This document shows, one piece after another, positions 1-41,268 of a stretch of DNA of 41,268 nucleotides. Position 1 is the first letter of the stretch, and the number at the start of each line of letters is the position of its first letter. Source of the DNA: Nostoc sp. T09 (GTDB lineage: Bacteria > Cyanobacteriota > Cyanobacteriia > Cyanobacteriales > Nostocaceae). A program made the translations under genes and the position numbers. The notes below the pieces were generated by a model, which saw nothing but the letters and a program-made list of their open reading frames with translations, was not told where the DNA came from and ran no database searches. The stretch is from assembly GCF_002154695.1 (NCBI RefSeq), contig NZ_MTAV01000041.1, positions 1 to 41,268 on the forward strand, given 5' to 3'.

Positions 1-179
1 AGCGAGACTGCAAGACCAGTCACCCAACTACTAGTGTTAAAGGCTTTTGATAAAGCTACAACTGCGCCGTTAATTACAGCCGTGTCAAAACCGAACAAAA
101 AGCCACCCAGCGCAGCCGCACCAGCAATCAAGATCACATAATACGTGTTTGCTTTCCGACGAGTAGTAGTGGAGGTCAT
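1..179 (-). CDS. MFS sugar porter (GlcP/XylE-like), N-terminal part only
   Basis: The reverse complement from ATG at 179 gives about 59 residues running off the left edge. After a short basic N-terminus (TSTTTRRKAN) comes a first membrane helix with the sugar-porter signature GGFLFGFDTAVINGA, typical of proton-coupled sugar symporters (glucose permease GlcP, XylE, inositol transporter IolT). It would work in the inner membrane. It lies on the same strand as the porin, ABC transporter and inositol oxygenase genes that follow, so it probably belongs to the same sugar-uptake region. GlcP genes next to oprB and a fructose-type ABC transporter are known in Nostoc. The exact sugar cannot be told from this fragment. 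Confidence 0.8.
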   Translation of the reverse strand, partial: MTSTTTRRKANTYYVILIAGAAALGGFLFGFDTAVINGAVVALSKAFNTSSWVTGLAVS

Positions 180-292
180 AGTTATATTTCGTAGATATTA
201 AGTGAGAAGTATTTGCCAAATTGAGTTATTCGCGTAATCACTTTTTTAGAACCCTCGATTGGCTGACAAAACTGTTGTGTTGAAAAGCAGAT

Positions 293-1915
293 TTAGAAAT
301 CAAAGGTAGTACGCAGTACACCGACATACTGAGTATCGTTGTTGCTGTTGTTCTCTGGATTGAGAATTACCCAGAAACCAGGAGTCACCGAGATGTTATC
401 GTTGACTCGCAAGCGATAAAAAGCTTCGATGTGGTAAGCATTGTCATTCTCTTGACGGACATCACTGTTAGTAACATGAGGTGGAATACCAACGAGAATT
501 CCCGGAAGGTTGCCTCTACCCCCAAAATCTGGAAAGGAGAGACCAACTGCCCCAAACCAAGCATTAGCAGTGTTACCACTATTGACCAATAGAGAATCTG
601 TTCCACCCCTGCCATTAGAAACATCACTCAAACCAGAACTCTCGGCAGTTGCCCAAATATATCCACCCCAAGCATGGATTTGGAAGTTAGGGGAAAAGCG
701 ATAGTATCCCTGGACACCGACGATGTCGTTGGAAGTAGCAATGCGGTTACCAAAGGGAGCGATTGACAAGGCGCTGCCCCTGCCGCCTGTGATATCAACA
801 GTGCCAGCAGGGTTATATCCATGAGAGTAGGCGACACCAATTGCTGCTTGGTTGCCGTGATAGACTAGATGGGCCAGAGCGTTGTAACCACCATCAAATA
901 AGCCATTTTTCGGAGTTGGGTTATTGGGACTGTTTGCTAAATAGCCTAAGGTCAAAACCAAGTCTTTGCTGATATTCCAGTTAACCGCGCCACCGCCGCC
1001 ACCGCGCTCGAACAGAAGACTGTTTTTACCAAATAGTGAGGGAATCCCATTGCCATCATCGGCAATTGTGGCAGGAGTTACGTTCTCTGTGATGTCGTTG
1101 TAGCCAATACCCACCGGACCGACCACGAAGGAGAGGGAATCACTAACTGGAAAGTAGTAACGGATGTGGGGCACAATTAGTGTATTGTTGCTGTCGTTAT
1201 CGAAATTCAGGCGCGTCATTCCTGTGCCAGTGGCTGCGGCAATCCGGCTAGTGCCATCAGGATTGGTAAAGTTACCAAACTCCAGGCGGACTCGCAACAT
1301 GTCTTTGCCTGTAAAGCTGCTTTCTAACTGGAGACGACCGCGAGTTGCAAAGAAGACGTTGGATTCATCGCGATCGCCTCCAACTCTGTTACCAAAGGTA
1401 TCGCTAACAGCAGTAATAATTTGGGCATTTAATTTAGTGGTAGTAGAAAACTGTTGTTGCTCGAGTGTGGCTGTGCGTGCCTCTAACACATCCACCCGCC
1501 CACGTAGGGTTGTTAATTCGGCGGCAAATTCTTGCTGCAACTGTTGCAATGTTGCTAAGTCTTGCTTATTGACTAGCTCGCTAGTACTGGTAGTAATTAG
1601 CTCACCAATCCGATTCAAGCAGGCATTCAAACCTGCGGCAAATTCATAGCGAGTTAGGGCACGGTTGCCGCGGTAGGTGCCATTGGGATAACCTGCAATA
1701 CAGCCGTAGCGTTCTACCAGCGATTGCAGTGCTTGGAATGCCCAATCGTTTGGTTGTACATCTGATAGCTGAGATACAGAATTTACCTGTTCCTGAATGC
1801 TGCCATTATTATCTGCTGCATCAGCAATTTTCAAATTATTGTTTGAGGGTATTGCCCAGGCTGCTGGGCATAACAAAAATAAGAGTGGAAAACTGTACAA
1901 AAAATTTTTTAGCAT
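293..1915 (-). CDS. Carbohydrate-selective porin, OprB family, with SLH domain
   Basis: Outer-membrane beta-barrel porin for sugar or solute entry. I place the start at ATG 1915 because it opens directly into a signal peptide (MLKNFLYSFPLLFLLCPAAWA); an upstream ATG at 1984 would add 23 residues before it. In order: signal peptide; an SLH domain at about residues 50-110 (DVQPNDWAFQALQSL, then YPNGTYRGNRALTRYEFAAG), which binds peptidoglycan-linked polymer in cyanobacterial porins; a coiled coil (LRGRVDVLEARTATLEQQQ); then a Gly/Asn-rich barrel ending in Phe (TTFDF), the usual outer-membrane C-terminal signal. The 540-residue length fits the family. It lies between the MFS and ABC sugar transporter genes on the same strand, which supports a role in sugar permeation. 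Confidence 0.93.
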   Translation of the reverse strand: MLKNFLYSFPLLFLLCPAAWAIPSNNNLKIADAADNNGSIQEQVNSVSQLSDVQPNDWAFQALQSLVERYGCIAGYPNGTYRGNRALTRYEFAAGLNACLNRIGELITTSTSELVNKQDLATLQQLQQEFAAELTTLRGRVDVLEARTATLEQQQFSTTTKLNAQIITAVSDTFGNRVGGDRDESNVFFATRGRLQLESSFTGKDMLRVRLEFGNFTNPDGTSRIAAATGTGMTRLNFDNDSNNTLIVPHIRYYFPVSDSLSFVVGPVGIGYNDITENVTPATIADDGNGIPSLFGKNSLLFERGGGGGAVNWNISKDLVLTLGYLANSPNNPTPKNGLFDGGYNALAHLVYHGNQAAIGVAYSHGYNPAGTVDITGGRGSALSIAPFGNRIATSNDIVGVQGYYRFSPNFQIHAWGGYIWATAESSGLSDVSNGRGGTDSLLVNSGNTANAWFGAVGLSFPDFGGRGNLPGILVGIPPHVTNSDVRQENDNAYHIEAFYRLRVNDNISVTPGFWVILNPENNSNNDTQYVGVLRTTFDF

Positions 1916-2013
1916 GATATTAAACGAGATACTTGTAAAAACCTGTATCGTTGGTCTAAACTTCACCCGTTCGCTGTTCGGCATCCGCCCTTAACGTTGC
2001 GCAAGGCTAGCCG

Positions 2014-2033
2014 TTCCCGTATCCCTACGGGAA
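2014..2033. repeat. Small perfect hairpin in porin upstream region
   Basis: TTCCCGTA, loop TCCC, TACGGGAA: an 8-bp perfect stem with a tetraloop. It sits beside GGCTAGCC-containing sequence that recurs near 39030, so it looks like part of a dispersed Nostoc-type intergenic repeat. There is no T-run, so it is not a typical terminator. Confidence 0.5.
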
Positions 2034-2180
2034 AGCACACATAACAGAAAGGTTAACGCTCCCGCAGGGTAGGGTAAAAGGTAATGCAGAGAGATAATCC
2101 CGAACCCCTAAATTTATTAATGGAAAAGAAAAAAATATTCTTAGGGAATGCGCTCCAGCAAGATAGCTATGACCTAAATC

Positions 2181-2339
2181 AGTACAGTTTTGCAACGACT
2201 GAGGCGGTTAATTGAAACTGTGATAGGATACCGTGTAGAGCGCTTTAATAGTCAGCCATTAGCTCATATTGTTTGTCAGGAGCTTAATCTTCACATTAGA
2301 GTACCATTAAAATTTGATGGACTTGTAACAGAAGATTAA
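2181..2339 (+). pseudogene. Probable C-terminal remnant of a transposase
   Basis: A 52-codon open stretch without its own start codon or ribosome site encodes LRRLIETVIGYRVERFN and ends in PLKFDGLVTED and a stop. The Arg-Arg-Leu-Ile-Glu-Thr-Val motif followed by an ERFN-type segment resembles the last part of the DDE domain of cyanobacterial insertion-sequence transposases, and the ending resembles their usual tail. The middle is not convincing and no terminal inverted repeats were found, so this is a decayed fragment at best. It separates the ABC transporter from the porin, and its strand is opposite to both. Confidence 0.4.
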
Positions 2340-2369
2340 GCTGCATATCGCCTTAAATCTTTTGATTTT

Positions 2370-3365
2370 TCATCTGGTACGTCTGCGGAGGCGATCGATC
2401 ATTACCGCCAAGATAATTACTAGTCCCTTGACGACTAGTTGCCAGAAGAAAGATAGGTTTAACAGGGTTAAACCATTGTTGAGAATAGCAATAATCAATG
2501 CGCCTAGTAGGGTACCACCAATAGTACCAATACCACCTGTAAAGCTGGTGCCACCAAGAATTACAGCAGCGATCGCATCCAACTCGTAACCTTGACCCAA
2601 TAAGCCACTAGCACTATATAAACGGCTAGCACTCATGATTCCTGCCAAACCTGCCAGTAATCCACTGACGCCATAGACAAAAAGCAAGACGCGATTGACT
2701 TTGATACCAGTTAAGCGTGCTGCCCGTTCGTTACCTCCAACTGCATATATCTGCACTCCTAAAACAGTTTGTCGCAGGATGAACCAACTAACTGCGACAG
2801 CAAGTAGGGCAATGACTACTAACCAGGGAATGGGTCCCAAATAACTATTACCTACCCAAGCAAAATTGATATCACGGTTAATAACTGTTGTCCCCTTGGC
2901 GATCAAATAGGCAACACCCCGCAAGGCGGTAAGTGAACCGAGGGTAACAATAAAGGGTGGCACATCCAAAAAGGTGATTAAAGCGCCGTTCACTAAGCCC
3001 AAAACCAATCCTGTCAGCAGCCCAGCCAGCACAGCCGCCCAGCCCAAACCTGGAACCAAGGATACTATCAGTGTAGCTACGGCAGAAACAGCCAATATTG
3101 ACCCAACTGAAAGGTCAATACCACCGGTGAGGATGACAAACGTCATTCCTGTCGCTAGCACAATATTGATTGATGCCTGCCGTAATATATTGACGGCGTT
3201 ACCAGCTGAGAGAAAGCTGGGGGACAAAAACGAAAACAAGATGCAGATCAGTACCAGAATCGGCAGAATACCTGCAACCTGGATAAGATTGTTGATTGAT
3301 TGACGCTGGCGCGACACGGGTTGCGTGCCTGGTCTATTTTTGGCAGGTCTTACAGTTTGACTCAT
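2370..3365 (-). CDS. CUT2-family sugar ABC transporter permease (RbsC/FrtC-like)
   Basis: Inner-membrane permease of a ribose/fructose/inositol-type ABC importer. The 331 residues hold a basic N-terminus, then about 8-10 hydrophobic helices with the family signatures [18 protein letters not shown], the [16 protein letters not shown] segment, and the C-terminal [24 protein letters not shown]. Length and motifs match RbsC. Its ATG overlaps the stop of the ATPase gene by 4 nt (ATGA), so the two are translationally coupled. In Anabaena variabilis a transporter of this family (FrtABC) imports fructose, and in other bacteria relatives import ribose, galactose or myo-inositol. The sequence alone does not settle the substrate. 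Confidence 0.93.
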
Positions 3366-4915
3366 GATCTTACTACCTCCCCTGCTCCTGTGGCATAGTG
3401 CATAATATTTTCTTGGGTAATTTCTTTGCCAAGGCTGCCGTCTAGTTCGCCTACCAGCTGCCCTTCTCGCATCACTAAGACGCGATCGCTCATGCCGACA
3501 ATCTCCGGTAGTTCGCTGGAAACCATCAAAATCGCAATCCCATGTGCTGCCAGTTCGCTCATAATCCGGTAAATTTCGCTTTTGGCACCAATATCTACAC
3601 CGCGTGTCGGCTCATCGAGCATCAATACTTTCGGTTTAATGGCTAGCCAGCGCGCCAGCAGCAGCTTTTGCTGATTACCACCGGAAAGATCCACGGCTCT
3701 AATTTCCAGGTTGGCAAGCCGGATATGAAAGTTTTCTACCGCTTCCGTGGCAATCTGATTGACTGAACCCCAGTTAACAACACCAGCCTTTGCATCCTGC
3801 TTGAGCCTGTTGAGAGCAATATTCTTCCGGGAACTCATCTCCAGAAACAAACCTTGGTCTTTGCGGTCTTCTGGGACATAGCCTATGCCGGCAGCAATGG
3901 CATCACTAGGACTATTAATATTTAGTCTTTTGCCATCTAGAAATACTTCACCACTTACCTTGCGGTCAGCACCAAAAATTAGCCGGGATAGTTCAGTGCG
4001 TCCTGCACCAACCAGCCCGGATAGACCGAGAATCTCGCCAGCATGAATTACAAAACTAGCCGGCTCAATCTTGCGGCCGTCACTCATATTTCTAACTTCC
4101 AGCACCACTGGCCCAAAATTTGTTCGCCGCTGATGTTCGTAAAAATCCTGCATAGGACGACCGACCATCATTTGTACCAATCGCTGGGCAGAAATTTCCT
4201 CTCGTGTCAGACTGCCAACGTATTGACCATCACGCAGCACGCTAATGCGGTTCGCCAAGGCATAAACTTCTTCCATGCGGTGGCTGATATAGATAATGGC
4301 AATGCCGTCATTTCGCAGTTTGCGAATTACCTCAAACAAACGCTCAGTCTCGCGGTCAGATAGTGCAGCTGTTGGCTCATCCATCACCAAGATGCGTCTT
4401 TTATCTTTCAGGGCCCTGGCAATTTCTACCTGCTGCTGTTCGGCAATTGAGAGAGTACCGACTATATCAGTGATCGCAAAACTAGCACCGAGGCTTTGCA
4501 GCACTTGCCGTGCTTCTTCTTCCATGCCTTGGCGATCTAAAAACTGACCTCTGCGTAACTCGCTACCCATAAACATATTTTCGGTAACGGTTAAATTGGG
4601 TGCAACATTCAGTTCTTGATAGATGAGATTAATACCCGCCTGTCGCGCTGTCGCTGGATCGGTAATTTTCACGGGGTTACCATTGATGCGAATCTCGCCT
4701 TCATCAGCGATGTAAGCCCCAGCCAGGATTTTCATCAATGTGCTTTTGCCTGCTCCGTTCTCGCCCATAAGAGCGTGAACTTCTCCCGGATAAATCGTGA
4801 GATTGACATTTTGCAGAGCAGGTACACCATGAAATCGTTTTGTAATCCCTTGCATTTCTAATACAGGGGTGACAGTTGGCGCATCAGGAAAAGAAGTTTC
4901 AGTACTTATTGTCAT
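3362..4915 (-). CDS. CUT2-family sugar ABC transporter ATPase, two nucleotide-binding domains (RbsA/FrtB-like)
   Basis: Tandem ATPase that drives the permease. I chose ATG 4915 because AGGA lies 8 nt upstream and the protein then opens with MTISTETS; an in-frame ATG at 4975 would add a low-complexity Met/Pro-rich leader encoded by an intergenic repeat. First domain: Walker [10 protein letters not shown], signature [12 protein letters not shown], Walker [12 protein letters not shown]. Second domain: degenerate Walker [10 protein letters not shown] (no lysine), complete signature [15 protein letters not shown], Walker [13 protein letters not shown]. The asymmetric second site is normal for RbsA proteins. 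Length (517 aa) is typical. It is followed by the permease gene with a 4-nt overlap and preceded by two substrate-binding protein genes. Confidence 0.94.
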
Positions 4916-4942
4916 GAACACATCCTGTAAAAACAATATTGG

Positions 4943-4970
4943 GGCATAGGGCATTGGGCATGGGGCATAG
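4943..4970. repeat. Heptameric tandem repeat (GGCATNG)4
   Basis: Four head-to-tail 7-bp units: GGCATAG, GGCATTG, GGCATGG, GGCATAG, between the ATPase gene and the first binding-protein gene. Such short tandemly repeated heptamers are common between genes in heterocystous cyanobacteria. A related set lies just after glyA (36344). Confidence 0.8.
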
Positions 4971-5019
4971 TTCACAATTCTCCTTGTTCCCTCTCATCTC
5001 CCTTCCAATGCCCAATTCC

Positions 5020-6054
5020 TTACCAGCCTTTTTCTGTAGCAACGTTATCTTTTGTGATCAACTTGACTGGAATCAGAATGGTAGGACTACTTGGCTTTTT
5101 CCCATGCAAGATGTCGTTACCAACCTCAACTGCTTTTGCTGCCATCCCACGGGGATTTTGCGTAGCAGTTGCCGCATATATACCATCTTTGTTGGCGATC
5201 GCTTTGATTGCTTCAGGCGCACCATCGACCCCAACAATAAAGAACTCTTTACGTTGTGCTTGGTTAGCTGCTAGTTCTGCTCCTACCCCACTCGGATCGT
5301 TGATGGCAAAAACAGCATCTATTTTCGGAAAGGTTGTTAGCAAGTCAGTCATAACTCTGAGTCCGCCATCCCGACTGCCTTCTGCATTCTGGTTTTGAGA
5401 AAGTATTTTTATCCCAGGATATTTCGCCAATACATTCTGGCAGCCATTAACTCGCTGAATTACTGATTCCACCTGAGGTCCATTGACGATTACTACATTT
5501 CCTTGGCCTTTGAGTCGGTCAGCAATATATTTACAAGCAACCTCTCCAGCTTGCGCATTATTAGTAGTAACGGTGGCGTCTACTCCTTCTGCACCTGTAT
5601 CTACTGCAACTATGATTCTACCGGCTTGCTTGGCTTTATCTACTGCTGGCTTAATACCAGTTTTATCAGCAGCATTCAGGATAATTACGTCGGTGTTGGA
5701 AGCAGTAAAGTTTTCAATTTGGTTGGCTTGTTGGTTGAGGTCATAGGCACTGGAAACCACACTAACTTTCACATTATTACCGCCAATTCTCTTGGCTTCT
5801 GCCTTAATTTCGTCCCCCATCAGGACGAAAAAGGGGTTACTGAGATCGCCAGCCGTGAAGGCTACCGAACGTAATTTTTTATCACCAGTGGCAGTATTAG
5901 TCTGGGCGCTAGTATTGCTTGCAGTGTTAGTGGCGGTGTTGGTATCAGTGTTACTAGCACTGTTGCCATTCTGAGCGCCATTTGAGCAACCAATAACAGT
6001 ACCGCTGAGAATGCCTAATATGCTAGCTGCGATCGCAATCTTTTTCACTTTCAT
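5020..6054 (-). CDS. Sugar-binding lipoprotein of CUT2 ABC transporter, copy 1 (RbsB/FrtA-like)
   Basis: Periplasmic substrate-binding protein (Peripla_BP_4 family), 344 residues. It begins with a lipoprotein signal peptide whose lipobox LSGTVIGC puts the lipid-bearing Cys near residue 23, followed by an Asn/Thr/Ser linker. The mature part has the family landmarks GDLSNPFFVLMGDEIKAEAK, DVIILNAADKTGIKPAVDKA, the hinge AVDTGAEG, the INDPSGVGAELAA stretch and VGVDGAPEAIKAI. AGGA precedes the ATG by about 7 nt. It is a close paralogue of the gene just upstream (6150-7169), with long identical blocks such as GGLRVMTDLLTTFPKIDAVF. It is transcribed towards the ATPase and permease genes. Family is certain; ligand is not. 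Confidence 0.92.
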   Translation of the reverse strand: MKVKKIAIAASILGILSGTVIGCSNGAQNGNSASNTDTNTATNTASNTSAQTNTATGDKKLRSVAFTAGDLSNPFFVLMGDEIKAEAKRIGGNNVKVSVVSSAYDLNQQANQIENFTASNTDVIILNAADKTGIKPAVDKAKQAGRIIVAVDTGAEGVDATVTTNNAQAGEVACKYIADRLKGQGNVVIVNGPQVESVIQRVNGCQNVLAKYPGIKILSQNQNAEGSRDGGLRVMTDLLTTFPKIDAVFAINDPSGVGAELAANQAQRKEFFIVGVDGAPEAIKAIANKDGIYAATATQNPRGMAAKAVEVGNDILHGKKPSSPTILIPVKLITKDNVATEKGW

Positions 6055-6149
6055 ATATTTCCTATTTAAAAAATCTCTGAGTCAAGAATCAAGGGTCAAT
6101 AGGTAGTGAGCATTAGTAAGAGCTCTTTCTCCCTTGTCCGCTTCAAGAA

Positions 6150-7169
6150 CTACCAGCCTTTGTAACTGCTGAGGTTCTCTCGGGTAACTAACTTGACTGG
6201 AACCAAAATGTTGGAATTACTAAGTTTTTTGCCTTGGATGACATCGTTACCAACCTGAACCGCTTGTTCAGCCATCCCTGCTGGATTTTGAGCAGCAGTT
6301 GCAGCAAACAGACCATCTTTGTCTTCCATTGCTTTGGTTGCATCTGGCGAACCGTCAACCCCAACAATAAAAAATTCTTTGCGTCTTGCTTGCTTGGCTG
6401 CTAAATCTGCTCCTACCCCACTTTGATCGTTAGTGGCAAAAACAGCATCAATCTTAGGAAAGGTTGTGAGCAAGTCTGTCATGACTCGGAGTCCGCCATC
6501 TCTTGTTCCTTCTGCATTCTGGTCTTTAGAGAGGATTTTTATCCCAGGATATTTAGACAATGAAGTCATACAGCCTTCAACTCGCTGGACGATGGAATCC
6601 ATCTGCGTACCGTTGAGGATGACTACGTTACCTTGTCCTTTGAGGCGATCGCCTATATATTTGCAAGCAATCTCTCCAGCTTGGGTATTGTTAGAGCTAA
6701 TCATCGCATCGACATCTGCATCAACGGCTGAATCTACCGCAATCACAACCCTACCTGCTTGTCTGGCATTGTCAATTGCCGGTTTGACTCCTTTTTTGTC
6801 AACAGCGCTGAGGATAATTAGGTCAGTATTCGCAGCGGTGAAATTTTCGATTTGGTTAGTTTGTTGATTGAGGTCAAAGCCACTGGAAACCGCATTAACT
6901 CTGACATTGCCGATTTTCTTGGCTTGTCTCTCAGCGCCTTTCTGCACTGCTACATAGAAGGGATTACCTAAGTCGCCAAGGCTAACACCTACTGTTCGCA
7001 ATTTGCCATTCTGATTACTAGCTTTAGTCTGGGCACTAGTGTTGATAGCAGTATTGTTATCAGTGTTAGCAGCACTGTTGTCATTGGGAGAGCTATTTGT
7101 GCAACCAACAACAGTACCACTGAGTAAACCTAAGATGCTAACTGCGATTGCAATTCTCTTCATATTCAT
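6150..7169 (-). CDS. Sugar-binding lipoprotein of CUT2 ABC transporter, copy 2 (RbsB/FrtA-like)
   Basis: Second periplasmic binding protein, 339 residues, first gene of the transporter set. Lipobox LSGTVVGC, short Asn/Thr/Ser linker, then the same fold landmarks as its neighbour: GDLGNPFYVAVQKGAERQAK, DLIILSAVDKKGVKPAIDNA, AVDSAVDADVDA, TNDQSGVGADLAA, VGVDGSPDATKAM. Differences fall in expected pocket or hinge positions: NPFY versus NPFF, the AVD hinge, and TNDQSG versus INDPSG. The two copies may therefore differ in ligand or affinity. A second ATG two codons in (7163) is an alternative start; neither has a clear Shine-Dalgarno. The 95-bp gap to copy 1 has no obvious terminator, so co-transcription is likely. 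Confidence 0.92.
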   Translation of the reverse strand: MNMKRIAIAVSILGLLSGTVVGCTNSSPNDNSAANTDNNTAINTSAQTKASNQNGKLRTVGVSLGDLGNPFYVAVQKGAERQAKKIGNVRVNAVSSGFDLNQQTNQIENFTAANTDLIILSAVDKKGVKPAIDNARQAGRVVIAVDSAVDADVDAMISSNNTQAGEIACKYIGDRLKGQGNVVILNGTQMDSIVQRVEGCMTSLSKYPGIKILSKDQNAEGTRDGGLRVMTDLLTTFPKIDAVFATNDQSGVGADLAAKQARRKEFFIVGVDGSPDATKAMEDKDGLFAATAAQNPAGMAEQAVQVGNDVIQGKKLSNSNILVPVKLVTRENLSSYKGW

Positions 7170-8133
7170 CTGTATCTAACAACGAATTTTATTTCAGGAA
7201 GGTCAGCAGCAGATAAATCTGCAATGTCATCCCACTATGAACTAGGACTGAAGTTTTCAGACCTAAGTTAGTGACACTGATAGCTTTTGCCAGTTCAACT
7301 CCTCTCAAACCGTGCTCTAATGCGATTGGAGTTATAGCTACAGTTCCACTAAATTAAATTTTTTGCTTTTTAAAGGAAAACGATGTTCGCTAAACTACTT
7401 TAAATATTTACACCATTGTTTGTAAAACTTATTTAAAAGTAGGTGAATGAAAACAAGTTTCTCTTCGTTTATTCTGTAGTTAATCTCAAAATAAACTTTT
7501 TCTCAAAACACCGTTTATTACTAAAGGAATAATAGTTATTCCCTTTTTCTAGTTCTAGAGAAGTATTGGAGATAAATAAGCGGATTTAAGGTTATTTATC
7601 AGTTTAACCAAATTAACAGCTACAGATTAAAGCATATTCATAAAAATTAACAGCATTGTAGAGAAAGATTTGATTTGTGATCTAGATTTTGCCAACTAAG
7701 CTGTTGTACAATAACAATCCCCAACAGCAAACATAAAGCACAAGGGGCGGGCATTTGACTTAATAAAATGTAGTACATTACTCTGCCAGAAAATCCTTCT
7801 GCATTGTTTGCCAAGTAAACTTAGTTTTTATCGCTATTACAAACGTAATTTAATACAAAAATTGACTATTTTCTTCTATCTAACGTAGTAGAATAGCAAT
7901 AAAAATCTTTTTTAATTGGTTGTTTTTCAAGAAAATCTGCACGCTCATTGTATATTTACACTGATACTAATTCGGTGCCAAATTTAGGAAAATAGACCAC
8001 CTAATTTCAGCCTGCTCAATAATTTTTGCGCATGATTAGCAGCAGAAATCATCTTAATCTCAACAAGCTCTATTAGATATGATGTATGTGTGTGCAGTAT
8101 TATTTCATCCCGATCTTTGCCTCTATTAGAGCT
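7170..8133. other. Long AT-rich intergenic region upstream of the sugar transporter genes
   Basis: Almost 1 kb with no supportable gene on either strand. It lies upstream of the binding-protein gene (reading left) and downstream of the inositol oxygenase gene. It must hold the promoter of the transporter genes unless the oxygenase transcript reads through. I see no copy of the CACACGTGTG palindrome found upstream of the oxygenase gene. Confidence 0.6.
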
Positions 8134-9027
8134 TTAGAATTTAATTGTTGCAGGTAAATATTTAGCCACTAAATCTTCATAGTATGGCTTGAGTTGTTGC
8201 CAATCTGGAGGATTGGGATTTTTTGAATACAAATCGTAGGGATTGAATAGTTTTACCCACTTAAACATTTCGCGATCGCGTTCATCCATCAAATGTTCGT
8301 AGGCATTTTCTCGATGTTGAGGATAAAATGAGTGATAGCGAAGAATGTACAATGCTGGTTCAGGCAAATAGGATTTCATGATGCGATAAAAATACTCATC
8401 ATGTCCCCATGACATATGTACATTACTCAATCCACAATTCGGCTGATAAACACCATATTTAGTATTATATTTTGGGTTATTGTAATCAGGATTCTCTTGA
8501 AAAAATTCCGAAAAAACAATTTTATTAGAGAATGCACAACCTACAGGATAGGTATCACCTACAGTAGCCCATTGTGGCTCCCCAAACAAACAAAGCACCT
8601 TTCCCATATCATGAAAGAAGCCAGTAAGTACCATCCAGTCAGGATGACCATCAGCACGAATAGCTTCTGATGTTTGCAACAAGTGCTGTAATTGATCTAA
8701 ATCTGTATCCGGATCTGAATCATCTACCAATTGATTCAAAAATTCCAGTGCATTCCAAATTGACATTTCTGTCTTGTCAAACTTGGAAAACTCTTCTTGT
8801 TTTTTTAATACAAAGTCATAGGTTTGATTAATATGATTTAATCGATAAAACTCTTTGACTGTGTCTCTGGTAGTATTTTCGTAATTCCTGTACTCTGCGG
8901 TAGTTTTACCTTCTTGAACTATGCTGTCCGGATCGGGATAGCGATTAAGTACGTCTTCTTCCCATTCTTCTAGCGAATGCAAGGGATTGTTTTGAGCTTG
9001 CTCTATGGCATTTAGAGTTTGAGACAT
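8134..9027 (-). CDS. myo-Inositol oxygenase (MIOX)
   Basis: Non-haem di-iron oxygenase that cleaves myo-inositol with O2 to D-glucuronate. The 297-residue protein matches the animal/plant MIOX family over nearly its full length. The HD-domain ligands are all visible: H115 in QHLLQTSEAIR, H139 and D140 in FFHDMGK, H209 in SWGHDEY, H232 in RYHSFYP, D265 in LFNPYD. These correspond to the six known iron ligands of the mammalian enzyme. The segments VGDTYPVGC and KYGVYQPNCGLSNVHMSWG are highly characteristic. The start ATG at 9027 has only a weak ribosome site. Two identical palindromes lie 49-97 bp upstream, which suggests repressor control. The glucuronate product would feed uronate catabolism, for which no gene is present here. 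Confidence 0.95.
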   Translation of the reverse strand: MSQTLNAIEQAQNNPLHSLEEWEEDVLNRYPDPDSIVQEGKTTAEYRNYENTTRDTVKEFYRLNHINQTYDFVLKKQEEFSKFDKTEMSIWNALEFLNQLVDDSDPDTDLDQLQHLLQTSEAIRADGHPDWMVLTGFFHDMGKVLCLFGEPQWATVGDTYPVGCAFSNKIVFSEFFQENPDYNNPKYNTKYGVYQPNCGLSNVHMSWGHDEYFYRIMKSYLPEPALYILRYHSFYPQHRENAYEHLMDERDREMFKWVKLFNPYDLYSKNPNPPDWQQLKPYYEDLVAKYLPATIKF

Positions 9028-9075
9028 ATGTCTTCGTTTTCGATTTTGCGTTGTTAAATGGTTGTTTTATGCTTT

Positions 9076-9091
9076 ATGCACACGTGTGCAT
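9076..9091. promoter_or_regulatory. Palindromic operator 1 upstream of MIOX (ATGCACAC|GTGTGCAT)
   Basis: A perfect 16-bp palindrome, 49 bp upstream of the oxygenase start codon. Central CG and outer TGC...GCA arms fit the general form of LacI/GalR-family operators. A second copy of its inner 14 bp lies at 9111-9124, centre to centre 34 bp. The binding protein is not in this window. Confidence 0.75.
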
Positions 9092-9110
9092 TTGTTCATG
9101 TTTTTATTTT

Positions 9111-9124
9111 TGCACACGTGTGCA
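9111..9124. promoter_or_regulatory. Palindromic operator 2 upstream of MIOX (TGCACAC|GTGTGCA)
   Basis: A perfect 14-bp palindrome identical to the core of the site at 9076-9091. Two equal sites about three helical turns apart suggest cooperative binding of a dimeric or tetrameric repressor over the promoter. Divergent control of the gene starting at 9523 is less likely, because about 400 bp and a large palindrome lie between. Confidence 0.75.
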
Positions 9125-9203
9125 TGAAATGTGTATTAAGTTTCTTTGCAAATTAGTAACAGGTTAATGCTCAGCCAGTTTGGGCATTTTCAGTAGCGAC
9201 AAC

Positions 9204-9233
9204 CCTAGACCAGAGCGATCGCTCTGGTCTAGG
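9204..9233. repeat. 30-bp perfect palindrome centred on HIP1
   Basis: Left arm CCTAGACCAGAGCGA and right arm TCGCTCTGGTCTAGG are exact reverse complements with no spacer, so the strand could form a 15-bp hairpin or a cruciform. The centre is the cyanobacterial octamer GCGATCGC. No T-run follows on either side. It lies between the MIOX operators and the NagX-like gene. Confidence 0.8.
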
Positions 9234-9522
9234 ATTTAATAAATGAAAGCGGCGTTCTTTCCCTTACACCCGCCTCGCTGAGGTTGCTAAAGCTTGGTTT
9301 TTATTTTGTGTCTGCCCAGATAATTGAATTTTAGAGGTGCAAGCCGCCATTAAAGCTAGGCGCGATCGCACTTTAGCATAGTCGCTTCGTGTCAGGTCAC
9401 TCTCAAATACTGATACGTCAGTCCTTTACAAAATTTTAACTTGGATGTTGGTCTAAAAACTTTCCTTGCTCGTCTGCAACAGCAGGAGTAAAGTTATATC
9501 TTTAAAAGACAAATTTCCTGCT

Positions 9523-10650
9523 ATGCGCCTAACCTCACTTGATGTTTTTCGAGGTATTACCATTGCTGGCATGATTCTCGTTAATATGGCGGGAGTCGCA
9601 GATGATAAATATCCTCCCTTAGACCATGCCGCATGGAACGGCTGCACGCCAACTGACTTGGTATTTCCCTTCTTTCTGTTCATTATCGGTATGGCGATGA
9701 CTTTTTCGCTGTCAAAGTACACCGAAGGCGAAAAACCTCAATCAGCTGTTTACTGGCGGATTTTGCGCCGCGCTGCGATTCTCTTTGCCTTAGGTTTGCT
9801 GCTCAACGGTTTTTGGAATCAAGGTATTTGGACTTTCGACTTGAGCAGCATCCGGCTGATGGGGGTGTTACAAAGAATCAGTCTAGCTTATCTATTTGGT
9901 TCCTTAACAGTCCTCAAGTTACCACGTAAAGGGCAATGGATATTAGCAGTTGTACTACTCATTGGCTATTGGTTGGCAATGATGTATCTACCCGTACCTG
10001 GTTATGGTGCTGGCGTATTGACAAGGGAAGGTAACTTCGGCGCATATATCGATCGATTGATTATACCGAAAGCACATTTGTATAAGGGTGATGGTTTCAA
10101 CTTCATGGGAGATCCAGAGGGACTTTTCAGTACCATTCCCGCTATTGTTAGTGTCCTGGCTGGCTATTTCACAGGACAATGGATACGTAGTCAGGCAGTA
10201 CAATCACGTGTAAGCATAGGTTTGGCATTATTTGGCATTGGTTGCTTAATTATTGGTTGGACGTGGGGCTGGACATTTCCCATCAACAAAAAAATCTGGA
10301 CGAGTTCCTATGTTCTCTTTACCAGTGGTTGGGCATTACTGTTGTTAGCTGCTTGTTACGAACTCATCGAAGTCCGGCGCATACGTCGCTGGAGTAAACC
10401 ATTTGAAATCATGGGCTTAAATGCGATCGCCCTTTTCGTTGCCTCTGTTTTACTGATTAAAATCTTAGTCAGAACCAATATTGGCACTGGTGAAAAAGCC
10501 CCCAGCACCTACGATTGGATTTACCAGAATGTTTTCGCATCTTGGGCTGGAACATTTAACGGTTCGCTATTATTTGCCCTTGTTACCGTGTTGTTATGGT
10601 GGTTAGTTGCAGTAATTATGTATCGCCAACGCTGGTTTTTCAAAGTTTAA
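9523..10650 (+). CDS. Multi-pass membrane protein, NagX / heparan-alpha-glucosaminide N-acetyltransferase family (DUF5009-like)
   Basis: A 375-residue membrane protein. I start it at ATG 9523, where the family N-terminus RLTSLDVFRGITIAGMILVN begins; the open frame extends upstream to 9466 without support. Landmarks: the SLDVFRG motif with first helix, then DHAAWNGCTPTDLVFPFFLFIIG, containing the conserved His and Asp region, then about ten hydrophobic helices. Relatives include human HGSNAT, which acetylates glucosamine ends across the lysosomal membrane, and bacterial NagX; the bacterial role is poorly defined. It probably acts in the inner membrane on a cell-envelope or imported amino sugar. 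It stands alone, divergent from MIOX, so a link with the sugar region is only positional. Confidence 0.85.
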   Translation: MRLTSLDVFRGITIAGMILVNMAGVADDKYPPLDHAAWNGCTPTDLVFPFFLFIIGMAMTFSLSKYTEGEKPQSAVYWRILRRAAILFALGLLLNGFWNQGIWTFDLSSIRLMGVLQRISLAYLFGSLTVLKLPRKGQWILAVVLLIGYWLAMMYLPVPGYGAGVLTREGNFGAYIDRLIIPKAHLYKGDGFNFMGDPEGLFSTIPAIVSVLAGYFTGQWIRSQAVQSRVSIGLALFGIGCLIIGWTWGWTFPINKKIWTSSYVLFTSGWALLLLAACYELIEVRRIRRWSKPFEIMGLNAIALFVASVLLIKILVRTNIGTGEKAPSTYDWIYQNVFASWAGTFNGSLLFALVTVLLWWLVAVIMYRQRWFFKV

Positions 10651-10726
10651 CTCAGCATTCCTTTACCAGACGCAAAGACGTAAAAAACAACTTTGCGCCT
10701 TTGCGCCTCTGCATGATCTTATTCCA

Positions 10727-11314
10727 TCATTCTTCTTCCACATCAAAATCCACATTATCGTAAATATCGACCAGCGAAATTTGAAAAGAAACAGAAGCAA
10801 GGGATAAAATTACATCCCCATCTTCATATTCTGAAAATATCCATTTATTGTTCTCTGTTTTAAAATACTGCTCAACGTGCATCCTGTATTGATCAATTAG
10901 AACATACTCTTGAAAATTAGAAATTGTCCGGTAAGCAGCAAACTTTTCATCTCGGTCATAACTTTTAGTAGATTTTGACAACACCTCAGCAATAAATACT
11001 GGATTAATCAGAGTGTCTTTTCTTCCTTCCTCATACTCCAAAGGAGTTTTCACCATCATCACATCAGGATAAGTGTGAATTCGCCTGTTAGGAATCCAGA
11101 GACGTTGGTCAGTGAAAAAGACTCGATAAGGTTGGCGCTTGAGAGCAAAATTTAACGCACTATAAAAGTTGCCAGCTATTTGATTGTGATTTGGTGTTCC
11201 ACCTGTCATAAGAATAATTTGACCATCAATATATTCATGGCGTTCTTCAGAATTAACCTCTAGTTCTAGGTATTCTTCAGGTGAATAATATTGTTGTGTC
11301 TGTGCAATGGTCAT
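10727..11314 (-). CDS. Uma2 family protein (PD-(D/E)XK nuclease-like, DUF820)
   Basis: 195 residues of the Uma2 family, which is greatly expanded in cyanobacteria. The nuclease-like core is visible: TYPDVMMVK (first acidic residue), PVFIAEVLSKSTKSYDR (the E-x-hydrophobic element) and the downstream DEKFAAYR lysine. The N-terminus YSPEEYLELEVNSEERHEYIDGQI is also typical. Structure places the family with restriction-like endonucleases, but the biological role is unknown. Its start lies 10 bp after the obgE stop on the same strand, so it is probably co-transcribed with obgE. No partner methylase or toxin-antitoxin gene is nearby. Confidence 0.9.
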   Translation of the reverse strand: MTIAQTQQYYSPEEYLELEVNSEERHEYIDGQIILMTGGTPNHNQIAGNFYSALNFALKRQPYRVFFTDQRLWIPNRRIHTYPDVMMVKTPLEYEEGRKDTLINPVFIAEVLSKSTKSYDRDEKFAAYRTISNFQEYVLIDQYRMHVEQYFKTENNKWIFSEYEDGDVILSLASVSFQISLVDIYDNVDFDVEEE

Positions 11315-11324
11315 AGAATTTCAC

Positions 11325-12353
11325 CTAACCTAATACTTCGACTTCTTCAGCAGCATTAATTTGGTCAAGAATTCCCCAAAGTTCTTGTAACATCGGCTCT
11401 AATCCAGTGCGAGTAACTGCTGAAATTATGAAAACCGGAGCGTAAGAACGATGATTTAATTCGGTAGCCAACGCTTCTAAATCTACAGTTTCTCGATCGA
11501 CTGCATCAATTTTATTTAGCGCCAAAATTTGTGGGCGTTCTGCTAAACCCCGTCCGTAGGCTTTTAATTCTTGCTGAATGGTGATGAAGTCACCCACCAC
11601 ATCTTCACTTGTAGCATCAATCAAGTGCAGCAGTACCCTTGTGCGCTCAATGTGACGGAGAAAATCGTATCCCAGCCCCGCCCCGTGAGAAGCCCCTTCA
11701 ATCAATCCGGGAATGTCAGCAAAAACTGTACCATCACCAGAAGGTTTACGTACTACACCTAAATTTGGAATGAGGGTAGTAAAGGGATAATCAGCAATTT
11801 TAGGACGTGCAGCTGACAAAGATGAAATTAGGGTAGATTTGCCGGCATTTGGTAACCCAATAATCCCCACCTCTGCCAAAAGTTTCAATTCCAAGCGCAG
11901 CACTTTCATTTCCCCTGGTAAACCGGGGAGGGCGTATTCTGGGGCGCGGTTGCGGTTACTCAAGAAATGCTGATTTCCTAGTCCACCTTTACCACCTTCC
12001 GCAACCCGAAAACGTTGTCCTGGTTCGATTAAATCTTCTAGCAAAGCACTTGTTGAGGCATCATAAATAGAAGTACCGCAAGGAACTTCGATGATTAAAT
12101 CCTTTCCTGATGCTCCAGTGCAATTATTTGGGCCACCACGACCACCATTTTCTGCCTGAAAACGGTGATTATATCTGAAGTCCAGCAAAGTTTGCAGATT
12201 TTCTACAGCCACAAAAATTACCGAACCACCTCGCCCGCCATTACCACCAGAGGGACCGCCAGCTGGCACATACTTCTCGCGTCGGAAGGCAACAATGCCA
12301 TCGCCACCTTTGCCAGCTTCTACTTCAATTACTGCTTGATCGATAAATTGCAT
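11325..12353 (-). CDS. obgE: Obg-family GTPase (ObgE/CgtA)
   Basis: Essential GTPase that binds the large ribosomal subunit during assembly and in the stringent response. The Gly-rich Obg fold occupies about residues 1-158 ([31 protein letters not shown], given here in overlapping short motifs: [37 protein letters not shown]). The G domain follows: P-loop GLPNAGKS, switch [24 protein letters not shown] and the SAV motif. At 342 residues it lacks the C-terminal OCT extension, as is usual in cyanobacteria. No clear Shine-Dalgarno precedes the ATG. It is followed closely by the Uma2 gene; upstream are heptamer repeats. Confidence 0.96.
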
Positions 12354-12360
12354 AATTAGT

Positions 12361-12390
12361 CATTTGTCATTTGTCATTTGTCATTTGTCA
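12361..12390. repeat. Heptameric tandem repeat (CATTTGT)4
   Basis: Four exact 7-bp copies plus CA, a few bases upstream of the obgE start. Further on (12579-12611) comes degenerate GACTAATGACCAATGAC repeat sequence. Both are typical short tandem repeats of heterocystous cyanobacteria. Confidence 0.85.
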
Positions 12391-12612
12391 CTAGTGCTCT
12401 ATGTCATTAATGTTGGTGAGTTCGTAGTGAGTTAGCACGGTCTTGGGGGTTCTCCTCCAATCCCCACTTTGTGGGGGTCCCAAGTCCCTTATCAGCGACT
12501 AACGAACCCGTTCAGGACTTTAGTCCTGTATTTTCAAGCACTAAAGTGCTTACTACGAACTTATTCACCTAGGAGAACTAATGACTGATGACTAATGACC
12601 AATGACTATTAA

Positions 12613-13329
12613 TTAAATATATGGCGAAACATCCTCACCACAGTCATCTGCCAAATAGGAGAGGGCACGAAAACGTAAGCCTACCATTTGTTCATAAAGC
12701 GGGTTAATTTTACATAATGGCGGAATATGAACAATTTTGCGTCCAAACAGTGTAACATCCCGTTCAAAAGGGCACTGTGAAGGAATCATTTTACATAAAA
12801 AGCGGGCAACTCTAGGGTCTTGAATATCGAGTCCATCCATCCAATCGCGCAGGGGATCGAGTGCATCATGGGGAGGTGCATAGGGCGCAATTGTTAAGGA
12901 CGGTTGCTCGGATGGTTCTCGCTGTAGGAAACTGTCTATTGCAGGATCTAGATGTTCTGTATGTTCTAAAGTATGACGCAGAGCTTCGATTAAATCCTTG
13001 GGTTGTCCTAAAGCTTGGCACAACTGTTGCAGAACTTGGTCTTCGCTGGGAGAATATGTACCATCTGCGATCGCGACCATCACCGCTGTACGCAAGAAAT
13101 TTTCTGCTGCTGATGTACCTTTACCCAAAATGATGGCTAGTTCCTCTGGTGTGATCACTTCCAGCGAATCGAAGTTAATACTGGGAGCTAATTCATTCTC
13201 AGTGATACTAGCAATTAATTGCTTTTCATGAGCGTCAAAGTCACCATCTGCCAGAGCAATAGTGAGCAATCCACGCAACCAGGCAGCAACTTGTTCACTA
13301 CTATAGGGGGATTGAACGACACTTTTCAT
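12613..13329 (-). CDS. TerB-like protein with Mo-dependent nitrogenase C-terminal domain (Mo-nitro_C)
   Basis: 238 residues. I place the start at ATG 13329 (MKSVVQSPYS) because GAGG lies 9 nt upstream; the ATG at 13344 overlaps that site. The N-terminal half is an all-helical TerB-like domain with two acidic repeats, ALADGDFDAHEKQLI and AIADGTYSPSEDQVL, thought to bind metal. After a Pro-rich linker, the C-terminal 90 residues (DPLRDWMDGLDIQDPRVARF, CKMIPSQCPFERD, HIPPLCKINPLYEQ, YLADDCGEDV) match the cyanobacterial domain known as 'Mo-dependent nitrogenase C-terminus', with its conserved cysteines. Despite the name, no nitrogenase gene is nearby and the function is unknown. The gene appears to be a single transcription unit. 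Confidence 0.85.
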   Translation of the reverse strand: MKSVVQSPYSSEQVAAWLRGLLTIALADGDFDAHEKQLIASITENELAPSINFDSLEVITPEELAIILGKGTSAAENFLRTAVMVAIADGTYSPSEDQVLQQLCQALGQPKDLIEALRHTLEHTEHLDPAIDSFLQREPSEQPSLTIAPYAPPHDALDPLRDWMDGLDIQDPRVARFLCKMIPSQCPFERDVTLFGRKIVHIPPLCKINPLYEQMVGLRFRALSYLADDCGEDVSPYI

Positions 13330-13499
13330 AAACTCATACCTCAAGCTGTCCTCAGTCCATACAGTACATACTAAGCTACCTTCAAGGTAATTAAACTGTT
13401 ACATATTTAACTTTAAAGACTGTGAAAATTTGTTTTTTATTAGCCTCCACGAGAAATAAAAGTCAACGAAGAGGCCGATGAAGCGCGTTTTTAATACTG

Positions 13500-14651
13500 T
13501 TAAGCTTTTTGAGAGCGAATTTTGTCGAAGATAGCACCTTCATCAAAGAATTTTTTCTGAATCTCGTCCCATCCGCCTAAATCTTGAGCTTTAAAGAGAG
13601 TTTTAATTTTGGGAAAATTGCTTTCCGTTTCTTTTGCGATCGTCAAATCGACAGGACGAAAGCCTAATTTAGCAAACTCTCGTTGCGAGTCTGGAGTGTA
13701 AAGAAATTGCATAAATGCTTCTGCAATAGCGCGATTGCCATGTTTATCGGCATTCTTGTCTACAACAGCAACAGGATTGTCGATGGAGATATTTACATCA
13801 GGCACAATATATGAAACTTTTTCACCATATTTTTTTGCCAATAAAATCATTTCATTTTCATAGTTGAGTAACACATCACCTTGTCCTTCATTGAAGAACA
13901 GTTCGCTAGCACTGCGAGCAGTTTTAGGCAACAAAGGTAAATTGTTATAGACTTTAGAAATCAAGTTGATTGCTTGATTCTCATTACCACCAGTTTTTGT
14001 CACAGCACCCCAAAGGCTAAGGAAGTTCCAGCGCGCACCACCAGAGGTTCTCGGATCGGCTGTAACTACCTTAACGCCATCTTTTGCCAAATCTGCCCAG
14101 GTTTTAATATTTTTCGGATTACCTGGACGAATGGCGATCGCATCTACAGATTGAGTAACAATTGCATTATTAGGTGCTTCCTTCTCCCAACCTGGTTGAA
14201 TAAAACCTGCTTGAACAAGTTTATTAATGTCAATGGCAAGTGACAGGTGTACCACATCAGCTTCTTTGCCATCAATCACAGCCAAAGTCTGAGAACCAGA
14301 TCCATCGTAGCTCTGATTGAAACTGATGTTTTGGTTATGCTCTTTTTTCCACTTTTCTATAAACTTGGGAATGATTTGCTCATATGCAGCACTGGTAACC
14401 GAGTAGGAAACAAATGTGAGGTTGACATCAGTCTTGGAGGCTAGAGCAGCACTATTAGCATTATTATCGACTTTACCCCCACACGCAGCCAGCACTAAAC
14501 TCAAACTTACTCCTACCAAAAATAGAGACACCAGGCTCCACAAAGAATACCCGTACCACTTTTTTAGAGAGTGCAAAGCTTTAACTCTATAAGTTTGAAC
14601 CAACTCAGTTAAGCGGTTCCTTAATTTAAAATTACTCTGCCACAGATTCAT
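13500..14651 (-). CDS. sbpA: Sulfate/thiosulfate-binding lipoprotein of ABC transporter
   Basis: Periplasmic sulfate-binding protein (SbpA/CysP family). I prefer ATG 14651 (MNLWQSNFKLRN), which has AAGGG about 11 nt upstream, over ATG 14708. The N-terminus is a long basic stretch, then a hydrophobic helix and lipobox LSLVLAAC. The mature part shows the family motifs FVSYSVTSAAYEQIIPKF, QSYDGSGSQTLAVIDG, ADVVHLSLA, the TADPRTSGGARWNFLSLWGA ligand loop, GQGDVLLNYENE and AEAFMQFLYTPDSQREFAKLGFRP. The usual partner genes for permease and ATPase (cysT, cysW, cysA) are not adjacent, so this is an orphan binding protein or extra copy. The 383-residue length is slightly above average because of the N-terminal extension. 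Confidence 0.93.
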   Translation of the reverse strand: MNLWQSNFKLRNRLTELVQTYRVKALHSLKKWYGYSLWSLVSLFLVGVSLSLVLAACGGKVDNNANSAALASKTDVNLTFVSYSVTSAAYEQIIPKFIEKWKKEHNQNISFNQSYDGSGSQTLAVIDGKEADVVHLSLAIDINKLVQAGFIQPGWEKEAPNNAIVTQSVDAIAIRPGNPKNIKTWADLAKDGVKVVTADPRTSGGARWNFLSLWGAVTKTGGNENQAINLISKVYNNLPLLPKTARSASELFFNEGQGDVLLNYENEMILLAKKYGEKVSYIVPDVNISIDNPVAVVDKNADKHGNRAIAEAFMQFLYTPDSQREFAKLGFRPVDLTIAKETESNFPKIKTLFKAQDLGGWDEIQKKFFDEGAIFDKIRSQKA

Positions 14652-15200
14652 CAATTTTTTACCCTTAAACTGCGGTAACTTGACCAAAATACAGTATTTT
14701 AAGAGCATTATAAGATAGTAGCTAAATACACATAACCTTTTTTTAATCTAATTTTAAATAAGTTAGTGAATGCCAAATTATTTGGGCATTAGCAAAGAAA
14801 TTATCAAAGTGTGAGAGTGACAAAATCGCTACTACTCAATTTTTTGTCCTCTTCTAAAAATATTGATAATTTTTCTACTTAAATTGGTAATCAATCAGGA
14901 CTGGTTGCGAGTCTCTAAGCTTCAAGAAGCAGATGAAATCATATTTAAACTGAAAAATGCTGAAATTATTGCAGCAAATGTTACAGTTTTACTACACTAC
15001 TTATTGCGAATATATCTCATATAGCTTGCTGTTGACGAAGAGAGGCTCTCTGCGAATGGGTAGACAAATACCTCAAGCAGTATCCTAACCATGCTTTTGA
15101 GATTGCTATAAGACTTAATACGCAGTTTGACCAAAATTGGATCTGCTGATTAATTACCTGGCATTAGATTGAACCTAACCTCAAATATTTCAGGAATATA
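14652..15200. other. Intergenic region between sbpA and GCS2-like gene, possible coding debris
   Basis: AT-rich. It holds the divergent promoters. On the plus strand, two open fragments at about 14899-15024 (QDWLRVSKLQEADEIIFKL) and 15060-15150 (VDKYLKQYPNHAFEIAIRL) have protein-like composition but no start, no ribosome site and no recognised family. A small hairpin AGAGAGGCTCTCT lies between them. Confidence 0.35.
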
Positions 15201-16307
15201 ATGATGTTTTTTTTCGGTATTGAACATGAAGTCGCTTTCCTTAATGCAGAAGGAAAGATTGCTGATTTTTCTCGGACTAAATTTGCTGATTTCAATCAAA
15301 TTGTCGAAAGGTTACCCTCATACCCCGATGATTATGCTCAATTACGTGTGGGTGATGCTGGTATTAAAAAGAAGAGGTGGTATATTGAAGGATTTGAAAG
15401 ATTTGCAGACTCCGATAAGGTAATAGATTGTTTACCTAAAGGCATTGAAATCAGAACAACTATACACTCTAATATTCAAGGTGCAATTAATGAATTATCA
15501 GAAAGTTTTAGCTTATTGCGTGAGATCGCTGCTAATTACGGATTCTCACCCATCTTGACGAGTTTTAATCCCTACAAGACAGTTTTTGAGCCACAACCGC
15601 CATTAAATGATTATGAAATAAAATATCTACAAGCTTATCCCGACGAACATACTGCCAATATTTATATGGTGACATACGGGCCAGATTTAAATATATCTGT
15701 AGCAGACTTGTCTGTAGAAAAACTAATTGATATTGGCAGAAAATTGACTTATTACAGTCCTTATATAGTTCCTTTTAGCTATAGTTCGCCTTTTTATGAT
15801 GGCAGATTGTGGGAAGGACTTTCGGTAAGAACATTTGTTAGAACAGGAAAAAGGCCAGCAACGCTAGTGTTTGTAGAAAAAGCAGAACAACTAATTCAAA
15901 GTGTTCCTGCGTTGACAAAAGTCGCACGTATTCCAGCAGAAGTAGGCCGGATTGAATTTAAAGCTTTTGATAGTTGTGATGATTTTTCGCTGTACGCAGC
16001 TTTGTTAGCTTTGTTAAAAGGTTTAGTTTTAGACGAATCTTTGTTAGGTAGAGCAACAATCCCAGATGCAACTTTACATCAAATTTCAGCAAAAGAAGGA
16101 TTTGACAACGAAGAGATTTTTTTGACTGCAACTAAGATTTTAGCAGCAGCTGAGATTGCTCTTAAAGATGACCCTGATGTTAATTTTTTATCATCCTTGA
16201 GACTTAGCTTAAATAAGCGAGAAACAAAAGCTCAACACCTTATACAAGAATATCAGCGCTTAGGTTCCATAGAAGCCGTACTGAGACAAACTTACTTATA
16301 TAGTTAA
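15201..16307 (+). CDS. Glutamate-cysteine ligase family protein (GCS2-like carboxylate-amine ligase)
   Basis: 368 residues in the GCS2/YbdK-like carboxylate-amine ligase superfamily, enzymes that use ATP to join a carboxylate to an amine. Seen: the N-terminal metal/ATP motif FFGIEHEVAFL, then KGIEIRTTIHSNIQGAINEL, the PYIVPFSYSSPFYDGRLW region, RTFVRTGKRP, and the C-terminal strand GRIEFKAFDSCDDFSLYAALLALLKGL. That strand resembles the 'R-x-E-x-R-x-x-D-x-Q' element of the family but reads E-F-K, so substrate handling may differ. A second ATG one codon later could serve as start. The substrates cannot be told. The next gene is a methyltransferase on the opposite strand. Confidence 0.75.
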   Translation: MMFFFGIEHEVAFLNAEGKIADFSRTKFADFNQIVERLPSYPDDYAQLRVGDAGIKKKRWYIEGFERFADSDKVIDCLPKGIEIRTTIHSNIQGAINELSESFSLLREIAANYGFSPILTSFNPYKTVFEPQPPLNDYEIKYLQAYPDEHTANIYMVTYGPDLNISVADLSVEKLIDIGRKLTYYSPYIVPFSYSSPFYDGRLWEGLSVRTFVRTGKRPATLVFVEKAEQLIQSVPALTKVARIPAEVGRIEFKAFDSCDDFSLYAALLALLKGLVLDESLLGRATIPDATLHQISAKEGFDNEEIFLTATKILAAAEIALKDDPDVNFLSSLRLSLNKRETKAQHLIQEYQRLGSIEAVLRQTYLYS

Positions 16308-16494
16308 GCTCAATCCCTTGAGTAAATTACGAGGGATTTGACGAGCATGGGGAATTGGGAATAGGATATTTGTGGTCTTGTCCATGCGCTATGTCCCTTC
16401 TTGGCAGGCGGCGATTCCTCTCTCAATCATACTATTATGAAGGTAAGGAATTAACAAGAATCGCAGTTATTAGCAATGCTTGCTCTTAATTAGT

Positions 16495-17190
16495 TTACAA
16501 ACTTGTCATTACCTGAGCTAATTCCTTAGATAAATCAGTTGTATTATTTTGACATTTATTGAATAAAACTCCAGCTAAGAAGTAATATTCACCAGAATAA
16601 AATGCCATTTTGTGATTCCGCAACTCTTCGATGTGTTGTTTAACTTTTGGCTCAGAGCTATAGTAACCAAATTTTAAAGGTAAAACTATAAAATTGCTCA
16701 CTGTATATCCCTGTTCTTGTGCCTGCTCAATTGTACTTGTAGGGTTAGAAAAGCTAGAAATTAAAACTAGCACATTTTCATAACCTAAAGATAAGAGATT
16801 GTTAGTAATTGTTGCTCCATCTATACCACCAAATAGTAATGGCATATAAATATCTGGATCTGGCGCAGGGAGATATGGAGGATTAGCTACGAGATACTGG
16901 GCTTGAGGTTTAGAAGATTTAAATAAACATGAGTTATTGATAATATATTTGTTAGCGAGGTTATATTCATCGATTGTTAAATTGGCAGCTTTCCAAGCAG
17001 AGGTATTTAATTCAAATCCATGTATTACTCCCTCAAATTTATTCCTCAACAATGAGTTGATGACAGGAGTACCATCACCTGAACCAAACTCAACAATCGA
17101 CTCAGCATTTTCACAATTCCTTAGAACTAAGTTTTCTAAACAATTGGAGTAGAAATTAGATTCTTCAGGACAAAAAAATATGTCTTTCAT
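16495..17190 (-). CDS. SAM-dependent methyltransferase with NPPY motif
   Basis: 231 residues with a class I Rossmann fold: motif I VEFGSGDGTPV, an acidic end of strand 2 (GFELN), and motif IV VANPPYLPAPDPDIY. The NPPY motif is typical of enzymes that methylate planar nitrogen (HemK/PrmC type, N6-adenine), but the short length and absence of a target-recognition or PrmC N-terminal domain fit a small-molecule or protein methyltransferase equally well. The C-terminal YSGEYYFLAGVLF is unassigned. GAGG lies 5 nt upstream of the ATG. It converges with the ligase-like gene and has the same direction as the haem-oxygenase-like gene at 17385, with 194 bp between. Confidence 0.75.
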   Translation of the reverse strand: MKDIFFCPEESNFYSNCLENLVLRNCENAESIVEFGSGDGTPVINSLLRNKFEGVIHGFELNTSAWKAANLTIDEYNLANKYIINNSCLFKSSKPQAQYLVANPPYLPAPDPDIYMPLLFGGIDGATITNNLLSLGYENVLVLISSFSNPTSTIEQAQEQGYTVSNFIVLPLKFGYYSSEPKVKQHIEELRNHKMAFYSGEYYFLAGVLFNKCQNNTTDLSKELAQVMTSL

Positions 17191-17384
17191 TGTGACCTCG
17201 ATTCAACTTTAATGTATAATCAATGTCGAAGAAAATCAGTTCTACTGCATGAAAGCAATAGAAACTGTTTCTTTAGTGATTAAGCGCTCACTAAAGAAAT
17301 TCTTTTCTGGGAAAATGGGTAATATTGAATTAAAAATCTCAGCGCCGAAGCTGTTATTTTTAATTGCTATCTTTCATTTATGGG

Positions 17385-18491
17385 TCAGGTAGCTTGTTCA
17401 ACTTCACGTATTGATCGGACAACAGCTTTCGCTGCGCGATCGCCCATAAGTTTTTCTTGGTCATAGCCAAGTACCAGTTCCCACGCATCATTGGGATACT
17501 TTTCTGCCAAAGCCAAAGCCACATCATCCAACATCCAACGACCGTGGCGTTCATCTTCCCGAATGTGCAGTTCCCAGTAACCCATCGCCGCCTCTGACAG
17601 TCCCAGTCGTTGCGCTGCCGCTAAATAATTTCTGTAAGCCGCCGGGCCAGCTACCTCAAAATAGGTCAACGCACCACTGTAGCGGAGAAAATAGCGCTTA
17701 CGCTCCGTCGTTAAGAAATTATGATTATCACAAGCGAGGACTTCCCAAGGCACTAAATCAAAATATCCCTCTGGTTCGGTGTTCATGCCAAACTCAGCTA
17801 GCATTTGGGCAAAAAATGTCGAGTGCTTGCGCGATAAACGACCGTTGCCGTATTCTTCCAAAAATACTCGCACCAGCGTACACTGCACTTCATTCGCCGC
17901 ACCGCCCAAAATGGAGGTCATACGGCTACCTTCTACTAAGCCATCAAACGAGCCAATGGCTAATAAGTGACGATAGCCAGCTTCACTCATTTCTTCGCGA
18001 ATATAGCGACTATCCGGCGATAAAGTTGGATCTACATCAACAGACGCGCGCTCAATCAGTGCTTGTTTGACATCTAGTTGTTGCAGTGCTGACACATCGA
18101 TTTGCGCTAGTTCCCATCCTTGCCAAGCCGCTTCGATTTGGTTGCGACACGAAGATATATAAAGCGATCGCTCATTTTCATAGTGCCGCAAATCGTCATA
18201 CCAAAACAACTTTAGCCGATTAATCCGATAGAGTATTCTTTGCAGAAACCGATGAGCCTGGTCATCACCATTACCGTTTTTATAGGCAGCATTGATTGCT
18301 GTCGAGAGAGCCTGCTCAAATTCCCGAACTTTCGCAGATTCTTTTTCTATTTGATTATCTAAATTCGCCGTAGCTAGCAGTTCTATAAATTGCTGCTCGG
18401 CATCGTCATACTTGGTAGCTGTTATTTCCGCTATTTGCGTACTATTCCCTCTTTCCTTGAGGTTGGGGAATATAACTATATTGTTTCCCAT
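17385..18491 (-). CDS. Iron-containing redox enzyme family protein (haem-oxygenase-like fold, Haem_oxygenas_2)
   Basis: 368 residues. The all-helical second half carries the likely metal ligands of this fold: EVQCTLVRVFLEEYGNG with two Glu, then SRKHSTFF with His, and the C-terminal ELHIREDERHGRWM with His/Glu/Asp/Glu/His, followed by a helix ending DVALALAE. Relatives are haem-oxygenase-like di-iron oxidases and oxygenases (UndA-, CADD- or SznF-like), which cut or oxidise small molecules; this protein's substrate is unknown. The N-terminal 130 residues are helical and unassigned. Start ATG at 18491 has only weak TTAAG upstream. It may be co-transcribed with the methyltransferase gene further along, though 194 bp separate them. 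Confidence 0.8.
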   Translation of the reverse strand: MGNNIVIFPNLKERGNSTQIAEITATKYDDAEQQFIELLATANLDNQIEKESAKVREFEQALSTAINAAYKNGNGDDQAHRFLQRILYRINRLKLFWYDDLRHYENERSLYISSCRNQIEAAWQGWELAQIDVSALQQLDVKQALIERASVDVDPTLSPDSRYIREEMSEAGYRHLLAIGSFDGLVEGSRMTSILGGAANEVQCTLVRVFLEEYGNGRLSRKHSTFFAQMLAEFGMNTEPEGYFDLVPWEVLACDNHNFLTTERKRYFLRYSGALTYFEVAGPAAYRNYLAAAQRLGLSEAAMGYWELHIREDERHGRWMLDDVALALAEKYPNDAWELVLGYDQEKLMGDRAAKAVVRSIREVEQAT

Positions 18492-18883
18492 GTAATCTTA
18501 AGTAGCATTGCCAAGATGTGAAAATTAATTCACCTTTAATATCTAGATTTCCACACTTGTAGACTTTTGCATATCTTTCCTTAGTAATAAAGAAATGTGA
18601 AGAGTACATGAAGCAAGAGCAAACTCACAAATTTCAACTTAGTTCCTATATATTGCAGTTTCTTGTGAGAATAACTGTCAAAAATCCAGCATCCAGCGTC
18701 AATTTAGTTAATTTAAAGTATCACCCCTTATCCAGTTTCATAGACATTGGCGTTCTTCAAGGAGTGGCTATGCTTGCCGCCTACCGTCTAGGGGCAGAGG
18801 AAAACAGGTAACAAGCAGTATTTCCTTCCCCTCTATTACCTATTTTCTCTATGCTTTTTTAAAATTATGCTTCCTTAAAATCC
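18492..18883. other. Intergenic region between haem-oxygenase-like gene and ftsI
   Basis: About 390 bp. A 67-codon plus-strand open frame (18608-18811) has no ribosome site, no recognisable motif and a composition like intergenic DNA, so I do not call it. The stretch probably holds the promoter of the 18491 gene and the end of the ftsI transcript. Confidence 0.5.
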
Positions 18884-20728
18884 TCAATTTTGCGGAACTG
18901 TTGGCGTGGGATTGATTGGTAAACTAGGCGGAATTTGTTCAATCGGAATCAACGCTTCCATCACAGCTTTGACAATCGGTGCGGCGACAGTAGAACCATA
19001 GGCGTTTTCTCCTTTTGGCTCGTCCACTAATGCTAAAACCACATATCGGGGAGATTCCACAGGTAAAATTCCGACAAAACTGGTGATTCTCGCACCAACT
19101 ATGTAGCCACCAGAAGCACTAGCTTTTTGTGCTGTACCTGTTTTACCACCGATCCGATATCCCGGAATTTGTGCCACCTTACCAGTACCTTCAGCAACTA
19201 CAGTTTCCATCATTTCCACTACCCGTTGAGTTGTTGTCGGGGAGAAAATTTGGCGTGATACCGGGCGAGTGGGGGAATAATGCATCTGCCCTTTGCTATC
19301 AATTAAGCCGCGGACAACATGAGGTGTTACCAATTTGCCACCATTAGCTAAAGCTCCGTGCATTTGTACTAGCTGTAAGGGCGTTAAGGAAAAGCCTTGC
19401 CCAAAAGAGGTAGTTGCAGGTTCAATGGGTGAGGAAATAAATTCTTCTTGGCTTTTGAGACGACTACCGACCTCAAAAGGTAAATCTGTATCAACAGTTT
19501 GCCCTAGCCCTAAACGTTCCAGCCAGTTGTAGTAGATATTAGGCTGTAATCGTTGGATGATTTGCACCATGCCAATGTTGCTGGAATGTTGCAGAATTTG
19601 GGCAATGTTGATTTGCCCATAACTTTTATTTTCAGCATTTTTAATGATGCGATCGGCCACTTTGATCGAACCAGGATCATTAAATAAATCGTCTGGCCTA
19701 ATAACACCATTTTCTAGAGCGATCGCCACATTCAAGGGCTTGAATGTCGATCCTGGTTCATAAAGATCTGCTACTGTCCAGTTTTTAAACAGTTCGATTT
19801 TAGCTTTGGAGTACTGATTTGGATCGTAGGTGGGTTGAGAAACTAAAGCCAGTAGGGAACCATCCGATGCATCCATCACAATTACTGCCCCTCGTTTTGC
19901 ACCAAACTTTTCCATCTGTTGTTTGAGCGCAGAACGAGCTGCCCGTTGTAAGCGACTATCGATAGTTAGTTGTAGTTGCAAGTCATCAAAATGCAAAAAT
20001 CCTTCCGGTGCATGATCTGGCATCAAAGCGCCATTTCCCGATCGACTTAAGCGCACCGTTTTCACCGAACGTTCTAATAACTTCTCTTGACTATATTCCA
20101 CACCTGCCTGGCCGCGACGGTCAAGATTAACGTAGCCCACCACATCGGCAGCTAAATTGTCTTGTGGGTAAAAACGCGCATATTTTTGAATAAATTCAAA
20201 ACCATTTAAATGTAAAGCAATTAGGCGCTCGGCAATTTCTTCGGGCAATGCAGCGGCAAGTGTAATTCCAGTTTTTTTACTTTCAAAGGTTTTCACTAAC
20301 TCAGCAGTATCTTTGTCTAAGAATGGGGCCAGACGCTTGGCTATTTCTTCATTAGACTTATCAAACAATTTCGGATGGGCGAAGACAGTGTATACAGGAC
20401 GGTCAATTGCTAACAAATTATTGCTGCGATCTATTACTGGGCGACGGGGCATAAAAGGTCTCAAATTCACCATTTGCTGGTTCCGCGCCTTCTCTGTTAG
20501 CTTTGGTCCCCGGACAATTTGTAATTGATACAAATTGATCGCTAGCCCCAAACCGGCGGCAATTAGTACAGCCCATGCTACAAACAGTCGATTTCTAATA
20601 TTAGCTATGTAGTCTTGGGTTTTCGAGGTAGGCGTCTCTGATAACCCCTGTTTAGAGACCCTCCTCCGCCTTGTAAAATCTGAATGACGAAAGTTTTTAA
20701 ATTTACTTTTACTTGGTGACTTACGCAT
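18884..20728 (-). CDS. ftsI: Peptidoglycan transpeptidase FtsI (penicillin-binding protein 3 / class B PBP)
   Basis: Septal D,D-transpeptidase, 614 residues. A basic cytoplasmic tail (RRRRVSK) precedes one membrane span (LFVAWAVLIAAGLGLAINLY), then the class B pedestal domain (RNQQMVNLRPFMPRRPVIDR) and the transpeptidase domain with catalytic Ser in EPGSTFKPLN, SSN in QHSSNIGM and the KTG box GGKTGTAQKA. A Pro-rich tail ends it; no PASTA domains. AGGAAG lies about 6 nt upstream of ATG 20728. The gene just upstream encodes a single-span FtsL-like protein, so the two may form a division pair, as ftsL-ftsI do in other bacteria. Heptamer repeats separate them. Confidence 0.94.
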   Translation of the reverse strand: MRKSPSKSKFKNFRHSDFTRRRRVSKQGLSETPTSKTQDYIANIRNRLFVAWAVLIAAGLGLAINLYQLQIVRGPKLTEKARNQQMVNLRPFMPRRPVIDRSNNLLAIDRPVYTVFAHPKLFDKSNEEIAKRLAPFLDKDTAELVKTFESKKTGITLAAALPEEIAERLIALHLNGFEFIQKYARFYPQDNLAADVVGYVNLDRRGQAGVEYSQEKLLERSVKTVRLSRSGNGALMPDHAPEGFLHFDDLQLQLTIDSRLQRAARSALKQQMEKFGAKRGAVIVMDASDGSLLALVSQPTYDPNQYSKAKIELFKNWTVADLYEPGSTFKPLNVAIALENGVIRPDDLFNDPGSIKVADRIIKNAENKSYGQINIAQILQHSSNIGMVQIIQRLQPNIYYNWLERLGLGQTVDTDLPFEVGSRLKSQEEFISSPIEPATTSFGQGFSLTPLQLVQMHGALANGGKLVTPHVVRGLIDSKGQMHYSPTRPVSRQIFSPTTTQRVVEMMETVVAEGTGKVAQIPGYRIGGKTGTAQKASASGGYIVGARITSFVGILPVESPRYVVLALVDEPKGENAYGSTVAAPIVKAVMEALIPIEQIPPSLPINPTPTVPQN

Positions 20729-20741
20729 TACTGCTTCCTGT

Positions 20742-20783
20742 GTCAGTTGTCAGTTGTCAGTTGTCAGTTGTCAGTTGTCGGTT
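20742..20783. repeat. Heptameric tandem repeat (GTCAGTT)5 plus one variant
   Basis: Five exact GTCAGTT units followed by GTCGGTT, in the gap between ftsI and its upstream neighbour, ending 14 bp before the ftsI start codon on the minus strand. It therefore lies in the untranslated leader or promoter of ftsI. Confidence 0.9.
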
Positions 20784-20841
20784 GCTAGTTTTTGTGAATA
20801 TTAGCTACTGATTATTGACCACTGACTACTGTCTGTTGACT

Positions 20842-21534
20842 TTAATATCCCAGCGGCGAAGTAGTTTGCTGCTGCGCTTGTGAATCTGGCGCTGTCTTTG
20901 TTGGTGTGGAATTAGGACTCTGAGATGCTGGGGGCAAAAAAATCGTGCGATCCGGAGTTGGTAATATCAATCCTGCTGCTGGTTGTTCTGCTTCTTCAGC
21001 CATTTTGTTGGTGAGTGCGGCGTTAGTAGTCGTCAACTGCCGCTCATGACGTTGCAAACTTTGCAGTCTGCGGTATCCCTGGCTCCAAATTTCCTGGGAA
21101 TATACCGTCCAACCATAGACCACTAGGGTGGTTGCCACTAACAAAAATGCCACAACCGAAGAATAACGATGGCAGGCATAAAAGCGCAGCAACCACACAG
21201 GTAAATTACCAGAACTATTCATTCCGGAGAGGCTAAGAAAGCCCAATCTTGAGCTTTTATGCACAGTACTTGACTGCCCTTTGAAATTGGCAGCTTGTTG
21301 TTTACCTGAGGGCACTGGTGGGGGCATAACTGACCCATTTGTGGCAGAAGCAGATAAATTTTTTGATGAACGCCGTTTTCTTGTAGAGGTTACTGGTGGT
21401 TCAACAGCAACTGTGGACGCTTTTGGGGCGGTTGACTGTTGATGTGCCGAGCGTCTCTTCCCTAAAGATAGGGGAGAAGCTTGCCGAAACCAATTACCCG
21501 TTGCAGAAACAGCTGATTTGCGAGCAGCAGCCAT
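20842..21534 (-). CDS. Single-span membrane protein upstream of ftsI, FtsL-like in layout
   Basis: 230 residues from ATG 21534 (MAAARKSAVSA); the open frame continues upstream to 21621 but the added part lacks support. A long basic, Ser/Ala/Pro-rich cytoplasmic part of about 115 residues is followed by one membrane helix (SSVVAFLLVATTLVVYGWTV) and a heptad-like segment (WSQGYRRLQSLQRHERQLTT, then TNAALTNKMAEEAEQPAAG), and a Pro/Gln/Ser-rich tail. FtsL proteins have the same order of short cytoplasmic part, one span and coiled coil, and their gene commonly precedes ftsI. Here the cytoplasmic part is much longer. No sequence motif proves the assignment; it is based on layout and neighbourhood. 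Confidence 0.75.
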   Translation of the reverse strand: MAAARKSAVSATGNWFRQASPLSLGKRRSAHQQSTAPKASTVAVEPPVTSTRKRRSSKNLSASATNGSVMPPPVPSGKQQAANFKGQSSTVHKSSRLGFLSLSGMNSSGNLPVWLLRFYACHRYSSVVAFLLVATTLVVYGWTVYSQEIWSQGYRRLQSLQRHERQLTTTNAALTNKMAEEAEQPAAGLILPTPDRTIFLPPASQSPNSTPTKTAPDSQAQQQTTSPLGY

Positions 21535-22224
21535 AACTTTTTGTTCAGGTTGGAAAAACTGGATTTTAGATTGGGTGTCTGTTTTTGCTAAGGTTAAAAT
21601 TGCCTTTAATGCAATCAGCACAAATAATACCCTAAACTCTTTTCAGTGTTCTGATCGGTAGCTGCACCAATGTTTGCATCACTTGAGTATTGCAATGCTC
21701 GCTGATTGCGAGTTGCACTAGGACAGCTTGATCCTTTGGGCATCGTCTCTAAAGTATGGCAATGCTAAACAGCAAGCGGCAAGTGTCAGCGACAACATCA
21801 CAATTTTTGGTATGATAGCTCGGTTTGCTGCCAAATTTACAAAATAGTGGCGCTCAATTACCTATACCCATGACTTGGGAAACGCTCTTGCGAGTTCTTC
21901 TGCCACTTCTGTTTAGAGTACTTTCTTTTCAACATCTACATCAGACACTGAAGTGGTTAAGGGATCATACCCTTTAGTAACCGGCAATATCCTAAAATTA
22001 AGGAGATGAGTTTAAAAAATCTGAGCTTTAGTGATTAAGTTAGATTTTTCTTGAGTTAAGAGAAGCTCATTATTATAGCTCCTGGATATTGCTACTGTGA
22101 TAAAAAATCTTTTACATTGCCTTTAATATCTATGCCTGAAAGCATTTTAAAAAAAAGCAACAAATAAGGTATCGTATTCATCAGGTGAAAATTTGTTCTT
22201 GCCACAATTGGTGAAAGAGGAGTT
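21535..22224. other. Intergenic region with one bulged hairpin
   Basis: About 690 bp without a supportable gene. A hairpin at 21691-21717 pairs TGCAA-tg-CTCGC with GCGAGTTGCA across the loop TGATT (10 bp with a 2-nt bulge). A 34-codon open frame starting ATG ACT TGG at 21871 is not convincing. The promoter of the lipoprotein gene must lie near the right end. Confidence 0.45.
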
Positions 22225-22509
22225 ATGAAAACAAAAATTTTTGGTTTGGCTCTCATGTTAAGTCTGGCTGGAATTCTTGGAGCCTGCGAAGGTGGTGGTG
22301 AACCTGGTGGTACTGGCGGTTCCACCAGCAGCCCAGCAGCTACAGGTGAACCAACTGATACTGGGGCCCCTGCTACTCGCTCCCCTAGCCCTGCTGCTAC
22401 TGGGACTGCAACTCCTGGAGCTACTGGGACTGCAACTCCTAAAGCTACTGGGACTGCAACTCCTAAAGCTACTGGGACTGCAACTCCTTCCCCTACAAAA
22501 ACACCCTAG
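22225..22509 (+). CDS. Small lipoprotein with Thr/Ala/Pro tandem repeats
   Basis: 94 residues, exported. The signal peptide MKTKIFGLALMLSLAGILGAC has a lipobox ending in Cys at about residue 21, so the mature protein should be a membrane-anchored lipoprotein. The rest is Gly/Ser/Thr/Ala/Pro only: EGGGEPGGTGGSTSS, then four ATGTATP units separated by G or K, ending in PSPTKTP. The chain is probably disordered, and its Thr/Pro content would suit O-glycosylation or a wall-spanning linker. AGAGGAG lies 2 nt before ATG, an unusually close spacing. No family recognised. Its only near neighbours are hairpin-forming intergenic DNA. Confidence 0.75.
   Translation: MKTKIFGLALMLSLAGILGACEGGGEPGGTGGSTSSPAATGEPTDTGAPATRSPSPAATGTATPGATGTATPKATGTATPKATGTATPSPTKTP
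22396..22488 (+). repeat. 24-bp in-frame tandem repeat, four units
   Basis: GCTACTGGGACTGCAACTCCT repeats exactly four times, joined by GGA, AAA and AAA codons. The DNA itself is nearly identical between units, which points to recent expansion and likely length differences between strains. Confidence 0.9.
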
Positions 22510-22532
22510 TTATAGCTAGGTTACTAACAGCA

Positions 22533-22568
22533 GTCCTCACCATATGCCTTGGTAAAATTGGTGGGGAC
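22533..22568. other. Hairpin after lipoprotein gene
   Basis: GTCCTCACCA pairs with TGGTGGGGAC over a 16-nt loop (10 bp, one G-T pair). It starts 24 bp after the lipoprotein stop and may be its transcript end or an RNA-stabilising element. No T-run follows, so it is not a standard intrinsic terminator. Confidence 0.55.
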
Positions 22569-22635
22569 ATAAGATCTAAGGAATCTGCTGTTGCTAACGC
22601 AAACTTGAGGATACTTAAGTATCTGTTTAATTCAG

Positions 22636-22697
22636 ACAGCACGATAGAGGACACTGGTAAAGACAGCTAGCACTGTTACCAAGTGTCCTTATGCTGT
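22636..22697. other. Long imperfect hairpin, candidate structured RNA
   Basis: Outer stem ACAGCA/TGCTGT, an internal loop, then AGGACACT-GGTAA with TTACCAAGTGTCCT (13 bp, one bulged base) over a 15-nt loop containing GCTAGC. The stretch 22510-23056 has no gene. The element lies between the lipoprotein gene and the small exported protein gene. It could be a structured leader, a small RNA or a miniature mobile-element remnant. Confidence 0.5.
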
Positions 22698-23056
22698 GAG
22701 CGCCTAAAAATATTTGAGCAAGAAATTTGTTACTTTTTTAACCTTTTGCTAGTGGCTTGTAATTTCTGCCACCCTACTCTAGTCTGCATTGCTTGACTAG
22801 GATGAGATTGTGATGAGATTTGTGATCTATTCAGTTGAAAATTTCTGTCAATATTATCGTTAAGCCCTCTTGGTTCTGTGCTATAAGCAAACTAAAATAT
22901 TACACTCATATTTAAAACTCCCAAAAAATATTGCAATTAGTCCACCTATTCATTGATAGGGATCGAACATACTAAGGTAGGTTGGATAGAGAACAAACCT
23001 AAGTTATATCGAACCCAGTTTATGGCGATCTGGACTCAGAACTCTAAAGGGTAGCG

Positions 23057-23371
23057 ATGAAGCGGATAAGATTTTTTGTTTTAAGCATCAGCATTAGCAT
23101 TGTAGTGGGATTGACTAGCCATCTGAAGACAGCAGTTATGGCATTACCACCGCCAGAGGATCTTCCAGAAGAAATCTTACGGACAGAGATAATTGTAGAA
23201 GCGCGATCGCCTATAGATGGTAAGCCATTAACTGCCGCCCAATACGCAGAATTGCAAGAGCAACTGCAAGTTAGCCCACCACGCAAACTAGATCCTAAAA
23301 TCAGAGACCAGATTTTTTTGCTGCGAATACGTAAGGCTTTGCTTCAGCTTTTCCCATTTTTAGGAATCTGA
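23057..23371 (+). CDS. Small exported protein, cyanobacterial, unknown function
   Basis: 104 residues. An N-terminal signal peptide (MKRIRFFVLSISISIVVGLT) precedes PPPEDLPEEILRTEIIVEAR and SPIDGKPLTAAQYAELQEQL, then a basic C-terminal helix (IRDQIFLLRIRKALLQLFPF). AAGGG lies about 5 nt before ATG. The pattern 'PEDxPEExLRTEIIxEARSPIDGKPLTAAxYA' looks like a conserved cyanobacterial family, but I do not know a function. The C-terminal amphipathic, basic helix may associate with membrane. It precedes glgB on the same strand with 209 bp between, too far to claim an operon. Confidence 0.75.
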   Translation: MKRIRFFVLSISISIVVGLTSHLKTAVMALPPPEDLPEEILRTEIIVEARSPIDGKPLTAAQYAELQEQLQVSPPRKLDPKIRDQIFLLRIRKALLQLFPFLGI

Positions 23372-23580
23372 CAAATTGGACATTTGTCAAGAGTCAAGAT
23401 TCATTTGGCATTTATCATTAATTATTACTTCCTGCTCGCTTTTTCCTTCATCAGGCACTAGTTCATCATTTCTGAGGTAGGATAACGGTGGCGACAAAAT
23501 TGCAAATAAATGTAAAGAATATATATACATATTACAAAAGTAAATTTAGTCAATCACCTTATTTCACGTAGGTAGCTTTA

Positions 23581-25875
23581 ATGTCCATCACCACGATCGC
23601 CCCTGAACAGGTTAACAGCATCGTTTGGAATCAACATCAAGATCCCTTTGAAATACTGGGTTCTCATCTCATAGAACAGAATGGCAAAAATGTCTGGGCT
23701 GTGCGAGCCTATCTACCAAATGCAAGCGCTGCGTGGGTAGTGATTCCTCAAGAACGTAAAGAATATCCGATGCAAACAGTGCATCATCCCCACTTTTTTG
23801 AATGCACAATTGAAACAGCAGAACTGGCAAACTATCAGTTAAGAATTAAAGAAGGAGAGCACGAGCGCGTCACCTATGATCCTTACGCCTTCCGTTCTCC
23901 AGGGCTGACAGACTTTGACTTGCATTTGTTTAGTGAGGGGAACCACCACCGGATTTACGAAAAACTAGGCGCGCACCTGACAGAAGTAGGCAGCGTTAAA
24001 GGCGTTTACTTTGCCGTTTGGGCACCCAATGCTCGTAACGTTTCTGTGTTGGGAGATTTCAATCACTGGGATGGACGCCAACACCAGATGCGTAAGGGTC
24101 CCACTGGCATTTGGGAATTGTTTATTCCTGAATTAGGAGTGGGAGAGCATTACAAATATGAAATCAAAAATTTTGAAGGTCACATTTACGAAAAATCCGA
24201 TCCCTACGGTTTCCAGCAGGAACCTCGCCCGAAAACAGCATCAATTGTTACCGATTTAAATGCTTACACTTGGAGCGATCAAGATTGGTTAGAAAAACGG
24301 CGACACACCGATCCCCTCACCCAGCCAGTTTCAGTTTATGAAGTGCATTTAGGCTCTTGGTTACACGCTTCTAGTTCCGAACCACCTAAACTGCCCAATG
24401 GCGAAACTGAGCCTGTAGTTATTGTTTCCGAACTTAAACCCGGCGCACGCTTCCTTACCTACCGGGAATTAGCAGATAGACTGATCCCTTACGTTAAAGA
24501 GTTGGGTTACACCCATGTTGAACTGTTACCCATTGCAGAGCATCCCTTTGATGGATCTTGGGGTTATCAAGTAACTGGCTACTTTGCTCCTACGTCCCGT
24601 TTTGGTAGTGCCCAAGATTTCATGTATTTTGTTGACCAATGTCATCAAAATGGTATCGGCGTAATTGTGGATTGGGTTCCTGGGCACTTCCCTAAAGATG
24701 GTCATGGTTTAGCCTTCTTCGATGGTAGTCACCTGTACGAACATGCAGATCCTCGCAAAGGCGAACATAAAGAATGGGGAACTCTGGTATTTAACTACTC
24801 ACGCCACGAAGTCCGTAATTTCCTAGCAGCAAATGCGCTCTTTTGGTTTGACAAGTACCACATTGACGGTATGCGCGTCGATGCTGTGGCTTCGATGCTC
24901 TACCTTGACTATTGCCGTAAACCAGGAGAATGGCTACCCAACCAGTACGGCGGCAGAGAAAACCTGGACGCAGCAGATTTTCTGCGTCAGGTAAATTATC
25001 TAATTTTCAGCTATTTCCCTGGCGCTCTTTCAATTGCTGAAGAATCTACCTCTTGGCCGATGGTATCTTGGCCTACCTATACAGGCGGTCTAGGTTTCAA
25101 CTTAAAGTGGAATATGGGCTGGATGCACGATATGCTGGACTACTTCAGCATGGACCCTTGGTTCCGTCAATTCCACCAAAACAACATCACCTTTAGTATG
25201 TGGTACAACCACAGCGAGAACTTTATGCTGGCTCTGTCCCACGATGAAGTGGTGCATGGGAAGAGCAATATGATTGGTAAAATGCCAGGGGATACATGGC
25301 AGAAGTTAGCTAATGTGCGTTGTTTGTTTACCTATATGTTCGCTCACCCAGGTAAGAAAACCATGTTTATGAGCATGGAGTTTGGGCAGTGGAGTGAGTG
25401 GAATGTCTGGGGCGATTTAGAGTGGCAATTATTGCAATACGAGCCACACCAACAGTTAAAACAGTTTTTCCATGAGCTGAACCATCTCTATCGCAGTGAA
25501 CCAGCTTTATATACCCAAGATTTTGCTGAGCCGGGATTTGAGTGGATTGACTGTAGCGACAACCGTCATAGTGTGGTTTCCTTTGTCCGCCGTGACAAGG
25601 ATTCTGAGAATTTTGTTGTTGTGGTTTGCAACTTCACACCTCAACCTCATTCCCATTACCGCATAGGAGTACCAGAAAAGGGTTTTTATACTGAGTTATT
25701 TAATAGTGATGCCCGTCAGTATGGTGGTAGCAACATGGGTAACTTAGGCGGTAAGTGGACTGATGATTGGTCGTTGCACAATCGTCCCTATTCGCTGGAT
25801 TTATGTCTGCCACCCTTGGGAGTTTTAATTCTCAAGTTGGATCACAAAAAGACAGCAGAAGCACTGGAATCTTAG
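23581..25875 (+). CDS. glgB: 1,4-alpha-glucan branching enzyme GlgB
   Basis: Forms alpha-1,6 branches in glycogen, in the cytoplasm. 764 residues with the full bacterial layout: N1 and CBM48 modules (ending about residue 215; [20 protein letters not shown]), GH13 catalytic barrel from about 250 to 640, and C-terminal beta domain. Catalytic elements: nucleophile Asp in [13 protein letters not shown], acid/base Glu in [10 protein letters not shown], and third carboxylate in [19 protein letters not shown] and [11 protein letters not shown] are also GlgB signatures. The gene appears alone, followed by a small GGTGGG/CCCACC hairpin. The leader has TCACGTAGGTA ending 7 bp before ATG. Confidence 0.97.
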
Positions 25876-25882
25876 TCAACAG

Positions 25883-25903
25883 GGTGGGCATAGTCCCACC
25901 TTT
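25883..25903 (+). terminator. Possible weak terminator after glgB
   Basis: GGTGGG, loop CATAGT, CCCACC followed by only three T residues, 8 bp after the glgB stop. A very similar stem (GGTGGGC/GCCCACC) lies after hemH at 41200, so it may instead be a dispersed small repeat used as a transcript end. Confidence 0.45.
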
Positions 25904-25999
25904 GAATTATGCGATCGCTCTTGTTGAATACATTTAGGCAAGCTAGTGTGTAGATATCTAGCAATCCTAAATGTGTTAACTGTAAAGTGAAACGCCATG

Positions 26000-26277
26000 A
26001 GCGATCGCACGCTCTTTGATTGGATCATTTCAGGTGTAGGTTTATTCACATCCCAAAGTAAACCCAGACTTTGCAATATCACAATTACTCAATAGCCAAA
26101 ATCAATTTCTCACCATTGCAACTTGGCTGAGTTTTGAAAAGCATGATTATTGTTGTGCCAAGATTCGCCAAAAGTAAGCACAGCCAGCCAAAGATTATTT
26201 GTACTCTTTTCTTTGGTATCAAAAGCACGAGTACCGCAGAGATGACAAATAGAGTTAATGCACCAAGTCGTATTCTA
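26000..26277 (-). pseudogene. Fatty acid desaturase (DesC/stearoyl-CoA type), decayed C-terminal fragment
   Basis: The minus strand reads TTWCINSICHLCGTRAFDT, then KEKSTNNLWLAVLTFGESWH, NNNHAFQNSAKLQW, stop, EIDFGY, stop, VIVILQSLGLLWDVNKP. This follows the conserved end of membrane acyl-lipid/acyl-CoA delta-9 desaturases, including the third histidine box (HNNHH, here HNNNH). Both stops are TGA where the family has Trp, consistent with TGG to TGA changes. No N-terminal part is present: on its upstream side the sequence switches at about 26277 to a fatty acyl-AMP ligase fragment. A non-functional relic. Confidence 0.8.
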
Positions 26278-26653
26278 GCTGTGCAGTAAATTACCGTGGG
26301 TAATCATGACAGCTTTTGGTATCGAGGTAGAGCCGTAAGTGTATTGTAAGAAGGCGAGGGTATCACTACTGACTTTGACTCTTTGTCAATCCTGCGTCCA
26401 GTTGCGATTTAGATTGCCGGTAGCTTGCCATTGTAGCGCTTGCAAATCTGCAAACTCCTGCAACTGTGTCTGGATGTGGGCTAAAACTGCTTGAGTAGCG
26501 ATCGCTTGTAATCGTGAGACAGATTGATTGAGACGCAGAGAATAAGCCAGAACCGCAACTGCGCCTGCATAAAAACAGCCAAAAAAGCAGCAGCAAAATC
26601 AAATCGCAGGGAACTGCATTTGCTCCCTGTAATGCTGTAGAATCTTTAGTCAC
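26278..26653 (-). pseudogene. Fatty acyl-AMP ligase (FAAL), decayed N-terminal fragment
   Basis: On the minus strand, reading from 26653: STALQGANAV, a frameshift, FFGCFYAGAVAVLAYSLRLN, QSVSRLQAIATQAV, LQALQWQATGNLNRNW, a stop, then DTLAFLQYTYGSTSIPKAVM and ITHGNLLHS. These match in order the N-terminal half of cyanobacterial FAAL enzymes (family form: [47 protein letters not shown]), including the AMP-binding P-loop, which is itself mutated (YGSTSIPKAV). The remainder of the ligase, about 400 residues, is missing. The fragment abuts the desaturase relic in the same orientation, so a deletion probably joined two neighbouring lipid genes. Confidence 0.8.
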
Positions 26654-27458
26654 GCTCCGAACTTTATATCCCTGGCAGATACCAATATGTCCGCTTTGGG
26701 AGAGTTAAATAACCGTTTGGGCATCGCTATATTAGGCAAATCAATACTTGAAATTTACAACTCAACCAAAAACTCTGAAAATGTTTACGCCACAACCTAC
26801 CTTAGTAACAGCATAAAGATTTTTACAAAGATTAGCACAGCTTTGATTTGACTAAATTACAAGAATTATACTTAACTTAAAACTTCTCCTCTTGCTGATA
26901 AGAAGAGAAGTATTTCAATTTAAAAATTATGGTACAAAAAATATTGTGATCGCCTCGATTCACCAAATAGTGGAATGCTTGATGGCGGAACGCCCAACGC
27001 ACCACCAATATTATCAAAGATAGTTCGTTTTCTATAGCAGTCCTATTTCATTTGTCAAAAAACCAGGTAAATTTGTACATCCTTCTTGCCTGTTCCCTGA
27101 CTTAAAAAGTAATTTCACAACTCCTACACAGATTGCTATTAGGTATAACTCACGTTACTTTTAAAAGCAATTGCTTTATAAGCAAACCCTGACAATTATT
27201 TAATAAATACGATTATAATCAGCAATAAATTAATTTAAATAGCTGTTTATATAGCAATCCTAAATTATTATTAAAAAAATCTATTGCCTATTGTCTATTG
27301 CCTATTACTTACCTCTACGAGTAAGTTAATAAATCAAATAGAAGCGCTATATAAGCATTTGTAGTTAATTTCTTCATTGTTTGAATACTAGATAAAATAT
27401 ACGTGTATTAGTTAGATATAATAATGACTCATTCTTTGTTTCCTAAGTGGAGAAACTA
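26654..27458. other. AT-rich intergenic region upstream of argG
   Basis: About 800 bp with no supportable gene. It contains an imperfect hairpin at 26882-26911 (ACTTCTCCTCTT / AAGAAGAGAAGT, loop GCTGAT, one mismatch) and a heptamer repeat at 27281. The argG promoter should lie in its last 100 bp. A 54-codon open frame from 26687 is not convincing. Confidence 0.45.
27281..27308. repeat. Heptameric tandem repeat (CTATTGY)4
   Basis: CTATTGC, CTATTGT, CTATTGC, CTATTAC in tandem, upstream of argG. Same class as the repeats at 4943, 12361, 20742 and 36344, but a different unit. Confidence 0.75.
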
Positions 27459-28658
27459 ATGGGTCGCGCTAAAAAGGTTGTCCTGGCATATTCTGGTGGA
27501 GTGGATACCTCTGTTTGTATTCCCTACCTCAAGGAGGAGTGGGGTGTAGAAGAGGTGATTGCGCTAGCAGCAGATTTAGGCCAAGGAGATGAATTAGAAC
27601 CAGTTCGAGAAAAAGCTCTAAAATCGGGTGCAAGTGAATCCCTTGTGGCGGATGTAAAAGAAAGCTTCGTTAAAGATTACGCCTTTGCAGCGATTCAAGC
27701 TAACGCCCTCTATGAAAATCGTTATCCTTTAGGAACTGCACTTGCCCGTCCACTAATTGCCAAGATATTAGTAGAAACAGCCCAAAAATATAATGCTGAT
27801 GCGATCGCTCACGGTTGTACTGGCAAGGGTAACGATCAGGTACGCTTTGATGTCTCCTGTGCGGCCCTAAATCCTAATCTTAAAATCCTCGCACCAGCAC
27901 GGGAATGGGGAATGAGTCGTGAGGAAACCATTGCCTACGGTGAACGTTATGGTATCCCCACACCAGTAAAAAAATCTTCTCCTTACAGCATTGATAAGAA
28001 TTTACTCGGTCGTAGTATTGAAGCGGGGGTGCTGGAAGATCCAGCTGCTGAACCACCAGAAGAAATTTATCAGATGACTAAGGCGATCGCGGATACTCCC
28101 GATCAGCCCGAGTACATCGAAATTGGTTTCCAACATGGTATTCCTACAACTCTCAACGGTGTAGCAAAAACTCCAGTTGATCTAATTGAACAACTCAATC
28201 AGATCGCAGGAAATCATGGCATTGGGCGGATTGATATGATCGAAAACCGCTTGGTGGGCATCAAATCGCGGGAAATCTACGAATCACCTGCGATGGTGCT
28301 GTTAATTCAAGCACACCGAGATTTAGAAAGCTTAACTCTGACAGCAGATGTCAGTCACTACAAGCGTGGTATTGAAGAGACTTATACCCAATTGGTCTAC
28401 AACGGTTTGTGGTACAGTCCACTGAAAGCAGCCTTGGATGGGTTTATTCAAAAGACACAAGAACGAGTTTCTGGTACTGTACGGGTAAAACTTTTTAAGG
28501 GTAATGCCACCTTAGTCGGGCGTTGGAGTAATAACTCTCTTTATACCCCTGACTTGGCAACCTACGGTGCTGAAGATAAATTCGATCACAAGGCAGCTGA
28601 AGGCTTTATTTACGTTTGGGGTTTACCAACTCGCATTTGGGCCCAACACACTAGGTAA
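27459..28658 (+). CDS. argG: Argininosuccinate synthase ArgG
   Basis: Joins citrulline and aspartate with ATP in arginine synthesis; cytoplasmic. I use ATG 27459 ([14 protein letters not shown]), because GGAG lies 8 nt upstream; the GTG at 27447 overlaps that site. Motifs: PP-loop [28 protein letters not shown], the [13 protein letters not shown] substrate loop, [14 protein letters not shown] and the citrulline/aspartate segment [19 protein letters not shown]. The 399-residue length is standard. It is a single gene; a bidirectional terminator follows and the downstream gene converges on it. Confidence 0.97.
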
Positions 28659-28669
28659 AGGCAAAAATA

Positions 28670-28720
28670 AAAAGGCAAAAGTACAAAAATAGGATTTGTC
28701 ACTTTTGCCTTTTATTTTTT
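28670..28720. terminator. Bidirectional intrinsic terminator between argG and dedA-like gene
   Basis: AAAAGGCAAAAGT (28670-28682) pairs exactly with ACTTTTGCCTTTT (28701-28713), followed by ATTTTTT on the plus strand and preceded by an A-rich stretch that gives a T-run on the minus strand. It fits the convergent argG and DedA-family genes. Confidence 0.85.
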
Positions 28721-28726
28721 ACTTTT

Positions 28727-29356
28727 TTATTCTCCCGCCGCACGCTTGACTTGGCGAGACTCTAACCATATGGGCACAACGATTACAGCAACCAAAATCA
28801 GTAAGGCTGCGATCGCAAAATGGCTAACCCAGGAAACCAATTGTTCTAAAGAAACAACTCTTCCTGCAAAGAAAGCTAATGTTACCATCACGCTTGCCCA
28901 AGCACTTGCGCCTGCTAAGTTATACACAAAGAATTTTCCAAAAGGCATCTCGGCTATACCAGCTAGTGGCGCAGCAAATATTCGTAGGAACGCGAAAAAG
29001 CGTCCAAAAAATACAGCTTTAACAGCATTCTCACTAAATTGCGCTTTAATATTTAGTAGTTTTTCCTCAGATATCCGGAATAACTTACCAATTTGTAGTA
29101 AGAAACTCCAACCACCGAGCCTACCAATCCAATAACCACACGTACCACCAATTGCGGCACCTGCAACGGCGTCCCCAAGCACCAGCCAGTAATTAAGTTC
29201 ATTACTGCCAGCTAGAAACCCGCCTACAAGGGTTACGGTTTCACCAGGAAGGGGAATGCCTAAATTTTCTAGCAAAATTCCCAAAAAAATTGCCCAATAA
29301 CCATAATGGTGGGCGAATTCCTGGATGTTTTCTAGTGAAATCAACTCAAGAGACAT
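28727..29356 (-). CDS. DedA family membrane protein
   Basis: 209 residues, inner membrane, four to five hydrophobic helices. The DedA/SNARE-associated domain is clear: LENLGIPLPGETVTLVGGFL, GAAIGGTCGYWIGRLGG, and the conserved FFGRFFAFLRIFAAPLAG with two arginines, then MPFGKFFVYNLAGASAWAS. Members of this family move undecaprenyl phosphate or other lipids across the membrane or keep the proton gradient; which applies here is unknown. The 3' end meets argG at a shared terminator. The upstream region (29357-29817) separates it from a divergent STAS gene. Confidence 0.92.
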   Translation of the reverse strand: MSLELISLENIQEFAHHYGYWAIFLGILLENLGIPLPGETVTLVGGFLAGSNELNYWLVLGDAVAGAAIGGTCGYWIGRLGGWSFLLQIGKLFRISEEKLLNIKAQFSENAVKAVFFGRFFAFLRIFAAPLAGIAEMPFGKFFVYNLAGASAWASVMVTLAFFAGRVVSLEQLVSWVSHFAIAALLILVAVIVVPIWLESRQVKRAAGE

Positions 29357-29817
29357 TCCGCACCGCCGCCTTTACAAATTTTTACTTGTACTATAATCTT
29401 TGCTCCTTTTTGGGTGGGGTGTCAATCAAGCCACTCATGGGAGTACATAGCTTCTAGTCTATACTAACTATTAATTGTGGAGGATTGACAGGGACTTCTT
29501 TATAAGCTATTAACACAACCGTATAGTTACTGAAGAATAAGTATAATCTTTTTATAAAAAATTTATCAAAATCCTAATAAATATAAAAATCTTGTAAAAG
29601 ATACATAAGCTACTGCCATTCTTAGGAGCTTATGCCTATATTGAGAAAGTTAAGACAAATTATACGGCATGAATACTGAAAAAACTTGTTTCAACTGCAC
29701 TGCTGTAATTTCTTTGTTGTTTAAATAACACAGTAATTACTTGTTGCAAACCAAACACAGTATTAATGCCAATTTTTTGTTTTCTGTTATAGTGTTGCAA
29801 TTAATTCAGTGAAATTC
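29357..29817. other. Divergent promoter region between DedA-family and STAS genes
   Basis: About 460 bp, AT-rich, with no gene I can support. TTATAGT at about 29787-29793, some 25 bp before the STAS ATG, could be a -10 element, with TTTTTTGTTT-rich DNA before it. No repeats noticed. Confidence 0.4.
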
Positions 29818-30171
29818 ATGACTCTGAAACAGAAAGCTCAAGTGGTTTTGTTTAAACCTCAAGGCAGCATAGACTTACAAGGTGGAATCGCCTTAAGTAA
29901 CGAAATGGCTAAAGTAATACCACAGCCTTACCAACTCTGGGTAATCGACTTAGCAGCAGTAGATTTCATGGATAGTTCTGGCTTAGTCTCGTTGGTAAAA
30001 GGATTGAAAGCTGCACGCCATAGCGGTTGCCGCTTGGTTCTTTGCAATGTCAAAGCACCTGTCCGGTTGATTTTGGAACTGACTCAACTGGATTCAGTAT
30101 TTGAAATCTTTCGTACCTATGAAGATGTCCTCACTATTGCCAACGATAACAGGCTGGTACTAGCGGGGTGA
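29818..30171 (+). CDS. STAS domain protein, anti-sigma-factor antagonist type
   Basis: 117 residues from ATG 29818 (MTLKQKAQVVLFKPQGSIDL); a GTG at 29809 is also in frame. A single STAS domain: strand VVLFKPQGSIDLQGG, QLWVIDLAAVDFMDSSGLVS, GCRLVLCNVKAPVRLIL, ELTQLDSVFEIFRTYEDVL. The DSSG motif holds the serine that partner-switching kinases phosphorylate in SpoIIAA/RsbV-type proteins. It likely takes part in a signalling switch with a kinase and phosphatase coded elsewhere. No partner gene is adjacent. No convincing Shine-Dalgarno. Confidence 0.9.
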   Translation: MTLKQKAQVVLFKPQGSIDLQGGIALSNEMAKVIPQPYQLWVIDLAAVDFMDSSGLVSLVKGLKAARHSGCRLVLCNVKAPVRLILELTQLDSVFEIFRTYEDVLTIANDNRLVLAG

Positions 30172-30455
30172 ATCTGTCTTTTTATCTAGAAATGCATGGT
30201 GAGGCCAAGCAATTTTAGTAATTTTTAATAATTTCCTCGATTACAATCACCTCACCATCATTAACAATATCAGACTGGTGATCATATAGCTTCTGTAAAT
30301 TTACAATCCCTTAAGGGCAGTTGCCCTTGGGGCTTATATATTGACTTATAGCAAAATAGATTGTTACGCTTTGCTTTCTGCCCCATCAAATTGGTGCCTG
30401 AGTAGCAAAATTAAAAGAGGCTAGAGAAAAAGTATGAGCGTGTGTCGTAGTTTAG

Positions 30456-30489
30456 AAACCTCTCTCACTAAAAAGAGAGGTTTTTGTTT
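30456..30489 (+). terminator. Strong intrinsic terminator
   Basis: AAACCTCTCT (30456-30465), loop CACTAAAA, AGAGAGGTTT (30474-30483), then TTGTTT. A perfect 10-bp stem and T-rich tail. It lies 285 bp after the STAS stop with no gene between, so it ends either a long STAS 3' region or a separate small RNA. Confidence 0.85.
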
Positions 30490-30564
30490 CGGTTTAGGGG
30501 TGCGAGTAGCAACGGAACAGAAAACCGGGATAAGAAAATAAAATCAAAAATATTGGCAAAATTC

Positions 30565-30720
30565 TTACCATGCTTCAATTGGTACAGGTTTCTCCGTGGC
30601 GATCACTTGGGTTAAAAGCGGCTCATCAAATCCAAGCGCGTAACTTTCTGTACGGATGCTTACTTCATCCCGGATACAGAAGAAGGCTGCCCGTCGATGC
30701 TTGTTCGTTCTTTGCGCGTT
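30565..30720 (-). pseudogene. Unidentified C-terminal coding fragment
   Basis: About 45-50 codons on the minus strand, with protein-like sequence RRAAFFCIRDEVSIRTESYA then LGFDEPLLTQVIATEKPVPI ending EAW and stop. It has no start codon of its own and its upstream side runs into the 3' end of the SnoaL-like gene in another frame. It looks like the tail of a gene cut by whatever brought in that gene. Family not recognised. Confidence 0.4.
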
Positions 30721-30721
30721 G

Positions 30722-31105
30722 TTAGTCCTTTGGGGTGGACGATGGAAGTGGACAGACTTCCATAGCTTGAATCAAGCCGTGTTCAAAGGTGAATCGATGG
30801 CCCACGTGCTCATCGGCAAGAACTGCTCCAGCTAAGTCACGCACGACCTGATGCACATCGACCAAAATGCGCCCGCCCTCCTCCAAGTAAAAGGTTTGCG
30901 GCTCGACGTGCCCATTGATCTCGCTCCATTGCTCCGTCCAGTAAGCGCGAACTTCTTCAGGCCCACAGACAAAACCGCCTTTGAACGCTCTCGGCCAAAC
31001 CACGTCCGGAGTCATGAAGGCAAGGGTAGCGTCAATGTCTCGCGCGTTGAAGGCTGCGTACGCCGCACGGAGCAGTTCGATTAGAAGTGCAGGTTGATCT
31101 GACAT
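30722..31105 (-). CDS. NTF2-like / SnoaL-like protein, probably acquired
   Basis: 127 residues with the cone-shaped NTF2-like fold signature: LLRAAYAAFNARDIDATLAF, MTPDVVWPRAFKGGFVCGPE, EVRAYWTEQWSEINGHVEP, then VDVHQVVRDLAGAVLADEHV and GHRFTFEHGLIQAMEVC. Such proteins are small enzymes (ketosteroid isomerase type) or ligand binders; nothing here fixes the ligand. Base composition differs from the neighbourhood: 34 of 60 G+C at 30901-30960 and 37 of 60 at 31021-31080, against 27 of 60 in the STAS gene at 29881-29940. It has no HIP1 site. No Shine-Dalgarno precedes the ATG. Flanked by a coding fragment on its 3' side, it looks like an insertion from a GC-richer genome. Confidence 0.8.
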   Translation of the reverse strand: MSDQPALLIELLRAAYAAFNARDIDATLAFMTPDVVWPRAFKGGFVCGPEEVRAYWTEQWSEINGHVEPQTFYLEEGGRILVDVHQVVRDLAGAVLADEHVGHRFTFEHGLIQAMEVCPLPSSTPKD

Positions 31106-31413
31106 TTATTGGTATGGTGAAGGAGATGCCGTAAGGACTAATAATTTATTGTACAGAGTTTAGCTGAAGCTTTTTTTATCGACACTATCATGCCTGATGT
31201 CAGGTTTATTTCGAGGATTTCCCGTTTTTAATTCTTCTATTGTAAGGAAGGTTGTTTTATATGTAGTTTATGAGCGTTATTCACGAAAAGTTAGCACAGA
31301 TGATACCAGGCGCTTACATTAAAGAAACCTGGCAGCAATACTAAAATTGGCTGCAATAGCTCTTCATCTTGGCAAGCAACTGGCTCAACTGTTAGGAAAA
31401 TTTAAAATTAGTT
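31106..31413. other. Intergenic region
   Basis: About 310 bp, AT-rich. One plus-strand fragment (SVIHEKLAQMIPGAYIKETW, about 31271-31343) has a coding look but is too short to identify. Contains a small CCTGA/TCAGG inverted repeat at about 31192-31203. Confidence 0.35.
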
Positions 31414-31974
31414 TTAACTATTAGGTACAGGAGAAATACTAGTTTCCTCAGATGTTGGACGGGGAAAACTGGGCAGATCGATGCCACTATGATTGGCATT
31501 ACGGCTTTTCAGCGCTAAACGATAACTGACACTTTGCAGTTCTGCTTGCAGTTGCCGATTTTCTCGTTGTAGTATTGCTACTTTTTCTCGCACTGGAGCC
31601 ATACGCTCCTCAAACTTCCGACGGTAAATTTGCGGTAACTCCTGTACTACTTGTTCCAACATGCGGCTGCGATCGGTTAATTCCTGAACTGTTTGCCGCA
31701 ATTGGTAAATTTCAGCGTCACGCGCGGTAATTTGCTCTTGGTAGAATGTTACCTGTTGCTCGACAGCTTGCAATTGTTCTTGCAAAGCCTGCAGCTGCTT
31801 CAGATCTGGCTCCGACTCCGATTTTTGAGGAATAAAACTAGTATTACCCTTAACCAGTCGGAAGAGTTCTTGAGATAACTGTTGTACTAATTGGTCACGA
31901 AGTTGCAACTCTTGGCGCAGTTGCGTTACTTCAGTAGAGAGAGCTTGGATGTTGGATGTATCAGATTGGCTCAC
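31414..31974 (-). CDS. Coiled-coil protein of unknown function
   Basis: 186 residues. Nearly the whole of residues 5-155 has a heptad pattern rich in Gln, Leu and Glu (LRQELQLRDQLVQQLSQELF; LQALQEQLQAVEQQVTFYQE; VREKVAILQRENRQLQAELQ), broken near residue 45 by a short non-helical stretch (NTSFIPQKSES). No signal peptide or membrane span, so it should be cytoplasmic and oligomeric. The tail (FPRPTSEETSISPVPNS) is Ser/Pro-rich. No named family is recognised. It lies about 200 bp after rpsF on the same strand; a joint transcript is possible. Confidence 0.75.
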   Translation of the reverse strand: MSQSDTSNIQALSTEVTQLRQELQLRDQLVQQLSQELFRLVKGNTSFIPQKSESEPDLKQLQALQEQLQAVEQQVTFYQEQITARDAEIYQLRQTVQELTDRSRMLEQVVQELPQIYRRKFEERMAPVREKVAILQRENRQLQAELQSVSYRLALKSRNANHSGIDLPSFPRPTSEETSISPVPNS

Positions 31975-32173
31975 AGTGGCTTACAGCTCCCATTCAGAAT
32001 CTTGTCCACTTTTACGTATAACTGCGGTCATAATGCTTTTGGCAAGTAGTTGTTAATTTAGCATTACTAGCCAAGATAGGAAGAAAAAAGGCACATTTTT
32101 TTATAAGTTTTATCTTACCCAGTTTTCAGTGCTGAGTAGTAAGACCTCAACACTGAATGCACTCAGAACTTGC

Positions 32174-32500
32174 TTAAGCGGTTGCAGCCACTTGAGCAGC
32201 TTTTTCTTCGTGGACTTCCTGTTTAATTGTTAGGTAGCGAATTACTTCTTCGCTCAAACGCATTGCCCTTTCTACAGGGGCGATCGCAGTTCCAGGACCA
32301 GTATAGTTGAATTGAATGTAAATGCCATCCCGGTGCTTTTTAATTTCATAAGCCAGACGACGCTTCCCACGATTTTGAATTTGGATATCTTCAGCACCGT
32401 GTTCTTTAAGCAAGTTCTGATATTTATTAACCGCTTGCTCTACCTGTTCGTCTCCTAGATCGGGACGCAGGATGTACATTGTTTCGTAAACTATCGACAT
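32174..32500 (-). CDS. rpsF: 30S ribosomal protein S6
   Basis: Binds the central domain of 16S rRNA with S18. 108 residues, matching bacterial S6: [40 protein letters not shown], and [19 protein letters not shown]. The C-terminal tail is short and Ala-rich. AAGGAG lies about 10 nt upstream of ATG, one of the best ribosome sites in the window. It is not next to ssb or rpsR, its usual partners in many bacteria; this separation is common in cyanobacteria. Confidence 0.96.
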
Positions 32501-32955
32501 GAACTTTAGTCTCCTTATGGACAGAGTGGCTGCTGATGCTAATTTATACAGTATCGATGAGAGCTATCTCAGTACCAATCAACATCTGAAGCAACAAGGA
32601 ACTATAATCTTACCAGTTTTTAATTTGAATCTTGAGCCAAATCCGCCAAAGTTTCAATCTCTAAAAAGAAGCTACCCCCCTGACTTCTGATATTTAGCAG
32701 CCGCATGAGCAGCTTTAGCACTACCCTGACGGGAAGTTGCTGGGTGACAACACAGGCAGTTAAGTTAACCCTGGGATTGAATTACAAAAGGGGAATCGAG
32801 TTTTGGGCTGTCAACCGCCAAGTCTTACTAGCTATCGGTTTCAGGCTCGAGGCTCTACCGTTGCATGTTGGCTCTACTGATTTTTCAAAAGCTAACTCAC
32901 GGTTGCTACCAGCTAACAGCTTTCAATTGCATCCAAAAGGATATTAATCAAGGTT
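32501..32955. other. Divergent promoter region of rpsF and FAH-family gene
   Basis: About 450 bp. The rpsF promoter and leader lie at its left. Open frames 32499-32690 and 32705-32947 on the plus strand have no recognised family, and the second is rich in Leu/Ser/Arg with no ribosome site, so I do not call them. Confidence 0.45.
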
Positions 32956-33729
32956 ATGGCGCAGCGCTATGTGCGAGTTCAAAATCAGGAAGGACAGATT
33001 TACTATGGGTTATTACAACTATCCCTTAATGTCCAGGTACTAGATGCTCCGCCCTGGTTACAGGGACAACCTACAGACTTAATATTGGAACCAGACAACT
33101 ATCACATTCTGGCTCCTTGTGCTCCCTCAAAAATTGTAGCGGTGGGCAAGAATTATGCAGATCATGCAGCAGAAATGGGGACTCCCGTACCGAGTGAACC
33201 ACTGATCTTTCTCAAACCACCTACATCTATTGTTGCCTCTGAGACAGAAATTAAATATCCTCACCTGTCACAACGGGTAGACTACGAAGGCGAATTAGCG
33301 CTGATCATTGGCGATCGCACTAGTGACTGTACCCCAGAGGAAGCCCAAACCAAAATTTGGGGTTATACCATTGCTAATGATGTGACAGCGCGGGATTTAC
33401 AAAAAAAAGATGGTCAATGGACGCGAGCCAAAGGTTTTGATACATTTTGTCCTTTGGGTCCTTGGATCGTCAGAGAATTAAATCCGGGTGCGAGATTGCA
33501 GACTTTTTTGAATGAGGATGCTAATCCTGTGCAATCTACCTGTATCGATCAGATGGTATTTGCTCCCGATTTTTTAGTGTCCTATATTAGTCAGGTAATG
33601 ACGCTGCTGCCAGGAGATGTGATACTCACTGGTACACCAGAGGGAGTCGGTTGCTTGCAGCTAGGCGATCGCGTCCGTGTAGAAATTGAAGGCATTGGTC
33701 GCCTAGAAAACACTGTGGCAGCTCGTTAA
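32956..33729 (+). CDS. Fumarylacetoacetate hydrolase (FAH) family protein
   Basis: 257 residues. The FAH fold begins after about 55 residues: KIVAVGKNYADHAAEMG, EPLIFLKPPTSIV, the metal-binding VDYEGELALIIG with two Glu ligands, YTIANDVTARDLQ with the Asp ligand, WTRAKGFDTFCPLGPWIV, and PGDVILTGTPEGVGCLQLGD. Family members hydrolyse C-C bonds in acylpyruvates or decarboxylate oxaloacetate (FAHD1 type), or hydrate/isomerise aromatic degradation intermediates. In cyanobacteria acylpyruvase or oxaloacetate decarboxylase activity is the likely kind, not proven. AAGG lies just before ATG. It converges with the next gene, with 3 bp between. Confidence 0.93.
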   Translation: MAQRYVRVQNQEGQIYYGLLQLSLNVQVLDAPPWLQGQPTDLILEPDNYHILAPCAPSKIVAVGKNYADHAAEMGTPVPSEPLIFLKPPTSIVASETEIKYPHLSQRVDYEGELALIIGDRTSDCTPEEAQTKIWGYTIANDVTARDLQKKDGQWTRAKGFDTFCPLGPWIVRELNPGARLQTFLNEDANPVQSTCIDQMVFAPDFLVSYISQVMTLLPGDVILTGTPEGVGCLQLGDRVRVEIEGIGRLENTVAAR

Positions 33730-33732
33730 TTA

Positions 33733-34212
33733 CTACCGCACTTGCATATAAACAGCATCAGAAATTGCTGGAATTTCTGCGTAACGCCCCATAAGAGACT
33801 GAGCAACAGAATATACTATTGCTGCTACTAGACCGAGAAAGATTGTGCTGGCTACAGTTTGAACTGCAAAATCTACACCAGGGAGTGCTACAACCCGCAA
33901 AACTATGCTGCACAAAAACACAATAATATCTAAAAGGATTGCCTGCATAGTATTAAAACGAATGAAATGAATGATTTTTTCATTTCTAACTACCAAAAAG
34001 AATAAGGCAAAGAAAACAATCAATTGCCCAAATTGTCCTAAGCTAGCGTAAATGGCAACGATAGGCCCAAGGGGCAAAAATAGAACTTGCAGCTCCGGAA
34101 ATTGTCTTAATAAGGATACATAACCAAACATCAGCCCATCAATTAAGGGCAGTAAATAAGGTAAGCAAGCAAGAATACGGTCCGAAACCGTTGTAGACCC
34201 GCGCCAAGACAT
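33733..34212 (-). CDS. Tic20 family membrane protein (Ycf60-like)
   Basis: 159 residues with four hydrophobic helices. It carries the Tic20 pattern: DRILACLPYLLPLIDGLMFG at the start, then FFALFFLVVRNEKIIHFIRF and NTMQAILLDIIVFL, ending in a third/fourth helix and MGRYAEIPAISDAVYMQV. Tic20 is part of the chloroplast inner-envelope protein import channel; cyanobacterial relatives are inner-membrane proteins of unsettled role. The stop lies 3 bp from that of the FAH-family gene, so transcripts converge tightly. Confidence 0.88.
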   Translation of the reverse strand: MSWRGSTTVSDRILACLPYLLPLIDGLMFGYVSLLRQFPELQVLFLPLGPIVAIYASLGQFGQLIVFFALFFLVVRNEKIIHFIRFNTMQAILLDIIVFLCSIVLRVVALPGVDFAVQTVASTIFLGLVAAIVYSVAQSLMGRYAEIPAISDAVYMQVR

Positions 34213-34293
34213 GGTGAGTTCTCCTGTGGATAAAGTTCAACAGTTACTTGAGCCTAGGATAACGCAGTTACCTGGTCTTGCTAGCAAATCCTC

Positions 34294-34491
34294 TTATTCT
34301 ATATTGGCAATGAGAAAACCCATCATACACTCATACTGCTCTGGCTGCTGTTCGGTGAGTTTGCGTACTTGTTGACCACAACGCAGTTGACCTTGACTCC
34401 AACGTGGTTGACCACTTTGATCAGCTAGTAGACAAGACTGGCAAACCTTCCCAGGGGCAAGGATTTGATTTTCCATTAAAATGACTAGCAT
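34294..34491 (-). CDS. Small Cys-containing protein of unknown function
   Basis: 65 residues from ATG 34491 (MLVILMENQ), chosen because AGGAGG lies 6 nt upstream; a frame start at 34533 has no such support. Sequence: PGKVCQSCLLADQSGQPRWS, then QGQLRCGQQVRKLTEQQPEQ and YECMMGFLIANIE. The CxxC with two further cysteines (C...C) suggests zinc or an iron-sulfur site. I think it belongs to a conserved cyanobacterial family but cannot name it. It shares strand with the Tic20-like gene; 81 bp separate them, so they may be co-transcribed. Confidence 0.75.
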   Translation of the reverse strand: MLVILMENQILAPGKVCQSCLLADQSGQPRWSQGQLRCGQQVRKLTEQQPEQYECMMGFLIANIE

Positions 34492-35060
34492 CCCATCCCT
34501 CCTGTAAATTCTCACTATGACCCACAATTTCACTTAGGGGAGAATCGGCTTTTTAGACGCCCCAGCCGCAGAATTACTAGATGTTCCAGCTTTGCTCAGT
34601 CTAGAATTTGGGAAAAGTGGATTGTGATTCGGGATGGCAATGAACGCCTAAAAGTAACCTCTGAGGTCTCTTGGGCAAAATGTGGGCGATCGCTTAGCGC
34701 TTAAGAGCAAGGGAGGAGTTTTGAGAAGAAGCACCTCGACAATATACAGGCGTCGCAACTCAAACAAAATTGCCACAGTAGACTCTAAATTTATTGTATG
34801 TTGTATATAGTAGAGAAGAGTTTTTTTAGTAAAAAGTAATACATATATTGGCATAAGGTATTCTAAATTAAAAAAATTAGAAACCTTTGATTCTGGGTTT
34901 TTATACAGTCTCGAACTGGCGTCTGATAATAAATAAGTTGGTAATCGTCAAAAGCCATTGAACTATAGACTAAATATGTACTATTGACTGTGGACTGTCA
35001 CGTAGGTAAGACACCCAGCCAAAATTAACTGTTGTGCAAATTTCTCTAAGGATAGCGGAA
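34492..35060. other. Intergenic region upstream of glyA
   Basis: About 570 bp. On the plus strand 34540-34705 there are open pieces (LDAPAAELLDVPALLSLEFG; IVIRDGNERLKVTSEVSWAK) in different frames, perhaps a decayed gene, unidentified. TCACGTAGGTA at 34998-35008 also occurs before glgB (23564-23574). No glycine riboswitch fold was recognised. Confidence 0.4.
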
Positions 35061-36344
35061 GTGACAAAGACTAATTCAGACTTTCTAGCCTCTAGCGACC
35101 CCGCGATCGCGGAGCTACTTAATCAAGAACTACAGCGTCAACGTGACCATTTGGAGTTGATTGCTAGTGAAAACTTTACCTCAGCGGCTGTATTAGCAGC
35201 GCAAGGTTCTGTACTCACAAATAAATATGCCGAAGGCCTACCTGGTAAACGCTACTATGGCGGTTGTGAATTTATTGACAAAGTTGAGCAGTTAGCGATT
35301 AACCGTGCTAAACAGCTTTTTGGTGCTGCTCATGCGAATGTCCAACCTCATTCTGGTGCTCAAGCGAATTTTGCCGTGTTCTTAACACTGTTAGAACCAG
35401 GCGACAAAATTATGGGGATGGATTTGTCTCATGGTGGGCATCTTACCCACGGTTCACCTGTGAATGTGTCGGGGAAGTGGTTCAAAGTTAGCCATTACGG
35501 CGTTAGCGAACAAACAGAACAACTAGACTATGAGCAAATTCGGGATCTGGCGTTAAGGGAGCGTCCTAAGCTACTGATTTGTGGTTATTCCGCTTATCCC
35601 CGAATTATTGACTTTGAAAAGTTCCGCAGTATCGCCGATGAAATCGGTGCTTATCTGCTAGCAGATATTGCCCACATTGCTGGTTTGGTCGCTACTGGTC
35701 TTCATCCCGACCCCATACCTTATTGCGATGTGGTAACTACAACTACCCATAAAACCCTACGTGGTCCTCGTGGCGGTTTAATTTTGACCCGCGACGCCGA
35801 ACTCGGTAAAAAGTTCGATAAATCTGTTTTCCCCGGAACTCAGGGCGGTCCATTAGAACATGTGATTGCTGGTAAAGCAGTAGCTTTTGGCGAAGCTCTC
35901 AAGCCTGAGTTTAAAACATATTCTGCGCAAGTGATTGACAATGCCCGTGCTCTGGCAACTCAACTGCAAAATCGGGGGTTAAAGCTAGTATCAGATGGTA
36001 CTGATAACCACTTAATGTTAGTAGATTTGCGGTCTATCGGACTGACAGGTAAGCAAGCAGATCAGCTGGTGAGTGGCGTAAATATTACCGCTAACAAAAA
36101 TACAGTTCCCTTCGATCCGCAGTCACCATTTGTTACCAGCGGTCTGAGGTTAGGTTCGCCAGCCATGACAACTAGGGGGCTAGGAGAAGTAGAGTTTACA
36201 GAGATTGGAAATATTATTGCCGATCGCTTACTATCTCCAGACTCCGAGGAAGTTGCTGCTGATTGTCGGCGACGGGTAGCGGCATTATGCGATCGCTTCC
36301 CCCTATACTCTCATCTAGAGATTCCCGTACCAGCTCTAGCATAG
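35061..36344 (+). CDS. glyA: Serine hydroxymethyltransferase GlyA
   Basis: PLP enzyme that interconverts serine and glycine with tetrahydrofolate, feeding one-carbon units. I take GTG 35061 (first codons GTG ACA AAG ACT) because AAGG lies 9 nt upstream and the product then has the usual 427 residues; an in-frame GTG at 35034 adds nine. Motifs: [63 protein letters not shown], and the PLP lysine in [15 protein letters not shown]. It is followed by a heptamer repeat. It stands alone in its strand context with the next gene 210 bp away. Confidence 0.96.
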
Positions 36345-36364
36345 GACATGGGGCATGGGGTATA
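36344..36364. repeat. Short heptameric repeat after glyA
   Basis: GGACATG, GGGCATG, GGGTATA in tandem, a weaker relative of the GGCATNG repeat at 4943. It begins at the last base of the glyA stop codon. Confidence 0.55.
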
Positions 36365-36554
36365 GGTCAAAAGGCAATAGGCAAGAGTCAAGAGTCAATA
36401 ATTCTTTCTCCCTTGTCTCCCTTATCCCCCCTGCTCCTTGTCACTCTCCTGCCAATGCCAGTTCTATGCTGATCAATGACTCACATTTAGTAGATCTAGG
36501 TAGAAAAATCCCTCAGCAGATTTTTGTCTTACAAATTACTTTTTGAAAATACAG

Positions 36555-37595
36555 ATGCCTCCCCAGATTTATCATCTGATTTCTTTTTTAGTAGCCGCCG
36601 TAGTCGTTCTCTGGACTACGCCAGATGTCAAAAACATTGGGATCAAAAGTGGACGTGTAGATCAACCTGGTGGACGCAAAGTCCATCAACGCCCAATGGT
36701 CCGCTTGGGAGGAGTTTCGATTTTCGCAGGGACTATAACCTCTCTACTAATTGTCTGGTGGTTAGGTGGATTTGGCAGTCTGCCGCCGGAAAAAGAATGG
36801 CAAATTTGGGGTGTCACCTTGGGTGGTCTCGGCTTTTTTCTGATTGGTTTAGCCGACGATTTGCTTAACTTGTCACCCCTGTCACGTCTGTTGATGCAAA
36901 TGATTGTGGCAGCTGGTGCATGGAAAGCAGGCGTAAGTATAGATTTTATTACTGTTCCCACAGTCGGGATTGTTGACCTGGACTGGCTGAGTTTACCGAT
37001 TACAGTCATTTGGCTGGTAGGAATGGTCAATGCCATTAATTGGATTGACGGTTTAGATGGATTAGCGGCTGGGGTATCGGGAATTGCCGCTATGGTAATG
37101 CTAGTTGTGGCACTGTTTATGCACCAATCAGCAGCAGCCTTAATTGCCGCAGCCCTTGCCGGTGCTGCACTGGGATTTCTCCGCTATAATTTCAACCCTG
37201 CTCAAATCTTTATGGGAGATGGCGGGGCTTATTTTATGGGATTCACCTTAGCGTCTGTAGGTGTAATTGGTCTGGTAAAAATCCCGGCTTTCACAGCTGT
37301 ATTATTGCCTTACCTGATTCTTGCCGTACCGATTGTAGATATGTCAGCAGTGATTTTAGCGCGACTGCGACGCGGCAAATCTCCATTTACAGCAGATAAA
37401 AGCCATCTCCACCACAGACTACTCAAGGCTGGTTTATCTCATCGCTGGACCGTTTTATTTATTTATTCTTTAACTTTATGGGTTGGCAGTTTAGCATTGG
37501 CTATTGCTGGCATACCTAGTGGTATTGCTTACGCCTGTGCTGGAACTTCACTGCTCAGTTTCGCTATCTGGCGAGTTTGGAAACTCTCTCGGTAA
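36555..37595 (+). CDS. Undecaprenyl-phosphate sugar-1-phosphate transferase (WecA/MraY family)
   Basis: Polytopic inner-membrane enzyme that moves a sugar-1-phosphate (probably GlcNAc-1-P) from UDP-sugar to a polyprenyl phosphate, the first step of a lipid-linked glycan. 346 residues from ATG 36555. Family motifs in order: HQRPMVRLGGVSIFAG, LIGLADDLLNLSPLSRLLMQ with the DD pair, NAINWIDGLDGLAAGVSGIA with the NxxNxxDGxDGLA metal-binding loop, IFMGDGGAYFMGF, and the cytoplasmic DKSHLHHRLLKAGLSHR with the His motif of the WecA branch. About ten membrane helices. The His-rich loop fits WecA/TagO-type rather than MraY. It may start exopolysaccharide or O-antigen synthesis. Confidence 0.93.
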   Translation: MPPQIYHLISFLVAAVVVLWTTPDVKNIGIKSGRVDQPGGRKVHQRPMVRLGGVSIFAGTITSLLIVWWLGGFGSLPPEKEWQIWGVTLGGLGFFLIGLADDLLNLSPLSRLLMQMIVAAGAWKAGVSIDFITVPTVGIVDLDWLSLPITVIWLVGMVNAINWIDGLDGLAAGVSGIAAMVMLVVALFMHQSAAALIAAALAGAALGFLRYNFNPAQIFMGDGGAYFMGFTLASVGVIGLVKIPAFTAVLLPYLILAVPIVDMSAVILARLRRGKSPFTADKSHLHHRLLKAGLSHRWTVLFIYSLTLWVGSLALAIAGIPSGIAYACAGTSLLSFAIWRVWKLSR

Positions 37596-37727
37596 AATCA
37601 AGTATTTTAGATTTGTAATTTTGGATTCAATCTAAAATCCGTCTGGGAAAGTTTGCTAGGTTGGTCAACTCCTGCCAGAAACTGACTCAACTTTCCACAA
37701 AATCTTTAATCTCAAATCTAAAATCTG

Positions 37728-38981
37728 ATGAGTGCAGAAATTATTTGTGTTGGTACAGAAATGCTGTTGGGAGATATTCTTAACAGCAATGCGCAATTTC
37801 TAGCGAAACAATTAGCTCAGCTAGGTATTCCCCACCATTATCAAACAGTGGTAGGAGATAATCCCGAACGACTCAAGCAAGTTATAGAAATTGCCACCTC
37901 AAGAGCGCAAATTTTGATTTTTACAGGTGGTCTTGGTCCCACGCCAGATGACCTCACCTGCGAAACCATCGCTGATTTTTTTGGCGTTCCTTTGGTAGAA
38001 CGTGCCGAAATCATCGAAGATATGGCTCAGAAATTTGCTCAACGCGGTCGGGTTATGACCCCTAGTAACCGCAAACAAGCTTTGATTCCTCAAGGCGCAG
38101 AAATTTTGCCTAACCCTACAGGTACAGCACCTGGCATTATCTGGCAACCCCGTCCTAATGTAACTATTTTTACTTTTCCTGGTGTGCCATCTGAAATGTA
38201 CCGGATGTGGGAAGAAACAGCAGTACCTTATCTCAAAAGCCAAGGCTGGGGACAAGAAATTATTTACAGCCGGAGTTTAAGGTTTTGGGGAATTGGTGAA
38301 TCTGCTTTGGCAGAAAAAGTAGCCCCTTATTTTAATTTGTCTAACCCCACAGTTGCACCTTATGCAGGTACTGGGGAAGTCAGACTCAGAATTTCTGCTA
38401 AAGCCGCTTCGGAAGTAGCAGCAGAAGATTTGATTGCGCCTATTGAAAAACAAATCAAAGAAATTGCTGGCTTAGATTATTACGGTGTTGATAATGATAC
38501 TTTAGCTTCAGTAGTTGGTAAGTTATTGCAGGCTTCAGGAGAAACCTTATCAGTAGCAGAATCCTGCACTGGTGGTGGGCTAGGACAAATGTTGACTGAT
38601 ATTTCTGGTAGTTCTGAATACTTTTGGGGCGGAGTAATTTCTTATGATAACTCCGTGAAAATAGGTTTGCTAGGAGTGAACCCAGACGACCTTGCTAAAT
38701 TTGGAGCCGTAAGTGCTACTGTTGCAGAGCAAATGGCAGTTGGAGTAAAAACCCGCCTCTCTACCACTTGGGGATTAGGTGTGACTGGTATTGCTGGCCC
38801 AACTGGCGGAACGGACACCAAGCCTGTGGGTTTGGTTTACATTGGTTTAGCTGGGCCTAAAGATGAAGTCGCCAGTTTTGAGTATCGCTTTGGAACAACA
38901 CGGAATCGCTCTTATATTCGCTATGTCAGCGCATGTGCAGCATTGGATGTACTGCGGCGGCAGTTATTGAAGAGACAGTAA
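37728..38981 (+). CDS. cinA: CinA-like protein (nucleotide-metabolite repair; NMN amidohydrolase domain)
   Basis: 417 residues with two parts: an N-terminal MoaB/MogA-like (COG1058) domain (SAEIICVGTEMLLGDILNSN, IFTGGLGPTPDDLTCETIAD, FPGVPSEMYRMWEE) linked to ADP-ribose pyrophosphatase activity in relatives, and a C-terminal CinA/PncC domain (SVAESCTGGGLGQMLTDISG, WGGVISYDNSVKIGLLGV, GVTGIAGPTGGTDTKPVGLV) whose relatives hydrolyse NMN to NaMN in pyridine nucleotide recycling. Historically named for competence. It follows the WecA-family gene on the same strand with 132 bp between. No clear Shine-Dalgarno before the ATG. Confidence 0.95.
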   Translation: MSAEIICVGTEMLLGDILNSNAQFLAKQLAQLGIPHHYQTVVGDNPERLKQVIEIATSRAQILIFTGGLGPTPDDLTCETIADFFGVPLVERAEIIEDMAQKFAQRGRVMTPSNRKQALIPQGAEILPNPTGTAPGIIWQPRPNVTIFTFPGVPSEMYRMWEETAVPYLKSQGWGQEIIYSRSLRFWGIGESALAEKVAPYFNLSNPTVAPYAGTGEVRLRISAKAASEVAAEDLIAPIEKQIKEIAGLDYYGVDNDTLASVVGKLLQASGETLSVAESCTGGGLGQMLTDISGSSEYFWGGVISYDNSVKIGLLGVNPDDLAKFGAVSATVAEQMAVGVKTRLSTTWGLGVTGIAGPTGGTDTKPVGLVYIGLAGPKDEVASFEYRFGTTRNRSYIRYVSACAALDVLRRQLLKRQ

Positions 38982-39001
38982 TGATTACCTAACAAATTAA
39001 C

Positions 39002-39033
39002 GGTAGCCGTCACCCTCAAGGGTGCGGCTAGCC
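39002..39033. repeat. Dispersed intergenic hairpin repeat
   Basis: GGTAGCCGTCACCCT pairs with AGGGTGCGGCTAGCC around CA, with two one-base bulges. GGCTAGCC-type sequence recurs near 2005. It lies just after cinA, and GCCTGCAAAGGGAGGC follows as a second small stem. A typical palindromic repeat of Nostoc-like genomes; it might act as the cinA transcript end. Confidence 0.65.
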
Positions 39034-39062
39034 GGGCAAAGCCTGCAAAGGGAGGCTAGGGT

Positions 39063-39185
39063 TTAGCTTTCTTTTAATGGATTCTGCTTTGCTTCATAAA
39101 ATTGACAAGCAGCATAAGCCAATGCATAAATCATTATTGCATTTGAACTAGCGCCAATGCTTAGCAAGTTCGACGCCATAATCAT
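39063..39185 (-). CDS. Small hydrophobic peptide of about 40 residues, unknown
   Basis: A 40-codon frame on the minus strand: MIMASNLLSIGASSNAIMIY then ALAYAACQFYEAKQNPLKES. One helix of about 22 residues, with a short polar N-terminus and a charged C-terminal tail, as in small thylakoid or inner-membrane subunits. A second ATG at 39179 has GAGAG 9 nt upstream and may be the real start. I do not recognise the family, and no known photosystem or NDH small subunit matches by eye. It lies 69 bp after the methyltransferase gene on the same strand, so it could be the second gene of that transcript. Confidence 0.5.
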   Translation of the reverse strand: MIMASNLLSIGASSNAIMIYALAYAACQFYEAKQNPLKES

Positions 39186-39254
39186 CAACTCTCAAACATC
39201 CATACTTTATTTATAGGATAGACAGGATGCCTGCCATTATTTAGGTGATATCTT

Positions 39255-39878
39255 TCACTTTTTTGCATGAATCACCTGTAAACTTCCACCTGCATATAAC
39301 TTTGGTTTACTAACTTCAAACCCTATTTCTGCCAATAACCCAGCTAAATCGGTCTTTAATAGCTGCCAAGCTGTGTCGGTCTCAAATAACAGCAAAAACA
39401 GTGAAACTCCAGGCCAGAATATAGGATTTGTGGGAGCGTGAAAATCTACTAGTGTAAACACACCACCCGGTTTGAGGACTCGATAAACCTCAGTAATAAT
39501 TTTGTGCAATTGCTCAGTTTCCATCTCGTGCAGTGCCACACTTGTATGCACTACATCAAATTCACCATCCACAAAGGGCATATTTTCTGCAAAAGCTTCC
39601 ACATAGGAGGCGCTAGGCACATTTTGCTTTGCCCGTTTCAAAGATAAGGGAGAGGCATCCAACCCTGTTACATTTTGTGAATATTTCACTAAAAATTGTG
39701 TTGATTGACCACTGCCACAACATAAATCTAAAATTTTAGTCTCTGAGTTGATTGTTAAACCATGCAAAGCTAGTTGGCGAAACCGAGTTTCACCGCCTAC
39801 ACTTAATGCCGCTAAACCTGATATGCCGTCATACAGCCACTGATAGCGATAACTCCAGTCTCTTAAAATTGTTGCCAT
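39255..39878 (-). CDS. Class I SAM-dependent methyltransferase
   Basis: 207 residues. A Methyltransf_11-type fold: motif I ILDLCCGSGQSTQFL, motif II VTGLDASPLSLKRAK, the EAFAENMPFVDGEFDVVHTS strand, and RVLKPGGVFTLVDFHAP. The ending KLYAGGSLQVIHAKK is like small quinone- or lipid-modifying methyltransferases, but no substrate can be named. It reads divergently from hemH with 93 bp between, so the two may share a promoter region. Confidence 0.88.
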   Translation of the reverse strand: MATILRDWSYRYQWLYDGISGLAALSVGGETRFRQLALHGLTINSETKILDLCCGSGQSTQFLVKYSQNVTGLDASPLSLKRAKQNVPSASYVEAFAENMPFVDGEFDVVHTSVALHEMETEQLHKIITEVYRVLKPGGVFTLVDFHAPTNPIFWPGVSLFLLLFETDTAWQLLKTDLAGLLAEIGFEVSKPKLYAGGSLQVIHAKK

Positions 39879-39971
39879 AACAACTTTCTGTCCTGTTAAC
39901 CTTTATATTTAATAAAGATATATTGTTAACATTAGTAAAAAAACTGAAAGGGTTGGGGGAAAGTAACTGCT

Positions 39972-41135
39972 ATGGGTCGTGTAGGCGTCTTATTACTCAA
40001 TCTCGGTGGTCCAGATAAGCTGGAAGATGTTGGTCCGTTTTTGTTTAACCTGTTTTCTGATCCAGAAATTATTCGCCTACCATTTCGTTGGTTGCAAAGA
40101 CCCTTAGCTTGGTTCATTGCTTCACGGCGCACTAAAACATCTCAAGAAAACTATAAGCAAATCGGGGGTGGCTCCCCACTGCGACGCATCACCGAAGCGC
40201 AAGGTGAAGCTTTGAAAGAACAGCTGAGCGCTCTGGGGCAAGAAGCTAATATCTATGTGGGAATGCGTTACTGGCATCCTTATACTGAAGAAGCGATCGC
40301 TCTGCTTACTCAAGATAATATCGAAAGCTTAGTAATTTTACCCCTATACCCCCAATTTTCCATCAGTACCAGTGGTTCCAGCTTCCGCCTTTTAGAAAAA
40401 CTTTGGCAAGAAGACCCAAAACTGCAACCTCTTAAATACACAGTCATTCCCTCCTGGTATAAACAATCGGGCTATCTCCAAGCAATGGCAGAACTCATTG
40501 CCCAAGAACTTGATGAATTTCCCAATCCCGATGAAGTTCATATCTTCTTCAGCGCTCATGGTGTACCTAAAAGCTACGTTGAAGAAGCAGGAGACCCTTA
40601 CCAGCAAGAAATTGAGGAATGTACGGTTCTGATTATGCGTACTCTCAATCGTCCCAATGCCCACACCTTGGCTTATCAAAGTCGTGTGGGTCCTGTAGAG
40701 TGGCTTCAACCTTACACGGAGGATGCACTAAAAGAATTAGGGGCCCAAGGTGTCAAAGATTTAGTTGTCGTACCTATCAGTTTTGTCTCAGAACACATTG
40801 AGACACTGCAAGAAATTGACATTGAGTATCGCGAAGTAGCCGAGGAAGCGGGAATTCATAACTTCCGGCGTGTACCTGCTCCCAATACCCATCCAGTATT
40901 TATTAGAGCGCTGGCAGATTTAGTAATTGATGCGCTCAAACAACCGAGTTTCAAGCTTTCTCAAGCTGCCCAGATGAAGAAGAGGGTTAAAATGTATCCC
41001 CAAGAGCGTTGGGAATGGGGTATAACCACGAGCGCCGAAGTCTGGAATGGTCGGATTGCTATGCTTGGCTTTATTGCCCTAATTATCGAGCTAGTGACTG
41101 GTCGAGGACTGCTGCACATGATTGGACTCTTGTAA
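39972..41135 (+). CDS. hemH: Ferrochelatase HemH with C-terminal chlorophyll-binding-like helix
   Basis: Inserts Fe2+ into protoporphyrin IX to make haem. 387 residues. Core domain: [63 protein letters not shown], with catalytic His in [39 protein letters not shown], and Glu in [21 protein letters not shown]. After a linker (about residues 320-345) comes a membrane helix with the LHC/HLIP motif [20 protein letters not shown], as in all typical cyanobacterial and plastid type II ferrochelatases, where it links haem supply to chlorophyll. No oddity in length. Confidence 0.97.
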
Positions 41136-41199
41136 CCGCTACGCCAACTCAAGAGTTTAAAGTCCAAAGTAGAAAGTAAAAGTAAGGGTTTGAGCGAAC

Positions 41200-41216
41200 G
41201 GTGGGCACTGCCCACC
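41200..41216. repeat. Small hairpin after hemH
   Basis: GGTGGGC, loop ACT, GCCCACC. Nearly the same stem follows glgB at 25883. No T-run; either a dispersed repeat or a weak transcript end. Confidence 0.6.
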
Positions 41217-41268
41217 CAGCCCTTTCAACGCGAACAAATGAACTACTGTCTTCAAAGCTGAAACCCAG

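Follow-up and report, generated by a model that had tools for sequence, protein, structure and literature searches.

Which regulator acts at the two palindromes lying just upstream of the myo-inositol oxygenase (MIOX) gene of Nostoc sp. T09, and which metabolic route would it switch? The window analysed here is a 41,268-nucleotide stretch of this genome, and a sequence-only reading of it had described twin palindromes with a common 14-bp core, 34 bp apart and 5' of MIOX, with no other copy in the window. Both exact copies of the core, TGCACACGTGTGCA, were located (Table 1), 34 bp apart from centre to centre (and from start to start) and separated by a 20-bp spacer; a scan allowing up to three mismatches gave no further match in the window. 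Such a loose scan is expected to give 1.6 matches by chance, so the window count alone is no proof. The operator centres lie 56 and 90 bp 5' of the MIOX start (9027), and the copy nearer to the gene extends to a perfect 16-bp palindrome (9076-9091). TGCACACGTGTGCA is itself palindromic with a central CpG, as is typical of LacI/GalR-family operators; CC or GG centres also occur in relatives. A perfect 30-bp palindrome (9204-9233), the centre of which is GCGATCGC, which we take to be HIP1, lies between the operators and a divergent NagX-like gene.

Table 1. Coordinates of the features discussed (window positions, except for hrmA, which lies in locus L007).
Feature	Position	Strand	Remarks
OprB-type porin adjoining transporter	293..1984	-	PF04966
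Sugar ABC transporter permease	2370..3365	-	PF02653
Sugar ABC transporter ATPase	3362..4975	-	PF00005, two stretches; under equivalog cut-offs
Periplasmic sugar-binding protein 2	5020..6054	-	PF13407
Periplasmic sugar-binding protein 1, frtA-like by position	6150..7169	-	PF13407
hrmE (as read here), myo-inositol oxygenase (MIOX), 297 aa	8134..9027	-	PF05153, E 2.6e-113; PDB 2huo, E 2.3e-80
Putative operator proximal to hrmE	9077..9090	.	TGCACACGTGTGCA; kept before hrmE in relatives
A+T-rich 20-bp inter-operator stretch	9091..9110	-	TATAAA in some relatives
Putative operator distal to hrmE	9111..9124	.	TGCACACGTGTGCA
hrmA	L007:15983-17239	+	LarA superfamily, close to GntE2 epimerase

The genes for both binding proteins, the ATPase, the permease and the porin all follow MIOX downstream on the same strand. 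The closest solved relatives of binding protein 1 are ribose-type or unnamed sugar-binding proteins, and the porin scores over the cut-off of the NCBIfam "iron uptake porin" subfamily (NF033921). The closest named MIOX among the best 80 of 201 relatives is that of Nostoc sp. 106C (95% identical). The idea that the palindromes control the NagX-like gene (divergent, from 9466) was considered and rejected, since, apart from the window, only L085/L192, apparently a single genome, have this gene close to hrmE.

A MIOX gene belongs to the hrm locus of N. punctiforme, where it is named hrmE (Fig. 6 legend of PMC5987646), so the shared regulator would be HrmR; on our reading, hrmE is also the MIOX gene of the window, and the palindromes form the putative HrmR operator. 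The model presented there draws on Cohen and Meeks 1997 and Campbell et al.: HrmR acts as a repressor of both hrmR and hrmE, at their promoters, and its affinity is reduced by a galacturonate-like compound; HrmR action at the hrmE promoter is thus already described, while the operator letters given here are our proposal. The 14-letter operator was not found in the searchable literature, and its inner 12 letters occur there only in two works, unrelated by title.

In the draft genome of the strain itself (8.25 Mb, 270 contigs), TGCACACGTGTGCA has four exact copies and six places with up to two mismatches; the reversed-pattern control gave 0. The two inexact sites (C126:39781 and C256:108999) both fall inside long open frames and were discarded as chance matches. 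The two exact copies outside the window are both located in the hrm cluster of contig C264 (locus L007), 1.9 kb apart. The first (L007:10944-10957) stands between the divergent genes hrmK (gluconokinase) and hrmR of the LacI family; its centre precedes the hrmR start by 27 bp and follows a promoter-like TTGACA-17-AATAAT site by 11 bp. The scan concerned gave three such sites against 1.1 in shuffles, which makes this hrmR promoter call weak on its own. The second (L007:9047-9060) has its centre some 350 bp before a gene of the fatty-acid-desaturase type. Genes for an NADH dehydrogenase-like protein, hrmI (glucuronate isomerase), hrmU (D-mannonate oxidoreductase) and hrmA follow 3' of hrmR, hrmI and hrmU both scoring over their NCBIfam cut-offs. 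The sequence-only reading had envisaged a LacI-family operator common to MIOX, the hrm genes and a LacI-family gene; since the only two further copies in the genome belong to the hrm cluster, one of them directly before hrmR, its own test is positive, all three partners are present in this genome, and the sharing of the site supports the proposed common control.

The arrangement resembles the N. punctiforme hrm locus (PMC5987646, as far as its account of the locus extends) in its genes hrmE, K, R, I, U and A, its LacI-family repressor and the proposed action at the hrmR and hrmE promoters; it differs in that hrmE is on a separate contig and has a double operator, and in a third operator copy before the desaturase-type gene. 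The latter gene is also preceded by an exact operator in genome G141 (L191:8188-8201), and in L203 and L099 it is present as pieces only. The gene between hrmR and hrmI, which resembles type II NADH dehydrogenases, was seen in L007 (12263-13564) and L191 (4588-5886); the other mapped hrm loci have no such gene at this place.

HrmR (341 aa) matches the LacI helix-turn-helix (HTH) domain (PF00356) and the sugar-binding domain PF13377, both over the cut-off. The 56 full-length rows all have one HTH stretch in common, AGVSH(S/T)TVSRALRD, as would fit a common operator. The palindrome pair very probably represents the docking sites predicted for the HrmR repressor. We consider it highly probable, as a whole, that the palindromes are operators at which HrmR would jointly repress hrmE and the hrm operon until a sugar acid releases it, and that the products of these genes would lead from inositol to 6-phosphogluconate. 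The exact bases contacted by HrmR, the position of the hrmE promoter, the nature of the inducer and the pathway as a whole are presumed here.

Conservation of the site was followed in 145 genomes of the family, which are related to each other, so that the counts are not independent. Exact TGCACACGTGTGCA occurs in 64 copies in 28 of them (reversed control: 0 in all 145), and for 55 of the 64 an hrmE or hrmR start follows within 300 bp. Nine copies remain, all in these neighbourhoods. The desaturase-type gene is preceded by one in the strain itself and by one in G141; in G084 and G131 a MIOX remnant follows the copy at about 80 bp; in G093, G105 and G119 the transporter lies about 0.3, 1.0 and 1.3 kb downstream of it; G015 has its copy between a DUF1815 gene and the remnants of a transporter, and G142 has one 435 bp before hrmE. 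The MIOX remnants of G084 and G131 (L196:8203-8863 and L197:8235-8895) are still preceded by one exact and one one-mismatch operator.

Since hrmE and the remaining hrm genes are on different contigs of the draft genome, one can suggest that the palindromes serve another regulator of inositol use and not HrmR. The family data make this improbable. TGCACASSTGTGCA, in which the two centre bases are relaxed to S, is present in 42 of the 145 genomes, namely in 41 of the 46 having an hrmR homologue (one per genome, E 1e-40 or better) and in only one of the 99 without it (Fisher p 2e-29, kinship ignored). In addition, genomes devoid of MIOX retain the site before hrmR, and in four of the five site-less hrmR genomes (G065, G091, G115, G120) the hrmR match is devoid of its N-terminal part; in G091 and G120 the rest of hrmR abuts transporter genes, as if one deletion had taken both this part and the intergenic DNA. 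The fifth, G110, has a two-mismatch form of the site at the usual place. The site in G078, the sole genome with a site and without hrmR, is considered a chance match, as none of the 15 query genes occurs in the fetched 10 kb around it. When up to two mismatches are allowed, the site is found within 320 bp of all 56 full-length hrmR rows (some genomes appear twice), and HrmR remains the regulator that we favour.

Recurrence upstream of MIOX itself was assessed on genome contigs carrying the best 80 of 201 MIOX relatives, 30 of which are cyanobacterial by title. In each of these 30 named cyanobacterial loci among the best 80, the 300 bp before hrmE contain a site with no more than one mismatch, and 28 of the loci show a second site (up to two mismatches), the other two being single. 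The 50 other loci of this set, apparently Bacteroidota by title, yielded no site in 972,726 bases at the limit of one mismatch. The expectation that the palindromes would recur in relatives upstream of MIOX, of the hrm genes and of a LacI-family gene is thus borne out. MIOX proteins outside the cyanobacteria (L113-L164 except L125 and L155, among the same best 80) are 68-78% identical to the query, which suggests a transfer of the gene between cyanobacteria and Bacteroidota.

A role at the RNA level is conceivable too, with the palindromes forming hairpins or a weak terminator close to the transcript start: 9076-9091 with its tail is terminator-like on the + strand (one such element found, 0.7 expected in shuffles). 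We regard this as extremely improbable, since the stem would consist of six pairs, three of them G-C, since the letters themselves are conserved beyond mere pairing, and since these letters recur in both orientations relative to genes, and also on the distal side of promoters. The stretch between the twin sites is a possible -10 region of hrmE; the window scan gave 0 promoter-like matches at hrmE.

The spacing of the twin sites is variable. A site pair is present in 34 of 37 hrmE upstream rows (some genomes appear twice), and for the sites nearest to the hrmE start the distance is 34 bp in eight, 33 or 35-36 bp in six, 42-44 bp in 18, 28 bp in one and 79 bp in one; a fixed helical phasing of the two operators is made unlikely by this range. 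LacI carries a tetramer-forming tail. The 341-aa HrmR seems to lack it, which makes two adjacent HrmR dimers a likelier arrangement than a looping tetramer.

Twin sites are also found where MIOX is absent. In 11 MIOX-less genomes they are exactly 34 bp apart, have CC or GG centres and lie between an hrmR-type gene and a divergent sugar ABC transporter. These 11 form one side of a branch of the HrmR tree (support 100/100), which makes them a clade only under a root placed outside; G057, likewise without MIOX, is a twelfth genome with a 34-bp pair, but groups with the other HrmR rows. A repressor gene adjoining such a transporter is called frtR in PMC10515406, and from its position we read the hrmR-type gene of the 11 genomes as frtR. 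As in the FrtR/frtABC system of Anabaena variabilis, so far as described in PMC8261047 and PMC10515406, the hrmR-type gene of the 11 genomes is divergent from the transporter, and the HTH stretch in the 11 is the same as in the hrmR rows; these FrtR-type loci differ by the CC/GG centres in place of CG and by the presumed target, which would be the transporter and not hrmE. Among 15 MIOX-less loci chosen for hrmR near a transporter, all 15 have the site (up to two mismatches) upstream of the transporter, a choice that left out five other loci without MIOX that contain parts of a transporter: in L180 and L186 the site lies about 1.0-1.3 kb upstream of the transporter, and L176, L181 and L187 show no site with at most one mismatch.

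The 20-bp inter-operator stretches at hrmE and in the 11 genomes resemble each other. Gapped comparison in the same orientation gave a mean score of 13.3 (shuffles 9.9, sd 0.33, the highest of 500 being 11.0; opposite strand 6.3), for six different hrmE stretches, all from the 33-34-bp class, against ten, with shuffles that ignore kinship. The signal of the ungapped comparison is weak (11.0 of 20; shuffled 8.4, sd 2.0).

It might be argued from this similarity, and from the 34-bp twin sites of the 11 genomes, that the pair before hrmE is a relic of an older FrtR-type transporter promoter which now controls nothing. This seems very improbable: exact copies are kept before hrmE in many species, none of the 36 gaps between hrmE and the transporter contains a site with up to two mismatches, and HrmR is described at the hrmE promoter in the model of PMC5987646. 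In our reading, hrmE may have come behind the old transporter promoter and taken over its switch. In N. punctiforme, HrmR is a homologue of FrtR that appears not to regulate the fructose transporter (PMC8261047, in its statement citing Ekman 2013); capture of the promoter by hrmE would explain this reported lack of control.

The remaining question concerns the route served by the hrm genes, since hrmA is listed as unknown in the 2018 legend (PMC5987646). HrmA residues 11-418 match GntE2 of Thermotoga maritima (PDB 4NAR, E 2.8e-64), a nickel-dependent D-gluconate 2-epimerase which converts D-mannonate to D-gluconate (PMC7583248). By the residue list of that paper, HrmA shares with GntE2 the seven catalytic/cofactor positions (D40, R43, H74, H159, K169, H185, K284), and E160, V161 and W280 correspond to the E-V loop and W of its hexonate groups, the W having been placed by us; all of these residues are identical in 25 of 25 full-length rows. 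With the NCBIfam hexonate model (NF052594), HrmA scores 192.6 bits against a cut-off of 500 and so is not filed as an equivalog of that family. The cofactor genes larB, larC and larE are all over the cut-off in this genome; larC was tried as an HrmA marker and rejected, since it is present in 142 of 145 genomes and the cofactor genes therefore do not single out HrmA. Mannonate dehydratase (PF03786) was not found in the genome by a search that was positive in E. coli and four other controls.

Of the 145 genomes, 13 have hrmA (nearly complete in 12, a fragment in one); all 13 are among the 18 with full-length MIOX, the other five of which show no hrmA. As a D-mannonate/D-gluconate epimerase, HrmA would close a route from inositol to 6-phosphogluconate. 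In such a route, composed here from protein similarities, HrmE would convert myo-inositol to glucuronate, HrmI would form fructuronate, HrmU mannonate, HrmA gluconate and HrmK 6-phosphogluconate. No statement linking hrmA with an epimerase, or hormogonia with mannonate or lactate racemase, was found in the literature searched, most subscription papers lying outside it; a paper on a sponge symbiont, by its abstract, contains "hrmA" and "epimerase" once each (PMC6506613). A rival hypothesis, related in PMC5987646, is that the hrm genes produce an inhibitor and do not serve carbon catabolism, and a 2021 review (PMC8074062, in its lines on these genes) gives the function of hrmE as unknown, and hrmR and hrmE as negatively regulated by fructose.

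Taken together, the proposal that hrm is an inositol-to-6-phosphogluconate shunt, in which the nickel-pincer enzyme HrmA replaces mannonate dehydratase and hrmE has captured an FrtR-type twin-operator promoter, is put forward tentatively, with a chance slightly short of even. In the switch that we envisage, an HrmR dimer on each palindrome would block hrmE transcription, while at the single operator before hrmR, which also stands before the divergent hrmK, HrmR would repress its own operon; a sugar-acid inducer would release HrmR, and hrmE and the hrm operon would be made together.

The restraint of hormogonia by the hrm genes is a step in the settling of Nostoc in plants, and the proposed operators would link inositol breakdown to the genes that restrain motile filaments in plant-associated cyanobacteria. 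With the precise operator, HrmR targets could be listed easily in any genome, and the closed pathway derived from the regulon predicts the HrmA reaction, the substrate (inositol) and candidate inducers. If the shunt proposal is true, a sugar-uptake switch became the switch of an inositol shunt, and plant inositol or its uronates would be the hormogonium-repressing signals.
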